DNA of 64,000 nt. It comes from Dyadobacter fermentans (GTDB lineage Bacteria; Bacteroidota; Bacteroidia; Cytophagales; Spirosomataceae). The notes under the pieces were generated by a model, which saw only the letters and a program-made list of their open reading frames with translations, was not told the origin of the DNA and searched no databases. Location of the stretch: contig NZ_JAHXBN010000018.1 in the NCBI RefSeq assembly GCF_019924045.1, positions 486,506 through 550,505 of the forward strand, written 5' to 3'. Positions 1 through 64,000 of this stretch are shown here, piece by piece. How positions within the stretch are numbered: the stretch's first letter is position 1; every line of letters begins with the position of its first letter. The position numbers were made by a program, and so were the translations under genes.

Positions 1-76
1 ATTGTAAAACCCTGTAAATGTTCTGCGCTATCCGCAGGTCGTCCTCGATAATGAGTATCGTTTTCTTCATCTTCAT
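1..76 (-). CDS. Response regulator receiver domain, N-terminal fragment cut by the window edge
   Basis: Reading the minus strand from an ATG at 76 gives 25 codons beginning MKMKKTILIIEDD. The hydrophobic strand followed by the E-D-D acidic pocket is the first strand and Mg-binding corner of a CheY-like receiver domain. A second in-frame ATG lies two codons later. The rest of the protein, including the phosphorylated Asp and any output domain, lies outside the window, so its partner kinase and DNA-binding class cannot be told. Confidence 0.7.
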   Translation of the reverse strand, partial: MKMKKTILIIEDDLRIAQNIYRVLQ

Positions 77-296
77 ACATATTCCGATCAGGTTTCGTCA
101 AAAAGAAGAGCCAGGAGTGATGCAAAGATGCCGGTCGGGATTTGGAACACCCGCCGAAAGTGATTAGATTTTAATTAAATATTACCCAAAAGAACATTAC
201 TATATTGAAAATCAGAACATAACAAAAAAACACTGTCATTCCATCCGCACAAACCCGTAAATCCACCGCATTACTATATACGTAAACCAAAAACCC

Positions 297-1190
297 TTGG
301 AAAATTCGATTACCATCCGACAAATGCTCCTTACCGACGTTCCATTCGGCATGCAGCTGGTGCAGCAGGCTGGCTGGAACCAACTCGAAGCCGACTGGCA
401 CCGCGCGCTCACGCTCCACCCCGAAGGCTGTTTCCTCGCCCAACAAGCGAGCGGGACACCGGCCGGAACTGTCACCACCTGCATTTTGGATGGTCGGCAG
501 TCCGACGGCAAGCATTCTCGTGACCGGCACGCCGGTAGCATTGCCTGGATTGCCATGGTACTGGTGGATACATCGATGCGGAACCAGGGCATTGGTCAGA
601 AAATGATGGAACACGCCATCGCACATCTGGATGCCCTGGGTGTTGAGACGCAGCGACTGGACGCCACGGTTTTCGGTAAGGGATTGTATGAAAAGCTGGG
701 TTTCCGGGAAGAATATGAAGTGGTGCGGATGAAAGGTACTTCCAAAATGCACGAGCGCCTGGACGATGAGGCTATGCCCTGGACGACCGAGACGTCCCTC
801 CCTGCCGTTCTCGACCTCGATTTACGCATAACAGGCACGCATCGGGAGGCATTCCTGCATTCGTTGCTCCGCTCGAATACATTTTACTATTCGATGTTCG
901 AAGACGACCTCGCCTACGCGGGCTCGCGCAAGGGGCGCAACGCGGTCCAGCTCGGTCCGGCTGTCGCATCGACACCCGAAGCCGGTCGCCAGATTTGCGA
1001 TGCAATGCTGCATCATTTCAATGGGCTGCCTGTCTTTATCGACATTCCGGTTCCCAATAAGACCGCCTTGCGTTGGGCAAAATCCAACGGTTTGGAAGAA
1101 CAGCGACGGTTTATCAGAATGTACAGGGGTAAAAAAATCAACGATAAGCCCGAACTGATCTGGGCCAGTTCGGGCCCTGAAAAAGGTTAG
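297..1190 (+). CDS. GNAT family N-acetyltransferase, two-domain
   Basis: 297-residue cytoplasmic protein. Residues about 5-145 form a GNAT fold: an opening strand (ITIRQMLLTD), the strand AWIAMVLVD, and the acetyl-CoA pyrophosphate loop RNQGIGQKMM around residue 100, followed by the LYEKLGF segment typical of the last GNAT strands. Residues about 165-290 resemble the second GNAT-like domain found C-terminally in YitH-type acetyltransferases. The acceptor substrate cannot be predicted. The start is TTG at 297, because the first beta strand begins only a few codons later; the next ATG (324) would cut into that strand. It is monocistronic, flanked by noncoding DNA on both sides. Confidence 0.8.
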   Translation: MENSITIRQMLLTDVPFGMQLVQQAGWNQLEADWHRALTLHPEGCFLAQQASGTPAGTVTTCILDGRQSDGKHSRDRHAGSIAWIAMVLVDTSMRNQGIGQKMMEHAIAHLDALGVETQRLDATVFGKGLYEKLGFREEYEVVRMKGTSKMHERLDDEAMPWTTETSLPAVLDLDLRITGTHREAFLHSLLRSNTFYYSMFEDDLAYAGSRKGRNAVQLGPAVASTPEAGRQICDAMLHHFNGLPVFIDIPVPNKTALRWAKSNGLEEQRRFIRMYRGKKINDKPELIWASSGPEKG

Positions 1191-1333
1191 AAAACCGGCA
1201 TTCCAAACAGGCAATAATCATTGCCGCTAATCGATCCAAACCGTTCGATAATATTCCGTTTAGATTCGGACAATTGGCAAAAAATAGTCGCCGGGTTTCA
1301 CTTACTTTAAGCAAATCCATGTTTATTTGTTGA

Positions 1334-1351
1334 CTTCAAATTAGTTTGAAG
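1334..1351. promoter_or_regulatory. Inverted repeat upstream of the caspase/papain operon
   Basis: CTTCAAA-TTAG-TTTGAAG is a perfect 7-bp inverted repeat with a 4-base centre, 58 bases upstream of the first gene of the operon that begins at 1410. It is well placed to be an operator, or part of a promoter, for the whole 12-kb transcription unit. The same half site occurs in inverted order upstream of the hydrolase at 15977. No factor can be assigned. Confidence 0.4.
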
Positions 1352-1409
1352 CAGCATTCATGATGAAGTTTAAACCCTCCGTGAAAGTCCTGTCCCAAAA
1401 TCCGGCCCA

Positions 1410-2528
1410 ATGATTTCTTTTTCGACTTTTCGCATTTGTTGCAGCCTGCTACTAGCTAGTATACTATTTACCAGCCCATTATGCCAGGCGCAATCATTTT
1501 ACGCCGTGCTGGTTGCTGATACGAAAGACCCCTCATTAGGCGCGAGTTGCGAAAAAGACTTGGAAGAAATGTCGGGTACCCTGCGGAATATTTCTAAAAA
1601 AATCGAATACAATTACCGGGAGCTGGTTTGCCATCAGGATAAGTTTGGAAAAGGCGGCATTCAGGAAGCTATTTCCCAAATACAATGCAAACCGGAGGAC
1701 ATCATTTTCTTCTATTATACCGGCCACGGAATCAATGCCGAAAAAAGTAAATTTCCTATTCTTTATCTGAAAGACGAAAATATGGAATTGGAAACGGTTC
1801 ACCGGTTGCTGAAAGAAAAGAAACCACGCTTTTGCCTGACGCTGGGCGATTGCTGCAATAACCTCTTCCCGGGCAGGCGCGGTATGCGACCGGCCAAGCC
1901 CGTGCTGAAAGGGATCGGCGTGACGCAGGATACCAAAATCCTCCGCAAACTCTTCGTCGAAGCCAACGGCGATTTGCTTATCAGCAGTGCAAAAAAGGGT
2001 GAAAGAGCCACCGCTCATCCCAATGAAGGCAGCTTTTACAGTAATACCTGGATGCAGGCAATCGCATATGCCGAAAACCACAACACGCATGTTTCGTGGG
2101 AAACACTCCTCGCCGACGCCGAAAACCGCTTGCAGGAAAACCTGAAAAGTCTGCCGGATTCCCTGAAACACCATTCACAATGGGTGCGCAGCTTTCCCGA
2201 AACGGTGCTGCCATGCCCGGAAACCAGCTTTACCGAAATCAACCGGTTCCTGAACGTCCTCGCCGACGAAAAACTGGACTTCAGTGAGCGGAACAAGCTG
2301 CGGAGTTTAGGACAAAAAGGCTTTTTCGGCCCCTCGGCCCAGGTAAGCATTTACATGAGCGACCCCGAAAAACCAGTGGAAACCCAGCCTATCGAGCTCT
2401 TTCTGAAAAGGATCGTAAACACGGCCCCGCTGATCGAAGAGTTCAATTTCGTGGAACGGCTTTCGACCCTGGGACGCGGATGTACCTACGACCTGGTGAC
2501 ATTGCAGGAGATCCGTAAAGCGAAATAA
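1410..2528 (+). CDS. Secreted caspase-like (C14) cysteine protease
   Basis: 372 residues. A Sec signal peptide (about 1-28, ending CQAQS) sends it to the periplasm or outside. The caspase fold follows: strand FYAVLVAD at 30-37, the catalytic His106 in FYYTGHG, and the catalytic Cys148 in LGDCC. The unusual stretch 265-372 after the catalytic domain has no recognisable motif. Known C14 proteins (metacaspases, orthocaspases) cleave after Arg/Lys or Asp; specificity is not readable here. It is the first gene of an eleven-gene run on the same strand, 22 bases before the next gene, and a second caspase lies five kilobases downstream in the same run. Most bacterial caspases are cytoplasmic, so the signal peptide is notable. 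Confidence 0.85.
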   Translation: MISFSTFRICCSLLLASILFTSPLCQAQSFYAVLVADTKDPSLGASCEKDLEEMSGTLRNISKKIEYNYRELVCHQDKFGKGGIQEAISQIQCKPEDIIFFYYTGHGINAEKSKFPILYLKDENMELETVHRLLKEKKPRFCLTLGDCCNNLFPGRRGMRPAKPVLKGIGVTQDTKILRKLFVEANGDLLISSAKKGERATAHPNEGSFYSNTWMQAIAYAENHNTHVSWETLLADAENRLQENLKSLPDSLKHHSQWVRSFPETVLPCPETSFTEINRFLNVLADEKLDFSERNKLRSLGQKGFFGPSAQVSIYMSDPEKPVETQPIELFLKRIVNTAPLIEEFNFVERLSTLGRGCTYDLVTLQEIRKAK

Positions 2529-2550
2529 CCTATTTTATCCCGCCCCCGTC

Positions 2551-3156
2551 ATGATGAAATACATTTACATTTTCCTGCTTCTTTTTTCCGGCATCGGGCG
2601 GCTACACGCGCAGCCCGAAATGGATCAGAAAAGACTCGCAGAGTTTCAGAAACTCACCCAGCAGCGTGTCAACGACCTGCAACTTTACATTTCCCTCATT
2701 GCCGACAAAAGCCTCTCCATCGAGCAGCGCGAACAGGCTGTGGAGCTGGCGGTAAGCCTTTTTGAGAAAGATTATATGGTGAATGGAAAAAGACGGACGC
2801 CCTATGTACAGGTATCCCGCCGGAATGGCACGATCTCGTCCGTACCTGTGCGGATTTACTTCAAAAACCTGATGAATGTGAAGTTCGACAAGGTCGAAAT
2901 CACCTATTACGACGCTGCGGTGGTGTCGGAGTTCGAGAAAGGCACCGACGGTAATTATCACGCCACGGCAACATATTACCAGCAATTTAAAGGAATGGAC
3001 AAAAAGGGGAACCTTCTGTACGGCAGCCGCGACCGCAAGGACATCCGCGTGACCGCGCAGAGTGCCGCCGTGTACGCTCAGGCGGGCAAGGAGGATTTGA
3101 AGATATTCTTCGGTGATATTACAGTAAGGGATACCGTCCCGATCCCTGGTTTCTAA
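2551..3156 (+). CDS. Exported protein of unknown function in the caspase operon
   Basis: 201 residues with a signal peptide (about 1-20, ending LHAQP). The mature part starts with a long helix (residues 25-75), a short acidic segment and then beta-rich sequence, an arrangement that resembles NTF2/SnoaL-like folds, although no diagnostic motif is visible. There are two adjacent ATG codons at the start. The stop overlaps the start of the next gene (TAATG), so the two are probably translationally coupled. It resembles the proteins at 3156, 4074 and the N-terminal part of 8372 in overall plan (signal peptide, helix, then mixed strands), which suggests but does not prove a family. Confidence 0.75.
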   Translation: MMKYIYIFLLLFSGIGRLHAQPEMDQKRLAEFQKLTQQRVNDLQLYISLIADKSLSIEQREQAVELAVSLFEKDYMVNGKRRTPYVQVSRRNGTISSVPVRIYFKNLMNVKFDKVEITYYDAAVVSEFEKGTDGNYHATATYYQQFKGMDKKGNLLYGSRDRKDIRVTAQSAAVYAQAGKEDLKIFFGDITVRDTVPIPGF

Positions 3157-3992
3157 TGGCAAGCACTATAACCAGGCTTTGGGTATTCACATTGCTCATT
3201 CCTTTTTCGGGATTGCGAGCACAGGTAGCGCCCACGCGAACCGATGCAACCCGGCAAGCCGCCGGAAGCACCGACCTGAAAAGACGAGCAGCAGAAAGCT
3301 TTATGAACGGGCAAATCAAGCACGTGAGCGACTTTATCGACCGCTTTAACAATGCGGTAAAAGCAGAAAATGGAAGCGAAAATGCATTAGGGGCGCTTTT
3401 TAATGAAGACGATCCCCGGTTACCAGGCAGCGGTCGTCAGCATCATCCCTATGCAAGCCAGGTGGACGCATTCGTCCAATCGGTGTGGGCCGCAAAGTTT
3501 ATAATTCCCAAACGCGGCACAATGAGTGCGGTGATTGGTATTAAAGTGCGGTGTGACAGCACGCCGGACACCCTAAAACTGCATTTACGCAAAGATTACA
3601 CAACCGATAGCGCGGCGTACTGGCACATTGTACGGGTAATAGCCCCCGCCCGGCTTTTGGAGGAAAAGGAAAATGCACGCAAAATGCAAACCTCCGGCAC
3701 ACACGCGGAACTTCCTCCGAATGCCAACGAGGTTAGCTTCCTGCCGTTGCTGCGCGGACTGAACGATTACCAGAGCATGGCGCCTTTTACGCATTGTATG
3801 GAATGCCGCGATACGGCGTGGGAAAAAGTCGAAAGTGCATTGCAAAACGGCCGTATGACCACCGAGGCTGTCGTATCCAATAAAATTTACCTCGTGGCCA
3901 GATACTGGGAGCTGGAACTATGCGAGTTTATCCGGGAGAAGGAGAACTCCGGCTGGTTGATCAGCGATCTCGTCGAAAAAACAAAGCCGTGA
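3156..3992 (+). CDS. Exported protein of unknown function in the caspase operon
   Basis: 278 residues, signal peptide about 1-22 (ending GLRAQ). The mature part has a helical stretch at about 45-75 (HVSDFIDRFNNAV), a middle mixed alpha/beta region, and a CMEC pair in the C-terminal third that could form a disulfide in the periplasm. I do not recognise the family. The ATG overlaps the preceding stop codon by one base, so expression is coupled to the 2551 gene. An 81-base gap separates it from the next gene. Confidence 0.75.
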   Translation: MASTITRLWVFTLLIPFSGLRAQVAPTRTDATRQAAGSTDLKRRAAESFMNGQIKHVSDFIDRFNNAVKAENGSENALGALFNEDDPRLPGSGRQHHPYASQVDAFVQSVWAAKFIIPKRGTMSAVIGIKVRCDSTPDTLKLHLRKDYTTDSAAYWHIVRVIAPARLLEEKENARKMQTSGTHAELPPNANEVSFLPLLRGLNDYQSMAPFTHCMECRDTAWEKVESALQNGRMTTEAVVSNKIYLVARYWELELCEFIREKENSGWLISDLVEKTKP

Positions 3993-4073
3993 AGTGATAA
4001 GGTTTTGCCCGCACGGAGGATCAAGTACCAAATGCCCATCCTCGGGAATATCAAAACCTAAAAATAAACGCTG

Positions 4074-4703
4074 ATGAAAAATAGTCCGATTTCATGCTTG
4101 ATGTGCAGAACCTTGTTCGTGGCGCTGCTGGCTTGGCTTGTGGGGATACTTCCGCTAACTGGCGGCATTCCAACGTTCGATTCGACAGCGACAGGCCTCC
4201 CTGTCGCAGGCAAACCTGCCTCAGGTGAGCCTGTCGCCTACGCTCCGGCACGCCTGGGTTCGCTGATCGACCTCTCGGCCAAAGCGAAAATCGACACGGC
4301 GCTGGCATTCATCGGCAAGCTGCAACACCGCGTGTCTGACGGCGAGTTTATACGGCTCCGCGACCAGAGCGATTCCCTTTTCACAACGAGCGGATACATT
4401 AATCTCGAAAGTGCCGGCGGCCAGCATCTCCGCCTCACCCGCGGCGAATTCCTCACCCGCGCCCGTGATCGCCAGGCTGCCTATAAGCTCAAAAAGGCCA
4501 CATTGGTATTGAACGACCTGTTCCGGAAAGGCCCGAATGACCGCTGGTATTGCCGGAGCACCACTTTCCACGAAGTAAGCCGGTTCGATGGCGACTACCC
4601 GATCCCCGAGAAAGTCACATCGGTAAAACGTAAACCGGTGCGCGAACGGGCAACGTCCGAAAGCTACTGGCAGATCATCGAGCTCACATTAACCGAAAAG
4701 TAA
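4074..4703 (+). CDS. Exported protein of unknown function in the caspase operon
   Basis: 209 residues. The N-terminus (MKNSPISCLMCRTLF then a hydrophobic run to about residue 30) looks like a signal peptide. Residues 33-60 are a low-complexity Pro/Ala/Gly linker encoded by a short GC-rich repetitive tract (4190-4240). The mature domain has helix AKIDTALAFIGKLQHRV, an acidic helix ending DSLF, and beta strands at the end (RWYCRSTTFHEV, SYWQIIELTL), an outline like that of NTF2-like proteins. No catalytic motif is seen. It lies 41 bases before the papain-like protease. Confidence 0.7.
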   Translation: MKNSPISCLMCRTLFVALLAWLVGILPLTGGIPTFDSTATGLPVAGKPASGEPVAYAPARLGSLIDLSAKAKIDTALAFIGKLQHRVSDGEFIRLRDQSDSLFTTSGYINLESAGGQHLRLTRGEFLTRARDRQAAYKLKKATLVLNDLFRKGPNDRWYCRSTTFHEVSRFDGDYPIPEKVTSVKRKPVRERATSESYWQIIELTLTEK

Positions 4704-4744
4704 CCTGACTAAATCCATATTTACCGTAATCCAAACTACCAGAA

Positions 4745-6220
4745 ATGAGATCCTCCATCAAAATTGCCGCTTTGTCCATGCTCGCGTGGGCCGCTGTTTT
4801 CCCCGCATCCGAATCCCTGGCCCAAACCCGCCGGATGGGATTAAAAATGGACGACGCAAAATACCTGCGCCTCCCGCGCAAATCGTCGAATGTGAGATTG
4901 AAAGGCGCTATGCCTGCCTCGTACAGCCTTCGCGAGTTCCTGCCGGAAATCGCCGACCAGGGACAGGACGGAACTTGCGTGGGATGGTCGGCCGCGTATT
5001 ATATGCGCACGGCGATGGAAGCCGGCAAGCAGGGAATGGGCAACCAACCGGCGAAGATCGCAGCGACGGCATTCTCGCCGAGCTGGCTGTACGGACAAGT
5101 CAAGTCGGGACTGGACAACGGCTGTGCGGAAGGTGTTTTCCTCGAAGACGCCCTGGAAGTGATGAAAACGAAGGGAGCCGCATTCCTGAGTTGTGCGCCC
5201 GCGGATTGCGGAGCCAAATATGACCAATGCGATGAAAAAGCGGCCGGCTACAAAATCGCCGACTATGCCACGCTCTTCAATCCGAAAGACAAGGATGCCA
5301 CACCCGGGCTGCGTATCAATGCCATCAAGTCTGCGCTCGTGGAGGGCAAAAACGCCGTGCTGATCGGGATGATGGTACCGCCTTCGTTCATCGAAGAAGC
5401 CACCGAGCATTGGCAGGCCGCGCCCGATGAGAGCGTCGACAATACCGCCGGTGGCCACGCGATGGCAGTGGTGGGCTATGACGACGGCATCCAGGGCGGC
5501 TCGTTCCTGATCGCCAACAGTTGGGGAAAAAGCTGGGGCAGCAATGGCTATACCTGGGCCAAATACGACGACCTCGTCCGGTTCACCAGAAATGCCTACC
5601 AGATATTCCCCGAACCAGCAGCTAAGCCGCAGCCGCAGGCCATCACGCTCAAAGGCAATGTCGATTTCTCGATCGGAAGTGGCGGTATGGCCGTTCATTC
5701 AACGGTTTACAAGGGCATTCAGGTAACGCCTGACCAGCCTAACAGCAAAACTGAAATGATCACCTACAATATGAGCCAGCCTTACGCATCGGGGACGCGT
5801 TTCAAAATGGTGATCAGCAACACGAAGCAATCCTACGTGTATATTCTTGCCTCCGATCAGGAAAACCGCGTATCGGCCCTGTTTCCCTACAACTCCGGAG
5901 AGGTGGTGACCAGCGCCATGGTACCCGCGAACAGCACGGTTTTAATGCCTTCCGCCAACACGTCATTCACACTCGACGAAGTGAACGGGGAAGACTATTT
6001 CGTCGTATTCATTTCTCAAAACGAGCTGAACCTGGACGAGCTGGCTGACAAGGTCAAAAAAGCGGAGGGTACCATCGTGCAAAAAGCCTATGCAGCATTG
6101 GGAGAAGAGTTTATTTCTCCCAAAGAAATTACCTACGATTCTGGTAAAATTGCCTATGAAGTAAAAGGAGATCCCAAAGGAAGTGTTGTACCTATTCTTG
6201 TGAAAATAGTGCATCAATAA
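4745..6220 (+). CDS. Secreted papain-like (C1A) cysteine protease with C-terminal DUF4384-like domain
   Basis: 491 residues, signal peptide about 1-27 (ending SLAQT). The papain fold spans about 55-290: oxyanion Gln and catalytic Cys78 in DQGQDGTCVGWSA, catalytic His238 in AGGHAMAVVGYDDG and Asn258 in IANSWGKSWG, all in the correct order. There is little sequence between the signal peptide and the enzyme, so no classical inhibitory propeptide. Residues about 325-450 (FKMVISNTKQSYVYILASD ... SALFPYNSG) match the DUF4384 pattern, a beta domain found beside bacterial caspases and kinases. Its placement between two caspases suggests a shared proteolytic pathway in the cell envelope; substrates are unknown. 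Confidence 0.88.
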   Translation: MRSSIKIAALSMLAWAAVFPASESLAQTRRMGLKMDDAKYLRLPRKSSNVRLKGAMPASYSLREFLPEIADQGQDGTCVGWSAAYYMRTAMEAGKQGMGNQPAKIAATAFSPSWLYGQVKSGLDNGCAEGVFLEDALEVMKTKGAAFLSCAPADCGAKYDQCDEKAAGYKIADYATLFNPKDKDATPGLRINAIKSALVEGKNAVLIGMMVPPSFIEEATEHWQAAPDESVDNTAGGHAMAVVGYDDGIQGGSFLIANSWGKSWGSNGYTWAKYDDLVRFTRNAYQIFPEPAAKPQPQAITLKGNVDFSIGSGGMAVHSTVYKGIQVTPDQPNSKTEMITYNMSQPYASGTRFKMVISNTKQSYVYILASDQENRVSALFPYNSGEVVTSAMVPANSTVLMPSANTSFTLDEVNGEDYFVVFISQNELNLDELADKVKKAEGTIVQKAYAALGEEFISPKEITYDSGKIAYEVKGDPKGSVVPILVKIVHQ

Positions 6221-6271
6221 TAAATGATTGATTATTTTTAAATCAAATTCTCACTGTCAATCCTCTACGTT

Positions 6272-7066
6272 TTGGACAAGTCATTCTCTACCAGTCAAAG
6301 TAAAAGCAAAAAGACAGGCCGTAGCGGAAATGCTTTCCTCCTGAAAGCAATCGCCATGCCGGCTTTGATGGTACTTTTTTGCATATTCTTTTCCTCCGTG
6401 GCGCAGGCACAGGACAAAATCATTCAAAAAAACGGAAAGGAAATCAAAGCAAAAGTTTTGGGTACCGATTCGCAATACATCCGGTACAAAAGGTTTGATA
6501 ATCCCACCGGTCCCGACTATTTCCTATTTCGATCCGATGTACTGAAAATCGAATACGAGAATGGTAAAACAGAAACCCAAACAGAACCTGAAAAGGTAAC
6601 GCAGGAACCTGCGCGTAAAACGCCCGTCAATACAGAAACGCTGGAACGCAAAATTGCAAAATACCAGAAAAGAAGCATGACGTTCCTCACCGCGGGCAGC
6701 GTGGCCATTGTAGCCGGAGCCATTACGATACTAAAATTGACGGGCGACTATAACAAATACAAAACGGCCGTTCAGGGCACCAACGACTCGTACACAACGT
6801 GGTACCAGACGAATTACAAAACGGCACCGCCTGCCGCCGACCTCCAAAAGCAGGAGAGCTTCTCTGCATTTGCCTCGCCCGGTATTTACGGCGGGGCAGC
6901 CGCATTGATCGGCGGCCTTGCGCTGGACTTGATCGGGCTTAGAAATATGCAATTAGCTCAAAAAGCCCGGACGGAGCTCGCCAGCAAACAGAAAGAGCTT
7001 TCATGGCAGCCATTCTACGATGCATCCTACCAGACGACCGGTCTGAAAATCGCGCTTTCGTTTTAG
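6272..7066 (+). CDS. Exported or membrane protein with small beta domain (D-x-I-x-x-x-N-G-x-E-I type)
   Basis: 264 residues. Annotated from TTG at 6272; an ATG at 6357 would leave a short signal peptide without a basic N-region, so the TTG start is preferred but uncertain. The signal sequence ends near VAQAQ. The next 55 residues (DKIIQKNGKEIKAKVLGTD ... VLKIEYENGK) form a small beta domain common in exported Bacteroidota proteins and repeated in the caspase encoded just downstream. Two hydrophobic segments (MTFLTAGSVAIVAGAITIL and IYGGAAALIGGLALDLIGL) look like membrane helices, so the protein may sit in the inner membrane with the beta domain outside. Confidence 0.75.
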   Translation: MDKSFSTSQSKSKKTGRSGNAFLLKAIAMPALMVLFCIFFSSVAQAQDKIIQKNGKEIKAKVLGTDSQYIRYKRFDNPTGPDYFLFRSDVLKIEYENGKTETQTEPEKVTQEPARKTPVNTETLERKIAKYQKRSMTFLTAGSVAIVAGAITILKLTGDYNKYKTAVQGTNDSYTTWYQTNYKTAPPAADLQKQESFSAFASPGIYGGAAALIGGLALDLIGLRNMQLAQKARTELASKQKELSWQPFYDASYQTTGLKIALSF

Positions 7067-7097
7067 CCCTGCCCTGTATTACCTTTTCCAACGTTCC

Positions 7098-8351
7098 ATG
7101 AAACAAATTTTTACCCTTTTTGCCCTCACCTGTTCGGCGTTATGCCATTGGGAACCGGCCGTTGCAGACGCCGCCGATACACTTTACTTACGCACACGCG
7201 AAAAGAAGGTGGTGGAAATCAAGGAGGTTTACCCCGACCAGGTAAAATACAAAACTGCGAATGGAAAAGGCCTTCTAACCATACCCGTCGGGGATATTGC
7301 CGAAATTGTGTACAACAATGGCATCAAGGATGTTTTCAACGCCTTCCATGCCGCTGGAAAGCCGGAGATCAAATGGTTGAGCAATATTTCTTATAGCGAC
7401 AAGCCTGAGATCAGGCTGAGTGCTTGTGTGGTCAACGAGCCCGAAAAAATCCAGATCGAGGTGAATGGCGTACCGGCCCAGGTAACGACGCGTTCGTTCA
7501 AAACGGTAAAGGAAGAAGGTTGCTCCGGCGGTGTCCGGATTTCACAGCAAATCGCATTGAAAGAAGGGAAAAACAGCATCAGACTGATCGCCAGCAACAA
7601 GTCGGGCGCCGCTCATTCGGAAAGCCTTTCCATCTTGTATGAAAAAGCGAAAAAGCGTATTGCCCTGGTAATCGGCAATTCGAAATACCAGTCGGGCAGC
7701 AAGTTGCAAAACCCGGAAAACGATGCGAAAGCGATCTCTCAGAAGCTTACCGGACTCGGTTTCACTGTGATAGAGCGGATCGATGCCAACCAGGGCGACC
7801 TCCGCGCAGCTGTGGCGCAGTTCGGCAGTAGCGTGCAGAGCCAGGATTTCGAAGTGGCGCTGTTCTACTATGCCGGCCACGGTATTCAGGTAGCGGGTAA
7901 AAACTACCTGATGCCCGTCGACATCAGCCCGCAATCCGAAATGGAGCTGAAAGTACTGGCCGTTTCGGCCGACGAAATCCTAGACCAAATGTCGGCCACG
8001 GACGAAAACTCACAAAGAACGAACATTATGATCCTGGATGCCTGCCGCGACAACCCGCTGAGCCGCACGTGGACGCGCAGCTCGGGCACAAAAGGGCTTG
8101 CGAGCATGAGCGCGCCTCCGGGAACGCTCATTACATTTTCAACCAAGCCCGGGTCCACTGCGTTGGATGGCGACGGCAAAAACAGCCCCTACACATCGGA
8201 ACTGCTAAAAGCGCTCGATGTACCCGATCTGCGCCTGGAAGACATTTTCCGTACCGTACGGGTGCGGGTAATGGAGCTGACCAACCGGCAGCAGATCCCG
8301 ATGGAAAACAGCCTACTCACCCGTGAACTGATCCTCAACCGGACCAGGTAA
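7098..8351 (+). CDS. Secreted caspase-like (C14) protease with N-terminal beta domain and Ig-like linker
   Basis: 417 residues. Signal peptide about 1-26. Residues 28-80 repeat the small beta domain of the preceding protein (TLYLRTREKKVVEIKEVYP ... IVYNNGIKDVF). Residues 95-182 look like a bacterial Ig-like linker. The caspase domain starts at RIALVIGNSKYQ (about 188), with catalytic His261 in LFYYAGHGIQ and Cys316 in MILDACRDNP, both intact, plus the SPYTSELLKAL segment late in the fold. It is a canonical bacterial caspase apart from its export signal, and differs clearly from the first caspase of the operon, so the pair is not a recent duplication. Confidence 0.9.
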   Translation: MKQIFTLFALTCSALCHWEPAVADAADTLYLRTREKKVVEIKEVYPDQVKYKTANGKGLLTIPVGDIAEIVYNNGIKDVFNAFHAAGKPEIKWLSNISYSDKPEIRLSACVVNEPEKIQIEVNGVPAQVTTRSFKTVKEEGCSGGVRISQQIALKEGKNSIRLIASNKSGAAHSESLSILYEKAKKRIALVIGNSKYQSGSKLQNPENDAKAISQKLTGLGFTVIERIDANQGDLRAAVAQFGSSVQSQDFEVALFYYAGHGIQVAGKNYLMPVDISPQSEMELKVLAVSADEILDQMSATDENSQRTNIMILDACRDNPLSRTWTRSSGTKGLASMSAPPGTLITFSTKPGSTALDGDGKNSPYTSELLKALDVPDLRLEDIFRTVRVRVMELTNRQQIPMENSLLTRELILNRTR

Positions 8352-8371
8352 ACTTATCCATTCATCGCGCC

Positions 8372-9853
8372 ATGAAACGGTTCCTGACCGTCCTTTTCTT
8401 TGTTTTGACGCTGCATTGCTCGTTTGGGCAAGAGCTGAGCCCGTATTACAAGATCAAGGCGGCCGACCGGGTGAAGCAGGTGCTGAAAGATTTCGAATCG
8501 GCATTCGGGTTGCTGACAAACCCCTATATTGTTGATTCCGAGGAGCGTGACGAAGCTACGTATCGCATGCGCGCAAGCCTGCGCGACGATGCCCGTTTCG
8601 AAAATGATCTCGTTCCCGATCATAAAGGCACCAAAACCATCGATTTCAACGAGTACCAGCGGATCGCATTCATCAGCTACAAAAAGAGCGGGCTCACCTA
8701 CCATGCCGACTGGGAAGAGGCTGAGTTCAAAGCCATTCCGGAAGGTTACCTGGTGTTGTTTTACGGTTCCAAATCCCTTTTTGGCAATTACCAGGGCATA
8801 AAACGGCTGCAACTTGAAAACGTGCCCTGCCGTGCCGGGGTGTTTATCAAAGTCACCGAAAATCAGGTTACCGAAGCCCGGATCGGTTTCATGGACACCG
8901 ATTGGCAGGATAAAGGCAAAGGTACCATTTCGCTCATCGACCAGCGTAACCCACTTGAATTCATCACACTGCCGGAAGTCGTCGACAAACTATCTGGCCA
9001 GGTAGCACGCGCCATTCCCAAAAGCGGGATCACCAGACTGGCCATCGAGGAGATTACCTACCAGGGACTGGGAGTTTCCAATGATTTTTCCAAACAGCTA
9101 ACGGGCACATTGAAATCGGCCCTGAGTCGTAGCAACAGCGACATTCAGATCGGCCTGAGCACAACGCGGAGCCTGGATGCATTGCTGAAACTGAAAGGCG
9201 GCTACCAGAAGGCCGGCAACTTCCTAAAAATTGGGGTGCAACTGTTCGACGGGCGCGATCAGCCGGTGGGCAGCGAGATACTGGCCGAAATCCTGCTGCT
9301 CAACATTCCGAATGCAGAAATCGAACCGGCCGAACATCTCGTACGCGAGGCGCAGCGCATGCGGGAGATTATCGATCAAAAAACAAACAATGGGGAAATA
9401 AAAGCGACCGAAGCCACCGAACTTGTACTCGAAGTGAGTACCGACAAAGGTTACGGGCCGCAATCCTACCGCGAGGGAGATATTATGCGTTTGAAGGTAA
9501 GGGCCAACAAGCCCTGCACGGTACGGATGATTTACCGGGACGCTGCCAAAAATATCGTGCGACTCCGCAATGACGATTTCAGAATTGCTGCCGACGCCGT
9601 GGACAAATGGATTGAAATACCTGAAAAATTTGAATGCGCGGCGCCTTTCGGATTGGAAATGCTGCTCGCTTATGCCACCGAGGGAAATTTCAAACCGATT
9701 GAAAAAACACAGGAGCAAAATGGCTTTACATTTATCCTCGACGATTTAAAAAGCATTGTGGATATGACCGCTTCCGGTAATGAAAAAGAGATTGCGAAAT
9801 GTACGATTCCGATCACTACACAGGCGAAAAGGAAGGTGTTTGGAGTGAATTGA
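8372..9853 (+). CDS. Exported DUF4384-domain protein
   Basis: 493 residues, signal peptide about 1-20 (ending SFGQE). Residues 25-140 are a helix plus beta region (VKQVLKDFESAF ... ) resembling the small exported proteins at the start of the operon. The middle (about 190-330) is alpha/beta and resembles domains that assemble lipoprotein-like oligomers, but without a diagnostic motif. Residues about 350-460 are a DUF4384 domain (YREGDIMRLKVRANKPCTV RMIYRD). DUF4384 is known mainly from proteins encoded beside caspases. It follows the second caspase by 20 bases and precedes the sigma factor by 25. Confidence 0.8.
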   Translation: MKRFLTVLFFVLTLHCSFGQELSPYYKIKAADRVKQVLKDFESAFGLLTNPYIVDSEERDEATYRMRASLRDDARFENDLVPDHKGTKTIDFNEYQRIAFISYKKSGLTYHADWEEAEFKAIPEGYLVLFYGSKSLFGNYQGIKRLQLENVPCRAGVFIKVTENQVTEARIGFMDTDWQDKGKGTISLIDQRNPLEFITLPEVVDKLSGQVARAIPKSGITRLAIEEITYQGLGVSNDFSKQLTGTLKSALSRSNSDIQIGLSTTRSLDALLKLKGGYQKAGNFLKIGVQLFDGRDQPVGSEILAEILLLNIPNAEIEPAEHLVREAQRMREIIDQKTNNGEIKATEATELVLEVSTDKGYGPQSYREGDIMRLKVRANKPCTVRMIYRDAAKNIVRLRNDDFRIAADAVDKWIEIPEKFECAAPFGLEMLLAYATEGNFKPIEKTQEQNGFTFILDDLKSIVDMTASGNEKEIAKCTIPITTQAKRKVFGVN

Positions 9854-9878
9854 AATAAATAAGTTAATATCGATTTGA

Positions 9879-10544
9879 ATGACGGATTCTTGCAAACGCT
9901 ATCGTGATTCTGAATTAGTATTTTACGAAGAACTGCTTCATGAAAAACACGAAGCATTTTCTTGTTTATACCTGCAAACGTATCAGCAATGTATTCCCTA
10001 TGTGCTCAAACGCGGCAGTAACCAGGAACAGGCGGAGGACCTTTTGCAGGAATGCCTGGCCATTTTCGTGAGTAAGGTACGCGACGGCAGCTACGTGCAT
10101 CAGGAAGGCACCCGGATCACCACCTATTTTCATCGGATTTATATTAATCAATGGAAAAAAAGCCTTGACCAGCTCACGCGACGCGCCGAGGTAAGGCTGG
10201 AAACGCGACTGGCGGCCGACGAAGATGACGAGGACGCTTACAAAGGCTCCTCTGGCGGATCATTCAGGATCGCGGGTATGGACGACGACGGCAATGCATT
10301 CAGCGCAGACCTGCCCGAAGCCATTTCCCAGGCCTATGACGAAGATGAACGCAGCTGGATATTCAAAAAACTCGACCGGGCGTTTCAACTGCTGGCGGAA
10401 GACTGCCGGAAAGTGCTGAAATGGTTTTACGTCGAGGACCGCTCATTACGCGACATTGCCGGCGAACTAGGCATGACCGAAGCCTCTGCCACTGTAAAGC
10501 GCTTCAAATGTGCCAAATATCTCAAAGAGAAATTTCATTTGTAA
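9879..10544 (+). CDS. ECF-type RNA polymerase sigma factor
   Basis: 221 residues. Region 2 lies at about 30-100 (EQAEDLLQECLAIFVSKV, then TRITTYFHRIYINQWKK) and region 4 at about 165-221 (CRKVLKWFYVEDRSLRDIAGELGMTEASATVKRFKCAKYLK), giving -10 and -35 recognition. A long acidic linker (about 110-160) separates them. It lies inside the caspase operon, 25 bases after the DUF4384 gene, with a putative membrane anti-sigma factor next. By analogy with other sigma/anti-sigma pairs it probably controls this operon in response to an envelope signal; that is inference. Confidence 0.88.
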   Translation: MTDSCKRYRDSELVFYEELLHEKHEAFSCLYLQTYQQCIPYVLKRGSNQEQAEDLLQECLAIFVSKVRDGSYVHQEGTRITTYFHRIYINQWKKSLDQLTRRAEVRLETRLAADEDDEDAYKGSSGGSFRIAGMDDDGNAFSADLPEAISQAYDEDERSWIFKKLDRAFQLLAEDCRKVLKWFYVEDRSLRDIAGELGMTEASATVKRFKCAKYLKEKFHL

Positions 10545-10610
10545 TGATAAGAATCGGCGGAAACGCGTATCAATCTAAAAAATACCACCAGCGAATCTCG
10601 ATTTGAGCAT

Positions 10611-11471
10611 ATGGAATTATCGGAAGAAATTTTTCATGAAATCCACCAGTACCTGAGCGGCCAGGGTACGCCGGAAGAGCGAACCTCGTTCGAAAGCCGG
10701 ATGAATACCGACGAAGAGCTGGCCCGCGAGGTGGCATCCCAGCGACGCATCCGAAATGGCTTGAAAGCGAACGAATACAAGGCACTCTTCAAGGACATCC
10801 ATGCGCGGCTGCAAAGCGAAGGTACATTACCAGAGCAACCACAAGCCGAAAACGACGATACCAAAATTCTGCCACTCGCCGCGGACAAGGCGAACGCGCG
10901 TTGGCTATACTTCGCCGCCGCGGCAAGCGTGCTGATTGCCATCGGGTTGGTTTGGTATTTCAATCTCGGCTCGCAAGATCCTCAGCTAGCTTCCGACACG
11001 CCGGTTGTGAAAGATACCGTCACACAAACACCGCCTGCGGAACGCCCCGATACCGCTCAACACAATGCGCCGGTGCAGCAGCCCGTCAAAAAGGCCCCGG
11101 CCGCTGTTAATACGAGCGAGTTCTTTGCCGCCTATTTCGATCCGAATACGATGCTCGAAAGTCCGTTTTCCGGGGACAAGCTGGGGGTAAGCCCTTCGGC
11201 GATAGCCCAATGGCGCTCGGATACCGCCCATGTGCAGCAGGGGATCCGCTATCTTGCCAAACGCGAGACCACGCTGGCTTTGGAAGCATTCGGCCTGGTG
11301 GAAGCAAGCCGGTACCGGCAGTTGAAACGCGTAGCCGATTGGTACAGAGCCCTCGCTTATTTGCAGCATAACGACCTGAAAAACTGCAAAGAACAACTAA
11401 AAAAGATCATCGCAGATCCAGAAAATACATATAGCAAACAGGCCCGGGAATTACTCGCCAAAATCCAATAA
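10611..11471 (+). CDS. Putative membrane-anchored anti-sigma factor with periplasmic helical repeats
   Basis: 286 residues. Residues 1-65 form the short helical cytoplasmic region typical of Bacteroidota anti-sigma proteins (EIHQYLSGQGTPEERTSFESR ... ), without the zinc-binding HxxxCxxC motif. A single transmembrane helix follows at about 97-117 (LYFAAAASVLIAIGLVWYF). A Pro/Thr-rich linker leads to a C-terminal helical domain with TPR-like repeats (about 190-286). The layout, cytoplasmic sigma binder plus periplasmic sensor, and its position right after the ECF sigma gene support the call. Confidence 0.7.
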   Translation: MELSEEIFHEIHQYLSGQGTPEERTSFESRMNTDEELAREVASQRRIRNGLKANEYKALFKDIHARLQSEGTLPEQPQAENDDTKILPLAADKANARWLYFAAAASVLIAIGLVWYFNLGSQDPQLASDTPVVKDTVTQTPPAERPDTAQHNAPVQQPVKKAPAAVNTSEFFAAYFDPNTMLESPFSGDKLGVSPSAIAQWRSDTAHVQQGIRYLAKRETTLALEAFGLVEASRYRQLKRVADWYRALAYLQHNDLKNCKEQLKKIIADPENTYSKQARELLAKIQ

Positions 11472-11504
11472 TCCATATCTCACCTCCCATCGATATTCCA
11501 ATCC

Positions 11505-13397
11505 ATGAAGCGATTATTAGTTTACATACTCCTTGCATCTGCCACTTTCGGTTGCCACATCGATATACCTCTGAAACCGGTAGCCAAGTTCAGGTTCACA
11601 CCCGAAAGTGGCTGTCAGGCGCCTTGTGAAGTCACATTTACGAGTGAGTCGGAGAATGCAGCTGCCTTGCAATGGGATTTCAACGACGGAAGTCCGTTGC
11701 AGACTGCATCCGGGAACGAAATAAAACACACATTTACATCGGGGAAAATCTATGAAGTTAGACTGATGGCCAAAGGCGTCGACGGCGGCACGAGCGGAGA
11801 AACCCGGTCGGTGAAGATCGATGCTCCGGCTGCGTCGGCACCGGAAGCAGATTTTAAATACACCATTACCAACGACAGCATCGCCCCCGCGGCGGTGACA
11901 TTCAATAACCAGTCGAAAAACGCCACAACTTATACATGGGACTTTGGCGACACCGGCTCAGCCAGCAACACCAGCACAGAACAGAATCCGAATCACACCT
12001 ACTCCAATGCCGGCAGCTACGTGGTTACGCTAACGGCTAAAAACGATCAAAATGTGACCGATACACAAAGCTATACGATCGTAATCAAAGCGTCAGTACC
12101 GAGCACCGATGCGGTTAGCATTTCGGGAGGAAGCAGCTTTACAACGGATATCTTCGTCGATGGCAGTGGCAACATCTATATCTGCGGTGAAGCCGCGGGC
12201 ACGATCCAGTTGGGTAATGGCAAATCGTATACATCACAATCCGGCTCTAAGGACTTCTTTGTAGCCAAATACAACAGTGCCATGCAATGTCAATGGGTAG
12301 CCGGAGGAGGAAGTACAACAGAAGACCACGCCAACGGCCTCGCGGTAGATGCCAACGGTAATGTGTTCGTAACAGGCTTCCTGGCAGGCGCGCTCGTGGG
12401 GGAAAGCACAGCCCCGAAAGGCGGTCTTGATGGCTTTGTCGCCAAATTCAACGGCTCTACGGGCGTCCGTCAGTGGATCAAAACATTCGGCGGATCCGAC
12501 AAGGACCAGGGACGTTCCATCGCTTATTTCAATAGCAAAATATACCTGGCAGGCCATGTCACCGGCAACATTGATTTCGGCGGAGCTACCTCATCCGCAA
12601 ACGGTACTGATGGCTTCCTCGTGTCCGTGGATCCATCCACCGGAGCATTCGCACAGCCGACAATATTCGGAGGCAGCAACGAACAGCAGGCTGAGGATAT
12701 AACTGTCGATTCGGATGGCAATATCTACCTGGCAGGCACATTCTCGGGGTCCATAACATTGAAGGGCATTGCACAGCCTATTTCTGCGGCGGGAGAGGTC
12801 GATGTATTCGTTGCCAAATGGGCCACAGGCTCCGACCAATTCCAGTGGGCCAAGCGGGCGGGCTCCGGTGCCGACGAATTTGCTTACGACATCGTGGTCG
12901 ATGCTTCAAAAAATGTGTACGTGACTGGCATGCACAGTGGAAATGTTGCCGAACTGAGCTTGCCAGCCTCTGCATTAAAAAATGTGTACCTGGGCAAATG
13001 GAATGCCAATGGAGAAGTACAAAAAGCAAAAAATGGTTTCAATGAATTGAAGGATGATTTCCACGGCGGCATAGCGCTAAATACCAACGGCAATATCCTG
13101 ATCGCCGGCTCATTTGAAGACAAGGCTCGCTTCCCGATGACAACAGGCCAGGAGAAAAATGGTGTAGGAAATATTGACATTCTGATCACGGAGGTAGATC
13201 CAACAGAACTTAATGCGACGGGCCAATTCACCGTATCCGACGGCGGCGCCGGAAACGACCGCGTGAACAGAATTTGCATCGCGTCGGGGTACGTGTACGC
13301 GACAGGCTGGTTCAGGGGTACTGCCACATTCAATAATGTCCAGCTAAATGGGGTCAGCACGGTGGACAACACTTTCATCGCCCGCTACAAACTGTAA
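11505..13397 (+). CDS. PKD-domain lipoprotein with SBBP-type beta-propeller repeats
   Basis: 630 residues. The signal peptide ends in a lipobox (SATFGC, Cys17), so it is a lipoprotein, probably surface or outer-membrane bound. Two PKD domains occupy about 25-105 (LQWDFNDGSPLQ) and 112-195 (YTWDFGDTGSASN). The remainder (about 200-630) is a propeller built from repeats of the form GNIYICGEAAG, GNVFVTGFLAG, KIYLAGHVTG, GNIYLAGTFSG, KNVYVTGMHSG. PKD domains bind other proteins or polysaccharide. It is the last gene of the operon, followed 24 bases later by a strong terminator, and could be the surface target or receptor of the proteolytic system. Confidence 0.85.
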   Translation: MKRLLVYILLASATFGCHIDIPLKPVAKFRFTPESGCQAPCEVTFTSESENAAALQWDFNDGSPLQTASGNEIKHTFTSGKIYEVRLMAKGVDGGTSGETRSVKIDAPAASAPEADFKYTITNDSIAPAAVTFNNQSKNATTYTWDFGDTGSASNTSTEQNPNHTYSNAGSYVVTLTAKNDQNVTDTQSYTIVIKASVPSTDAVSISGGSSFTTDIFVDGSGNIYICGEAAGTIQLGNGKSYTSQSGSKDFFVAKYNSAMQCQWVAGGGSTTEDHANGLAVDANGNVFVTGFLAGALVGESTAPKGGLDGFVAKFNGSTGVRQWIKTFGGSDKDQGRSIAYFNSKIYLAGHVTGNIDFGGATSSANGTDGFLVSVDPSTGAFAQPTIFGGSNEQQAEDITVDSDGNIYLAGTFSGSITLKGIAQPISAAGEVDVFVAKWATGSDQFQWAKRAGSGADEFAYDIVVDASKNVYVTGMHSGNVAELSLPASALKNVYLGKWNANGEVQKAKNGFNELKDDFHGGIALNTNGNILIAGSFEDKARFPMTTGQEKNGVGNIDILITEVDPTELNATGQFTVSDGGAGNDRVNRICIASGYVYATGWFRGTATFNNVQLNGVSTVDNTFIARYKL

Positions 13398-13420
13398 ATC
13401 CCATTTTTTTGAAACACTAA

Positions 13421-13455
13421 AAAAGAGCAGACGAAACGCCTGCTCTTTTGTTTTT
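13421..13455 (+). terminator. Intrinsic terminator ending the caspase/papain operon
   Basis: AAAAGAGCAG (13421-13430) pairs perfectly with CTGCTCTTTT (13440-13449) across a 9-base loop, and is followed by GTTTTT. It is placed just after the PKD lipoprotein stop codon. It is the only strong intrinsic terminator I see between 1410 and 13500, consistent with one long transcript. Confidence 0.85.
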
Positions 13456-13594
13456 GGATGTGAAGCCGTTGCTTACACTTGACAATGCATAGACGATCGG
13501 CTTGTGTTTTTGTTACAATCCGGTTTAATTCAAATTGCATTGTCCCCGTCACGACGATACGGTCGTCATAGGGGAAATCAAACCAATATCCATC

Positions 13595-13930
13595 ATGAAA
13601 GAATTTGCGTTAATCTTCCGGCTCGACAATCAGACCGACTTCCGCCCCACGCCCGAGCAAATACAGGAGCGCATGAACTGGCTCGCAGGCATTGCCGCGC
13701 AGAACAAACTCGCCGACAAGGGCAACACCCTGTCGAATGAAAGCGCCAAAACGGTGTATGCCGATAATGTGGTTACCGACGGCCCCTTTACCGAAATCAA
13801 GGAATTCGTAAGCGGCTATGTGATCGTCAGAACCGAGACGATCGACGAGGCCGTGGAGCTGGCAAAGGCCAACCCGATCTTCAAAATCGGCGGAAACATC
13901 GAGGTAAGGGAAATCGTACAGCGTAAATAG
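13595..13930 (+). CDS. YCII/DGPF-domain protein, partner of the ECF42 sigma factor
   Basis: 111 residues from the ATG at 13595; the open frame extends further upstream but the family begins with MKEFALIFR. The TDGPFTEIKEFVSGY segment contains the D-G-P-F signature. Proteins of this family are conserved neighbours of ECF42 sigma factors, and here the sigma gene follows after 9 bases. The biochemical role of DGPF proteins is not established; the fold is a ferredoxin-like dimer. Confidence 0.9.
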   Translation: MKEFALIFRLDNQTDFRPTPEQIQERMNWLAGIAAQNKLADKGNTLSNESAKTVYADNVVTDGPFTEIKEFVSGYVIVRTETIDEAVELAKANPIFKIGGNIEVREIVQRK

Positions 13931-13939
13931 CTTTCGCTT

Positions 13940-15178
13940 ATGGCTGAAAACCCCGAAATATTGCCCGGCCTTTTCAGAGGAGAGTACACCAAAATGACGG
14001 CGGTGCTATGCCGTCATTTTGGATTAAAACACATTGAAATCGCGGAAGATATAGTAAGCGAAACTTTCCTGAAAGCCAGCGAAACCTGGCCCCTGCAAGG
14101 CACCCCGGAAAACCCGACCGCCTGGCTGTACACAGTTGCCAAAAACAAAACAAAGGATTATCTCAAACACACCCGGATTTTCGAAACACAGGTATCCCCC
14201 GCCCTGCTGCGTAGCCCCGGCCAGTCGGAACCCACATTCGACTTTACGGCCGAAACGATTGCGGATAGTCAGCTTGCCATGATATTCGCGGTCTGCAACC
14301 CCGCCAATTCCCCTGAAAGCCAGATCAGCCTCGCATTGCAGATCCTCTGCGGTTTCAGCATTGCCGAAATCGCCGACGCATTTCTTTCCAAACCCGAGAC
14401 CATCAAGAAACGGCTCCTGCGGGCACGCGCCAACCTGCGGAACGACCAGTTCCAGACAGGCCCGCTACTGCCTGCCGAAGTGCAGGCTCGCCTCGATGTG
14501 GTGCTGCGTACCCTGTACCTGCTGTTCAACGAAGGTTATTTTTCCAAATCGGGCAATGTTCTCATACGCAGGGACCTGTGCGCGGAGGCTATGCGCCTTA
14601 CGCACATGCTAGCCGAAAACCCGCTCACCAACTCGCGCCAGGTGGAGGCCCTGCTCGCGCTGATGTGTTACCAGAGTTCCAGGTTCGAAGCGCGGCTGAA
14701 CGATCATGGCCTTACGGTCCTTTTCGAGGCGCAAGACCAACGCGTGTGGGACAGGGAGCTGATCGACCGCGGCCATTACTACCTCGTCAATGCCTGCTCC
14801 GGCACTGCGGTTTCCAAATACCACATCGAGGCCGGTATTGCTTACTGGCACACTACGCCGCCGGACACACCGAAATGGGAACATATCCTGCATTTGTACA
14901 ACCAGCTGATCATCATCGAATACTCGGCCACGACGGCGCTCAACCGGACGTTCGCATGGGCCAAAGTACATGGCCATGAGGCCGGGCTGACGGAGGCGCA
15001 AAAGCTCGGGCTGGAAAACAACACCTATTACCATTCGCTGCTCGGCTATCTCTACGCCCCCATTTCCACGAAACAAGCCGCTGAACATTACCGCCGGGCG
15101 ATAGACCTCTCCAAGTCACCCGCCGAAATACGGACGCTCGAATCCGAGTACGCGCGGCTGACGGGCGTTACGCCGTGA
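13940..15178 (+). CDS. ECF42-group RNA polymerase sigma factor with C-terminal TPR-like domain
   Basis: 412 residues. Sigma region 2 is at about 15-80 (EIAEDIVSETFLKASETWP), and region 4 at about 110-165 (GFSIAEIADAFLSKPETIKKRLLRARANLR). A long helical C-terminal extension (about 180-410) with the LNEGYF and ALNRTFAWAKVHG segments is characteristic of ECF42. Members use this extension in place of a separate anti-sigma factor. It is coupled to the DGPF gene upstream. The 3' end overlaps the convergent hydrolase by 11 bases. Confidence 0.92.
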   Translation: MAENPEILPGLFRGEYTKMTAVLCRHFGLKHIEIAEDIVSETFLKASETWPLQGTPENPTAWLYTVAKNKTKDYLKHTRIFETQVSPALLRSPGQSEPTFDFTAETIADSQLAMIFAVCNPANSPESQISLALQILCGFSIAEIADAFLSKPETIKKRLLRARANLRNDQFQTGPLLPAEVQARLDVVLRTLYLLFNEGYFSKSGNVLIRRDLCAEAMRLTHMLAENPLTNSRQVEALLALMCYQSSRFEARLNDHGLTVLFEAQDQRVWDRELIDRGHYYLVNACSGTAVSKYHIEAGIAYWHTTPPDTPKWEHILHLYNQLIIIEYSATTALNRTFAWAKVHGHEAGLTEAQKLGLENNTYYHSLLGYLYAPISTKQAAEHYRRAIDLSKSPAEIRTLESEYARLTGVTP

Positions 15179-15977
15179 TTTTGGCTTCCAGCACTCCGTC
15201 GATCACCTCGTCCAATGCCTCATTCAACGCTTTCGGCGATTCGAGCATCGGGTAATGGCAGGTACCGGCTATTTCGATCAATGCATAGCCATTCACCGCA
15301 TTCTTTTCCAAAGCCTCCACATTGGTTGGCATGTAGCTGACGTTGATCAGGTTCATTTTGGGTTTCAGCAATGGCAAAACCGCCCGTTCGATCCGGTCCA
15401 TTACAAAAAATTGCGGCAAAGTTTGCTGGCCCATCGGCTCATAGGAATCTCGGAACGCGCTCACAACTTTATCGGTGATCCATAGCGGCGTTTCAGGAGT
15501 GACAAGCACCATTCTCGCATACTGCTCGTTGGTGTCGGCATAGGCAGTTTTGGAGCTTTCAATGATCGCCTCCACCTGGCTATCGTACTCCGCGGGAAGC
15601 GGCGTGCCGAGGTTTTTAAAATTATCGACGGCGATAAAACCGATAATCGGGCCCGGGTAAGCGGCCGCAGCCATCAGGCTCAGGTTCGCGCCGAGGGAAT
15701 GCCCAACCAGGATCACGTCTTCGAGGTTCAGTGCTTTGATAAGGTTGACCACGTCGTCGGCCATGCTTTGAAGCGTCCATGCATCCCGGTTCGTTCCCGA
15801 CCCGCCATGACCGGCCAGGTCCATCGTCACCACCCGGTATTTCTCTTTGAAAAAAGAAACCTGCTCTTTCCAATAGCGCTGGTCGATGAACGAGCCGTGG
15901 ACGAAAAGCAGCGTCGCGGGGCCGCTGCCGCACAGGTTGAAACTAATTGGGGTCCCATTGCTGATGATCGTGTTCAT
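15168..15977 (-). CDS. Alpha/beta-fold hydrolase
   Basis: 269 residues, cytoplasmic. The fold shows the HGSF oxyanion strand near residue 26, the nucleophile elbow VGHSLGANL (Ser about 97) and the C-terminal His in GTCHYP. The acid residue is probably in the LVTPETP or nearby loop. Substrate not predictable. Convergent with ECF42 and overlapping its 3' end by 11 bases. The start at 15977 is preceded at once by an inverted repeat that may be its operator. Confidence 0.85.
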   Translation of the reverse strand: MNTIISNGTPISFNLCGSGPATLLFVHGSFIDQRYWKEQVSFFKEKYRVVTMDLAGHGGSGTNRDAWTLQSMADDVVNLIKALNLEDVILVGHSLGANLSLMAAAAYPGPIIGFIAVDNFKNLGTPLPAEYDSQVEAIIESSKTAYADTNEQYARMVLVTPETPLWITDKVVSAFRDSYEPMGQQTLPQFFVMDRIERAVLPLLKPKMNLINVSYMPTNVEALEKNAVNGYALIEIAGTCHYPMLESPKALNEALDEVIDGVLEAKITA

Positions 15978-15987
15978 AGGGTTGTTG

Positions 15988-16015
15988 TTTGAAGTGAATA
16001 TTAATTTACTTCAAA
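15988..16015. promoter_or_regulatory. Inverted repeat in the hydrolase promoter
   Basis: TTTGAAGT and ACTTCAAA form a perfect 8-bp inverted repeat with a 12-base AT-rich centre, 11 bases upstream of the hydrolase start codon. The geometry suits a dimeric helix-turn-helix repressor. No regulator gene is adjacent. Confidence 0.5.
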
Positions 16016-16215
16016 TAAACCGGGTCTGAATGACAACCTATTGTCAGTAATGGTTCAGAAAATTTGATTGTGTTGCGGTTGATCGTCAGAATTGGTGTTG
16101 CATGCCTACGGCATTTACAAAACAGTCGGAAAATATGCCTTGCTACCAAGGTTACATCGCTGACGCGATTGGGCATCAACAAATCCCGTAGGGATGCAAA
16201 AACAATCACAACACG

Positions 16216-18045
16216 CTACAAAATCTTCATAAACGCAACCAGCGCTTTCTTTTCGGGATCGGTTAGGTTGAGTTTATCAAAAGGTAATGTCTGGTTGTCC
16301 AGATTAAAACCCAATCCATTCCCGCCGCCGCGATCGTAGAAATCCACCACTTCTTCCAATGTTCTGAACACGCCATTATGCATGTAAGGCGCAGTGAGCG
16401 CTACGTGGCGGACAGTGGGCGTTTTGAATGCGTAACGATGCGGCTCGCGTTTGGTAAGGACAAATTTACCCACGTCCGGATCGACGGTTTTGCCTTCGGC
16501 GGTGGCAGGCGTGCCGAGCACTTCACTTTCCGTTTCGAGGTAAGCAGGCGGCACCGTACCGTTGAAAAGCGGAAAGAAATGACAGGTAGCGCATTTGGCC
16601 TTCCCCATAAAAAGGTTAAACCCGGCCTTTTCCTCAATACTCAGTGCATTTTCGGAACCACGGAAATGGCGGTCGAGACGCGAATCGAGTGACGATAGCG
16701 AGCGGATGTAACTGGCGATCGCATTTTTGAGATTGCTTTCCGTCACACCGTCCGTATAAGCCTCTTCGAAGAGCTTGCGCGACGCATCCTGCTTGCGCAA
16801 AGCCGCCACGGCGTCGGGTAACGAGCCGTGCATTTCATCGGGGTTGCGGATAACGTCGCTCGCCTGATCTTCGAGGAAAGTCACGCGGGAATCGGCGAAC
16901 TGGGCGGCCTGAAAGGAGGCATTCAACAAGGTGGGCGCATTGCGGCTGATCCGCAGGCCATTGAAACCGACCGCGAAGCTCTTGGGCTCGCCATCGGTAA
17001 AAGCTCTGTCGGGCTGATGACAGGTCGCGCACGTGCGACCCGATTTAATCGATAGTACCGGACTGAAAAACAACATTTTACCCAATGCAACGCGCTGGGT
17101 CGTCATGGCTTGTTCTTCGAAATTGATGAAGTAATCGGCATTTAATGCCCCCGAATCGGTGAGCGTACGCGCGGACGGGGATAGCAATCTCTTGTCCGTA
17201 AAAACGGGGATTCCCAGCGCCTTCTGTGCATCAAGCAACCGGCTGCTAAGCGGATTGGCGTACTGCCGGATAAAAACCAGCCTGTCGAACGCATTGAAAT
17301 CCGTAGACTTGCGGACGTACCCGATAGCTGCATTAAACGTACTATCGAGCTGGGCTCTCAATATCGTGTTCCTACTGTTGGCAGTATAATGTGCCGTTTG
17401 TTCCTGTAAGCTTCCAAGCGCCGCGGCTACTTCGGGTAGCGAATGAAAAGCAACAGGCGAATCGAAGCCGGTAATGCCCATCGACACAACCCGGAAAACT
17501 TCCAGGCGCATAGCGTCGAATATATGGCTGTCGGTAAGGTCGTTGGTTTCCGAGATCTTCCGAAGCCGGTTTACGTTTGCACGGATAACGTCGGCGGCAT
17601 GCAGCATGTCGGGATAAGCGTCCGTAGCAACTTCGGGAAATACCATTTCTTCCAAAACCTGAAAACCCTGCGGCTCATTCACGCGCAGGTCGTCGTCCAC
17701 TTCGGGGATATTCGGGCCATTGAGGGCGCGGGTGGTTTCGGGGCTGTAATAGGCGGAGATAAATTCAACCCGCTTGTAAGCAATGCGGGCACGTTTGAAG
17801 GATTCCTGAATGGCGGGCGGATGCTTTGCGCGGATATCGGCCTGCAAGCGGCTGACGGCGCTGTCCAAATCGGTGATTTGCTGCATGAAAGATTTTTTCA
17901 CTTCTCTGGCAGGTACAGCTGCCGGACGTGTCAGCCACCAGATCAGGCATACGATGAGCGGAATGACGACGATCAGGAATAAGGAAAAGAACAGCCTCCT
18001 GTGGCGGTAAATAAATGAATTAGGGTTACGCTCGAATTTCAGCAT
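16216..18045 (-). CDS. Imelysin-like/di-haem cytochrome c peroxidase fusion protein
   Basis: 609 residues, anchored by one N-terminal membrane helix (about 19-38) and otherwise periplasmic. Residues 45-290 are helical and resemble imelysin/EfeO-type domains (QGFQVLEEMVFPE). Residues 310-609 form a di-haem cytochrome c peroxidase/MauG-like domain with two haem sites, C339-A-T-C342-H343 and C485-A-T-C488-H489, plus the KTPTVRHVALTAPYMHNG segment of this family. Likely role: periplasmic peroxide reduction or substrate oxidation. It lies 77 bases downstream of the PhoX-like lipoprotein on the same strand, so the two are probably co-transcribed. Confidence 0.88.
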   Translation of the reverse strand: MLKFERNPNSFIYRHRRLFFSLFLIVVIPLIVCLIWWLTRPAAVPAREVKKSFMQQITDLDSAVSRLQADIRAKHPPAIQESFKRARIAYKRVEFISAYYSPETTRALNGPNIPEVDDDLRVNEPQGFQVLEEMVFPEVATDAYPDMLHAADVIRANVNRLRKISETNDLTDSHIFDAMRLEVFRVVSMGITGFDSPVAFHSLPEVAAALGSLQEQTAHYTANSRNTILRAQLDSTFNAAIGYVRKSTDFNAFDRLVFIRQYANPLSSRLLDAQKALGIPVFTDKRLLSPSARTLTDSGALNADYFINFEEQAMTTQRVALGKMLFFSPVLSIKSGRTCATCHQPDRAFTDGEPKSFAVGFNGLRISRNAPTLLNASFQAAQFADSRVTFLEDQASDVIRNPDEMHGSLPDAVAALRKQDASRKLFEEAYTDGVTESNLKNAIASYIRSLSSLDSRLDRHFRGSENALSIEEKAGFNLFMGKAKCATCHFFPLFNGTVPPAYLETESEVLGTPATAEGKTVDPDVGKFVLTKREPHRYAFKTPTVRHVALTAPYMHNGVFRTLEEVVDFYDRGGGNGLGFNLDNQTLPFDKLNLTDPEKKALVAFMKIL

Positions 18046-18122
18046 GTTGCAGGAGTGGGTATTAATTTAAAAGGGAAACTCCTGGCCCGAAAATTCCGGC
18101 CAGGAGTCTGAAAACTATGTAA

Positions 18123-19592
18123 TTAACGAGGCAGACCTTCAATGAGGATCAGTTGGCTGGCTTGGTTCTCCGATTTACGGATCGAGCCGCCGTCAACTCC
18201 CTTGTATTTATCACCGCGCCACGTGTGCGCCTGAATGCCAAGCATGAATGTGTTAGGACGGCCGGTTACATCCGACACGTCGATCATCCCGCTGCTCTCC
18301 CATGAGCCGAATGCAGAAGTACCGCCCACATTGTATTTGGCCGCATCAGCCTCCGTACGACGGTGGTCGATTTCGAGAACGGGGGTCAATTGTTTGGTAT
18401 TGAGATTGAATTGGTAAACGTAACCGTCGTGCTTTTCGTCGCCGTAACCGTTCGGATCTTCCATGATATACACGTAGTCGAAAGTCGCGCAAACGTTATC
18501 CGGGTTCTGGAAAGTTTTGGCGATGCCGTTACGGTCGTCGCCATCGAGCAATACTTCCAGTTTGCCTTTGAGCGGGTCGTTCGCATCGAGTGTCACGCGA
18601 TAAATGCGGCCGTATTTCGAACGGCTGTATTCAGCGTTTACACCTTTGTCTTCCTGGCCTGTTACGGCAAAAATCACCTCGCGGCCCTGCGCGGCTCCGC
18701 CCTTGCGGTAATCCACGTCTTCCACACGTCCGAATTTGATGGCTTTCAGGTCGTTCACCTTTCCGTTGATCTGCGCGCCGGTCAAAGTCTTGTGGTTATC
18801 GATTTTCACGAACTCCACATCATAGGCAGAACCTGCTTTCATATCCATTTCTCTCTGATTGTTATCAGCGCGTTTCAGCATATAAAGCGAACCATTATCG
18901 AGGTCGCCCACGGTATTCGACAAATACATCGCCAACTGGCCCCCGTTTACGTCGGAATCGTCGTCGCCGATCACAATCACAGTTTTGCCCGGATAGGCAG
19001 TCTTAGGAAGCGGAACCGCGTTTTCAGCGCTCCAACGGCCAAGGCCGGCTACTTCGCGGGAGATATTCGCCTGACTTACGTTCGCATCCACGTTGAGCGC
19101 GTGCGTACGTGACTCCTGCCCGCTTTCGCCGGAGGTAAGGAACACCGGACCGAAACCATGCTCGGCAGGTGTTACCAATGTACCGGAGCACAAACGCCAT
19201 GTTCCACCGTCGGAATTAAGCACATACTCCCCTTTTACAGGCTTAAAACCTTTATCGAGGGTAATGCGTGATACGGAGAAGTTATCTTCATTGTTCACCA
19301 GGATTGTGTAGTTGCCGTCGGCATTCTGGAAAAGGCCGGCGCCATCGGCCGATCCACCAAAAACATAGGCAGGAGATTGTTCGAGCTGGTCGTCGCTGCT
19401 CAGGAGTGAATACAGGTTCACGTTGTTGGCCGCAACACGTCCGGAAGTGGCACCCGGGAGCAATTTGGCCAATACGGGCGTTACCGAGCGATTCTGCAGG
19501 GTAATGTCCGGGCTGTTCGGATCGCGGTGGTCCGTGCACGCACCGAGCGCAAGCAAGCCAGCCAACGCGGAATAAGTAAATAAAGGCTTCAT
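18123..19592 (-). CDS. PhoX/DUF839-like beta-propeller lipoprotein
   Basis: 489 residues from the ATG at 19592; earlier ATGs exist but this one gives a clean lipoprotein signal (MKPLFTYSALAGLLALGAC, lipid Cys19). The body has repeated propeller blades with acidic motifs (VIGDDDSDVNGGQLAMYLS, VYIMEDPNGYGDEKHDG, SWESSGMIDVSDV) that resemble PhoX-type Ca-dependent phosphatases and related DUF839 proteins. Whether it is an active phosphatase is unclear. It is followed by the di-haem peroxidase, hence probably a shared periplasmic role. Confidence 0.65.
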   Translation of the reverse strand: MKPLFTYSALAGLLALGACTDHRDPNSPDITLQNRSVTPVLAKLLPGATSGRVAANNVNLYSLLSSDDQLEQSPAYVFGGSADGAGLFQNADGNYTILVNNEDNFSVSRITLDKGFKPVKGEYVLNSDGGTWRLCSGTLVTPAEHGFGPVFLTSGESGQESRTHALNVDANVSQANISREVAGLGRWSAENAVPLPKTAYPGKTVIVIGDDDSDVNGGQLAMYLSNTVGDLDNGSLYMLKRADNNQREMDMKAGSAYDVEFVKIDNHKTLTGAQINGKVNDLKAIKFGRVEDVDYRKGGAAQGREVIFAVTGQEDKGVNAEYSRSKYGRIYRVTLDANDPLKGKLEVLLDGDDRNGIAKTFQNPDNVCATFDYVYIMEDPNGYGDEKHDGYVYQFNLNTKQLTPVLEIDHRRTEADAAKYNVGGTSAFGSWESSGMIDVSDVTGRPNTFMLGIQAHTWRGDKYKGVDGGSIRKSENQASQLILIEGLPR

Positions 19593-19807
19593 GGTGAACA
19601 TAAACTGATTAAGTGAAATAGTAGCACAAAGAACAGCCATTCACTTTTCGCGGAGTTTATGCATTTATTATCAGTTTGTTAAGAAGGGCCTGCGGCCGTG
19701 ACCGCTGACGGCCGACGGCCGATGGATAGCCTTGACCATAGGGCCTGGCGGCCCGACCATGGACCATAGACCATTTAATCTTTCTTAAAATATTGGGCGT
19801 AGCCCAT

Positions 19808-19860
19808 GGTCGGCGGTCGGCGGTCGGCGGTCGGCGGTCGGCGGTCGGCGGTCGGCGGTC
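19808..19860 (+). repeat. Heptanucleotide tandem repeat, (GGTCGGC)n
   Basis: About 7.5 uninterrupted copies of GGTCGGC lie in the leader region between the divergent PhoX-like lipoprotein gene and the metallo-beta-lactamase fold gene, ending 68 bases before the ATG of the latter. The neighbouring 19690-19795 is also built from related GGCCGAC and GACCAT words. A seven-base unit can change length by slippage. Confidence 0.9.
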
Positions 19861-19928
19861 AAAAACCCTCACACGCCATTGCATACCCGCCCTACCGCTT
19901 CTATCTTTGCGCGCTTACCATCAATCCT

Positions 19929-20813
19929 ATGCCGACACTTCAAAAAACAATTGTAACAACACTTATCGCGGGAGCGCTTCTTGCTCCATTTGCCACACAG
20001 GCACAAAGTAAAACGAGGAAATTACCGTTCGTACAGCAGGAATGGTCGAAAGACTACCGGCCGTTCCGCATTGCCGGAAACTTGTATTATGTGGGGACTT
20101 ACGACCTGGCTTGCTACCTCATCGCCACGCCCAAAGGGCACATATTGATCAACACCGGCCTCGAAGAATCGGTACCGCTCATCCGCAAGCACGTGCAGGC
20201 GCTGGGCTTCAAGTTTGAGGATATCAAAATTTTGCTGACCACCCACGCACATTATGACCATGTGGCAGGTATTGCGGCCATTAAAAAAGCTACCGGTGCC
20301 AAATTCATGATCCAGGAAAAAGATGCCAAAGCCATGACCGACGGCGGCGCATCCGACTATGCATTGGGTAGCCACGGCGCCACTTTCGAGCCCGTTCAAC
20401 CAGACCAGTTGCTGAAAAACGGGGAAATCATCAAGCTGAGCACCATGCAGGTAAAACTGCTGCACCACCCCGGCCATACGCCCGGCGCGAGCAGTTTCTC
20501 GTTTACAGTAAGGGATGAAAAACGTGCTTACAAAGTGCTGATCGCCAATATGCCGAGTATCCTGAACGAAACCAGGCTGTCCGGTATGCCCGGATATCCC
20601 GAAGTGGGTAAGGATTATGCAAAAACACTGGCTACTATGAAAAACGAGCAGTTCGATATATGGCTGTCGTCGCACGCAAGCCAGTTTTCCCTGCACGAAA
20701 AACACAAACCAACGGATCCATACCGCCCCGAAGCGTTTTTTGACAAAGCGGGTTACGACAAGTCCCTCGCTGGCCTGAAAAAGCGTTACGACGAGAAATT
20801 GAAACAGAAATAA
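19929..20813 (+). CDS. Subclass B3-type metallo-beta-lactamase fold hydrolase, exported
   Basis: 294 residues from the ATG at 19929, chosen because it begins a normal signal peptide (ending ATQAQS); the longer frame upstream only reads through the heptanucleotide repeat. The zinc ligands are all in place in B3 order: THAHYDHVAG (His-x-His-x-Asp-His), the LHHPGHTPG His, and the late His in WLSSHASQF. Spacing and the DLACYLIATPKGHILINTG opening fit B3 enzymes, which hydrolyse beta-lactams including carbapenems, though related periplasmic enzymes have other substrates. Activity must be tested. It is convergent with the histidine kinase, 13 bases apart. Confidence 0.85.
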   Translation: MPTLQKTIVTTLIAGALLAPFATQAQSKTRKLPFVQQEWSKDYRPFRIAGNLYYVGTYDLACYLIATPKGHILINTGLEESVPLIRKHVQALGFKFEDIKILLTTHAHYDHVAGIAAIKKATGAKFMIQEKDAKAMTDGGASDYALGSHGATFEPVQPDQLLKNGEIIKLSTMQVKLLHHPGHTPGASSFSFTVRDEKRAYKVLIANMPSILNETRLSGMPGYPEVGKDYAKTLATMKNEQFDIWLSSHASQFSLHEKHKPTDPYRPEAFFDKAGYDKSLAGLKKRYDEKLKQK

Positions 20814-20826
20814 CCAATGCGCCTGA

Positions 20827-22731
20827 CTAAGCCGGAGAGAGTGAATCGACATTCTCTCCGGGCAGGAAAATATAAAACGTCGTACCGCTTCCTTCCTCGG
20901 TCTTAAACCAAAGCTTGCCGCCGTGCGCTTCCACGATCTGCTTGGAAATATACAATCCCAAACCAAAAGCCTGTTCACCGGCAGTACCCGGGCGCCGGGA
21001 CGCTGTAAACGGGTCGAAGAGATTGGGAATCGCGTCTTCGGGAATACCCAGGCCGTGATCCTCGACGGATATCGTAACCCCCTTTTCCGATTGCACCATT
21101 TTTACCCGGATCGTTTCGCCTTCCGGGCTGAACTTGATCGCATTCACAATAACGTTGTTCAACACCCGCAGCAGCTTGTCCGGATCGGCATTCACGACTA
21201 CCTGCGAAGGATCGTCCAGAATGAGCCGCTGGTTCTTTTCGGCGGCTCGGAAGGTCAGCAGGGTCACTGCGTGGTCGAGGAAAACCGGTAAATCGACCGG
21301 TTTTTTGTGTAACTCGGTTTCTTTGAAATCAAAATCCGTTTGGAGCAAATCACTGATCATGTGCAGGCAGGTCGTGCTCGATTCCCGGATCAGCTCCACA
21401 TACTGGCGTGCCTCGTCGGCGGTCGTATCCTCGTCTTGCAGCAGCGAACACAATGCATTAATCCCCCCGATCGGGTTACGGAGGTCATGCGCCAGAATCT
21501 TGATCAGCCGCGCGTAGTTCTGGTTGCTCTGCTCCAAGGCGTCGGAGGTCGATTCCAGTTGCCGGAACTGCATGGTCAGCACGCGATTGGTCTTTTTGCT
21601 CAGCTTCCAGTTCCGCCAGAGCACGACAATACTCAACAACGTGAGCACACACACCGCCACGGCCAGCGTGAGCATCTGTGCATTATATCGCGATTTTATC
21701 TCAGCCGAAATAAGCTGCTGGTCTTTGACGGCATATTCAATGTAATCGATTCCCGAAACCCGGTCTATCTCGGCCTGCTCTTCGAACAGTTTCAGCAGTT
21801 TCTGGCTATAAATGAATGCCTCGGCATTCTCCTTACGGCTCACGTGGTAGTCGTACAGCTTCTTGCACACATCACGGGCGTACATGCGGTAGTTTTTCTG
21901 CTCCGCCAGTTCGAGCGCCTTTCTGTAAAACTGGATAGCGCGGTTCCGGTCTTCCGCCATGTAGTGGTCACCGAGATCCAGCAAAAGATCCATGCTGAGG
22001 TAGTTAAGTTCCAATTCCAGGGCTTTGTTGAGCGTCTCTTCCAAAAATGCCAGCCCTTTCTCGCGTTGTCCGGTGTCGATGAGCTCCGTAGCCCTCAGCT
22101 GATCGATCGCCAGTTCGAGGCGGACGTCGCGGTACTTTTCGGCAATGCCGTATGCACGGTCAATGAGCGCCCTCCGGCGGGTACTGTTGAATTTCTGAGG
22201 GTACAGCAGCATGTAATTGTAAATCACCAGCGCCGTAATCGAATCGTGCTCGATGCGGTCGCCGAGCGCCATGGCCCGATCGTAATTAGCCTGTGCTTTG
22301 TCGTGCCGCCCGCTGATGTTGTATACGGAACCGATATTCATGAGGGTCTGCACGATGTTCGACGAATCGCGCAGTGTAACATATTGGTTATACGCATCAT
22401 TATAATAGCGCAATGCGAGCTGGATATTGCCTTTGATGTCGAAAACCACACCGAGGTTATTGGTCGCGTCGGCCCGGCCTCTTTCATAGTCGTTCCGGTA
22501 GGCTATCTGCCTTGCTTTCAAGGCATAGTAGAGCGTGCTGTCTGCATTTTGTTCGTAGAAAAGCAGGGAGATCCGGTTTACAACATCCACATAGTTTGAA
22601 CTGTCGCGGATCGCAGGAAGACTCATTTGCAGCTCACGGATTTTGCTGACCTGCGCCCAAACTGAATGGAACGGCCCCAGGAACACCATCAAGCAAACAA
22701 AAACCCTTCTGATGTAACAAGTTAGCGCCAT
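20827..22731 (-). CDS. TPR-containing sensor histidine kinase
   Basis: 634 residues from the ATG at 22731, which starts a signal peptide ending VWAQ. Periplasmic TPR repeats fill about 45-340 (DATNNLGVVFDIKGNIQLALRYY and following). One membrane helix lies at about 355-375. The kinase core follows: HisKA with phospho-acceptor His415 in ILAHDLRNP, then HATPase boxes (NVIVNAIKFSPEG, VEDHGLGIPE, GLGLYISKQIVEAHGG). No receiver domain or response regulator gene is adjacent, so it is an orphan. This Bacteroidota family usually senses periplasmic or envelope cues. Confidence 0.9.
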   Translation of the reverse strand: MALTCYIRRVFVCLMVFLGPFHSVWAQVSKIRELQMSLPAIRDSSNYVDVVNRISLLFYEQNADSTLYYALKARQIAYRNDYERGRADATNNLGVVFDIKGNIQLALRYYNDAYNQYVTLRDSSNIVQTLMNIGSVYNISGRHDKAQANYDRAMALGDRIEHDSITALVIYNYMLLYPQKFNSTRRRALIDRAYGIAEKYRDVRLELAIDQLRATELIDTGQREKGLAFLEETLNKALELELNYLSMDLLLDLGDHYMAEDRNRAIQFYRKALELAEQKNYRMYARDVCKKLYDYHVSRKENAEAFIYSQKLLKLFEEQAEIDRVSGIDYIEYAVKDQQLISAEIKSRYNAQMLTLAVAVCVLTLLSIVVLWRNWKLSKKTNRVLTMQFRQLESTSDALEQSNQNYARLIKILAHDLRNPIGGINALCSLLQDEDTTADEARQYVELIRESSTTCLHMISDLLQTDFDFKETELHKKPVDLPVFLDHAVTLLTFRAAEKNQRLILDDPSQVVVNADPDKLLRVLNNVIVNAIKFSPEGETIRVKMVQSEKGVTISVEDHGLGIPEDAIPNLFDPFTASRRPGTAGEQAFGLGLYISKQIVEAHGGKLWFKTEEGSGTTFYIFLPGENVDSLSPA

Positions 22732-22783
22732 AATAAGTCCTGAATCACTCCGAATAAATATTACAAAGTTTCGATTTAAATCC

Positions 22784-22817
22784 AAGAAAAATAAAAAATG
22801 CGCCCTTAGGAGGCGCA
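22784..22817 (-). terminator. Intrinsic terminator, minus strand
   Basis: On the minus strand GGCGCA...: TGCGCC (22799-22804) pairs with GGCGCA (22812-22817) across 7 bases, and the next transcribed bases are ATTTTTTATTTTT. It would stop transcription coming from susC/susD and the repeat array, before the histidine kinase gene. Confidence 0.7.
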
Positions 22818-22910
22818 CCCACCATCTCCGGGGCGCAGGATTCATCCCGCCGCCCCTTTCGACAGTGTTTCAGTCATCGGTTTTAGTTAAGATCTGGTCA
22901 TCAATCTTAT

Positions 22911-23198
22911 CCGTCGATTCAAATCGACGGGAATTGATTTATATTTCTGATCGTCTATTCTTGTCCGTCGACTCAAGTCGACGGGAATTGATTTATATTT
23001 CTGATCGTCTATTCTTGTCCATCGACTCAAGTCGACGGGAATTGATTCATATTTCTGATCGTCTATTCTTGTCCATCGACTCAAGTCGACGGGAATTGAT
23101 TCATATTCTAGTCGTCTATTCTTGTCCGTCGACTCAAGTCGACGGGAATTGATTAAAATTCAATCGTATAATTTCTAGCCGTCGACTTAAGTCGACGG
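22911..23198. repeat. Six-copy, 54-bp tandem array of 20-bp palindromes
   Basis: Six palindromes of the form CCGTCGACT-CA-AGTCGACGG begin at 22911, 22965, 23019, 23073, 23126 and 23179; spacing 54, 54, 54, 53, 53. The intervening sequence (GGAATTGATTTATATTTCTG and the bases that follow) is also conserved. The first copy is the most divergent (ATTCAAAT centre). The array begins 12 bases after the susD stop codon. It resembles REP-type elements; no REP-associated transposase lies in the window. Confidence 0.92.
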
Positions 23199-23209
23199 GA
23201 ATCGATTGA

Positions 23210-24937
23210 TTAATAGCCCGGGTTTTGTTTGAGTTGCGGCGATGAATTCAGTACGGTTTGTCCGATCGGGAAAATCTCGGTGTGATTGTCGGCGTCGGCC
23301 GTTTTGTCCCACCAGATGCCTTTATTGAACACGCCCCAGCGGATCATATCCGTGCGCCGGCGGCCCTCCACGAGGAATTCGCGGCCCCATTCATCGAGCA
23401 TTTCCTGGTCGGTTAGCTGGCTGCCATCCGCTTTATAAAGGCTTGGCGAACCGGCCGGGTAGTTGCGCTTACGAACTGCGTTCAGCAATGCGGCGGCGCC
23501 GGCTTTGTCGCCTGCACGGTACTTACACTCAGCCAGTGAATAGTAGATTTCCGCGAAACGGATCTCCGCATAGGCCGAAGCAATCTTGTTCAAATCGTCG
23601 CTCGGATAGAACGGATATTTCACCGGGAAAATACCTGAGTTATTATCCGCATTGTTCATATTCGAAGTCTTGTCGGCGATCGGTGTGCCCGGCTTCGCAT
23701 CGAGGAACTTGCCCACCTGATCACGGAAGTACAATGCATATGGACCTTTGAAACCACGAACGGTATCAGGCTTACCGGCCGAATTGGTGTAAGTCAGGTA
23801 GCCATGCAGGAACATGCCCTCACGCTTGCTGTTACCCAGGTTTTTGTATTTTTTCAAGCGGACGTCATCCGGGTATTTCTGAAACTTTACGAATGGCTTG
23901 CCCAATGCATGCGGATATTCCTTTCCATCGACATCGAGACCGGGCTGCATCGCATATTTAGGATTGGCGTTCCCAAAATCGGTGAATCCGAAATAGCTCG
24001 GAGCCAGGTTGGGCAGCATCCAGAAGTACATTCCGCCATCATATTGCCAGTGCGTAAGCCCGAAACTACCCGGGAAACCGAACACCGTTTCTTTGGAAGT
24101 GGCATTGTTATAATCAAACGGCGCATCCCAGCGCGATTCGAGGGCATAAGTACCATATTTTCCATCGATCATCTCCTGGCAAAGCTTGGCGCAGTCGGCG
24201 AAACGATCCGTGCCGGTGTACACTTTCGAATTGAGATACAACCGCACCAGCAGCGATACCGCACCGCCCTGCGTCCAGCGGCCTACCGCATTAGCGCCGA
24301 GGCTCTGTACCGTCGGCAGTTTCGGCAGCGACTCTTTCAGCTCCTGCTCAATGAATGCAAATGCTTCCTGAGGCGTAACCTGCGGCCCGCCGGTGGTTTC
24401 TCCTTTTACTTTAGTCACGATCACGATATTGCGGTAAAAATCGAGCAGGCGAATGTTCAGCCATGCGCGAAGCGTGCGCAACTCGGCGATCATACCATCG
24501 AGCTCGGCCTGGGTCATGTCGAATTTCGAGGGGTCTTTGATACCCTGCAAATCTTCCAGCGAGTTTGTGGCGAGTGTCACGCCGCCGTACAATGCATTCC
24601 ACGGGTCGGCGGTGAAGCCGTCGTTGGGCGTCCAGGTGTGGTAATGCACGCGCTGGAATTGCCCGCCGTCGAACCAGTCGCCCTGGCGGTTCGGGGTCAT
24701 GATCTCGTCGGAGCTGTTTTCCTGCAACATAAACGTGTTACCGCCCTGGATGCTCCAATAGCTGTGTTCGAATGCACGCAGGAAGTCGCGGGTTACGTCT
24801 TCACGGGTTTGGAGGAAGTTGCCGGACGTAATCCGGTCGTACAGTTCCTCGTCGAGGTTGGTACAGCCCACCGTGGCGAGCAACAGCATGCCTGCCCCGA
24901 TCCTGGATGTGCTTTTTAATATATTAATGCTTTTCAT
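23210..24937 (-). CDS. susD: SusD/RagB-family nutrient-binding outer-membrane lipoprotein
   Basis: 575 residues. Signal peptide ends in a lipobox with Cys25 (LLLATVGC). The family's C-terminal segment (EIRFAEIYYSLAECKYRAGD, then the alpha-helical LLNAVRKRNYP and EFLVEGRRRTDMIRWG motifs) is present, so the protein is full length. SusD proteins cap a SusC porin and bind glycan or other ligands at the cell surface. It is 14 bases downstream of susC, forming one operon. The ligand cannot be predicted, since no degradative enzyme is encoded nearby. Confidence 0.95.
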   Translation of the reverse strand: MKSINILKSTSRIGAGMLLLATVGCTNLDEELYDRITSGNFLQTREDVTRDFLRAFEHSYWSIQGGNTFMLQENSSDEIMTPNRQGDWFDGGQFQRVHYHTWTPNDGFTADPWNALYGGVTLATNSLEDLQGIKDPSKFDMTQAELDGMIAELRTLRAWLNIRLLDFYRNIVIVTKVKGETTGGPQVTPQEAFAFIEQELKESLPKLPTVQSLGANAVGRWTQGGAVSLLVRLYLNSKVYTGTDRFADCAKLCQEMIDGKYGTYALESRWDAPFDYNNATSKETVFGFPGSFGLTHWQYDGGMYFWMLPNLAPSYFGFTDFGNANPKYAMQPGLDVDGKEYPHALGKPFVKFQKYPDDVRLKKYKNLGNSKREGMFLHGYLTYTNSAGKPDTVRGFKGPYALYFRDQVGKFLDAKPGTPIADKTSNMNNADNNSGIFPVKYPFYPSDDLNKIASAYAEIRFAEIYYSLAECKYRAGDKAGAAALLNAVRKRNYPAGSPSLYKADGSQLTDQEMLDEWGREFLVEGRRRTDMIRWGVFNKGIWWDKTADADNHTEIFPIGQTVLNSSPQLKQNPGY

Positions 24938-24951
24938 TGTATTTCAAAATG

Positions 24952-27900
24952 TTAGAAGGTAAGCTGGACGCCCAGCAGCAATTGGGTGGTCGACGGGTAG
25001 TAATCGAGCGTACCGTTGTTATCCGGGTTTTTATTTACACCAGGGTACAGACCGTTCACGTTGATCAGGTCCGGATCGCCGCCGGTGAACTTCGTGAAAG
25101 TCGCCAGGTTACGGGTAGTCGCGTAAATCCGCACCGATTGCAGGAATTTGGTCTGAACCGGCTGGGTATAGCTCAACGTCACGTTATCCACTTTCAGGAA
25201 ACCGCCTGGTTCCAGGAAGTAATCCGACAGTGTAGAATACGTTGATGGGCTCGTCAGTTTTGAATACTTGCTGCCGTCGTAGGCCGATTTCAGCACATTG
25301 GCATTCTCCTGCGTGGCAGGCGTACCCAGGTAAAATGCGTACGTATTGAACAGCTTATAGCCGAACGCACCGCGCAGGAACACGCTCAGGTCCCATTTTT
25401 TGTATTTAAAATTATTGGAAAGACCCATTGTGAACTTCGGCAAACCGTTTCCAACAAACTGCTTGTCGTCGTTGGTAGCCTGGTTGCCCGGGATCACCTC
25501 CCCTTTTTTGTTGTATACCAGCAAGGCACCCTGCTCATTTACGACCGCCGATTTGAGCGCGTAGAAGCTGCCGATGCGGGTGTCCTCCTGCAAGCGCTGC
25601 AATGTACCCGGACTACCCGGAGCCGGCATACCGACTACATCGACGTACTTCTGTCCTTTAAAAAGCGCATTCGAGAACGAGACGAATTTGTTGTTATTAT
25701 AAGCGCCTGTGAAACCGAGGTCGTAAGAAAAATCGCCTTTACGCAGTACCGATGCATTCAACTGCAATTCAAAACCGGTGTTACGCATGGTTCCCACGTT
25801 CGCGAAGGTCTGCCCCTGGATGTTCGGCGGGTTGGATACATTATAGTTACCCAGCAAATCGCGGTTGGTGCGGATGTAGTAGTTCAAGCTACCGGAGACT
25901 TTACTTCCGAAGAGTTCGAAATCCACTCCGGCGTTGAAGTTCGCCGCCTTTTCCCAACGCAAATCGTAGTTCGTGTTCTGGCTCGGCCCCCAGACCTGGT
26001 AGTTGTTGCCATTATAGAGGTAATAACCATAGCCGCCGTAAGTATCGAGCGAAAGGTAGTTGCCGAAATCCTGGTTACCCGTCTCCCCATAATCCGCACG
26101 TACTTTCAGTTCGTTCAGCCAGGGAATGTCTTTCAAAAAACCCTCCTGGGTGGCACGCCAGGCTACGGAAGCCGCCGGGAAATAGCCCCATTTGTTGGAA
26201 TAACCGAATTTAGAAGAACCCTCGCGGCGCAAGCTGGCCGACAGGTAATACTTCTGGTCGAAATCGTAGTTCAAACGACCGAAGAACGCGATCAGTTTGG
26301 AGGAGTTTTTGTAAGACCCAACATTGTTAATCCCCTGCTGCAAGTTCCACAAACCGCTGCCCAGGTTATTGTAAGTCAATACATTGGAAGGAAAATTTTC
26401 GTTTTTCGCATTGAAACCCGACGACGTGAAATACTGGAACGAATACCCGCCGAGCAGCTTCACGGAATGCTTGTTCAGATCAAGATAATAGTTACCGATC
26501 CACTCGAAGCTCTTCTGGTCGTTTTCCTCCAAAATCTGCTCGCCCGTATTGCGTTTGCTGCCATTGATAACGGTCGTTAGCGTCGAAGGTGTAAACAAAT
26601 ACCTTCTCATCGAAGAATTCACTTCACCGATCGTCACCACCGTATTCAGGTTTTCGAGGATGTTAATCTTCGCTGAACCGTTCATATCCAAGAGCTTGTA
26701 CTCGCGGTCCGATTTGACGCCCTTCGCGACCTCAACCGGGTTATTGGCAAAAAATCCGGATGTCAGATAAGCATATTTGCCGGCTGAGTCGCGTACGGAG
26801 AGCGTCGGGTTCAGGGTCAGTGCGTAATTAAAACCGCTGTAATCGGCATCGCTGTTTTTGGTATAGCGTGGTGCAGCAGTAAATGCCAGTTCGACGAGGT
26901 TATTCGCCGTCTTGTGGTTAATATTGATCCTTCCGCCATATTCGCGCTTGCTCGAACGGAGGTCGAGGCCGTTCGCATCGCGGTAGTCGAGGGAAGTAAA
27001 ATAGTTGGTTTTACCATTACCACCCGAGAATTGGAGGGTATGCTTGTGCGAAAACGACGGATTGCGCTTTACAGCGTTCATCCAGTTGGTGTTACCGCCG
27101 AAATCGACACCACGCTTGTGAGCCAGGAAATCGTCTTTCGAAAGCACTTCCAGCTGGTTGGTGGCCCAGTCGAAAGTAGTGTAACCGTCATAGAATATAC
27201 GTGAGTTTTCCGAACCCTTTTTGGTCGTGATCACGATTACACCGTTGCTTCCGCGGGTACCGTAAATGGCCGATGCCGCACCGCCTTTCAGGACGTCGAT
27301 CGACTCGATCTCATTCTGGTTGATGTTGTCGATATTACCGCCCGGTACGCCGTTGATGACAAACAATGGCCCCAAACCCGCGCTACGTGAAGATGCCCCG
27401 CGCAACTGGATACTGGGCGAAGAGTTCGGGTCGGCCGCAGCCGTGTTGGCCACCGAAAGCCCTGCAACCTTGCCCTGGATGGCCATGAGCGGATTATTAC
27501 CGCCTACTCGGAGCAAATCCTTGCCCGAAAGGTGCGTAATCGCGCTGGAAACCTCTTTTTTATTCAATGAGCCGTAGCCGATCACGACTACTTCGTTCAG
27601 CGTTTTCTGGTCTTCCGCGAGATTTACTTCGAGGTAAGTCTTGCCGGCGAGGCCAATTTCCTGAGTTACGTATCCCACATTGGAGATCACCAGCGTAGCA
27701 TTCGCATTGGTCACTTCCAGCTTAAATGTTCCGTTGGCTTCGGAGACTGTACCGTTGTTGGTCCCTTTTTCCAGGATCGCTACGCCGGGCAACACGTCCT
27801 TGGAATCCAAAATTTTACCCGAAATTTGCACAGTGTTCTGTGCACTGGCTTGCCAGGCCGAAAGTATCAGCAGCAGACAGCCCAGCCAGGCCATTGCCCG

Positions 27901-27969
27901 TACCAGGGAATGTCCGACCGGCAGCAGGCGTCTGCCCTGGCCGGTAGATTTGTATAATTTCATTTTCAT
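24952..27969 (-). CDS. susC: SusC/RagA-family TonB-dependent outer-membrane transporter
   Basis: 1005 residues. Signal peptide (about 1-43), then a carboxypeptidase-regulatory-like beta domain (about 47-115), a TonB-box region (NEVVVIGYGSLNKKEVSSAI), the plug (about 120-230, PLMAIQGKVAGLSV and SIDVLKGGAASAIYGTRGSNGV) and a beta-barrel with the SusC-type C-terminus. It imports a ligand captured by SusD with energy from TonB. Start taken at the first ATG of MKMKLYKSTG. Divergent to the hybrid two-component regulator, which very probably controls it. Confidence 0.95.
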   Translation of the reverse strand: MKMKLYKSTGQGRRLLPVGHSLVRAMAWLGCLLLILSAWQASAQNTVQISGKILDSKDVLPGVAILEKGTNNGTVSEANGTFKLEVTNANATLVISNVGYVTQEIGLAGKTYLEVNLAEDQKTLNEVVVIGYGSLNKKEVSSAITHLSGKDLLRVGGNNPLMAIQGKVAGLSVANTAAADPNSSPSIQLRGASSRSAGLGPLFVINGVPGGNIDNINQNEIESIDVLKGGAASAIYGTRGSNGVIVITTKKGSENSRIFYDGYTTFDWATNQLEVLSKDDFLAHKRGVDFGGNTNWMNAVKRNPSFSHKHTLQFSGGNGKTNYFTSLDYRDANGLDLRSSKREYGGRININHKTANNLVELAFTAAPRYTKNSDADYSGFNYALTLNPTLSVRDSAGKYAYLTSGFFANNPVEVAKGVKSDREYKLLDMNGSAKINILENLNTVVTIGEVNSSMRRYLFTPSTLTTVINGSKRNTGEQILEENDQKSFEWIGNYYLDLNKHSVKLLGGYSFQYFTSSGFNAKNENFPSNVLTYNNLGSGLWNLQQGINNVGSYKNSSKLIAFFGRLNYDFDQKYYLSASLRREGSSKFGYSNKWGYFPAASVAWRATQEGFLKDIPWLNELKVRADYGETGNQDFGNYLSLDTYGGYGYYLYNGNNYQVWGPSQNTNYDLRWEKAANFNAGVDFELFGSKVSGSLNYYIRTNRDLLGNYNVSNPPNIQGQTFANVGTMRNTGFELQLNASVLRKGDFSYDLGFTGAYNNNKFVSFSNALFKGQKYVDVVGMPAPGSPGTLQRLQEDTRIGSFYALKSAVVNEQGALLVYNKKGEVIPGNQATNDDKQFVGNGLPKFTMGLSNNFKYKKWDLSVFLRGAFGYKLFNTYAFYLGTPATQENANVLKSAYDGSKYSKLTSPSTYSTLSDYFLEPGGFLKVDNVTLSYTQPVQTKFLQSVRIYATTRNLATFTKFTGGDPDLINVNGLYPGVNKNPDNNGTLDYYPSTTQLLLGVQLTF

Positions 27970-28081
27970 GAAGGATAGTTAGGTGAAAGGCTCCGCAGCG
28001 TTGTTACTTTTTAACTATAATATTGGATTAATTAAGACTGCTGCGAAGTTCAGGGTTTAGCGGGTAACGGGATGATCGTTT

Positions 28082-28109
28082 TGTCTCAATTTTGAATCAA
28101 AATGTCTCA
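28082..28109. promoter_or_regulatory. Candidate AraC-type operator between susC and its regulator
   Basis: TGTCTCA occurs at 28082-28088 and again at 28103-28109, exactly 21 bp apart, that is two helical turns on one face. Between them is the palindrome ATTTTGA-A-TCAAAAT (28089-28103). Direct repeats of this spacing are typical for AraC-family domains, and the divergent regulator ends in one. The site lies 112 bases upstream of the susC start codon and 88 bases upstream of the regulator. Confidence 0.55.
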
Positions 28110-28196
28110 CCCCTGATTTTTATGACTTAACTAAGATTTTAGTGGATATCTTTACATATTGGTTGAGTCGGGTCGTGTGTTTATATGTAGCTTAAA

Positions 28197-31100
28197 TTGG
28201 TGAGAATACTAGTTTCCATCCTGTTTTTTCTCTTTGCGGCCACGCGGGTAATTGCGCAGGATATTCCGTTCTATTTCAAGAATTACCAGGTTTCCGATGG
28301 CCTTTCGGGGAATGCCGTGGGTAAAATGGTCCAGGACAAAAAAGGCTTTATGTGGTTTGCGAGCCGCAACGGCCTCAACCGCTTCGACGGCCATAATTTC
28401 CGGATTTTTCAGAGCATTGCCGGGGATTCGCTGAGTATCGGCAGTAATTCCATTTTTGCATTATACGAAGATACCTCCGAGAAACTCTGGGTTGGCACGC
28501 ACCGGGGCGTGTACCGCTACGATCCCGTCGCCGACCGCTTCGACCCGTTCAAACTGATCCCTGCCGGCGAAGTGCTCGAAATCCGCGGCGACCGTCATGG
28601 CAATATCTGGATCATCTCCGATCGTACCTTGTACCGCTACCACGTCCGCACGGGCCGTGTGGCGCGCATCACCCTCGGCAACGACCAGCCGGTTTCGCTG
28701 CATATATCGCCCGCCGGGGCGGTGTGGATAGCGTGCAGCAATGGCGTGGTGCGGCATTATCACCAGGATACCGGCAGGTTCGAGGCGTTCAACATCGAAG
28801 AAATGTCGGGTATCCGGGATGTTTACGGCTCCACCACCGTGCACGCGGTAGGTGACACGGCGCTGTTGATCGGCACGATGAAGAAGGTCCTGCTACTGAA
28901 TCTCGTCAAAAAACAGGTACGTAACCTAACCGCCGCCGGTTTGCCGGACGGGGATGTTCAGGTGCATACCATTTTTCAGAAAAACGACCGCGAGTTCTGG
29001 CTGGGCTCCGAATCGGGGCTCTACATTCTCGACCTGGTCTCTGGCCGCTCGCAGCACATTGTACGTGAGCAGTTCAACCGGTACTCCATTACTGATAACA
29101 TCGTCAACTCCATTCTGCGCGATCGCGAAGGCGGGATATGGATCACCACGCAGTTCGGCGGCATCAATTACTACTCGACCCAGTTCAATAATTTCCGCAA
29201 GTTTTTCCCAAAGCCCGGCAACAGCATCAGCGGCAGCATTGTGCATGAGATTACCAGGGACAAAAACGGCCATTTGTGGATCGGCACCGAGGACGCGGGC
29301 CTCAACCGCCTCGACATCCCGACAGGCCATTTCAAAGCATTCCTGCCCGACGGTCGGCCGGGGAGCATTGCCTACCGCAACCTGCACGGGATGGTAGCCG
29401 ACGGCAACGAGCTCTGGATAGGCACCTATGAGCACGGGCTGGACGTGATGGACCTGCGCACCGAGCGGGTCGTGCGGCATTATAATCTGACGGCCAGCTC
29501 CCGGTCGCTGAGCAGCAATTTCATCGTGACCCTCTATAAAACCCGCTCCGGCGATATCCTTGTAGGCACCTGGGGGGGCCTTTGCCAATACAACCGCGAG
29601 ACCGACGATTTCACGCGGCTGCCGTTCTTCAATGCGCAGGTTCAGAGTATTCACGAAGATGACGAGGGGACGATCTGGGCGGCGAGCTACGGAGGCGGTG
29701 TCCGGTATTTTAACCCTAAAACACATAAAAAGGGGCATTTACAATACAATGCCGATCGTCCCGGCGGCCTGCCCGACAATTACGTCAACAGCATTTACCA
29801 AAGCTCCGACAAGAGCATCTGGCTCTGCACTGAGCACGGCCTTTCACGCTACAATCCACAAACAGGGCAATTCCGCAACTACCGCAAGACCAACGGCCTG
29901 CCGGATAACCAGGTTTTCCGCATCCTGGAAGACAATTCGGGTAATTTCTGGATCACCACCTCGCGCGGGCTTGCGAAGCTCGATGGCCGCACCGACCGTT
30001 TCACCAACTTCCGGATGGGCAACGGCCTTCCTACCGACCAGTTCAACTACAATTCGTCATACAAGGACGCGGACGGTACGCTGTATTTCGGCACAGTGGC
30101 CGGAATGGTGGGTTTCAAACCCTCGGAGTTGCTGCGGAATGCATTCGTGCCGCCAGTTTACATTACCCGGTTGCAGGTCAACAACCGCGATGTCGATATC
30201 CGGCAGGAGGACGCGCCGCTGAAACAGTCGATCATTTACGCCAATGAGCTTACCCTGCCCTACCAGAGTTCAAGCCTGAGTTTCGATGTGGCGGTGCTAA
30301 GCTATGTCATTCCCGAACAAAACTCCTACCAGTACCAGCTCGAAGGTCTTACCAGGGAATGGGTACCGTTCCATGGCAACCGGCGGATCCATTTTTCCAA
30401 ACTGCCGCCGGGGGACTATACATTAAAAATCCGCGGGGCCAATAACGACGGCCTTTGGAATAACCGTGAAACCAGGCTGCGCATCACCATTCTGCCGCCT
30501 ATTTGGGCTACGGGCTGGGCGTGGCTGTTTTATGTGGTGCTGGTAGTGAGTATTATTGTAGTGATTTTCCGTTACTATTTTCTCGCCCTCCATGAAAAGA
30601 GCCGGCGGCAGATCGAAACGATCGAAATGGGGAAAGAGCGGGAGATTTATAATGCCAAGATCGACTTTTTTACCAATGTGGCGCACGAGATCCGCACGCC
30701 GCTGACGCTGATCAAAATGCCGCTTGACAAGCTGCTGGCGACCAGGAAGTCGGATCCCGAAATGATTGAGAGTTTGAATATGATTGATAAAAACACCTCC
30801 CGACTGATTGACCTGACCAACCAGCTCCTCGACTTCCGTAAGGCAGAGGCCAACAATTACAGCCTTAATTTTACCAAAACCGATATTAACGACCTGCTAA
30901 GCGACGTTTTCTCCACGTTCCGTCCGGCGGCGGAGCAAAAGCAATTGCAATACAAACTCGAACTGCCGCGTATTACCTTGCAGGCATTTGTGGATGAAGA
31001 GGCTTGCAAGAAGATCACCAGCAACCTGGTGAGCAATGCCATCAAATATGCCGAAAGCAGCGTCAAAGTGAAGCTTTCGCCGTTCAACAGCGACGATTTG

Positions 31101-32162
31101 CTGTTCCACATCGAGTTCACCAACGACGGCCCCCTGATCGGCTACGACGACCGCGACCGCATTTTTGAGCCATTCTATCGCGCCGAAGGCCATAGCAAGG
31201 AACAGGGAACGGGCATCGGCCTCCCGCTGGCGCGCTCCCTCGCAGAACTGCACAAGGGCACGCTCGAACTGAAACGCTCCGAGCTCGACCAGAACACCTT
31301 CCTGCTTTCTATTCCCATTCACCAGGATTACGAACTGGATTTGAATGGGGACGCCGACGAAACGGCCGACACCGGTAGCACTCTGATAACCGAGCAAACG
31401 AATCCCAACAAACCCAATGTGCTGCTGGTGGAGGACAATACCGAAATCCTGGGCTATCTGGGCCGCGAGTTGGGTTTGGAATACAATATTTTCAGGGCCG
31501 GTGACGGCCGGCAGGCTATCGATCTGTTGCAGGAAGAGAATATTCATCTCGTGATCAGCGACATTATGATGCCCGTCATGGACGGTATTGCATTGTGCCG
31601 CGAAATGAAGAACGATGTGCGTTTCAGCCACATTCCAATCATCTTGTTGACAGCTAAAAATTCGATCAGTTCGAAAATCGAAGGACTGGAGGTGGGTGCA
31701 GATGCCTATATCGAGAAACCGTTTTCGCTCGATCATTTATCGGCGCAGATCAGCAACCTGCTGCAAAACCGTGACATTATCAAGGACTATTTCGCCCGCT
31801 CGCCGCTTACGCACATCAAAGGCATTGCCTTCTCGCGGGCGGACAAGGACTTTCTCGAACAACTTAATGCCATTATCACTGCCCACATCGCCGACAGTGA
31901 CCTGGACGTGGATATGCTTTCTTCCAAAATGAATATGAGCCGCCCTACGCTTTATCGGAAGATCAAAGGCATTTCTGATATGACACCCAATGAGCTGATC
32001 AATCTTTCGCGCCTCAAAAAAGCGGCCGAACTGCTGGCGGAGAAGAATTACAAGATCAACGAGGTGGCCGATATGGTCGGATACAGCGTCCCGACCAACT
32101 TCTCCCGCGATTTTCAGAAACAGTTCGGCGTAAGCCCGTCGGGTTATGTGAATGCGTTGTAA
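28197..32162 (+). CDS. Hybrid two-component system regulator (sensor kinase, receiver and AraC DNA-binding domain in one chain)
   Basis: 1321 residues. Signal peptide (about 1-20), a periplasmic two-propeller sensor built from repeats of the GLSGNAVGKMVQDKKGFMW type (about 30-690), a Y_Y_Y domain (about 700-765), one membrane helix (about 775-797), HisKA with His830 in NVAHEIRTPLTL, HATPase with GTGIGLPLARSL, receiver with Asp1122 in ISDIMMPVMDG, and a C-terminal AraC helix-turn-helix (about 1225-1321). Starts at TTG 28197 or GTG 28200; both give the same signal peptide. It is divergent to susC and very likely activates that operon on ligand binding. Confidence 0.95.
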   Translation: MVRILVSILFFLFAATRVIAQDIPFYFKNYQVSDGLSGNAVGKMVQDKKGFMWFASRNGLNRFDGHNFRIFQSIAGDSLSIGSNSIFALYEDTSEKLWVGTHRGVYRYDPVADRFDPFKLIPAGEVLEIRGDRHGNIWIISDRTLYRYHVRTGRVARITLGNDQPVSLHISPAGAVWIACSNGVVRHYHQDTGRFEAFNIEEMSGIRDVYGSTTVHAVGDTALLIGTMKKVLLLNLVKKQVRNLTAAGLPDGDVQVHTIFQKNDREFWLGSESGLYILDLVSGRSQHIVREQFNRYSITDNIVNSILRDREGGIWITTQFGGINYYSTQFNNFRKFFPKPGNSISGSIVHEITRDKNGHLWIGTEDAGLNRLDIPTGHFKAFLPDGRPGSIAYRNLHGMVADGNELWIGTYEHGLDVMDLRTERVVRHYNLTASSRSLSSNFIVTLYKTRSGDILVGTWGGLCQYNRETDDFTRLPFFNAQVQSIHEDDEGTIWAASYGGGVRYFNPKTHKKGHLQYNADRPGGLPDNYVNSIYQSSDKSIWLCTEHGLSRYNPQTGQFRNYRKTNGLPDNQVFRILEDNSGNFWITTSRGLAKLDGRTDRFTNFRMGNGLPTDQFNYNSSYKDADGTLYFGTVAGMVGFKPSELLRNAFVPPVYITRLQVNNRDVDIRQEDAPLKQSIIYANELTLPYQSSSLSFDVAVLSYVIPEQNSYQYQLEGLTREWVPFHGNRRIHFSKLPPGDYTLKIRGANNDGLWNNRETRLRITILPPIWATGWAWLFYVVLVVSIIVVIFRYYFLALHEKSRRQIETIEMGKEREIYNAKIDFFTNVAHEIRTPLTLIKMPLDKLLATRKSDPEMIESLNMIDKNTSRLIDLTNQLLDFRKAEANNYSLNFTKTDINDLLSDVFSTFRPAAEQKQLQYKLELPRITLQAFVDEEACKKITSNLVSNAIKYAESSVKVKLSPFNSDDLLFHIEFTNDGPLIGYDDRDRIFEPFYRAEGHSKEQGTGIGLPLARSLAELHKGTLELKRSELDQNTFLLSIPIHQDYELDLNGDADETADTGSTLITEQTNPNKPNVLLVEDNTEILGYLGRELGLEYNIFRAGDGRQAIDLLQEENIHLVISDIMMPVMDGIALCREMKNDVRFSHIPIILLTAKNSISSKIEGLEVGADAYIEKPFSLDHLSAQISNLLQNRDIIKDYFARSPLTHIKGIAFSRADKDFLEQLNAIITAHIADSDLDVDMLSSKMNMSRPTLYRKIKGISDMTPNELINLSRLKKAAELLAEKNYKINEVADMVGYSVPTNFSRDFQKQFGVSPSGYVNAL

Positions 32163-32198
32163 GTTTTGGATGGGAGACGGAGTTTGTTTACAGTGAAA

Positions 32199-32303
32199 AT
32201 GAAGGAGTGAAAAGCCAGGCGTGCGCTTTGGGGACTCGAACCCCGGCTGCCGTCGTGAGCAGCATCACCATACGAAGTATCACGCATGTACGACATCCTT
32301 CAA
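32199..32303 (-). ncRNA. Y-RNA-like non-coding RNA 3 (T-arm module only)
   Basis: Minus-strand RNA, third of three in tandem after the Ro60 gene. Ends pair as TGAAGGA with TCCTTCA. Inside is an internal loop with TGTCGTA on the 5' side and GGCTTTT on the 3' side, then GCGTG/CACGC, the shared motif GTGATACTTCG (the GATACTTCG part at 32281-32273), a hairpin GCTGC-N8-GCAGC, and a tRNA-type T-arm GGGG-TTCGAGT-CCCC (32244-32230). No D-arm is present. ATCCTT-TTG-AAGGAT can form a competing local hairpin. Boundaries are estimated from the pairing. No protein frame is supported. Confidence 0.6.
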
Positions 32304-32304
32304 A

Positions 32305-32460
32305 AGGATTGGAAAAGGCAAAAAGCAATACGTGAATGCACCTTACGGTGCTCCTGCTCTACCAACTGAGCTACTGCTGCAAGCAACAGGCCGGGCTCGA
32401 ACCAGCGACACGGCGATCCTAAATCGAAGTATCACGTATTTACGGCACTTTTCCAATGTC
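32305..32460 (-). ncRNA. Y-RNA-like non-coding RNA 2 with circularly permuted tRNA mimic
   Basis: The best supported of the three. ATTGGAAAAG (32457-32448) pairs perfectly with CTTTTCCAAT (32317-32308); after an internal loop (TGCCGTA opposite GCTTTTTGC) AATACGTGA (32440-32432) pairs with TCACGTATT (32335-32327). The enclosed loop holds in order a 5-bp T-arm with loop TTCGAGC (32406-32390), a 7-bp acceptor-like stem CTGTTGC/GCAGCAG closed by TT (32389-32374), the spacer TA, a D-arm GCTC-AGTTGGTA-GAGC (32371-32356) and a GTAA-capped hairpin GCACC/GGTGC (32351-32338). That is a tRNA core opened at the anticodon side. The RNA would bind Ro60 by its stem, as Y RNAs do. Confidence 0.8.
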
Positions 32461-32463
32461 TTG

Positions 32464-32590
32464 AAATCAAGGAGCAACAATCGATCCGGGTCGGGGGCTC
32501 GCTGTGAGGACTCGAACCTCCATCATGATTTGCATCACAATGCCCTCCCCCTAAATGTAGCGAAGTATCCCATTTCTACGGCATCCTTGT
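32464..32590 (-). ncRNA. Y-RNA-like non-coding RNA 1 (T-arm module only)
   Basis: First of the tandem RNAs, starting 35 bases after the Ro60 stop codon. CAAGGA (32589-32584) can pair with TCCTTG (32473-32468). It shares TGCCGTA and GATACTTCG (32569-32561) with the other two. A 9-bp hairpin CATTGTGAT-GCAA-ATCATGATG (32542-32521) with a GNRA-type loop precedes a T-arm GAGG-TTCGAGT-CCTC (32520-32506). I see no D-arm and only a short closing stem, so this copy is the least certain and may be decaying. Confidence 0.5.
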
Positions 32591-32595
32591 TTTTT

Positions 32596-32628
32596 ACGGC
32601 GGCGCCATTACAGGCACCGCCGTTTTAT
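32596..32628 (+). terminator. GC-rich hairpin between Ro60 and the Y RNAs; terminator-like on the + strand
   Basis: ACGGCGG (32596-32602) pairs with CCGCCGT (32617-32623), extended by GCC/GGC (604-606 with 613-615) and a six-base loop. On the + strand it is followed by TTTTATATT and would stop read-through from the regulator gene. On the minus strand it is followed by an A run, so it does not look like an intrinsic terminator for Ro60; Ro60 and Y RNA transcription may therefore be continuous, with the hairpin as a processing or stability element. Confidence 0.5.
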
Positions 32629-34196
32629 ATTGATATATGATTGATGGAATCCAAACCAGCGGCCCCGTTTTCCAAAGCATCGAGTACACCAAAGATTTTG
32701 TCGCTCCAACCTGCGATCAGATAGACGTCATTCATCATTATTTGCAGCGGTGCTTGTTTGTAACCCTGTAAATCGAATAGGTAAAGTCGCGCGTTGGGAG
32801 CAAGCTCGCGTTTATAGCGTACCCACAATGTCCGGATATTTTCGGTTCCGGCATTATTCCAAAGCTGGCCATCGGTAAAAAGCATTACTTTATCCATCAC
32901 CACTTTGCGTTGCAGCAAGTCTTTGATCACCAGATATCCATTGGTAGCATATCCCACCTCTCCCTGCCGATTATAGAACGCCTGTACATTGGCCAGGATA
33001 TTATTCCGGCTCACACGAATTCGCTTCCAGGTATCCCCAAACATCCCAACCTCGACATGGGCACAACGATTTTGCAAGAGCATAGCCAATACAAGACCTA
33101 CATCGTACAGCATTATACTCGACTTCGCCGAAACGGGCATCTGCATGGATCCCGAAACATCGCAGGCGAGCAACACGCTCGTATCCTTCCCAAAGCCGCT
33201 AATCGCCTCAGCACTTTGGAGAATGGCCATTTCCAAGGCATGGACAAGCCGTCCGCGATTATCAGGTTCGCTTCCGAAGAGCTGCATGAGTTTATTTGAA
33301 ACCTTCCTTTCCGGCATTTTCATTTTCAAAAGCTCGCGGTACGCCGACAGGTACCGAAACGGGAACTGTTTCGCTTTGGCCACTTCCTTTTGCGATGACA
33401 ATATTTCGCAAACTTTTCCAATATGCACCGGGGAGATATTCACCTCCAGCAAGTTGCGGAGATTTCGCAACAGCGCCATGTAACCCAGCCTTCCGCTATC
33501 GATCAGTTCTTCCCATTTCGCCCGGAAGGCAGCGGTACGCTCTGTTTCGTTTGCAAAAATCACCTGGCCCAATGCCGACAACTCCGTTTCCCAGGTGTAT
33601 GGCGTATCTAACTGATTGGTTGCAATCTTGTTGAAAACCACTTGCTGTTCGGCATTCTTCGCTTTCGGGTGAACCAGAAACAATGCATCGCGCAATTTCA
33701 CGTCACTATTGTCACTGTTATATTTACCAAACTGGTACGCGTCAAAATTGTTGAAGGCCGATGCAAGTCCTTTTTGGAGTTGTTTTGACAGTCCATTCAG
33801 CTTCTTCGCACCTTTTCGCTCATTCAGCAGCTGGTAACACGCCAATAGCTCCGTAATTTCATCGGCACGGGCTATCACCTTTGCAGTCGTTTTTGCCACC
33901 AGATCGTCGCCCCTGTGTATGCGCGCGAGTTCCGTAAGCAATACGAGCGGCACTGAGCGCATATACATGAAATGCCGGGCGTAAACTGCCAGTTTTGCTA
34001 CAAACATTGGCTCCGCCTGCTCGACCAGCGACCGGATCCGGGCAAGCCGTTGATCATTCTTTTCATAGAATGAGTCGTTCAGTGACCAGGTTACGACAGC
34101 GGTATATAGTTCCGTTGCAGGGTCCAGCTTGTAAGCCCGCGCTCCTTCGTAGTTTCTGATCTCGTTGTTTTTTGCAACGGATGTATTGAATTTCAT
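32625..34196 (-). CDS. rsr: Ro60 orthologue (TROVE domain plus von Willebrand A domain)
   Basis: 523 residues, close to the usual length of Ro60 proteins. The TROVE HEAT-like ring spans about 10-340 (ELYTAVVTWSLNDSFYEK, MYMRSVPLVLLTELARIH, SAYRELLKMKMPERK), and a vWA domain with the MIDAS D346-V-S348-G-S350 follows, with the FTDGQLWNN segment later. Ro60 binds misfolded or damaged RNA through its ring and Y RNA on its outer face, and in bacteria tethers to exonuclease PNPase or works in RNA repair operons. The start ATG at 34196 has a strong Shine-Dalgarno. Three Y-RNA-like genes lie directly downstream. Confidence 0.95.
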   Translation of the reverse strand: MKFNTSVAKNNEIRNYEGARAYKLDPATELYTAVVTWSLNDSFYEKNDQRLARIRSLVEQAEPMFVAKLAVYARHFMYMRSVPLVLLTELARIHRGDDLVAKTTAKVIARADEITELLACYQLLNERKGAKKLNGLSKQLQKGLASAFNNFDAYQFGKYNSDNSDVKLRDALFLVHPKAKNAEQQVVFNKIATNQLDTPYTWETELSALGQVIFANETERTAAFRAKWEELIDSGRLGYMALLRNLRNLLEVNISPVHIGKVCEILSSQKEVAKAKQFPFRYLSAYRELLKMKMPERKVSNKLMQLFGSEPDNRGRLVHALEMAILQSAEAISGFGKDTSVLLACDVSGSMQMPVSAKSSIMLYDVGLVLAMLLQNRCAHVEVGMFGDTWKRIRVSRNNILANVQAFYNRQGEVGYATNGYLVIKDLLQRKVVMDKVMLFTDGQLWNNAGTENIRTLWVRYKRELAPNARLYLFDLQGYKQAPLQIMMNDVYLIAGWSDKIFGVLDALENGAAGLDSINHISI

Positions 34197-34200
34197 GATA

Positions 34201-34208
34201 AACCTCCT
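34201..34208 (-). promoter_or_regulatory. Strong Shine-Dalgarno for the Ro60 gene
   Basis: The minus strand reads AGGAGGTT four bases before ATG, preceded by a further GGA. Most genes of this window lack such a site, as is usual in Bacteroidota, so this one may support high or leaderless-independent translation. Confidence 0.6.
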
Positions 34209-34220
34209 TCCTTTTATTTT

Positions 34221-34935
34221 CTAATCTTCGGCTTTTTCCTTTGGATCTGCCATGCGGACAATTCTTGGCTGGAATTGCGCCAGCACGTCCACCAGCGCAG
34301 TTTGCGCGGCCATAACCGTATGAATGTCTTTGTAAACCATAGGCGCCTCATCCAATCCCGAACCAATTACCGTAACGCGATTGGCCTCCAGATTCCGGGC
34401 AACGCAAGGTGTTTCGCCTCGTTCGGCAGCCTTGTCTTTTCCATCGCAATTTTGGAATAGATATCTGCGATATTTCCTCCAAATCCCCTCGACCCCGAGT
34501 GCGACAACAAGGCCAGATAGGCATTCCATTCTTCCCGATCAAACAAGCTCGTATCGAGATGCCTCTCGGAAGTGGAACCCATGCCGAAATGCGTATGTTC
34601 GCCCAGCAACTTTTCGAGCTTGCCCTTCTCCGAATCAATCACCGTCGCAGGTATATCGAAAATACTCAGGCACATTCGGCAAGCGATGTCGACGCCAACT
34701 GCATATGGTATAATGGTGTTGGCAGTGGTTGCCAGCACCCCGCCAATAGGCAGGCCGTATCCCTGGTGGGCGTCGGATCGGCGATCAGGGCTTCGAGGTT
34801 GGTCAAGATGCTTGCCTTGTCCATCACTTGATGTTTCAAAAGGCCGTTGGCTACGCGGCTGAATGCCACCAGCAGATCCAGGTCGTCGATTCCGAGTGCC
34901 CCTATTTCGCCATTGCTGATCTTTTCTTTTTCCAT
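34221..34935 (-). pseudogene. rtcB: RNA ligase RtcB, broken by frameshift and internal deletion
   Basis: Three pieces in different frames align in order with RtcB: an N-terminal part from ATG 34935 (about 55 residues, up to LEALIADPT), a middle part (HQGYGLPIGGVLATTANTI ... PYAVGVDIACRM ... LLSHSGSRGFGGNIAD, about 34765-34410) and a C-terminal part (ARNLEANRVTVIGSGLDEA ... to KEKAED, 34415-34221). A frameshift lies near 34765. At about 34405 the sequence jumps from NEAKHLA to ARNLEAN, losing roughly half the protein, including the region with the guanylated His. It cannot ligate RNA. Intact RtcB joins 2',3'-cyclic phosphate and 5'-OH RNA ends and often shares an operon with Ro60. It ends 24 bases before the Ro60 start. 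Confidence 0.88.
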
Positions 34936-35034
34936 GACTGTGTTTCTGTTTGACAGTTACAAAGCAACAGGCCTACTACGCAGTCTTTTTGCGCAGTCAA
35001 TTTTATTTTGATATTTTTTCAGAAAAATTTCAAT

Positions 35035-36066
35035 ATGCCTGTTAACCGCAATGCGCTGATCCGCTACCGGACCATTGACCAATGCTTACAGAACCGGCTC
35101 CGCAGATGGACACTGGATGATCTGATCGAAGCTTGTTCGGAAGCCCTGTATGAATATGAAGGAATTGGAAAAGGCGTCAGCAGGCGGTCGGTGCAAGCCG
35201 ACATTGAAATGATGCGAAGCGATAAGTTGGGCTACGAGGCGCCCATTGTCGTGATCGACAGGAAGTATTATACCTACGAAGACAAGAATTACAGCATTAC
35301 CAACATCCCGCTCACCCGGCAGGACATGAAGGTGCTGAGCGAGGTGTCGGGACTATTGCAGCAATTCAAAGGGTTCAGTCATTTTGCCGACCTGAACGAA
35401 ATGGTCAGTCGCCTGGAAGATAAGATTCACGCGCGCCGCACGCATAGTATGCCCGTGGTCGATTTTGAAAAGAACGACCACCTGAAAGGATTGGAACATA
35501 TTGAGGTGATCAGGCGCGCAATCATTTCCCAAACGACATTATGTATCACCTATCAATCCTTCAAGGCGAGGCAGGCGAACACATTTTGTTTCAGCCCCTA
35601 CTTATTGAAAGAATACCGGAACCGATGGTTTGTGTTAGGCCAATCTCACCAGCGCCATTCCCCCCTGCTCACGCTGGCGCTCGACCGCATTCAATTGCTA
35701 TGTGAAGAGCCGTCGGAATCCTATCAGGAGAATAACCGTTTGGACCTCAGTACTTATTATGATGATGTGATCGGGGTTACCAAAACAGCCGGGCAGCGAA
35801 ACACCGAAGTTATCTTTCGCATTGAACACGCCCACGCTCCCTATGTGATCACCAAGCCGATCCACTCCTCGCAGAAGTTGCTCGGCAGTGATGCGGAGGG
35901 CAAAATTTTCAGCATCCGCGTAGTCCTCAACTTCGAACTCGAACGCGAACTGCTGGGCTTTGGAGCAAAAATCACCGTATTTGGGCCCCGAATTCTTAAG
36001 AAGCAGATTCTCGAACAACTCACCAGAGCGGCCGGGCAATATAATTCACCAGAAAAGCCGCTTTGA
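35035..36066 (+). CDS. WYL-domain transcriptional regulator
   Basis: 343 residues from ATG 35035 (MPVNRNALIRYRTID); the TTG at 35008 adds nine residues not typical of the family. A winged helix-turn-helix (about 10-70, with SRRSVQADIEMMR) precedes a WYL domain (about 150-240, NRWFVLGQSHQRHSPLLTL) and a C-terminal WCX-like extension. WYL proteins bind nucleic acid or nucleotide ligands. It is divergent from rtcB/ro60, with 99 bases between the starts, the position held by RtcR in the enterobacterial rtc operon, so it probably regulates the RNA locus. Confidence 0.85.
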   Translation: MPVNRNALIRYRTIDQCLQNRLRRWTLDDLIEACSEALYEYEGIGKGVSRRSVQADIEMMRSDKLGYEAPIVVIDRKYYTYEDKNYSITNIPLTRQDMKVLSEVSGLLQQFKGFSHFADLNEMVSRLEDKIHARRTHSMPVVDFEKNDHLKGLEHIEVIRRAIISQTTLCITYQSFKARQANTFCFSPYLLKEYRNRWFVLGQSHQRHSPLLTLALDRIQLLCEEPSESYQENNRLDLSTYYDDVIGVTKTAGQRNTEVIFRIEHAHAPYVITKPIHSSQKLLGSDAEGKIFSIRVVLNFELERELLGFGAKITVFGPRILKKQILEQLTRAAGQYNSPEKPL

Positions 36067-36070
36067 TACC

Positions 36071-38311
36071 TCAGAAAATATTCCTGATCTCGTCAATAAG
36101 CCCGACGTATTGTTTCTTGATGTTCCGTTGCCGGTAAGCGTCCGCGCCGCTCCAACTCTTGTCCCAGTTGGCGCTACTGAACGACCATGCATTGAGCCGG
36201 CTGAGCTGGTCGCTAAGTGACTTCAGGCTTTCGTTCAAGCTGTTGATGGCCCCGACGTTAGTGCTGAATGACATGCCTTTCCAGGCCACATTTTCGGCAG
36301 CAGAGAATGGAATCGGGTATAGTTTGATGCCATGGGCATTACTACTCAATAGCTTGTTTTCCTTGTCATATTCAAATTCCAGGTACCTCGCCCGTCCGGG
36401 TTTCGAGAAGACAACCTCTTTGTCATAAATGGAGCTCAACCCGCCTTGCTGGGGACCAAAGGCCCAGATATCGCCGTCGGGAGTGAGTAATGGCAGTACT
36501 TTATAGAAAGGACTAAATGCGGTGTAGTTTCGCCCCTCAAAACTGCATGTGCTGAGGGTATAAGCCTGCCGGGAGTCAGCATCAGAGCCGGCTATGGGCG
36601 GGCCAATGCTCTTGCCGTCTTTGATCAACCCCAGGCCCAACTCGCAGTTCCTGAGGAAAGACACTTTATTCCACAGGGCATAAATAGCACGGTCGGCTTC
36701 TCCCAGGCTGTGATAAATCTCTTGTGCCTTGGCGAAGTTCACCCCGTCGGCTTGCATTTTTCCTGCGGCATTGGCAAATGCACCTGCAATACTCAGCGTA
36801 GTGACGCCGGGTTTTGATGGGTCCTTTCTCTTGATTTCGGTGATGCCCGACGAATTGGCAATGTAATAGAGCCTGCTGAGGGCTTGGTAGTCCTGCAACA
36901 TCACCCGCAACTGCACTGCCTCCTCCCCTTCGATATCGTCGATGCTATTATAGTAGCCCTGTGCCATCCACGGAAAAAGGTCGGGCCAGTTACTGATCCA
37001 AACGCCCAGCGGGACGTATCCCTTCGTGCTCACCTCTTTTCCGGCTTTGGCATTTTCGTTCAAGGCGAATGCTTCGTTCGTCAAGAAACCGGTGTCGGAG
37101 TTTGTCGCCAGGCTCCCGAACTCTTCATCAGGTTGTTGCTCTTTAGGCTTTTTCTTCCTGGGTGGAATGAGGGTATCGATGTCACTTTCTTCCACTTTTT
37201 CCGCAAATTCGTCAAGCTTTTTCTTGTCTGCCGGCTGGTCGGCTTGCCGCAGGAACTCGTCCAGGGTAAGGTTCGGGTTCTCTTTTCTGGCTTTATCATA
37301 AGCCGAAGCTTTTGCCAAGGCATTCAACCCGTCCAGGTCTTTGATTTCACCTACTTTGCTGGCGATGTCATTTCCGGGTTTGGGTTTTACAAACTCAGGA
37401 ATGGAAGGTGCGCCCTGGGTAATTTTCATGTCCGGTGCTTTGTCCATCACCTTCACGTCGGCCAGTTCACCGAATGATTTGTTCGCTACCTGATCGAACC
37501 ACTTGTCGATCTGCGGACCAATAACCGAACCACTGCTATCGTGTGTACAATGCACGGAAATCTTCGCGTCACCGCTCGACTGCCCCCCATCATAAGTCGC
37601 CTTCACCGCCACAGAGGCGAAGGTATTGGCATACGAGAAATCAGCCTGGCCGCCATATTTCCATGATTTCGATTCGCTTTCGGCGGTCATGACCATCTTC
37701 ACCCACCCGAATGCCCCCCAGGTAACACCGACAACCAGACCATCGCCGAATTCGCGTGTAAACTTCTCCGATTTGGCGATCCAGTCCGTGACGAGTTTTT
37801 TCAAGGCCTCATTTTGGGGATCATCGCTCCGGAAGACGCTCAACGGGTCCCGACCCGATTTGGAAGCCGCTTTCATTACTTCGTTGTAGGCATCCAACAC
37901 TGCAATTATACTTTGCCGGCATGCCAGGTTCAGCCCTGCAATGAAACTACTCGCGGTAAGCTCTTCGAAATTGATATATTCCACTCCTCCCACCGCCATG
38001 GCGTTGTAGTTGACCGTCACCGATTTACTGCTCACAGCCGAAGATGCCCCTACATAAGCCGACAATGAGGATTTGAGCAAGCTTACCCCCGAAACACCAT
38101 AGGCGCCAGACATGCCAAACGAGCCCTGGTTCATCTGGTCGGAATAGACATAGCTGCTTTCTCCGGACATGGATTTTTGAGTTTCCTCCTGGGAAATCAT
38201 CAGACTGATAGGGGCCGCCACTACGCTGGTGTTGAATTTTCCGGTAGCGGCATAGATCGTCGCCCCGATACTTACCCCGTACAGGGGATTAAGTCTTTCG
38301 GAATTACTCAT
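36071..38311 (-). CDS. Large MACPF-like protein, putative pore-forming partner of the aegerolysin
   Basis: 746 residues, no signal peptide. The N-terminal 280 residues have the outline of a MACPF/CDC domain: a glycine-rich start (LYGVSIGATIYAATGKF), small-residue strands (GMSGAYGVSGVSLLKSSLSAY), a helix LKKLVTDWIAKSEKFTREFGDG and, at 188-200, FGDGLVVGVTWGAFG, which occupies the place of the family's Y/F-G-T-H signature but lacks its His. Residues about 290-430 are charged and low in complexity (PPRKKKPKEQQPDEE), and 430-746 form an unrecognised domain. The call rests mostly on the operon, since aegerolysins work with MACPF proteins. Third gene of the operon, 23 bases after the phospholipase. 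Confidence 0.5.
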   Translation of the reverse strand: MSNSERLNPLYGVSIGATIYAATGKFNTSVVAAPISLMISQEETQKSMSGESSYVYSDQMNQGSFGMSGAYGVSGVSLLKSSLSAYVGASSAVSSKSVTVNYNAMAVGGVEYINFEELTASSFIAGLNLACRQSIIAVLDAYNEVMKAASKSGRDPLSVFRSDDPQNEALKKLVTDWIAKSEKFTREFGDGLVVGVTWGAFGWVKMVMTAESESKSWKYGGQADFSYANTFASVAVKATYDGGQSSGDAKISVHCTHDSSGSVIGPQIDKWFDQVANKSFGELADVKVMDKAPDMKITQGAPSIPEFVKPKPGNDIASKVGEIKDLDGLNALAKASAYDKARKENPNLTLDEFLRQADQPADKKKLDEFAEKVEESDIDTLIPPRKKKPKEQQPDEEFGSLATNSDTGFLTNEAFALNENAKAGKEVSTKGYVPLGVWISNWPDLFPWMAQGYYNSIDDIEGEEAVQLRVMLQDYQALSRLYYIANSSGITEIKRKDPSKPGVTTLSIAGAFANAAGKMQADGVNFAKAQEIYHSLGEADRAIYALWNKVSFLRNCELGLGLIKDGKSIGPPIAGSDADSRQAYTLSTCSFEGRNYTAFSPFYKVLPLLTPDGDIWAFGPQQGGLSSIYDKEVVFSKPGRARYLEFEYDKENKLLSSNAHGIKLYPIPFSAAENVAWKGMSFSTNVGAINSLNESLKSLSDQLSRLNAWSFSSANWDKSWSGADAYRQRNIKKQYVGLIDEIRNIF

Positions 38312-38334
38312 AATGTATTGTTGAAATACATGAC

Positions 38335-39294
38335 TTAAAAATTACACTGAATGATGCTGCGGGCCAGGGGAGCATCGAGGTAGTCTATGTACACAATGTT
38401 GGGCAGGGGTTTGTCCACCCGAGCCCGGCGCTCTGCAAGCACTTTTTCCAATGCCGGATTGGCTTTTTCCGCCAGTTCTTCGACCGAACTTGTCAAGAAA
38501 GTGCCGGCGTCGGGAGTGAGTGTCCAGGATAACAAAAACAAATAATCCTTCCCCATCCCGCCATACTGATCCAGTTTTGCCAGTTGGTCATGGCTCATTT
38601 TTTCCAGCGAGGTCGTTTTGGAATACGAATCAAACACCGTGATATTAGGCCCGGCGTAGGCGTCCCCGTCGTGATACCGGAACCGCCCCGAGCGGGCGCT
38701 GATGTGTTCGGGATAGTCAAAAACCAGGATAAACTTTCCCCGGCAATCGGCCAGTGTAACCTCCGCCAGGTTGATGTCGTACCGCGAATGCACGAACACA
38801 TACGGCCTGAACCGGATGTCGGCCAGAAACTGATCGATCCGGTCTTTGATCTCCCTCTCATTGTGCCGGTTGATGCGGATATGGGAGAATTTGAGGATAA
38901 AGGTTTCCGAAGGATGCGATCGGATAAACTCAATCGACTGGTCCAGAACAACAGACAGCGGTTGTCCGTTACAACCCGAATCGCCCGTTCTGTGGTAGGT
39001 AACGAGTTCGCGGTGATCATAATCCACACGGATATCGAAATACCGCGAACCCGCTTCCAATTGCCCCAGGATGTTCAACTTCTGGGTCTTGGAGATCCCC
39101 GGGTTAAGGTCGCCCCCAGCGCCCGGGTGGTCTGTCTGGGACATGCCCGCGTCGTGACTGCCCGGCATAACGATGCTGTTCAGTTTCGTGTTACCGTCCA
39201 GCAAGCCCATCCAGGCCGCGGTATCCGTCGCAACCGCTTTTAAATCTCCATTGATATTTTCCGGGTATTGCGTTGCCATATCCCCCGATGTCAT
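38335..39294 (-). CDS. PI-PLC X-domain phosphodiesterase/phospholipase C
   Basis: 319 residues, no signal peptide. The PI-PLC TIM-barrel is recognised from VMPGSHDAGM (catalytic His47), GSRYFDIRV (Asp87, Arg89), TYHRTGDSG (His101), FILKFSHI and FLLSWTLTPD. Bacterial members cleave phosphatidylinositol or GPI anchors, or act on other phospholipids. The start overlaps the aegerolysin stop as ATGA, so translation is coupled. Lack of a signal peptide means either a special export route or cytoplasmic storage for release. Confidence 0.88.
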   Translation of the reverse strand: MTSGDMATQYPENINGDLKAVATDTAAWMGLLDGNTKLNSIVMPGSHDAGMSQTDHPGAGGDLNPGISKTQKLNILGQLEAGSRYFDIRVDYDHRELVTYHRTGDSGCNGQPLSVVLDQSIEFIRSHPSETFILKFSHIRINRHNEREIKDRIDQFLADIRFRPYVFVHSRYDINLAEVTLADCRGKFILVFDYPEHISARSGRFRYHDGDAYAGPNITVFDSYSKTTSLEKMSHDQLAKLDQYGGMGKDYLFLLSWTLTPDAGTFLTSSVEELAEKANPALEKVLAERRARVDKPLPNIVYIDYLDAPLARSIIQCNF

Positions 39295-39644
39295 ACCAGA
39301 AACAACTCAAAAGTAATGTCCTGGTCGTGCCCCTTGAAACTGCCTTTAATATCGTAACCCATTGCATCGGCAGGGTTGGGCGTTACACGGTAGGAACTCG
39401 TTGCGCTGCCCATAGGATGGTTGTAATAAAATTCAACCGTAGTCTTCCCGCCGTCGGTTTCATAGATGACTGTTCCCTCCGGACCGACCAGCTCGCCCGA
39501 TTTGTTGCTGCAAGTCCAGCTACCCGACGCTTGAATCGTGGTCGGGGGATCGGTGGTAAATTTGCCGTGCTTGCGATCTTTGCTTTTGAAGGTCAATACC
39601 TTGTTGGTATTGTTGTTGACTGTCATCTTCACTTTTCTGGTCAT
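39291..39644 (-). CDS. Aegerolysin-family lipid-binding protein
   Basis: 117 residues, no signal peptide. The small beta-sandwich family is recognised from the N-terminal strand KMTVNNNTNKVLTF, HGKFTTDPPTTIQA, GPEGTVIYE and VEFYYNHPMGSATSSYRV; the last matches the FYWDCPWGSKTN-type segment of ostreolysins. Aegerolysins bind sphingomyelin/cholesterol or ceramide phosphoethanolamine and recruit a MACPF protein to make pores. It is the first gene of a three-gene operon with a PI-PLC and a MACPF-like protein. Confidence 0.75.
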   Translation of the reverse strand: MTRKVKMTVNNNTNKVLTFKSKDRKHGKFTTDPPTTIQASGSWTCSNKSGELVGPEGTVIYETDGGKTTVEFYYNHPMGSATSSYRVTPNPADAMGYDIKGSFKGHDQDITFELFLV

Positions 39645-39989
39645 GGGTAAGGTAATGGTTTAGGTAAAACAATGAATAGGATAAGCGCCTCATGTAATCG
39701 CGCATTGCAATAGAAATAATATTACATTCAAATCATAAATTAGTTACATGAATCTTTACGAATTATTATTAACCGGCTGACGGCGTCGACGGATCGCTGG
39801 ATTTCAAGGCAGTCAGTATCCCTCATCCCGGGAAGTCCGTTTCAATAAGGTTTGATTGCTTCCAACTTTTACCCAAAACGATCCTAGCATAAACTGTCAT
39901 GCCGACAATTGTCGCATAAAAAAGGATTCGCACAATGTGCACAAAACGCCGTTACGGATCAGTAGGAAAGCGGACTATCCCGCTTTACG
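39645..39989. other. Intergenic region between divergent aegerolysin operon and FkbM gene
   Basis: 345 bases, AT-rich near 39700-39760. It must contain promoters for both directions. I see a stretch of the Bacteroidota -7 type (TAATATTATTTC on the minus strand near 39730), but no clear paired -33 element, no hairpin terminator and no RNA gene. Confidence 0.4.
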
Positions 39990-40781
39990 ATGCATACTCC
40001 TCTATCTAACAAAATGTTCCGTTATCTCGAAAAACTGGCTTCATACCATTCTGAACTTGGCGTCGTAAAAGGCACTTCCTTTTTTATTGGCCGTATTTTG
40101 AAGAGCAATCGGCGAATAAACCATCCCAAAGTAAAATATCCTATTCATTTAAGACCGAAAACAACGGACGAGAAGGTATTTGTGCAGGTTTTTATTAAAA
40201 ATGAATACAATGTACCGCTGGGTTTTGTACCAGAAACAATTATTGACGGTGGTGCCAATATCGGCCTGGCCAGTATTTACTTCACGACTAAATTCCCGAA
40301 AGCACAAATCATAGCCATCGAGCCGGATCCTGAAAATGCGGCTGCGGTGATCGGCAATACGAAGCATTACAGCAATATTCATGTGAAACAGGCGGCCATA
40401 TGGCCCCGCCAAACGGTTGCGAAAATTTCAGATAAATTCGGTGTTGGAAAATGGGGAATTGTTGTCGAAGAATTGGACGATGCTGAGGCAGAAGATGCAG
40501 GCGAACCCAATACTTGTACCATCGATTCCGTAATGAAAGAGTTTGGTTGGAAGCAAATAGATTTGCTCAAACTGGATATTGAAACCGCCGAAAAACAACT
40601 TTTCTCGGAGAACTATATGAGCTGGCTCCCCAAAGTCAAAGTGATTGTGATCGAGCTGCACGACTGGATGGTACCGGGTTGCTCAAAACCATTTTTCACG
40701 GCAATCAATGAGGCATTTACCCGCTATCGATTCGCACAGGCCGGCGAGAATATCATTATTTATAATCTGGACCTTTTTTAA
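39990..40781 (+). CDS. FkbM-family SAM-dependent methyltransferase
   Basis: 263 residues. SAM-binding motif I is IIDGGANIGLASIYF (about 85-99), motif II AIEPDPENAA, and a later LLKLDIETAEKQLF fits the FkbM pattern. The family O-methylates sugars or other small molecules, often in polysaccharide pathways. A second ATG at 40014 (MFRYLEKLASYH) could be the true start. It is followed by a bidirectional hairpin, then a convergent glycosyltransferase-like gene, so a cell-surface glycan role is plausible. Confidence 0.85.
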   Translation: MHTPLSNKMFRYLEKLASYHSELGVVKGTSFFIGRILKSNRRINHPKVKYPIHLRPKTTDEKVFVQVFIKNEYNVPLGFVPETIIDGGANIGLASIYFTTKFPKAQIIAIEPDPENAAAVIGNTKHYSNIHVKQAAIWPRQTVAKISDKFGVGKWGIVVEELDDAEAEDAGEPNTCTIDSVMKEFGWKQIDLLKLDIETAEKQLFSENYMSWLPKVKVIVIELHDWMVPGCSKPFFTAINEAFTRYRFAQAGENIIIYNLDLF

Positions 40782-40793
40782 GCATTTACATTT

Positions 40794-40822
40794 GGGAAAC
40801 CCGGAATTTCTCCGGGTTTCCC
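40794..40822. terminator. Bidirectional hairpin between convergent genes
   Basis: GGGAAACCCGGA (40794-40805) pairs perfectly with TCCGGGTTTCCC (40811-40822) around a five-base loop, between the ends of the FkbM and the DUF6625 genes. The T tracts are weak on both sides, but the 12-bp GC-rich stem and position favour a two-way terminator. Confidence 0.7.
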
Positions 40823-40858
40823 ATTACAATGTGTAGCGTGCGGGCCAGGCCGCAATAC

Positions 40859-41917
40859 CTAACCGATTGCACCCGCTTCGTGCGTAACCAGTTCGGCCAT
40901 GTTGTGCTCACGGGTGTTAACGGTAATATCGGGCGTATACTTCCATAAATTGGATAAATAACGCTTGTAAATCAGATACTTGAATATATTTCCATTCAGA
41001 ATCGTGTCCATAACCCGTTTTCTGACCAGGCCGTTGAACATCTGCTTATAGCGTAGGTCGAACCGCTCTTTCAACCTGGAATCACTGAAAAAATCGGATA
41101 AATTCACCTCCCTTGTTTTTTGATAAATGCCGTTGGGGGTAATCATAAAATCACCGGTTATTCTGTTCAGGATCTCAATATCGCGTTTTTGAAGATGGAT
41201 ATACATAAATTCATCCCGGTGTATATGTCCCTCATCTAAAAAGTAGCGGTAGAGAACTCCATGTTCCCAGGCAAATATCTGCGAAGTATAATTATTGTTT
41301 CCCAGCTTGTCCATACGATACTGGAACGTGTGAGGGGCCACATCTGCCATCCAGGTTTGATTGAAATAACATCTCAAACCAAGATTCTGGCCAACATATG
41401 GCAGTATGCGCTCGTCGGTGCCCTGGTTCATGTCCCAGTTGAGAACCTCTCCTACGGTCGAATAATCAAAACATTTTTCATAAAGCTTGTTGCATGTTTC
41501 ATTATTCCGGACTACGGTAAGATGCCCCCAGCGTTGAATAATATCGTGCGTATCCAAAATTTCAGGGGTGAGAAAATTCGCGAGTTTGCCAAAAAAAACA
41601 TCCATATCACAAAAACCCCAAAAATCATATCCATCCAGATAATCTTCAAATATGGCACCATACAACGGCCGGTAATCACAGAATTTGTAAGCATTGTTAA
41701 TTTTTATCTTCATATTCAGCTTTGCCTGAATAAACTTGGCCAATGCCGCGATATCTTCAAAATAAAAACAGCTTACATTGTCGGCCAGGTTCGAAGGAAG
41801 GTCATTATCGCCTATGATCAACCAGTTGAATTCAGGATTGGCTTTGCAGGTTTTCAGCCACAGGTCGAAGTTTGAGGGCAACTTACCAAAGTAAGGTATT
41901 ATAAAGACTATTTTCAC
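40859..41917 (-). CDS. DUF6625-family putative glycosyltransferase
   Basis: 352 residues, cytoplasmic. Begins with a nucleotide-binding strand MKIVFIIPYFGKLPSNFDLWL and contains the D-M-D motif of GT-A glycosyltransferases in FWGFCDMDVFFGKL (about residue 120), the usual place for metal and UDP-sugar binding. I identify the family by these features; the donor and acceptor are unknown. Low GC near its start compared with neighbours hints at acquired DNA. Confidence 0.75.
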   Translation of the reverse strand: MKIVFIIPYFGKLPSNFDLWLKTCKANPEFNWLIIGDNDLPSNLADNVSCFYFEDIAALAKFIQAKLNMKIKINNAYKFCDYRPLYGAIFEDYLDGYDFWGFCDMDVFFGKLANFLTPEILDTHDIIQRWGHLTVVRNNETCNKLYEKCFDYSTVGEVLNWDMNQGTDERILPYVGQNLGLRCYFNQTWMADVAPHTFQYRMDKLGNNNYTSQIFAWEHGVLYRYFLDEGHIHRDEFMYIHLQKRDIEILNRITGDFMITPNGIYQKTREVNLSDFFSDSRLKERFDLRYKQMFNGLVRKRVMDTILNGNIFKYLIYKRYLSNLWKYTPDITVNTREHNMAELVTHEAGAIG

Positions 41918-42268
41918 AGCGATAGAGGTTGGAATGAGGGATGAGTAGTGATTCTTTCAAAATATAGCAGGTTAATTGTTCAATAACCATAATTATATTT
42001 CAAAAAGAATTGATGCGTGAAAAATAGCTATTTTTTTCTAAATCAAATACTCCTCTTTATTTAAAAGTTTCACAATTCATTGACGAATAATCAAATAACT
42101 TATTAAACGGTTTTCGAAGAGAATAGCAGCTTTTAATAAATGTGTTTTAAAACTATCAAGGGCCGCTCGTATCTATCCCATAATTATGTAATACGGGCTC
42201 AAAATTATGTAGCGAAACTGGCGGACGAACAGTGATCTTTATAGCGTTAAAAGCTGTCTGTCCTGTCT
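41918..42268. other. AT-rich noncoding region upstream of the copper cluster
   Basis: 351 bases with markedly lower GC than the surroundings. It holds the start region of the minus-strand DUF6625 gene and probably the promoter of the copper cluster. I see no RNA gene, repeat or hairpin in it. Confidence 0.4.
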
Positions 42269-42631
42269 ATGAGAGGTTGCATATTACTTGTGCTTACAAT
42301 CTTTTGCCTGCTCGTTTCGGGCGGGCAGGGTTATGCATGCGGTAGCAAACACGCATTTGTTAAGAAAGAGACAAGGCACGTAAAGCCCCTTCGGAATTCC
42401 TGCCGCGCGCACCATCCATCGGGCCAATGCAGGCAATGCATGCACCACTGCGGCGAATCCGGCTGCGACTGCGCGCACCCTACCACCGCTTTTGCAGTGA
42501 AAACACATCCGTTCGACCTCTCCGAAAAGCCTTCTCATGGAATGGACAATCATATCTCCTGGTTTTTCCGGCAGGCGGTTCCAAAGCCTGTTTACCTGGC
42601 CCTTTGGATGCCGCCCGATATAAGCTGCTAG
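42269..42631 (+). CDS. Small exported Cys/His-rich protein, putative metal binder
   Basis: 120 residues, signal peptide about 1-22. The mature part is rich in Cys and His, with CRAHHPSGQCRQCMHHCGES and CDCAH, a pattern that suits copper or zinc binding in the periplasm. No named family recognised. It starts the run of copper genes 85 bases before the HMA-domain protein, so a chaperone or buffer for copper is plausible. Confidence 0.65.
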   Translation: MRGCILLVLTIFCLLVSGGQGYACGSKHAFVKKETRHVKPLRNSCRAHHPSGQCRQCMHHCGESGCDCAHPTTAFAVKTHPFDLSEKPSHGMDNHISWFFRQAVPKPVYLALWMPPDISC

Positions 42632-42715
42632 GCGCCATACAGCCACAAATGCGCCTGTTCGGGAATGCATTTCCCCCACGGTCATTCATACTTATAACAG
42701 CTTAAACTCATTCCG

Positions 42716-43570
42716 ATGAAATCAATGAAAATATTGATGGCGATGGCACTATTGCTATCCGCCCTATTGTCACAGGCAGCGATCAAAAACGCAGTGACTG
42801 AAAATGTAAAAGTGAGCGGCTCCTGCGCGCTATGTGAAACGCGTATCGAATCGGCCGCATTTGAGAAAAATGTTTCCGAGGCGAGCTGGAACAAGGAAAC
42901 AAAAATTGCCTCGGTAACCTACGACAGCAAAAAGACCTCGCTCGACGCCATCCTGAAAAAAATCGCGCTGGCGGGCTTCGATAACCAGAGCTACCTCGCA
43001 CCCGATAAGGCTTATGAGGAACTGGAAGCGTGCTGCCGCTACGAGCGTACGGACAAGAGTGCGCCCGTGCAGGCCAAACCGGCTGCACACGACCACCACG
43101 CCCATGAGACGGACAATGTAGCACCCCAACCGACAGAGGCCGATCCGCTGAAACCGGTGTTGGAGGCTTACTATGGAATCAAAGATGCATTGGTGGCTTC
43201 CGACGGCAACGCCGCTTCGTCCAAGGCGGCCAGTCTGGTGAAGGCGATTAAAGATGTAAAAATGAATGAGCTCGGCCAGGAGCAGCACAATGTGTGGATG
43301 AAAGTGATGAAAGACCTGGATTTCGATGCGGACCACATTGCCGAAACCAAAGATGTGGGTCACCAGAGAGACCATTTCTCTTCGCTTTCAGAGAACATGT
43401 ACAAGGTCGTCAAAGCGGCTAAACCTGCACAGCCCGTGTACTACCAGCATTGCCCGATGGCCAAAGAAGGGAAAGGGGCGAATTGGCTCAGCCAGGTACC
43501 CGCCATAAAAAACCCCTACTATGGTGCCCAGATGCTGAACTGCGGCAAAACCACCGAAACGCTCAAATAG
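42716..43570 (+). CDS. Exported HMA-domain and DUF3347 protein, copper handling
   Basis: 284 residues. Signal peptide about 1-21. An HMA ferredoxin-like domain at about 28-95 has the metal-binding C-x-x-C in SGSCALCETR. A histidine-rich linker follows (DHHAHE). Residues about 140-270 are a DUF3347 domain with YYGIKDALVASDG and the copper-type end YYQHCPMAKEGKGANWLSQ. DUF3347 occurs in copper-binding periplasmic proteins such as CusB-associated ones. Encoded between the Cys/His-rich peptide and the multicopper oxidase. Confidence 0.85.
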   Translation: MKSMKILMAMALLLSALLSQAAIKNAVTENVKVSGSCALCETRIESAAFEKNVSEASWNKETKIASVTYDSKKTSLDAILKKIALAGFDNQSYLAPDKAYEELEACCRYERTDKSAPVQAKPAAHDHHAHETDNVAPQPTEADPLKPVLEAYYGIKDALVASDGNAASSKAASLVKAIKDVKMNELGQEQHNVWMKVMKDLDFDADHIAETKDVGHQRDHFSSLSENMYKVVKAAKPAQPVYYQHCPMAKEGKGANWLSQVPAIKNPYYGAQMLNCGKTTETLK

Positions 43571-43643
43571 TCAAATGGCTGTCCCGGCAAGCATGGTTCA
43601 ACACTTGCGGGACAGCCTCTCTTCTCAAATCAACGCACCTGCT

Positions 43644-45929
43644 ATGAAGGATTTTCAAAAAATCCCGCAGATAGCGCCTGTGATGCTATGGGCGGTTTTG
43701 CTATCTGTTTTTCCCCACATATTGTTTGCTCAGAAGGTCGTACGATACGACCTGTTCGTAAAAGATACCATCGTCAATTTTACAGGTACGCCCAAACGGG
43801 CCATCGCGGTAAATGGCCAGATACCCATGCCTACCCTGACATTCACGGAAGGCGATACCGCTGAAATCTACGTGCACAACGAGCTCGACGAAGAAACCTC
43901 GCTCCACTGGCACGGATTATTTCTTCCCAACCAATACGACGGCGTGCCTAACCTCACGCAAATGCCCATCAAGCCGCATACGACGCATTTGTACCGGTTC
44001 GCCATTATCCAGAACGGAACGCACTGGTACCACAGCCATACCGAGTTGCAGGAACAGATCGGTATGTACGGCTCCATGATCCTTAACAAGAAAAAAGAAC
44101 CCGCCATCCCGACGGTGCCCATTATCCTCAGCGAATGGACCGATATGAACCCGAATAACGTGCACCGGTTGCTGCACAATGCCAGCGATTGGTTCGCTAT
44201 TAAAAAGGGTGCGACGCAAAGCTATTCGGAGGCGATCGCACAGGGTTATTTCAAAACCAAAGTAGGAAACGAATGGAAGCGGATGACGGCAATGGACGTC
44301 AGCGATGTCTACTACGACCGCTTTCTGATCAATGGCAAGAATGAAAGCCAGCTCTCTCAGTTCAAGCCGGGCGACAAGGTAAGGCTGAGGATTTCCAACG
44401 GAGGAGCCTCCACCTATTTCTGGCTCACCTATGCCGGGGGCAAAATGACGGTCGTCGCTACGGACGGCAACGACGTCGAGCCCGTGGAGGTAGACAGGCT
44501 GATAATCGCAGTTTCGGAAACCTACGACGTAATCTTGACCATTCCGGAGGTCAAACCGGGGGCTGCGCCGGTTGCCTACGAATTTCTGGCGACCTCGGAA
44601 GACCGTACTAAATCGGCCTCGCTCTACCTTGGAGAAGGTGTAAAACAACTCGCGTCGCCATTGCCCCGGCTGAAATATTTCGAAGGGATGAAAATGATGA
44701 ACGGGATGATGAAAATGGATGGCAACCTGGACGACATGGGCATGAAAATGAGCCTGAACCAGATGGATATGAATGTAGTGATGTACCCGGAAATCACAGG
44801 TCCGCAGAAAAGCAGGAAAAAGGAGACGGAAAATATCCGGATGGACAAGCCGGGCATGAACGACGGCTCGGGGCACGACCATGCCAATATGTACAACAGT
44901 AATGCATTATCCTCGATCACCACGCTGAACTATGCCATGCTCAGATCGCCGGAAAACACCTCGATTCCCAAAGACGCGCCTGTGAAAGAATTACGCTTCA
45001 CGCTCACCGGGAACATGAACCGCTACGTGTGGAGCATGGACAACAAGGTGGTTTCGGAAAGAGACAAGATCCTGATCAAAAAAGGGGAGAATGTGCGGAT
45101 GATCATCTACAACAATTCCATGATGCGGCACCCGATGCACCTTCACGGGCACGATTTCAGGGTACTGAACGGCCAGGGGGCTAATGCGCCATTGAAAAAT
45201 GTGATCGACATTATGCCGATGGAAACGGATACCCTGGAATTCGCAGCCACCGAAAGCGGAGATTGGTTTTTCCACTGCCACATTCTCTACCACATGATGA
45301 GCGGAATGGGTGGGATATTTTCCTACGAAAACTCGCCCGCCAACCCCGAAATACCAAACGCGAGACTCGCGCAACGCAAACTGTTCGCCGACGACCGGAT
45401 GTTCCACTTCATGGCCGAAAACGACATCGCTACCAACGGGAATGATGGCCAGGCTATGGTACAAAACACCCGATGGAGCATTGGTTCCGAATGGCGCCTC
45501 GGTTATAACGACCACCACGGCTACGAGGTGGAAACGCACCTCGGTCGGTATATAGGCAGAATGCAGTGGCTGATGCCCTTCATCGGCTTCGACTGGCGGT
45601 ACCGGAGAATGGGGATGGATGAGGTGGAGAGCAACCTGTTCGGCCAGCGGAATACCAAGGACCGGAGAGCGCTTTTCAGCGCCGGGGTAAACTATGTGCT
45701 GCCGATGCTGGTAACGGCCCAGGCGGAGATTTTCACAGATGGCAACGTCCGTTTTCAGCTGGAAAGAATGGATATACCCGTCTCGCGCCGGCTACGGATG
45801 AACCTCATGGTCAATACCGATAAAGAATATATGGCGGCGCTCCGCTACATTTTCACCCGAAACATCGGCGCCACGGCACATTACGACAGCGATATGGGAT
45901 TCGGGCTCGGGCTCACCCTGAATTATTGA
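43644..45929 (+). CDS. Multicopper oxidase with C-terminal CopB-like region
   Basis: 761 residues from ATG 43644, which begins a signal peptide (ending LFAQ); the longer frame starting at 43575 is not needed. Cupredoxin copper ligands: SLHWHGLF, HWYHSHTE, MRHPMHLHGHDF and the C-terminal HCHILYHMMSGM, giving all four copper sites. A Met-rich loop (MKMMNGMMKMDGNLDDMGMK) suits Cu(I) oxidation. Residues about 630-761 have beta-strand repeats (WRLGYNDHHGYEVETHLGRY, IGFDWRY, GLGLTLNY) like the outer-membrane protein CopB. A CopA-CopB fusion is therefore likely. It detoxifies copper. Confidence 0.88.
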   Translation: MKDFQKIPQIAPVMLWAVLLSVFPHILFAQKVVRYDLFVKDTIVNFTGTPKRAIAVNGQIPMPTLTFTEGDTAEIYVHNELDEETSLHWHGLFLPNQYDGVPNLTQMPIKPHTTHLYRFAIIQNGTHWYHSHTELQEQIGMYGSMILNKKKEPAIPTVPIILSEWTDMNPNNVHRLLHNASDWFAIKKGATQSYSEAIAQGYFKTKVGNEWKRMTAMDVSDVYYDRFLINGKNESQLSQFKPGDKVRLRISNGGASTYFWLTYAGGKMTVVATDGNDVEPVEVDRLIIAVSETYDVILTIPEVKPGAAPVAYEFLATSEDRTKSASLYLGEGVKQLASPLPRLKYFEGMKMMNGMMKMDGNLDDMGMKMSLNQMDMNVVMYPEITGPQKSRKKETENIRMDKPGMNDGSGHDHANMYNSNALSSITTLNYAMLRSPENTSIPKDAPVKELRFTLTGNMNRYVWSMDNKVVSERDKILIKKGENVRMIIYNNSMMRHPMHLHGHDFRVLNGQGANAPLKNVIDIMPMETDTLEFAATESGDWFFHCHILYHMMSGMGGIFSYENSPANPEIPNARLAQRKLFADDRMFHFMAENDIATNGNDGQAMVQNTRWSIGSEWRLGYNDHHGYEVETHLGRYIGRMQWLMPFIGFDWRYRRMGMDEVESNLFGQRNTKDRRALFSAGVNYVLPMLVTAQAEIFTDGNVRFQLERMDIPVSRRLRMNLMVNTDKEYMAALRYIFTRNIGATAHYDSDMGFGLGLTLNY

Positions 45930-46019
45930 TACTTTCTTCCCAGAAACTCATTCCTGCCCTCCGGTGATTCTCCCATTGTGGAGGGCCGAGGGCAGGATGT
46001 GAGGTTCTTGCCTGGCACA

Positions 46020-46412
46020 TTATCCCACGGAAACAACACGCTGGGCCTCTACCGAGCGGGTATTCAACTCGATGTTTTTCACCGCTTTGTGTTTTCCGTC
46101 AATCAGGACAACTTTGTAAGAGCCGTCCGGCAACTGGCTCAGGTCAAACTTGGTACGGGTGGCAGCGTCTTCTTTGTCAATAACCTTGGATGCCAATGTA
46201 TGTCCGAATTGATCCACGACATTTACGGACACTTCTTTTTCTGCCTTAATAACGTTCACTTCGATTTTTCCATTGGCTGTGGTTACGACCCAAAACCGGG
46301 TTTCAGTTCCCTCGCCGGCGAGGCTGGAAGCCGTTGTTTCCGATTGTGCATAGCTTACGGAAGAGAAGGCAAGGGAAGCTGTCAAAAAGAGGGATGCGAT
46401 GAGCGTTTTCAT
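46020..46412 (-). CDS. Small exported protein of unknown function
   Basis: 130 residues, signal peptide about 1-22 (ending SYAQ). The mature part is beta-rich (FWVVTTANGKIEVNVIKAEK ... LPDGSYKVVLIDGKHKAVK) and resembles DUF3244-type or T9SS-sorting-like beta sandwiches common in Bacteroidota, with the LPDGSY turn that the latter have. No catalytic residues seen. It is convergent with the copper cluster. Confidence 0.7.
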   Translation of the reverse strand: MKTLIASLFLTASLAFSSVSYAQSETTASSLAGEGTETRFWVVTTANGKIEVNVIKAEKEVSVNVVDQFGHTLASKVIDKEDAATRTKFDLSQLPDGSYKVVLIDGKHKAVKNIELNTRSVEAQRVVSVG

Positions 46413-46824
46413 GGTTGCTTATGTTTAAATATGATAGTTTAACACCTGTCGGGAGCATCGTTACGCCCGACTTCCGATACAATGTTAAGCACCCGGTTTC
46501 GCCCCCCAAAATGGATTCGACGGATAGACACAGAACAACGACAGATCAGCCCAATTAAACTTTAAACAGCAGAAAATAAGCCAGTTAACTACAAAAACAG
46601 CCATTCATAGAGCAGAATAAGGGTTTCATAGAGTAGTAACCGGAATTCATTGAGTACGAGGGATTTTGGTTACAAATTGTATAATTCTAATAATGGCGTA
46701 ATTATCGGGCATAGTAGCTTGGAATCCCCGTGGATTGTAGATACATTCAATCAACCATTACTATTCCGCCCCCTCAGTGGTGAGTCAGACAGATATTACT
46801 TATTCATGTAAACATCAACTGATC
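46413..46824. other. Noncoding region between 46412 and 46825
   Basis: 412 bases. GTCGGGAGC ... CGCCCGAC near 46449-46472 forms a loose hairpin without a T run. Repeated words ATAGAGTAG and CATAGAGCAG occur at 46600-46640. Otherwise I see nothing. Confidence 0.35.
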
Positions 46825-47289
46825 ATGGAAAACGTGAAAGCGATTGTGAAACAGGTTGTAAAGATTTGGCGTCTTTATAAAACCCAGCAGCTGGTACTGA
46901 CAGCTGCCATGCGCGAGGAGATTCCGTTTCAACTCAGAACGTTGTTAAGCCGGGATTACATGATTTGTTCACTACTGAAAAAGGAAATGGCCAATTTCTA
47001 CGACGGCCTGCGATGTTGCATGGGTGATATGTTTCGGCCCGACAGCGCCGCAAGCATTACCGCGGCTACCGAACGGAATATTCACGCAACCCTCGAAAGC
47101 ATTGCGGTAGCCCACCGGCAGATTATCGACGAATACAGGGTGCTGCTCGATCTGGTCGAAGACTCCAATATCAACACCAACATCATACATCAGCATCGGA
47201 AGCAAATGGTCAAAATGACCGATGAACTCCTGATACACGCCGAAAAAATGCAGCCGCAAGTGAAGGAACACGGCTATGTTTCGCTTTGA
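46825..47289 (+). CDS. Small helical protein of unknown function
   Basis: 154 residues from the ATG at 46825 (MENVKAIVKQVVKIWRL); a GTG at 46777 would add 16 unlikely residues. Almost entirely helical, with four amphipathic segments (VVKIWRLYKTQQLVLTA, KKEMANFYDGLRCC, NIHATLESIAVAHRQIIDEYR, KMTDELLIHAEKM), so a four-helix-bundle, ferritin-like fold is possible, but no iron ligands are clear. No family recognised. Confidence 0.6.
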   Translation: MENVKAIVKQVVKIWRLYKTQQLVLTAAMREEIPFQLRTLLSRDYMICSLLKKEMANFYDGLRCCMGDMFRPDSAASITAATERNIHATLESIAVAHRQIIDEYRVLLDLVEDSNINTNIIHQHRKQMVKMTDELLIHAEKMQPQVKEHGYVSL

Positions 47290-47400
47290 GGCCGCCCAAG
47301 CCGTGATCACGAGGTGTCGCAATCGCCCCTGAGGATTGTCGTTTTAACCCACCGCGGCTTGATTGTGAGCTGGCTACATTTGTTCAAAAAACATTGAGCT

Positions 47401-47970
47401 ATGCGAAAATTGATCATGAAGATGTCGGTTTCGGTCGACGGTTTTGTAAGTGACGCCAATGGCGGTAAAGATTGGCTTTTCAAAACGGGGGACGCCGAAT
47501 CCCTGGCATGGAGTGTCGGAAAAATCCGCGAAGCCGGGTTAATTATCATGGGCAGGAAGTCGTTCGAAACCATGGCCCCCTACTGGCCCACCGCGACCGG
47601 GCCGTTTGCGGCGCCCATGAACGAAATCCCCAAAGCGGTTTTTACCAGAAACGGATTCAAAGGAATCGGCACCGGGCAGGCGTCTAATGAGGATTCCTGG
47701 TCTCAGGCACGGGTTTTCGACGGGGATCTTGCCGAAGGGATCATGCAGCTTAAAGCGGAACCCGGAAAACCGATCGTCGCCATTGGCGGCGCGGAGTTTA
47801 TGCAGAACCTTATCGCCACCGGCCTCATTGACGAATATCACCTGGCTGTGCACCCTGTCGCATTAGGCTCGGGGTTGCCGATCTTCACCGGCCTCGGCAT
47901 GCCGCTTTACCTGAAACTGATCGATGTAAAGTCATTCCCGGGCGGAATTATTGTACAAAGCTACGGATGA
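47401..47970 (+). CDS. Dihydrofolate reductase-like (RibD C-terminal) protein
   Basis: 189 residues. The RibD-C fold is shown by the N-terminal MSVSVDGFVSDANG, by IIMGRKSFETM, and by VAIGGAEFMQNLIATGLIDEYHL. NADPH-dependent reductase of unknown substrate; members rarely act on folate. Single gene. Confidence 0.88.
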   Translation: MRKLIMKMSVSVDGFVSDANGGKDWLFKTGDAESLAWSVGKIREAGLIIMGRKSFETMAPYWPTATGPFAAPMNEIPKAVFTRNGFKGIGTGQASNEDSWSQARVFDGDLAEGIMQLKAEPGKPIVAIGGAEFMQNLIATGLIDEYHLAVHPVALGSGLPIFTGLGMPLYLKLIDVKSFPGGIIVQSYG

Positions 47971-48058
47971 GCAGATTCCGGTAAGGGCGGCTAATAAAAA
48001 TCGGATGACGATTCAAATGCATTTTGGATTCCGGTTTAATTTGCAGTAAAAAACCAGC

Positions 48059-50158
48059 ATGCAACTCGATCTTCATCATCAAACTATCCTGAATTACCTC
48101 ACTCAGACCGACAAGCCTATTTTCCTGACCGGGAGAGCGGGCACAGGTAAAACTACCTTTCTGCAACATATCCGCCTCAACCTGGCCAAAGAAATGGTCG
48201 TCGTCGCCCCGACCGCCGTCGCAGCCATCCATGCGGGCGGGGTCACGATACATTCGTTTTTCCAGGTTCCCTTGGGGCCTTTGATGCCGGGCATTCGCGG
48301 AAAACGTAATCCCCAGCCGGCTATCCGGTCGGTAAACCCGGAGAAAGAAAAAATGCTCCGGCGGATGCAGCTACTGATTATCGATGAGATCAGTATGGTA
48401 CGTGCAGACACGCTCGACTACCTCGACGCGCTGCTTCGGCTTGTGAGGGCATCGGCACGGCCTTTCGGCGGGGTACAGCTGCTGATGATCGGCGATCCCT
48501 ACCAGCTACCGCCCGTCACGAACAACGACTGGGAGATGTTAAGTTCTTTTTACAGAAGTCCCTATTTCTTCGATAGCCTGGTTTGGAGTACCTCGGGCTT
48601 CCTTACCTTTGAGCTGTCGCGCGTTTACCGCCAGAGCGACCCGGTCTTTATCGAGATCCTCAATAGCGTTCGAGATGGCAAGGTTACCGAAAACACGCTC
48701 ACCGCGCTAAACGGACGGTATATTACCGAACCGGACTTCGATCTGTCCGATTACGTAACCCTTTCGACCCACAACAACAAGGTCAGGGAGATCAACCAGC
48801 AGCGCCTCGACGCATTGCAAACTCCCGAACACGTTTTTAGCGCGACAATCTCCGCGGACTTTCCTTCGGAAGCATATCCGGCCGAAAAGGAGCTTGTGCT
48901 CAAAGAGGGGGCCTTTGTGATGTTTATCAAAAATGACAGTTCGGGAAAGAAACAATATTACAACGGGCGTGCGGCGCGGGTCGCGCGGATCGAGAACGGG
49001 CGTGTGCACGTCACCTTCTTTGATGACGGCTCCGACTTTATCGTGATCCCTGAAATCTGGCAGAATGTGAAATACGCATTGTCTGAAACCGAAGGGAAAA
49101 TCAGCGAATCGACGGCGGGGACATTCACACAGTTGCCTCTAAGGTTGTCGTGGGCGGTAACTATCCACAAAAGTCAGGGCCTGACTTTTGATAAACTGGT
49201 TGTCGACGTACGCACCGCATTTGCGCCCGGGCAGGTGTATGTCGCCCTGAGCCGGTGCCGCTCGCTGGAAGGCCTGGTACTGCACCAACCCGTTAACGCG
49301 GCGAGCGTGATGGTGGCGCCTGCCGTGAAAGCCTTCATGCAAAACGCCTCGGTTAATGCCTGTGACGATTCCGGCTTGGATGCCTTGCGGCGCGACAGCC
49401 TGCGCGAAGCGGCGCTGGACTTGTTTGACTTTACCATTCTGGCCGAGTGCTGGGAACAGGTATTAGGATTTATCGGAGAAAATGATCGGGGCAACGGGAC
49501 TGCGGGACAGGGAGCCAATGCAATTTCCAGGCTGATTAATACCGATCTGATCAAGGTCGCAATCAACTTTCGCAGACAAGAACTGTTGACGTTCCTGGAT
49601 TCGCCAGGCGTGCAGCACTCCCAAATCAAACCTGAAAGATTGGCCAAAGCGACCTCCTATTTCTTCTCCAAACTCACGGAAGCCGTGCGCGAAGTGGAAC
49701 ATCTGCTCTCTCAATGGGATCAGCGTGCCCCGGACCCTGATTTTCATTTACCCGCAGCGCGGCTGAGGTATTGCCTCGCACTGAAAACAGACATTTTTTT
49801 AAAGTTATCGGAAGTTAAAAGCCTGGATGAGCTTGTTACGACAGCCGAAAAAGCAATATGCCAGTATCAATCGGACAAAGGGGAAACGAAATTAGAAACA
49901 AACCGCCGGAAGCAGCCGGCCAATGCAGCACTCTTCGACAAACTCGTTGAATGGCGGGCCAATGTTGCTGCTGAGCGAAATACACAGCCATATTCCATCG
50001 TGTCGGATACCGTGCTGATACAGGTGGCCGACAAAATGCCCCATACATTATCCCAGTTATCGCAAATCAAAAACTTCGGACAAGCCAAAGCTTCCGATTT
50101 CGGACGGGATATTATCCGGATTATTCTGGCCAGCAATGGGACTACCCAACTCTTTTAG
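48059..50158 (+). CDS. PIF1-like DNA helicase with C-terminal HRDC domain
   Basis: 699 residues. Walker A GRAGTGKTTFLQ (about 26-36), Walker B LLIIDEISM (about 107-115), Q-GDPYQLPPV motif III, and the C-terminal helicase motif LRLSWAVTIHKSQGLTFD (about 360-375) and YVALSRCRSLEGLVL. The C-terminus (about 620-699, FDKLVEWRANVAAERNTQP) is an HRDC-type nucleic-acid-binding domain. Superfamily 1B 5'-3' helicase. Widely conserved in this phylum. Confidence 0.92.
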   Translation: MQLDLHHQTILNYLTQTDKPIFLTGRAGTGKTTFLQHIRLNLAKEMVVVAPTAVAAIHAGGVTIHSFFQVPLGPLMPGIRGKRNPQPAIRSVNPEKEKMLRRMQLLIIDEISMVRADTLDYLDALLRLVRASARPFGGVQLLMIGDPYQLPPVTNNDWEMLSSFYRSPYFFDSLVWSTSGFLTFELSRVYRQSDPVFIEILNSVRDGKVTENTLTALNGRYITEPDFDLSDYVTLSTHNNKVREINQQRLDALQTPEHVFSATISADFPSEAYPAEKELVLKEGAFVMFIKNDSSGKKQYYNGRAARVARIENGRVHVTFFDDGSDFIVIPEIWQNVKYALSETEGKISESTAGTFTQLPLRLSWAVTIHKSQGLTFDKLVVDVRTAFAPGQVYVALSRCRSLEGLVLHQPVNAASVMVAPAVKAFMQNASVNACDDSGLDALRRDSLREAALDLFDFTILAECWEQVLGFIGENDRGNGTAGQGANAISRLINTDLIKVAINFRRQELLTFLDSPGVQHSQIKPERLAKATSYFFSKLTEAVREVEHLLSQWDQRAPDPDFHLPAARLRYCLALKTDIFLKLSEVKSLDELVTTAEKAICQYQSDKGETKLETNRRKQPANAALFDKLVEWRANVAAERNTQPYSIVSDTVLIQVADKMPHTLSQLSQIKNFGQAKASDFGRDIIRIILASNGTTQLF

Positions 50159-50166
50159 CGGCAGGT

Positions 50167-50937
50167 TCACAGGCTCATTCCGCCGTCCACGAAAATATTC
50201 TGGCCGGTGATAAATTTCCCCGCTTCCGAAGCCAATAGGACGGCCATCGCGGCGCAGTCGATGGGCTCTCCTAACGTTCCCAGGGGCGTTTCCTGCCTTT
50301 TCTTGATGCGTTCCTCCACCTCGGGCACCGGCTCCTTAATGCGGGGTGTGTCAATCACTCCGGGCGCGAGGTTGTTGACCGTCACCCCTTTGTCTGCCAG
50401 TTGCAGGGCCAGGTTCTGAACCATATTGAGCACGGCGGCTTTGCTGGCCGCGTACACCAGCATGGCGGGATGCGGTTTGATTTGCTGAACGCTGCCGATT
50501 GTAATGATGCGACCCCAACCCCTCTCGATCATCGAAGGAGAGAACCGCTGTATCAGGAGCATCGTAGACTTCACATTTACATTCATCTGAATATCGAAGT
50601 CGCGCTGTGTGATCTGCTCCCAGGGCTTTGCAATCTGCAGGGACGCGTTGATAACCAGGATATCGGGTTTTACGCTTTTATCCAGCTGCCTTTCGACCGA
50701 TGCAACACTGCCCGTTTTAGAAAAATCAGCGCGGACTACCGAGCTTTTTACGCCGAAGCGCCCGATCTCCTCCAGCACGTCCTCTACCTGATCCCGATCT
50801 TCGCGGTAATGCAGAATTACATCCGCACCATACTCGGCGAAAGCAAGGGCTATCCCCTCGCCTATTCCCTGACTGGCCCCTGTAATCAGCGCGGTTTTCC
50901 CTTTTAAACTGAGGTTTTCAGAAAGCTTTTTGCTCAT
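50167..50937 (-). CDS. Short-chain dehydrogenase/reductase
   Basis: 256 residues. NAD(P)-binding TGASQGIGEGIALAF (about 17-31), the INASL strand, Ser of the catalytic triad in ITIGSVQQI, and Y-x3-K in YAASKAAVL. The substrate is unknown. Convergent with the helicase gene, eight bases apart. Confidence 0.9.
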   Translation of the reverse strand: MSKKLSENLSLKGKTALITGASQGIGEGIALAFAEYGADVILHYREDRDQVEDVLEEIGRFGVKSSVVRADFSKTGSVASVERQLDKSVKPDILVINASLQIAKPWEQITQRDFDIQMNVNVKSTMLLIQRFSPSMIERGWGRIITIGSVQQIKPHPAMLVYAASKAAVLNMVQNLALQLADKGVTVNNLAPGVIDTPRIKEPVPEVEERIKKRQETPLGTLGEPIDCAAMAVLLASEAGKFITGQNIFVDGGMSL

Positions 50938-51042
50938 GTTATTCTTTTACAGATGATGGCACATTTTTTATGGTTTGGCAACTCGCGGGTTGCCAGCACT
51001 AAAACCACGCCAGACATTTGAACCAACTTAACATCCCCGACT

Positions 51043-51525
51043 ATGCCCTCAAAGCTGATATTGGATTGCAGTAAAACCTTAAAAAAACGTGGGCTAACCA
51101 TTGCTTTCGCCGAAAGTGCGACTGCCGGACGTCTCGCCTCCGAGTTTTCGTTGTGCCCGGACTCGGGCGGCATGCTGAAAGGCGGGCTGGTCTGCTACGA
51201 CGCCAAGGTAAAAGAATGTGTTTTAGGGGTAGATCCCGGCCTGATTCAGCAGTTTACTCCTGAATCCGAGGAGGTGACCAGAGAACTGGCTTTCCGCCTG
51301 CGCGACCTGATCAGTTCCGATATCCAGGTGGCCGTGACGGGCCTTACCACCCCGGGCGGAAGCGAAACACCCCAGAAGCCCGTTGGAACCATCTTCATTC
51401 ATATTCTCATAAAAGACCGGTCGATCGCCATACGAAAAGTATTCGAAGGATCCCCGGAGCAAATCGTGTTATTAGCCGCCGATTTGGCCGCGAAGACGAT
51501 TATTGGTGAATTAGAGACGATATGA
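51043..51525 (+). CDS. CinA C-terminal domain protein (NMN amidohydrolase family)
   Basis: 160 residues, stand-alone C-terminal CinA domain: AFAESATAGRLASEFSLCPD, YDAKVKECVLGVDP and VAVTGLTTPGGSETPQKPVGT are the family signatures. In other bacteria it deamidates nicotinamide mononucleotide to recycle NAD. The N-terminal MoaB-like domain of full CinA is absent, which is normal for this variant. Confidence 0.92.
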   Translation: MPSKLILDCSKTLKKRGLTIAFAESATAGRLASEFSLCPDSGGMLKGGLVCYDAKVKECVLGVDPGLIQQFTPESEEVTRELAFRLRDLISSDIQVAVTGLTTPGGSETPQKPVGTIFIHILIKDRSIAIRKVFEGSPEQIVLLAADLAAKTIIGELETI

Positions 51526-51675
51526 GGATTGGGAGGTGTTAGGATTGTAATGCATTCAAGCCGCAATACTTAACTAAGGCCTATCGACTGGCGAAAACAG
51601 AATGGCGGGAAATGGATCTACATCGGCTCTGGTAGCCAGGTGAGGTTGCCGACATGGATCGGGCCACACTCCCAT

Positions 51676-52572
51676 TCAATTGAGCGACCGATAATCGTTG
51701 GGCGCGAGACCGGTTGTTTTCTTGAAAAACCGGGTAAAATGTTGCGGATATTTAAAACCAAGCTCAAACGCAATTTCACTGATGGATTTGGCCGGATCGA
51801 GGATTTTTTGCTTCGCAAGCGCTATTACTTTCAGGTGAATGTATTCCGTGGGCGTTTTACCAGTTTCCTTTTTAATCAGATCCCCGAAATAGTTGGCTGA
51901 AAGATGCAGCTGGTCGGCACAATAGCTCACAGTTGGAAGACCGGTGTTCTCGGGCTTGTCGGATTGAAAATAGTCTTTCAGCAATACCTCGAACTTTTCC
52001 AGAATAGCCTTGTTGGTATCTTGTCTTGTGATATACTGGCGGTCGTAGAAGCGGGTACAATAGTTCAGAAACAGCTCGATGTTGGACGAAATGAGCAATT
52101 TGCTGTGCTTATCGGTTCCCTGTTCGAGCTCATACCGGATTTTTTCAAAGCAATCCAAAACGATTTTGCGCTCTTTTTCGGACAGGTGCAGGGCCTCCTT
52201 GCTTTCATAAGAAAAAAAAGTGTAGTCATCAATGTGCTTGCCTAATGCCGTACCACGGATCAGATCGGGATGAAATAGCAGTGCATAGCCCTGCGGCCTA
52301 TAGTCCTCATTGATATCAACATGGATGATCTGACCGGGGGCGACGAACAGCAACGTCCTGTCCTGATAATCGTAGGTATGACGACCATATTTCACATCTC
52401 CGCATGTCACGTCTTTCAGATATACCGCATAAAAACCAAAATTCATCCTCGACGCATAAACCTTCGGTGTTGTGCCCGTGAAATCGATCACACTCACCAG
52501 CGGGTGCAGGTTTTCGCGATGGTAAAAAGCGTCGTGCTCGCTCACGGTGTCAATTCTTAAAACATTTTCCAT
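51676..52572 (-). CDS. AraC-family transcriptional regulator
   Basis: 298 residues. N-terminal cupin-like ligand-binding region (about 20-170) and a C-terminal AraC helix-turn-helix (about 205-298, with LHLSANYFGDLIKKETGKT and ISEIAFELGFKYPQHFTRFFKKTTG). Divergent to the SDR-cupin-ABM operon at 52767, with a 21-bp-spaced direct repeat between the two, so it probably controls that operon. Confidence 0.9.
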   Translation of the reverse strand: MENVLRIDTVSEHDAFYHRENLHPLVSVIDFTGTTPKVYASRMNFGFYAVYLKDVTCGDVKYGRHTYDYQDRTLLFVAPGQIIHVDINEDYRPQGYALLFHPDLIRGTALGKHIDDYTFFSYESKEALHLSEKERKIVLDCFEKIRYELEQGTDKHSKLLISSNIELFLNYCTRFYDRQYITRQDTNKAILEKFEVLLKDYFQSDKPENTGLPTVSYCADQLHLSANYFGDLIKKETGKTPTEYIHLKVIALAKQKILDPAKSISEIAFELGFKYPQHFTRFFKKTTGLAPNDYRSLN

Positions 52573-52641
52573 AATACTTCCTGATTTGCCATTACAAAGC
52601 TACGGCTAATTGAATGCCAGCAATACCGGTCAACCCCGCAA

Positions 52642-52669
52642 CTGTAAAAGTGGTAGGTAAACCTGTAAA
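52642..52669. promoter_or_regulatory. Candidate AraC-type operator upstream of the SDR operon
   Basis: CTGTAAA occurs at 52642-52648 and 52663-52669, exactly 21 bp apart, on one face of the helix, between the divergent AraC gene and the SDR gene. Each is followed within three bases by GG. The geometry fits binding by the two subdomains of one or two AraC proteins. Confidence 0.5.
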
Positions 52670-52766
52670 TGGTATAAGTATTGATTATCAAAGCAGTATG
52701 ACCTTTGTGGTCAGATACACTCAAGTGTCACTGTCATTTAACAAAACAATTAAATCAACCCACATC

Positions 52767-53525
52767 ATGGAGATTAAAGATAAAGTAGCGCTCATAACCG
52801 GTGCAGCAATGGGGATAGGATTCGCCACCGCCAAAGCATTTGCCCAGGCGGGCGCATCGGTCGTATTGGCAGATTGGGACGAGCAGCAGGTCCATGCAGC
52901 GGCCGAACAACTCTCCGCTGAAGGTTACAAAGCGCTCCCAATAGTCTGTGACGTCTCGGACGACCATGCTGTGCAAGCCATGATGGAAAAAACCGTAGCA
53001 ATTTTCGGACGTCTGGATGCTGCCTTCAACAATGCAGCTGTTCAGAATGTACTGGCCGGCGCCGCCGACCAAACTCCGGAGGACTTCGACCGCGTGACGT
53101 CCATCAATTTGCGTGGCGTTTGGAGCTGCATGAAATACGAATTACAGCAAATGCGCAAGCAGGGGAGCGGCGCTATCGTGAATTGCTCATCGATCGGCGG
53201 TATCTTGGGAGGGTCACAGCGCGGTACTTATCACGCAGCGAAGCACGGCGTAATCGGCCTGACCAAAAGCGCGGCGTTGGAATATGCGCCGCTGGGAATC
53301 CGGGTCAACACGGTATGCCCGGGCATCATCCACACGCCCATGGTGAATGCGATGATCGCCGGCGGACAGCAACAGGTGCTCGACGCGATGATAGAATCTG
53401 TTCCGGTAAAACGCCTGGGACGGCCGGAGGAAATCGCCAGCACCGTCGTCTGGCTGTGCAGCGATGCTGCCAGCCTGGTAGTGGGTCATACATTAGTGGT
53501 AGATGGCGGTTACAGCATTCAATAG
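52767..53525 (+). CDS. Short-chain dehydrogenase/reductase, glucose 1-dehydrogenase type
   Basis: 252 residues from ATG 52767 ([18 protein letters not shown]); the open frame runs farther upstream without support. Cofactor motif [20 protein letters not shown], catalytic Ser in [11 protein letters not shown] and YHAAKHG. Asp after the second strand (LADWDE) suggests NAD preference. First gene of a set with a cupin and an ABM-domain protein. Confidence 0.92.
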
Positions 53526-53653
53526 TAGAAAATCCTGGCGAACCATTTTGGTTTGAAATTTTAAAAGAGTCGTTTGAAAATCATAATCCACGCGATTCCG
53601 CGCGACCGATCTTTGTACATTGGAAGTATGTTCAACAACCGAAAAAGAAAATT

Positions 53654-54049
53654 ATGGAGATCACACGAATAGGCAGCAGACCATCCGGCAAAGGCCCGGA
53701 AGACTGGTTCACGGGCGCGGTCAGGATCGATCCGCTTTTTGAACCCAACGACGCGCGGCGTGCCGCATCAGCACTGGTTACTTTTGAGCCTGGCGCGAGA
53801 ACAGCCTGGCATACCCATCCGCTGGGCCAAACGCTGATCGTCACGGCAGGCAGCGGCTGGGTTCAGCGCGAAGGCGGGCCGGTACAGCAAATTTTCCCGG
53901 GCGACGTAATTTGGTTTGAAGCCAACGAAAAACACTGGCACGGCGCTACTGCAACAACAGGCATGAGCCACATCGCCATTCAGGAGAATTTGAATGGAAA
54001 GGTGGTCGAATGGATGGAAAAGGTTACAGAGGAACAATATGGTATCTAA
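53654..54049 (+). CDS. Cupin-domain protein
   Basis: 131 residues from ATG 53654 ([14 protein letters not shown]). A single cupin barrel with metal ligands in [15 protein letters not shown] and the [17 protein letters not shown] motif. Typical of TM1287-like small cupins that accompany oxidoreductases. 128 bases after the SDR and 16 before the ABM protein. Confidence 0.88.
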
Positions 54050-54065
54050 CCCGGCAACTATTCGC

Positions 54066-54461
54066 ATGAAGTTCATCACAACAATAGCGTTGGCCGCATT
54101 CGGTGCAGCGCTGCAACCTGCATTCGCTCAAAACAAGGACTGGATGGTGCGGATCGCCAAAATCGAAATCGATAGCGCCTATCTGGAACCCTACAAGGCA
54201 GCAATCCACGAGCATACCCAGGCTGCCATTGCTTCGGAGCCAGGCGTGCTCGCTTTGTACGCGATGCACGACAAAGTGCACCCAACTCATGTAACGGTTT
54301 TTGAAGTATACGCAAGCAAACAGGCTTATGAGGCCCATTTAAAAACAGCCCATTTTCAAAAATACAAGACAGGGACGCTCAAAATGGTAAAATCACTGCA
54401 ACTTATTGATGTCGACCCGATTGCATTTGGAGCAAAACCGGACATGCTGGATAAGAAATAG
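54066..54461 (+). CDS. Exported antibiotic-biosynthesis-monooxygenase (ABM) domain protein
   Basis: 131 residues from ATG 54066, chosen because it starts a signal peptide (MKFITTIALAAFGAALQPAFAQ). The mature part is a ferredoxin-like ABM domain (ALYAMHDKVHPTHVTVFEVYAS, AYEAHLKTAHFQKY). Members include quinol monooxygenases. The periplasmic location is unusual. Last gene of the SDR-cupin-ABM set. Confidence 0.85.
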   Translation: MKFITTIALAAFGAALQPAFAQNKDWMVRIAKIEIDSAYLEPYKAAIHEHTQAAIASEPGVLALYAMHDKVHPTHVTVFEVYASKQAYEAHLKTAHFQKYKTGTLKMVKSLQLIDVDPIAFGAKPDMLDKK

Positions 54462-54647
54462 GAACGAACCCAAATAGAGCTGTGAGGGTATCGAAGCATT
54501 CCCCGACGAAACAGATTTTGCTGACAAGCCAATATCCGGAAATAGTGCTACTACAACTAAATTGCCTTAAATTATCGGAGTTTTGGCACTTGCCCTCTTT
54601 TGACCTTTGGCTAGCCTTCGTTTAATGGCCTTTGAAGCGCAGGGAGG

Positions 54648-55811
54648 ATGTTGTATCGTCAACAAAATTTAAAGAAATTCGTCGTCGTGCATTTCTCTTT
54701 GTTTGATGTCATCGTATTAATTGGGATTCTTCAAGGTGTAATTGCAAGTATCCAGCTCTTTCATCATAACCGGCGGAGTTCGGACAAGTTGCTGGCTTGG
54801 ATTTTAGTCACGACCGTCTTACTAAACTGTAAGATATTGCTGCATACGCTGGGCCTATGGAATACGCACCTGTTTCGCTATTTCCCGTTGGCCGTCGACC
54901 CGACCATCCAACCGCTGTTGTACTTGTACGTAATGTCTATTACCGAGTCTTCGCCTAAGCTCCGGCGACCAGCCCTACTTCACCTTTTGCCTTCTTTCTT
55001 GCTAATGGGGCACGCGTTACTTGTCTACGTGCGCACGCTGCCACTGGACGACTTGTCGGAGAAAAGTAAGGTGGCCGACACCCTTGCCTATAACGCTGTC
55101 AAAGAAATTGAAGACTATTTGTCAGTTCTCTCCTTTGGCGTCTATTTATTTCTCAGTATCCGGCGTTTAAAAATGTACAGATTCTGGCTGTATGATACGA
55201 TATCTGATAGCTCTTACCCCACCTATGGTTGGTTGAGAAATCTGTTGCTGCTAATGAGCGGGTTAACTATTCTGTTACTTGCCAACATTACCCTGGATTA
55301 TGGGATCAGTTATGGGCAAACCAGTTTTTTCCATTGGCAGCTATTTTATTTTCTGATGACGGTGATCATTTATTACATCGGTTTTCAGGCAAGCCGACAA
55401 ACGATGCTACCTATACAGGCAACCGTCATAGTCAATAAGACAGATCAGGCAGCGCCGGTGTCGCCGGAAAAACTTCCGCAGATGCGCATGGCGATCGACA
55501 TGTTATTGGAAAATGAGAAGATTTATCGAAATCCAACGCTTACGTTGGCTGAAATGGCCCGGCGATTGGACGTATCACCCAATGTGCTGTCTTTTGCTAT
55601 CAGTAAGTCTTACGAAAAGAGCTTTCGCGACCTGATCAATGAATATCGGGTAGAGGAAGTAAAAGACAAGCTCGTTAACGGTCGCTTATCTCATCTGTCA
55701 ATTCTCGGAATCGCGCTGGATTCGGGCTTCAACTCCGAAGCAAGTTTTTACCGGGTGTTCAAAAAACATACCAACCGCTCCCCGAAGGAGTTCCAGGAAC
55801 AGCACCGCTAG
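54648..55811 (+). CDS. AraC-family regulator with N-terminal membrane domain
   Basis: 387 residues. Residues 15-260 carry about seven hydrophobic helices (DVIVLIGILQGVIASIQLF, LLAWILVTTVLLNCKILLH, LLHLLPSFLLMGHALLVYV, LLLLMSGLTILLLANITLD and others), then an AraC helix-turn-helix at about 290-387 (LTLAEMARRLDVSPNVLSFAI, LGIALDSGFNSEASFYRVFKK). A membrane-bound one-component sensor common in Bacteroidota. It may control the following PIG-L and hydrolase genes. Confidence 0.9.
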   Translation: MLYRQQNLKKFVVVHFSLFDVIVLIGILQGVIASIQLFHHNRRSSDKLLAWILVTTVLLNCKILLHTLGLWNTHLFRYFPLAVDPTIQPLLYLYVMSITESSPKLRRPALLHLLPSFLLMGHALLVYVRTLPLDDLSEKSKVADTLAYNAVKEIEDYLSVLSFGVYLFLSIRRLKMYRFWLYDTISDSSYPTYGWLRNLLLLMSGLTILLLANITLDYGISYGQTSFFHWQLFYFLMTVIIYYIGFQASRQTMLPIQATVIVNKTDQAAPVSPEKLPQMRMAIDMLLENEKIYRNPTLTLAEMARRLDVSPNVLSFAISKSYEKSFRDLINEYRVEEVKDKLVNGRLSHLSILGIALDSGFNSEASFYRVFKKHTNRSPKEFQEQHR

Positions 55812-55966
55812 GCTCTCAACTTACATTTTGCTAGAACAAAACACTTGCTGATAATCTCTCAAATTTCACTTTGAGAGGCTTGCTTGCACTTTGCTGCCTT
55901 GTTTTACAGAAATTTCCGGTGAGCGCTCGCTTGCCGGGAGCAACTAATTTCTTAACAGTCTCACGT

Positions 55967-56776
55967 ATGAACAAACTATTTTATGTCTCGTTATTGGCAT
56001 TATTAAGTGCCGGCTTTTTTAATGCGGGCAGCCACACCGCAAAAGCCATAAACAACGAGGCCGGCCGTGCTATCATGGCCGTCGTAGCGCACCCCGATGA
56101 TGAGCTATTGATGGGGGCCTTATTGAGTCACTATGCTACCCGGGGAGTGAAGGTCCACGTTGTCGTGGCGACAAACGGTGCATTGGGGCAAACAGATTTT
56201 TTTAAAGTCCCCGAAGGCAAAACATTGGCCGAGATCAGACGGGGCGAAATGTCTTGTTCGGGTAATGTCCTGGGACTGGAAAAACCGATATGGTTGGGCC
56301 TTCCGGACCAGCTATTGGCAACCGAGGGCAAGTTACAGAGCCAAATTGACTTGCTTAGATATAAGATTGATTCGCTATTTCAGCTTTACAAACCCAATGC
56401 AATGCTGACGTTTGGAGCTGCGGGCATGACCGGGCACCCGGACCATCGATTGATAGGAAATGTCGTAACGGAAGTATTTGAATCCAAATCCTGGCCGTGG
56501 AAACCGAAACTGTTTTATCCGGCCCTTCCAACGGGAAGTATCAACGACAAGAGCTGGGCAACCTACCTGACTGTTGATTCATCGCATCTCACGGTGCGTA
56601 TCGGCCTGGATAGTATCGACTACGCAAGGTTGGGGCAAGCCTACCAATGTCACAAAAGCCAGTACAGGGAATCCGTAAGAATCAAGCTTCCCCTATTTAT
56701 GAAACGTGTTCAGAAAGGACAGGTAATGCTCCGCCCGTTCTCGTCGACAGGCCCATTGAAAAATTCGTTGTTTTAA
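55967..56776 (+). CDS. PIG-L family deacetylase, exported
   Basis: 269 residues from ATG 55967, with a signal peptide about 1-24. The zinc motif AHPDDELLMGALLSHY and the late HPDHRLIG (metal His) are intact. Members remove N-acetyl groups from GlcNAc-type sugars. The longer frame from 55871 adds residues without family support. Together with the next gene it may act on cell-surface sugars or peptides. Confidence 0.88.
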   Translation: MNKLFYVSLLALLSAGFFNAGSHTAKAINNEAGRAIMAVVAHPDDELLMGALLSHYATRGVKVHVVVATNGALGQTDFFKVPEGKTLAEIRRGEMSCSGNVLGLEKPIWLGLPDQLLATEGKLQSQIDLLRYKIDSLFQLYKPNAMLTFGAAGMTGHPDHRLIGNVVTEVFESKSWPWKPKLFYPALPTGSINDKSWATYLTVDSSHLTVRIGLDSIDYARLGQAYQCHKSQYRESVRIKLPLFMKRVQKGQVMLRPFSSTGPLKNSLF

Positions 56777-56795
56777 ACTTTTATACCAACCAGCC

Positions 56796-57824
56796 ATGAA
56801 AAAGATTGCCTTTATTCTTGTATTTCTGTTGTCCCAAAAGGCTTTTTCACAATATCGGAAAGTCGCCATTCCGGCAGACTCTACACTTGAAAGGCTCATG
56901 CATGAGTACAAAGTCCCTGCATTGGCAATCGGAGTGATCGAGAATGGCCAGGTTTCCCATACGAAAGTTTTAGGTGAACTAAGGAAAGGAATACCAGCGC
57001 CCCCAAATGCTATTTTTCAGGTGGCTTCGCTCACCAAGCCAATTACCGAAATGACGACTCTACGACTGGTCAGCAAAGGCCTGTGGGATTTGGATGAACC
57101 ACTGTTCCATTACTGGACAGATCCTCAGGTAGCTGATGATCCACGCCACCGGAGATTAACAACCAGGCATGTTATCTCACATCAAACGGGATTTGTGAAT
57201 TGGAGATGGTTACATAAGAGCGGTAAGCTGACCTTTGATTTTGAACCCGGAACGCAAACGCAATATTCCGGGGAAGGACTTGAATATTTGAAACATGCAC
57301 TGATAAAGAAATTTAAATTACCGTTTGAAGAAATCGTCGGGAAATATCTTCTCAAACCCGACAAAATGCTTGACACCCGATTTTATTGGGATAAAGGTAT
57401 GGATGAAGGCCGGTTTGCGGTAGCACACGACCGTAATGGAGAACCGCTTCCCGTTAAAAAGTACACGCAACCGTCTGCCGCAGATCTGCTGATGACCACT
57501 ATTGCCGACTATACCCTATTTGGGTCCAACGTGCTAAATAAAAAAGAATTAAGTGACCAGGCATATAGCGAAATGATCACGTTTCAGGATGAAAAACATA
57601 CATATGGATTAGGATGGCAGCTTTTTAAAGGCCTGAAAAATGACGAATTTGTGATAACGCATTCCGGGGCCGATCCCGGTGTTCGGACGATCATCATACT
57701 ATTACCAAAGTCGCAGAGAGGGATCGTAATATTCACCAACGGCGACGCCGGTATGTCTTTGATCAAAAGTATTCTGAGCCGATCACTTGATCTGGGGGAT
57801 GAAATAATTGAGCGTGCTAAATAA
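56796..57824 (+). CDS. Beta-lactamase-family serine hydrolase, exported
   Basis: 342 residues, signal peptide about 1-20. S-x-x-K active site in VASLTKPITEM (Ser about 74), a Y-x-N-type segment in the TQYSGEGLEYL region and the H-S-G motif in ITHSGADPGVR. A class C-like penicillin-binding fold that may act as an esterase, peptidase or lactamase. It follows the PIG-L gene by 19 bases and ends four bases from a convergent gene. Confidence 0.88.
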   Translation: MKKIAFILVFLLSQKAFSQYRKVAIPADSTLERLMHEYKVPALAIGVIENGQVSHTKVLGELRKGIPAPPNAIFQVASLTKPITEMTTLRLVSKGLWDLDEPLFHYWTDPQVADDPRHRRLTTRHVISHQTGFVNWRWLHKSGKLTFDFEPGTQTQYSGEGLEYLKHALIKKFKLPFEEIVGKYLLKPDKMLDTRFYWDKGMDEGRFAVAHDRNGEPLPVKKYTQPSAADLLMTTIADYTLFGSNVLNKKELSDQAYSEMITFQDEKHTYGLGWQLFKGLKNDEFVITHSGADPGVRTIIILLPKSQRGIVIFTNGDAGMSLIKSILSRSLDLGDEIIERAK

Positions 57825-57827
57825 ACG

Positions 57828-58142
57828 TCAAGCGATGTCGAATTCACCAACCTCAACACCCCTCAACCCAAATCCTGCTAATCTGTTAATTAGCAGGATT
57901 TGGGCGCTGGTTATCGTGACGTCGCTGTCACAGAGCTCCCTGAGTCGGTGTTTGGCCGATTCGGCAAATGAGTCGCTTACCAGTTCACGGCCAAGCAGTT
58001 CCATGTCTTGCAGGAGATCACCAATGAGCATCCATTCATTGCGACTCATTAGAGCATGTTCTTCCGGTTTGGCGAAACGAACGAACGCGTCTCCATCGCC
58101 AGCGTATTCACGGTAAAGTTCAAGGTGTCTTTGTGTTATCAT
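57828..58142 (-). CDS. Small protein of unknown function
   Basis: 104 residues, acidic, no signal peptide (MITQRHLELYREYAGDGDAF). I do not recognise a family; small cytoplasmic acidic proteins of this kind often turn out to be immunity proteins, which is only a guess. The last 25 codons contain a 16-bp perfect inverted repeat, so the C-terminus may have been replaced by an inserted palindrome. Confidence 0.5.
   Translation of the reverse strand: MITQRHLELYREYAGDGDAFVRFAKPEEHALMSRNEWMLIGDLLQDMELLGRELVSDSFAESAKHRLRELCDSDVTITSAQILLINRLAGFGLRGVEVGEFDIA
57867..57904. repeat. 16-bp perfect inverted repeat overlapping a gene end
   Basis: CCCAAATCCTGCTAAT (57867-57882) and ATTAGCAGGATTTGGG (57889-57904) are perfect inverses around a six-base loop CTGTTA. 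Words like AATCCTG/CAGGATT recur as dispersed palindromes in Bacteroidota. It lies between the convergent genes and inside the last codons of the minus-strand one; it may serve as a two-way terminator. Confidence 0.85.
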
Positions 58143-58242
58143 GAATTTTGTTTTGGGTGTTAGGTTCTTTTATCCGAATATTTCCCGGGATTATCTCCGA
58201 TCATAAACGTAAATCTAGCGATCCAATCAACAGATATCTCTT

Positions 58243-58653
58243 ATGCCCCAAATTGACCAGTACATTTTCAATCAAAACCTGGCGCTGACCCAGCAGTACT
58301 GTGCGGCGCAAAGTGAAAACCAGCAAATGAGTATCGCTGAAATTTTCCGGAGTTTTAATCCAACCGTACGCGGTCAACCATTGTTTTCCTATCAGGACGG
58401 GCGTTCGAGTTCTCAGGTCGAAAACAATTCAACTCCCTGGATGATGGCCAGGTGGGCCTTCGACCTCATCGACCAACAACCGGCATGGCCTATCGAAAAG
58501 CTTTTCGAAGACCTTATGTCTTTTAAAGAGCAACATTGCCCTAAACAGGAAAGTATCGAGTACAACGGAGACATCCTAATTGCTCAAATCGACTGTACAG
58601 TTTGCGATGGTGTATCCGAGCATGAGTCTTTAGGGTTGATCGATTACATTTGA
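58243..58653 (+). CDS. Small protein of unknown function
   Basis: 136 residues, no signal peptide (MPQIDQYIFNQNLALTQQYC). Mixed alpha/beta with acidic C-terminus; four Cys in the last third (CPKQ, CTVCDG). No family recognised. One of three consecutive orphan small proteins, possibly immunity genes. Confidence 0.5.
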   Translation: MPQIDQYIFNQNLALTQQYCAAQSENQQMSIAEIFRSFNPTVRGQPLFSYQDGRSSSQVENNSTPWMMARWAFDLIDQQPAWPIEKLFEDLMSFKEQHCPKQESIEYNGDILIAQIDCTVCDGVSEHESLGLIDYI

Positions 58654-58739
58654 GTTGCCAGGCCTCGGCTTCTTCTTAAAGAAACTTATAAGTTCTTTGT
58701 TTAGAAAACCCTTCCCGAGACGCTAATGACAGAGAGTCA

Positions 58740-59345
58740 GTGGCAAACAAAAAGGACCTCATTCATTTTTTTACTTTTATGATTGAACACCATTTTCAGG
58801 ACTACGTTGTCAGGCTGTATAATGAGTATTCCTATAACCCGGATTCGGCAGATAACGCTATGCATTATCGCAAGCACCATTTTGGTGCCGAATCGCAAGG
58901 ATCTACCACTTCGCAGGTTGGTGTAAAAATACTCAAAGGCGACATCGAAATAGACAATTGCATCATTCTCGCCGCAGGCGGCGCAACAACTGTTCACCGC
59001 TCATATACCCTGATTGATAACGATAGACTTGTAAGTTGCTGCGGTGATTCGGTGTTTTGCTTCGAATTACCCATCCTTAACCTACTTTGGGCGGTCAGGG
59101 CCGATCTAGCGACCTGTTTCCAAATCTTTAAATCCGAGAACAACTATATAATTCACGGAGAGCTGCTTGTGACCAGTCTTAATGAGAATGGTCAAATCAA
59201 TTGGCAGTTTGGCGGAGCAGATATCTTTGTGAGCAACGGTGGTCACGAGGCGTTCATAATGGATTCGGACGGGATTATTTTAACAGATTTTGCCGGTACG
59301 AAGTACAGAATCGATTTTATAGGGCAGCTGCTTTGGCGGGCTTAG
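58740..59345 (+). CDS. Protein of unknown function, propeller-blade-like
   Basis: 201 residues from a GTG at 58740. The sequence runs as repeating short strands (LVSCCGDSVFCFELPILNLLW, ADLATCFQIFKSENNYIIHGEL, GADIFVSNGGHEAFIMDSDG), as in proteins of the quinoprotein-like or immunity type. I think I have seen this pattern in hypothetical Bacteroidota and Firmicutes proteins, but I cannot name the family. Orphan, with no neighbour relation seen. Confidence 0.5.
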   Translation: MANKKDLIHFFTFMIEHHFQDYVVRLYNEYSYNPDSADNAMHYRKHHFGAESQGSTTSQVGVKILKGDIEIDNCIILAAGGATTVHRSYTLIDNDRLVSCCGDSVFCFELPILNLLWAVRADLATCFQIFKSENNYIIHGELLVTSLNENGQINWQFGGADIFVSNGGHEAFIMDSDGIILTDFAGTKYRIDFIGQLLWRA

Positions 59346-59507
59346 TGAAAATCGCTCAACGATATTCAATTACCAACTATCTCCGATAATTTGTTCAGCT
59401 GTTACCGTTTTAAAATGCTTGTACGACCTCCTGTTGATATCCATATCGGAGTAGTCAAATAACTGATCTTCAATGTGTAGGACTCCCATTTTTAGAGAAG
59501 CTGTGAG

Positions 59508-60200
59508 TTAGACTTCTTTGTTGATTTCAATGGTTAATTCTTCTTTTTTCATAGTACTTACTTTCAGCTGCATGCACTTTTGATTTGGTGTTAGTCCCTT
59601 CATTGATCTGTGCGGATGCTTGCTGTTGTAATTGTCCAGCCACTTATCCGACAAAATGCGCAGCTGTTCAAGAGAATCAAAAAAGTAAGCATCTAGGATG
59701 TCTTCCCGGTAGGGTCTGTTCAGTCTTTCCTTGTAACCATTCTGCATTGGCTTTCCTGCTGAATAAATTTTTGTTCAATCTGCTTTTCCTCGCACCATTT
59801 GGCCAGTTTCTTGCTGATGAACTCCGGCCCATTATCAGTTCTTATTGATAAAGGTAACCCTCGCTCCAACTCTAACTGCTGCAAAATTTGTATTACTTTA
59901 CCAGCACAGATGGAATAGTCGGCATGCGCTGCAAGTGCTTCATCATCCATGACTATTAGTGTTCGCACACGTCTGCCAGCGCTAAGAGCATCGCTCCGCG
60001 CGGCATCCGCACAAAATCCATGCTCCAGGTCTCATTCAACATTGTAGCCTCGATTAAGGGCTGCTTTGGTCGTTTTAGAATGCGCCTTTTTCGCTTACGC
60101 CTTAATTTGAGATCCATACTTCGATAGATTCGAAGCACTCGTTTGCGATTCCAGGGCAGGCCTCTGTTCCGCAAATTGCCGCGCGGCGGACCGCCATAAT
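59508..60200 (-). pseudogene. IS3-family transposase remnant (orfB, frameshifted)
   Basis: Minus strand, in three frames: RNRGLPWNRKRVLRIYRSM ... ETWSMDFV (60195-60000), SDALSAGRRVRTLIVMDD ... RTDNGPEFISKKLAKW (about 60000-59755) and MQNGYKERLNRPYREDILD ... to the end (59747-59508). These are the rve integrase core pieces with the three catalytic acids (D in MDF, D in RTDNG, E in KERLN). At least two frameshifts and a short deletion make it inactive. The 5' part of orfB and all of orfA are missing, and its upstream end abuts another pseudogene. No terminal inverted repeats recognised. Confidence 0.85.
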
Positions 60201-61397
60201 ACCAATTGGCAATCCAGACATTTTCCCGGCTAACGGTTAGCTCAGACCTGACCTGACCGAACACTACCTGACCGGATTCCGTCAGGAACTTCACGTTCGC
60301 AGTGAGATCTTCAGTGCCTGTGGTGAAGGATATTCTCAGGTCTGCAAGCGTGCCCGACGGATAATTCATGCTATCCGCATTCGATTCCGTCACGCGCATG
60401 AACATCTTCCGGTTAGCGGGCAGGCTTCGCACAAAGTCGATCACTTGCAGGTCGGGCTCATACGACCGGTCAAAAAAGGGGCATCTATAGCCTCCTTTTC
60501 GGCTATGGTAACTCTTATCTTGGCCGCCAGAGTGAGCCCTTCATATCTGAAAGGGAAACTTCGCGGCACAGCTCCCGACGAGGCATCAAACGGCAACATT
60601 AGCCGGTCGGCAGGCGCCGGGTTGATCGAAAAATGGCGGACTTCGGACCATGGCCCGGGACCAGCCGTGCCCTTGGCCCGCACCCGGTAGTTGTAGATTC
60701 CCGCGGAAGCCCGGAAAGTGAAGTTTGTGGCACCCGTACTACCGCCATAATCGGCATGGAATGCGGCATCCGTCGAGGCAACGACCTGGAAATCGTAGCC
60801 AGTAGCGCCGTCGACTGCGTCGAAAGCAATTTGCACATCCGTGCCTTTTTCGAAGATCGTGCCGGCAGTCGGCGTTTTTAGCCGGGGAAAATCGAGCCCG
60901 CTAACCGTAATCTGGGCCACATTCGACCAGTCCGATCCCCATCGCCATTCGCACTTTTTATCCTTACATACCATATAGCTGCTGCCGGCAGTCCGCGGAG
61001 AGAAATACCATTACAGGTCGAAATAAGGTTAACCAGCCACGAAAAGCCGCCATTCTCCGAGAGCTGGATGCGGTAATGCGCAGCCTGCCGCCTAATGCGC
61101 TCGGCTATCCTGTTGGTATCCCGGTCATAAAACCGGTACAACTCCGAGTCGACCTCAACTGCCAGGCGGCAGATACGCATATGAGCCGCGTTGGTACGTC
61201 GCCGGCGGGCTTTCATATATGCCGGTATCCCGGCCATCAATGCCTGCACTTCGGCAGGGAACTTGCTTTCGTCGACCCCGCACGGCACGGTCGAAAGCTG
61301 GGCGGCGCTTGGTGTCGTAAACAGCAAAGTGAAAATTTGGTGAGAGAATAAGGATTGTAAAACTCTTCCTGGCCATGTTTCTGCATTTTTTCGACAA
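60200..61397 (-). pseudogene. Secreted metallopeptidase/fibronectin-type protein, broken
   Basis: Minus strand. A signal-peptide-like start is split by a frameshift near 61340 (MARKSFTILILS then HQIFTLLFTTPSAAQ). Then LSTVPCGVDESKFPAEVQAL ... CRLAVEVDSELYRFYDRDT reads like the N-terminal part of a secreted Bacteroidota metallopeptidase, but at about 61010 it jumps (NLISTCNG) to WYVCKDKKCEWRWGSDWSN and Ig/FN3-like domains, so the catalytic domain is deleted. A further frameshift lies near 60470. The 3' end is cut by the IS3 remnant. Confidence 0.75.
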
Positions 61398-61724
61398 AGA
61401 CCCGGAAAACGCAAGCCGGGGTTACATCCCTGCCCGAACCTTTGCTCCGCCCTCAATGATACGACCGGGCTGACAAGTGCCACTTTGATGCTCCGAAAAC
61501 TCACCGTGCAATTGCCAAACTCAAATCGGAGTTCAAGGAGAGTCCATTTCGGGGAAAACCGACGGGGGTAAGTGGATGATCAATAGTTGCTTGGCCTGCA
61601 AAAGCAATCTGTCTATGACAATCTGACAGAAAATTTGATCGTCAACGAAACTGATTTACAACCTAATCTATCAGCAGTATACCCTTCTACAAGAAGTTTA
61701 TCTTAATTTTAACACTTACACTGT

Positions 61725-63320
61725 TTGTTCAAAATGCAAATCTTTTTTGCCCAACCAGACATCGTTTGCAAGTTTGCCGAACATATGATCCCGACGTTGT
61801 CAAATTCAATATGCTGGGTTAGTTTCTATCCACCAAGTGGCGGTGTTAAGCAATGCGCTGGTGTTCTATTAAACAATGAAGCCCAGGATCTCAGTCCGTT
61901 CATTTTGACAGCCAGGCACTGCGTTACAAGCAACAATAATGATTTTGACATGTCAGGGGCCGAGATAACGGCTGCTGAACAGTCTGCTGAATTCAGATTT
62001 AGGTTTCGACGTATTGATTGTAACAGTACCGTCAGCACCAATATGGTATCATACGACGGTGCGGTCTTCAGGGCAGCCAACTACTAAACAGATTTTGCTC
62101 TTTTTGAACTTCTTCCAACAGCGGCCCTGCTGCCCCAGAGATCAATTTTGCCGGTTGGAGCAGAGCTGATGAGTCGTCCGGGTTCTAAAAACAATAGGTC
62201 ATCCAGATGGACAGTCTCAAAAATACGCTCGGGGGCATAAATCAGCTATTCAATTTCTTGATCCATGCAAGTATTCCGTTACTTGGGATGAAGGGGCAGC
62301 GATATCGGCAGATGGACCGTCGGGAGCGCCTTTGTTTAGTGAGTTTAACAGAGTTATTGGAACCTTCTCTTACAGCAACATAGGCAATAAGGCTGGTTTT
62401 GGAAAATTTTCACAAATGTGGAACGCTAATTCTGCCTCAAATAGGTCTTTGAAGGCAATGATGTCCCCAAATCAAAATCTAACAACTGTTGGCACCCTTG
62501 TTCCAATGCAAATTGGGCCAATAAGCAACGTTTGTAGCAATGTTAGCAAAACAGCTATACTACCTAACTTGGCTTTCGGTCAGTCAGTCACCTGGTCCGT
62601 CAGTCCGTCCCTATCGATCGTAAGCTCCACGGGAAATAATATTACCGTGAAGGCAGCGTCTTCGAGTGGCGGCGGGGTGGGACAAATCTTTGCCACCTCC
62701 GGCCCTCCAACAGCGCTTACGACTACCAGCAGAGATGGCATGGTACTCCGGACATGGGCTCATGACGTACAATGGTTCGGCGGCCAGCAATTATACGTTT
62801 ATTCCGCCGAATACAACGTATACCGTTGAATATAACCAAAGTAAGCTCGTTTTAACAAACATGACGAGCAACATGAACTGGAACCCAATTCCAGGCTTTG
62901 GATATTCATATGGAGTCAATTATTCTCAATATGACATCAACCTTCCTCCTGGACAATCGATTCAATTCAACCCTATTTCGGCCACCAATTCATGCGGCAC
63001 TTCGAATAGATAAATGGCATTTGAGGTATTTTCAGGTTCCCTGTTATACCCAAATCCGACCGCCGGAACAAATATTCATAAAATTCGATAATTCGAAGCA
63101 TTTGGAAGGGTTGCCTGAGGATATCAGCATATATGAAGAAGTGACGGGCAAATTTGTTAAGCAAGTTTCTGTCAAGGAAGCTTTTTACACAAAGCTGATC
63201 AAGGAAAATGTGTTAGCAATAGAAGTAAGAGATTTCCCGAGCGGCACTTACTATGTTCATGTCAATCCAAATAAAAGCAACAAAAAGGAAGCAGATAAAA
63301 TCAGAGTTGTATTTAACTAG
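61725..63320 (+). pseudogene. Secreted serine protease with T9SS C-terminal signal, broken
   Basis: A lysyl-endopeptidase-like frame with QCAGVLLNN, then FILTARHCV (catalytic His) and, past an in-frame TAA at 62085, TDFALFELL (catalytic Asp). A frameshift near 62197 leads to DGPSGAPLF (catalytic Ser). A later frameshift near 62750 leads into Ig-like sequence, a second in-frame stop (63010-63012), then VFSGSLLYPNPTAGT, the start of a type IX secretion sorting domain, a last frameshift near 63065, and the sorting domain end (FPSGTYYVHVNPNKSNKKE). All three catalytic residues persist, so decay looks recent. Confidence 0.82.
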
Positions 63321-63338
63321 AAATATGAAATTTTTCAC

Positions 63339-63370
63339 AAAATAGGCCTGATTTTTATCAGGCCTATTTT
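63339..63370. terminator. Strong hairpin terminator after the protease pseudogene
   Basis: AAAATAGGCCTGA (63339-63351) pairs perfectly with TCAGGCCTATTTT (63358-63370) over a TTTTTA loop. It works in both directions, but the position after the pseudogene suggests + strand use. Confidence 0.8.
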
Positions 63371-63672
63371 GCAATACAAAGGGAAATTCCAGTGACAAAT
63401 CTCGATGCTTGTAAACGATTTTCTCATGAAGAAAAAAGGCTTTGGGAATAAGCGAAACGTCCATCGCGCAGTTTCCCATCATGCGCAAAGCCCTCCACAT
63501 TCCGCAGCTGCTTGGAATGGCTGCGGCGCTTGCGACGGCACTTCAAGGCCTTAGTGCAACACTACCCTCATATTATCTCTTTTCATTAATATTTGTTCCG
63601 GCGCGGGGTTATCGAAGGATTCACATCTGCCAAGCGCGTGGCCATTTGTGGTGTTGGTCACATATGGACAGA
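63371..63672. other. Noncoding region between terminator and peptidase fragment
   Basis: 302 bases with no convincing gene. A 90-codon open frame from 63442 shows no known features, and I treat it as chance. No repeat or RNA was seen. Confidence 0.35.
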
Positions 63673-63908
63673 CTAGTTAGGCCTGATATTGTAAAAGATC
63701 TTATTATCATCTGAATAATCACCGTGGTTCGGCACGAAGTATTGCTGGAAACCGTACCACCCATTTGCTTCTCCGCCAGCCCAACCCCAGCTCATCTTCA
63801 AATGCCCCGTGGAAGACTGATATATTTTCTGGTACTCACCATCGATAATGTCCCAATGGCAAATAAAATGGTCCCAGGTTTTATAACCATCTTGGGTATT
63901 TCGGAGAA
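63673..63908 (-). pseudogene. C-terminal fragment of a C10 (streptopain-type) cysteine peptidase
   Basis: Translation of the minus strand ends with LKMSWGWAGGEANGWYGF, then SDDNKIFYNIRPN and a stop (63673-63675). The W-G-W-x-G-G-x-x-N-G-W-Y run and the final N-I-x-P are characteristic of C10 peptidases near their C-terminus. The catalytic Cys and His regions are missing, cut off at about 63908 where an insertion-sequence-like repeat begins. Confidence 0.72.
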
Positions 63909-64000
63909 GTTGACCACCTGATTCCGTGGCAAATTGACCACCTGATTAACTGGCGGCCGAAGGCAAAAAATGCGGTAGAAGCGGGTTCAAAATTAGTAAA
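63909..64000. mobile_element. Probable end of an IS21-family element, cut by window edge
   Basis: TTGACCACCTGATT occurs at 63909-63922 and again at 63933-63946, 24 bases apart. Multiple short repeats of the TTGACCA/TGGTCAA type at the ends are typical for IS21-family elements in Bacteroidota. The adjacent peptidase gene breaks off exactly here. No transposase gene is seen before the window ends. Confidence 0.45.

Follow-up and report, generated by a model that had tools for sequence, protein, structure and literature searches.

Arrays of Y RNA units beside Ro60 in Dyadobacter fermentans and related Bacteroidota, with permuted tRNA mimics and putative anticodon arms

Permuted tRNA genes of archaea and algae carry the 3' half of the tRNA before the 5' half, and mature into working tRNAs. 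Bacterial Y RNAs were reportedly surveyed by Chen in 2014, and are said to lie beside Ro60 in diverse bacteria and phages. Such an occurrence of Y RNAs beside Ro60 is also on record in three further sources (PMC8394870, PMC12282133, PMC7765460). The domain of YrlA (Rfam RF02553; Salmonella, Rhizobium, and Mycobacterium) has been described as similar to the D-, T- and acceptor arms of tRNA (PMC8394870). In Salmonella, the rsr-yrlBA-rtcBA operon responds to tRNAs cut in the anticodon loop; in the same source, fragments of YrlA were not seen with an SOS-activated anticodon nuclease at work, and a decoy role for YrlA, by competitive inhibition of such a nuclease, is voiced as a possibility (PMC7790460). 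A survey of jumbo phages groups TROVE proteins with RNA repair (PMC7824862), and Ro60 orthologues and bacterial Ro60 RNPs of commensals have been reported, with Bacteroides thetaiotaomicron among the Ro60 carriers (PMC6801612). Our search of the literature on YrlA, Y RNA, anticodon and TROVE returned no title on anticodon arms or on Bacteroidota arrays; subscription papers lay outside that search, and a prior description is possible.

The window, a stretch of 64,000 nucleotides of Dyadobacter fermentans DNA, holds three Y RNA-like units on the minus strand, with starts at 32584, 32448, and 32296. The pattern RTGYCGT-N10-TACTTCG has three matches in the window, all at 32273-32584 (-), with a shuffle expectation of 0.00, and one further, isolated match in the whole 8.0 Mb genome. 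The initial annotation had called a Y-RNA-like gene adjoining Ro60, which agrees with the TROVE and vWA_Ro60 domains of the neighboring gene, and had overlooked the two sister units that flank this middle one (unit 2). The features of the locus are:

35008..36066, plus strand: WYL-domain regulator, divergent (Pfam; 91.7% identical in the relative L005)
34224..34935, minus strand: remains of rtcB in three fragments, broken, with stretches missing
32625..34196, minus strand: Ro60 (Rsr), 523 aa, upstream of the array on the same strand (Pfam TROVE and vWA_Ro60; PDB relatives 9l5y, 9kop)
32465..32592, minus strand: unit 1, 128 nt, with a T-arm sequence and a long GCAA-capped hairpin, no D-arm (clamp pattern)
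32309..32456, minus strand: unit 2, 148 nt, very probable Y RNA with a permuted tRNA mimic (MFE fold, covariation, YrlA match)
32448..32456, minus strand: unit 2, outer stem, 5' strand TTGGAAAAG, partner 32317-32309 (16-unit alignment and covariation)
32441..32447, minus strand: unit 2, presumed Ro60-contact zone, conserved 5' strand TGCCGTA
32432..32440, minus strand: unit 2, inner stem, 5' strand AATACGTGA, partner 32335-32327 (alignment and covariation)
32414..32431, minus strand: unit 2, TACTTCG and anticodon-arm-like hairpin CGA-TTTAGGA-TCG, with triplet TAG, U33, G37 and only 3 bp (family-level tests)
32390..32406, minus strand: unit 2, T-arm GCTGG-TTCGAGC-CCGGC (Rfam YrlA alignment, 16-unit alignment)
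32374..32389, minus strand: unit 2, acceptor-like hairpin, closed (YrlA match, MFE, alignment)
32356..32371, minus strand: unit 2, D-arm GCTC-AGTTGGTA-GAGC (YrlA match, alignment)
32338..32351, minus strand: unit 2, extra hairpin GCACC-GTAA-GGTGC with a GNRA loop, after the D-arm (MFE; in only some aligned units)
32327..32335, minus strand: unit 2, inner stem, 3' strand TCACGTATT (alignment and covariation)
32318..32326, minus strand: unit 2, presumed Ro60-contact zone, conserved 3' strand GCTTTTTGC (unit comparison, alignment)
32309..32317, minus strand: unit 2, outer stem, 3' strand CTTTTCCAA (16-unit alignment and covariation)
32198..32304, minus strand: unit 3, 107 nt, with a T-arm and a hairpin, no D-arm (clamp pattern)

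The minimum free energy (MFE) fold of 32460-32305 (-) has an energy of -56.5 kcal/mol (shuffled sequences -43.8 ± 4.2, with 2 of 200 at least as low; single-sequence z-score -3.0) and includes all the parts that had been drawn by eye: two long-range helices enclosing a 5-bp T-arm, an acceptor-like hairpin, and a D-arm. Some details of that drawing changed. For the acceptor-like hairpin, the MFE version of 6 bp and a CUUG loop is preferable to 7 bp closed by TT, and the hairpin GCACC-GUAA-GGUGC after the D-arm is an addition. Likewise, the internal loop of TGCCGTA and GCTTTTTGC is present at a smaller size than stated, with a G11-C and a Y12-R pair inside it (G32446 and C32445 pair with C32318 and G32319 in unit 2). 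The permuted tRNA mimic itself stands, whereas the view that the tRNA was opened within its anticodon arm, and that the Y-RNA stem replaces this arm, is not supported: because part of the relatives retain an anticodon arm directly after the Ro60 stem, the cut lies between the D-arm and the anticodon arm. ARAGORN found no tRNA in the window, and neither ARAGORN nor the Rfam tRNA model places unit 2 among the tRNAs; its acceptor is closed by a loop and therefore has no CCA end. Permuted tRNA genes of archaea and algae likewise present the 3' half first, and differ in that here the acceptor is loop-closed and a Ro60 clamp sits at the join.

Similar to YrlA, the unit lies beside Ro60, has an end-to-end long stem with an internal loop, and arranges its arms as T-arm, closed acceptor hairpin, and D-arm. 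The Rfam YrlA model, a check proposed at the outset, matches unit 2 with 35.3 bits (E 7.7e-5) over 61 bases (32413-32353; model positions 24-84 of 114) and with the arms in that order, at a score below the gathering cut-off of 69 bits. None of the 12 Bacteroidota loci searched (of 80) gave a YrlA match at the gathering score; the same model gives 92.4 and 63.5 bits beside Ro60 in Rhizobium phaseoli. Unlike YrlA, the units described here have a clamp of different sequence (RTGYCGTA...TACTTCG / GNYNNTTRC) and stand in arrays of up to 8, and they include anticodon arms, mini units, and T-only units, which are absent from the Rfam YrlA consensus. The Y RNA of Deinococcus gobiensis (plasmid P2, L097; YrlA 49.6 bits, below the cut-off) shares by eye the layout, with the clamp GGTGGTGAAG...TTCCTTC and the 3' loop GCCTGTTCCC; it differs in that one unit was found in the fetched 7 kb, upstream of Ro60, and in that the hairpin at the place of the anticodon arm is not tRNA-like by eye. 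The phages CcrColossus, Brevundimonas phage Kikimora, and Xanthomonas phage Olaya have the same clamp, arrays, and anticodon arms, although their units lie upstream of Ro60 and their clamp reads GTGGCGTAG or GTGGTGTAG. The locus thus has what is expected of bacterial Y RNAs, namely an adjoining Ro60, an end-to-end stem with a conserved internal loop, and a tRNA-like domain in at least one unit. Unit 2 is almost certainly a bacterial Y RNA; judged from its sequence it is one of the YrlA type, and it is a new member of the bacterial Y RNAs.

The sister units are less completely resolved by folding. The MFE fold of unit 1 contains the outer stem and the GCAA hairpin and lacks the T-arm and the inner stem, and that of unit 3 contains the outer stem, the hairpin, and the T-arm and lacks the inner stem. 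By eye, such units with a T-arm only (T-only units) resemble normal-order tRNA bodies without a D-arm, with a short closing stem, a hairpin (often GNRA-capped) at the position of the anticodon arm, and a T-arm, a layout with which the MFE folds agree only partly. A CcrColossus unit of the T-only type (L100 2331) has the Cys-like loop CTGCAAA in its hairpin.

Covariation of the long-range stems, also named in advance as a check, was found in related units and in wider unit sets. We aligned 16 related units that have both a T-arm and a D-arm (TD units), i.e., the window's and 15 of a list of 24; five of the nine left out are of types without an anticodon arm. RNAalifold predicts 34 pairs for this alignment, 20 of them with changes on both sides, and 96.1% of cells are paired, against 82.5% in shuffled alignments and 35-54% with partners slid, a comparison in which the structure has an advantage over the slid versions, being derived from the same alignment. 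Six of the seven pairs of the acceptor-like hairpin vary on both sides. The 16 units are identical in the D-arm stem and in much of the T-loop, and the four D-arm pairs therefore show no covariation. With 3' arms identified solely from their loop motif and complementarity ignored, the inner stem was 76.7% and the outer stem 83.0% paired in 128 units, against 53.0 and 55.6% with the 3' arms redealt among units; this test left out 203 of 331 units, with none or several 3' motifs or non-canonical spacing. Swapping 3' arms within a locus, which keeps relatedness, lowered pairing from 81.0 to 60.9% in the inner stem and from 83.2 to 60.5% in the outer stem (137 units, 48 loci). The Y12-R pair covaries as well, both in the 16 rows (UA 9, CG 5, UG 2) and in the 225 units with a well-scoring 9-base 3' loop (CG 139, TA 75, TG 7, others 4), and since it pairs, the presumed Ro60-contact loop would be CGUA opposite GNYNNUU with a bulged U, smaller than first drawn.

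A scan with the window's Ro60 provided the loci of 80 of 129 relatives, nearly all of them named as Bacteroidota, with other genera in the titles of two MAGs. Units occur on Ro60's strand in 77 of the 80 loci, with three or more in 66 and a maximum of 8, and a TD unit is present in 68; the regular expression for the clamp matches 328 times on Ro60's strand and never on the opposite one. With the window's three there are 331 units, of which 323 could be delimited and 8 were dropped for want of a good 3' arm. The 323 comprise 119 TD units, 102 T-only units, 4 with a T-arm and a stray D-like hairpin, 92 with no T-arm, and 6 with a D-like hairpin only. Among the units without a T-arm are 38 mini units, in which TACTTCG and the closing stem are 35 bases or fewer apart.

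Across 296 genomes of the phylum, TROVE was found in 24 and the strict clamp pattern in 47. The two lists, compared by eye, coincide in 14 of the 24 TROVE genomes, where the strict pattern lies within 3 kb downstream on the same strand; these 14 hold 34 of the 70 strict-pattern matches. The other 36, a few of which (such as one in G131) do look like units, are near chance level because a reversed control pattern matches 73 times (counted by eye). Inspection by eye of the ten TROVE genomes without a strict match nearby revealed units with a relaxed clamp in four (L178, L180, L181, L182), three of which hold five units each, and a tRNA mimic without a clear clamp in L183; in the remaining five nothing clear was seen by eye. 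The clamp variant in L178, L181, and L182, with five units per locus, is TGTTGTA/TGCTGTA. Clamp-like matches at G131:C37:12729 and G249:C1:5593841, where no TROVE was found, are possibly Y RNAs without Ro60 and possibly chance.

The genes near Ro60 touch on tRNA and its repair. Where the window has fragments of rtcB, the relative L005 carries an intact 484-aa gene, and another full-length RtcB is encoded elsewhere in the own genome (contig C50); rtcB in the window is a pseudogene while Ro60 and the Y RNAs look intact. Further on, 36074-38311 (-) encodes a 746-aa protein without a Pfam match at threshold. Within the fetched flanks, rtcB is present in 29 of the 80 relatives' loci, on Ro60's strand in all 29, and was not found in the other 51. 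Besides the Y units, ARAGORN detects 95 tRNAs in 21 of the 80 loci (890 kb in all), clustered in a few of them (17 in L027, 13 in L047, 11 in L068, 10 in L049) at a density far above that of the own genome overall (37 tRNA matches in 8.0 Mb). Seven loci (L027, L047, L049, L057, L059, L068, L046) have 5-17 ARAGORN tRNA genes within 5 kb of Ro60, and in some loci such clusters sit between Y units. This neighborhood of rtcB and tRNA clusters fits a setting of tRNA damage.

In part of the units, the near-invariant TACTTCG forms the 5' strand of an anticodon arm, with UUCG(N) followed by a loop of seven bases and by (N')CGA or CGG; a variable loop, the T-arm, the closed acceptor hairpin, and the D-arm come after it. 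Under a strict criterion applied to non-redundant units (at least four of five stem pairs, a 7-nt loop, U33, and R37), such an arm occurs in 24 of 104 TD units (shuffled 3.1 ± 1.8, maximum 10 in 500), 14 of 34 mini units (0.5 ± 0.7, maximum 3), and 5 of 54 other units without a T-arm (1.3 ± 1.1, maximum 5); the T-only units, with 2 of 95 against a null of 2.4, form an internal negative control. The remaining 80 TD units miss the criterion, and by eye L007 and the unit at 7335 in L014 have no arm at all. A first count of contiguous stems of at least 4 pairs in TD units showed no excess (14 against 11.9), and the bare stem with 4 of 5 pairs allowed gave 35 against 22.2 ± 4.2 (maximum 37); the stem by itself being a weak signal in TD units, it is the loop features that carry the signal.

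The tRNAs of the own genome have 33 different seven-base loops, and an exact copy of one of them occupies the loop position in 13 of 34 mini units (expected 0.29), 13 of 104 TD units (0.96), and 5 of 54 other units without a T-arm (0.43), and in 1 of 95 T-only units (0.94). TD and viral units picked by the stem alone have U33 in 69 of 80 and R37 in 66 of 80, with 33 different triplets. When units are picked by the loop alone, a 31-39 pair forms in 33 of 38 TD units (20.4 in permutations, at most 29 in 2000) and in 14 of 17 mini units (8.0 in permutations, at most 14). ARAGORN takes 10 of 395 units for tRNAs, with the anticodon some 4 bases after TACTTCG (printed as 3 to 5). Eight of the 38 mini units contain GTCACGC; seven of these eight, from Mucilaginibacter, Flavihumibacter, Pontibacter, and two unclassified MAGs, read CCTGTCACGC and have CCUGUCACGC, the core of the tRNA-Asp arm, on clamps whose stems are different and compensated. 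At the level of the family, these comparisons make it very likely that the anticodon arms are real.

Unit 2 itself is a weak case. It reads UUCGA-UUUAGGA-UCGCC, with three contiguous pairs, U33, G37, and the triplet UAG, and falls short of the strict criterion by its number of pairs, whereas relatives satisfy it; the loop of the own-genome tRNA-Leu(UAG) is CUUAGGA, and in two near relatives these stem bases enclose CUGUCAA (L006) and CUAUCCC (L005). In the predicted ensemble the three pairs have probabilities of 0.93-0.96, and the loop is closed further by U34-A40 (0.94) and U35-G39 (0.77); outside the loop, GAUAC pairs with GUGUC in the predicted fold. Leaving the 7-base loop open is predicted to cost 5.9 kcal/mol relative to the MFE. 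Because its own arm is weak and its loop is predicted to close further, the arm of unit 2 rests on family evidence, and the chances that it is a real one appear evenly balanced.

For viruses, the CcrColossus Ro60 led to 32 viral contigs, which with 11 further viral or phage loci make 43 loci; 27 of these hold 67 non-redundant clamp matches on Ro60's strand, with 3 on the opposite one. The strict criterion selects 22 of the 67 (shuffled 1.4 ± 1.2, maximum 6 in 500), a count that includes loci inspected earlier, namely the 11 loci and CcrColossus (L143 = L100). Repeated on the 31 uninspected loci, which include a close relative of CcrColossus (L144), it selects 15 of 47 (shuffled 1.0 ± 1.0, maximum 6 in 1000). 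The last base of TACTTCN varies in this set and its partner follows, as in UUCGA/UCGAG, UUCAA/UUGAA, UUCUA/UAGAA, and UUCCU/AGGGG. In units with a fitting loop, the 31-39 pair is present in 17 of 22, a count that none of 5000 permutations reached, and the 30-40 pair likewise in 17 of 22 (matched by 12 of 5000); the 29-41 pair is uninformative because its 5' base never varies, and with the loop at offset 0 pairing occurs in 6 of 8, not above chance. The CcrColossus and Kikimora records annotate Y units with anticodon arms as tRNA-Gln and tRNA-Ser (L100 2131-2198; L101 2802-2876). Kikimora also has a permuted tmRNA near Ro60 (L101 6377-6722; Rfam tmRNA_permuted, 57.7 bits). A Ro60 relative is encoded in 20 Bacteroides phage records, including crAss001, where it is followed downstream by a clamp-like unit whose 5-bp hairpin, TTCAA-AAGCATG-TTGAA, has no U33 (L103 4084).

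Among the three-base windows tested, the triplet changes fastest when units that otherwise agree are compared in pairs. Its mismatch in held-out data is 0.44-0.49, against 0.35-0.40 for positions 42-44 and 0 to 0.28 for other windows, and the values reached by positions 42-44 weaken the stronger claim that only the triplet varies. For example, CcrColossus has CUG where L144 has UAG, with the remaining compared bases identical, and the Hymenobacter loci L035, L036, and L076 have UCG, UUG, and CAG. The cognate own-genome tRNA ranks first for 5 of 41 unit bodies (median rank 10 of 36). Body and triplet are thus uncoupled, and on this count we reject the idea that the units arose simply by capture of entire tRNAs of the matching identity.

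The sequences establish the clamp and its covariation, the array, and the arms of the heads, as well as anticodon arms with changing triplets at the level of the family. We propose that the locus would be a small array of bacterial Y RNAs made together with Ro60, each combining a putative Ro60-binding clamp (outer stem, conserved asymmetric internal loop, inner stem, and TACTTCG) with a variable head, which in unit 2 would be a tRNA opened between the D-arm and the anticodon arm and presenting an anticodon-like hairpin, T-arm, closed acceptor hairpin, and D-arm. Judging from the class, Ro60 may bind and stabilize the RNAs through the clamp. The heads could then offer tRNA surfaces to anticodon nucleases, tRNA-modifying enzymes, and PNPase, on bodies that would be neither chargeable nor usable in translation, and different units would cover different tRNAs. 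As a whole, an array of Ro60-clamped Y RNAs with heads that would serve as tRNA decoys or adaptors is the best explanation, and one toward which we lean slightly. Decoys or adaptors are the simplest reading because anticodon arms of many identities sit on unchargeable bodies. That acting as decoy or adaptor against tRNA damage would be their main role we hold tentatively and with somewhat less than even confidence; the many units that lack an anticodon arm, and the lack of a known nuclease at this locus, speak against decoys. Also against the explanation as a whole count the weak arm of unit 2, the 80 of 104 TD units outside the strict criterion, the unit bodies that do not track their triplets, the YrlA fragments not seen in Salmonella (PMC7790460), and the broken rtcB next to a Ro60 and RNAs that look intact.

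It is also conceivable, if doubtful, that the Ro60 loci of Bacteroidota and phages encode arrays for anticodon display, each Ro60-bound RNA presenting a different tRNA anticodon arm, in forms that would range from the bare hairpin of the mini units to a whole permuted tRNA, with the triplet swapped in a constant scaffold. Decoys that compete with anticodon nucleases in an arms race would be expected to exchange triplets in this way.

The units may instead be ordinary Y RNAs of the YrlA type, serving as Ro60 gate and PNPase tether as in Deinococcus, with the hairpin a spacer or a leftover of tRNA ancestry, an alternative that we consider possible and rather unlikely. It builds on a clamp and a tRNA-like module that are known and on a published RYPER model (PMC8394870), and it accommodates the uncoupling of body and triplet, the many TD units that fail the strict arm criterion, and the weak arm of unit 2. 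However, mini units consist of nearly nothing other than this hairpin, 13 of 34 with an exact tRNA loop; seven of the eight with GTCACGC keep the same sequence despite different clamp stems; the stem changes in viruses are compensated; and the frequencies of U33 and R37 are not those expected of a hairpin that is only a spacer.

Another alternative, which we regard as improbable, is that the arm acts as a tripwire: an anticodon nuclease cutting it would detach the 5' clamp strand from the head, upon which the Ro60 ring would open or the damage be marked, and RtcB could reseal the break. The arm does sit directly on the clamp, rtcB is a neighbor in 29 of 80 loci, and the Salmonella operon responds to cut tRNAs. 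Against it stand the YrlA fragments not seen in Salmonella after damage (PMC7790460) and the description of the YrlA domain as like the D-, T- and acceptor arms (PMC8394870), together with the broken rtcB here and its not being found in the fetched flanks of 51 loci. A role as substrates or sponges for tRNA-modifying enzymes, or as translation regulators, acting through the T- and D-arms alone, is quite improbable: the invariant D-arm stem and T-loop bases of the 16 units and the reported modification of YrlA by TruB and DusA (PMC8394870) are in its favor, but mini units have neither arm and T-only units have no D-arm. Finally, a chance fold or decayed tRNA genes are hardly credible and are rejected, since the modest z-score of unit 2 and the incomplete design visible in the MFE folds of units 1 and 3 are outweighed by the covariation with its controls, by the strand asymmetry of 328 to 0, and, for tRNA pseudogenes, by the lack of any ARAGORN tRNA in the window.

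If the heads display anticodons, the question of what bacterial Y RNAs do beyond the Deinococcus PNPase complex would become a concrete one, namely which nuclease or other enzyme reads them, and the mini units, with 19-32 bases between the clamp strands, would be ideal reagents for it. At the level of annotation, this branch goes unrecognized by Rfam YrlA at the gathering score, both in the window and in those loci of relatives that were searched (12 of 80), and two or more phage genes recorded as tRNAs are in fact Y RNA units. Were the heads indeed anticodon displays, this would also hint at a reason for the presence of Ro60 and such arrays in phages.
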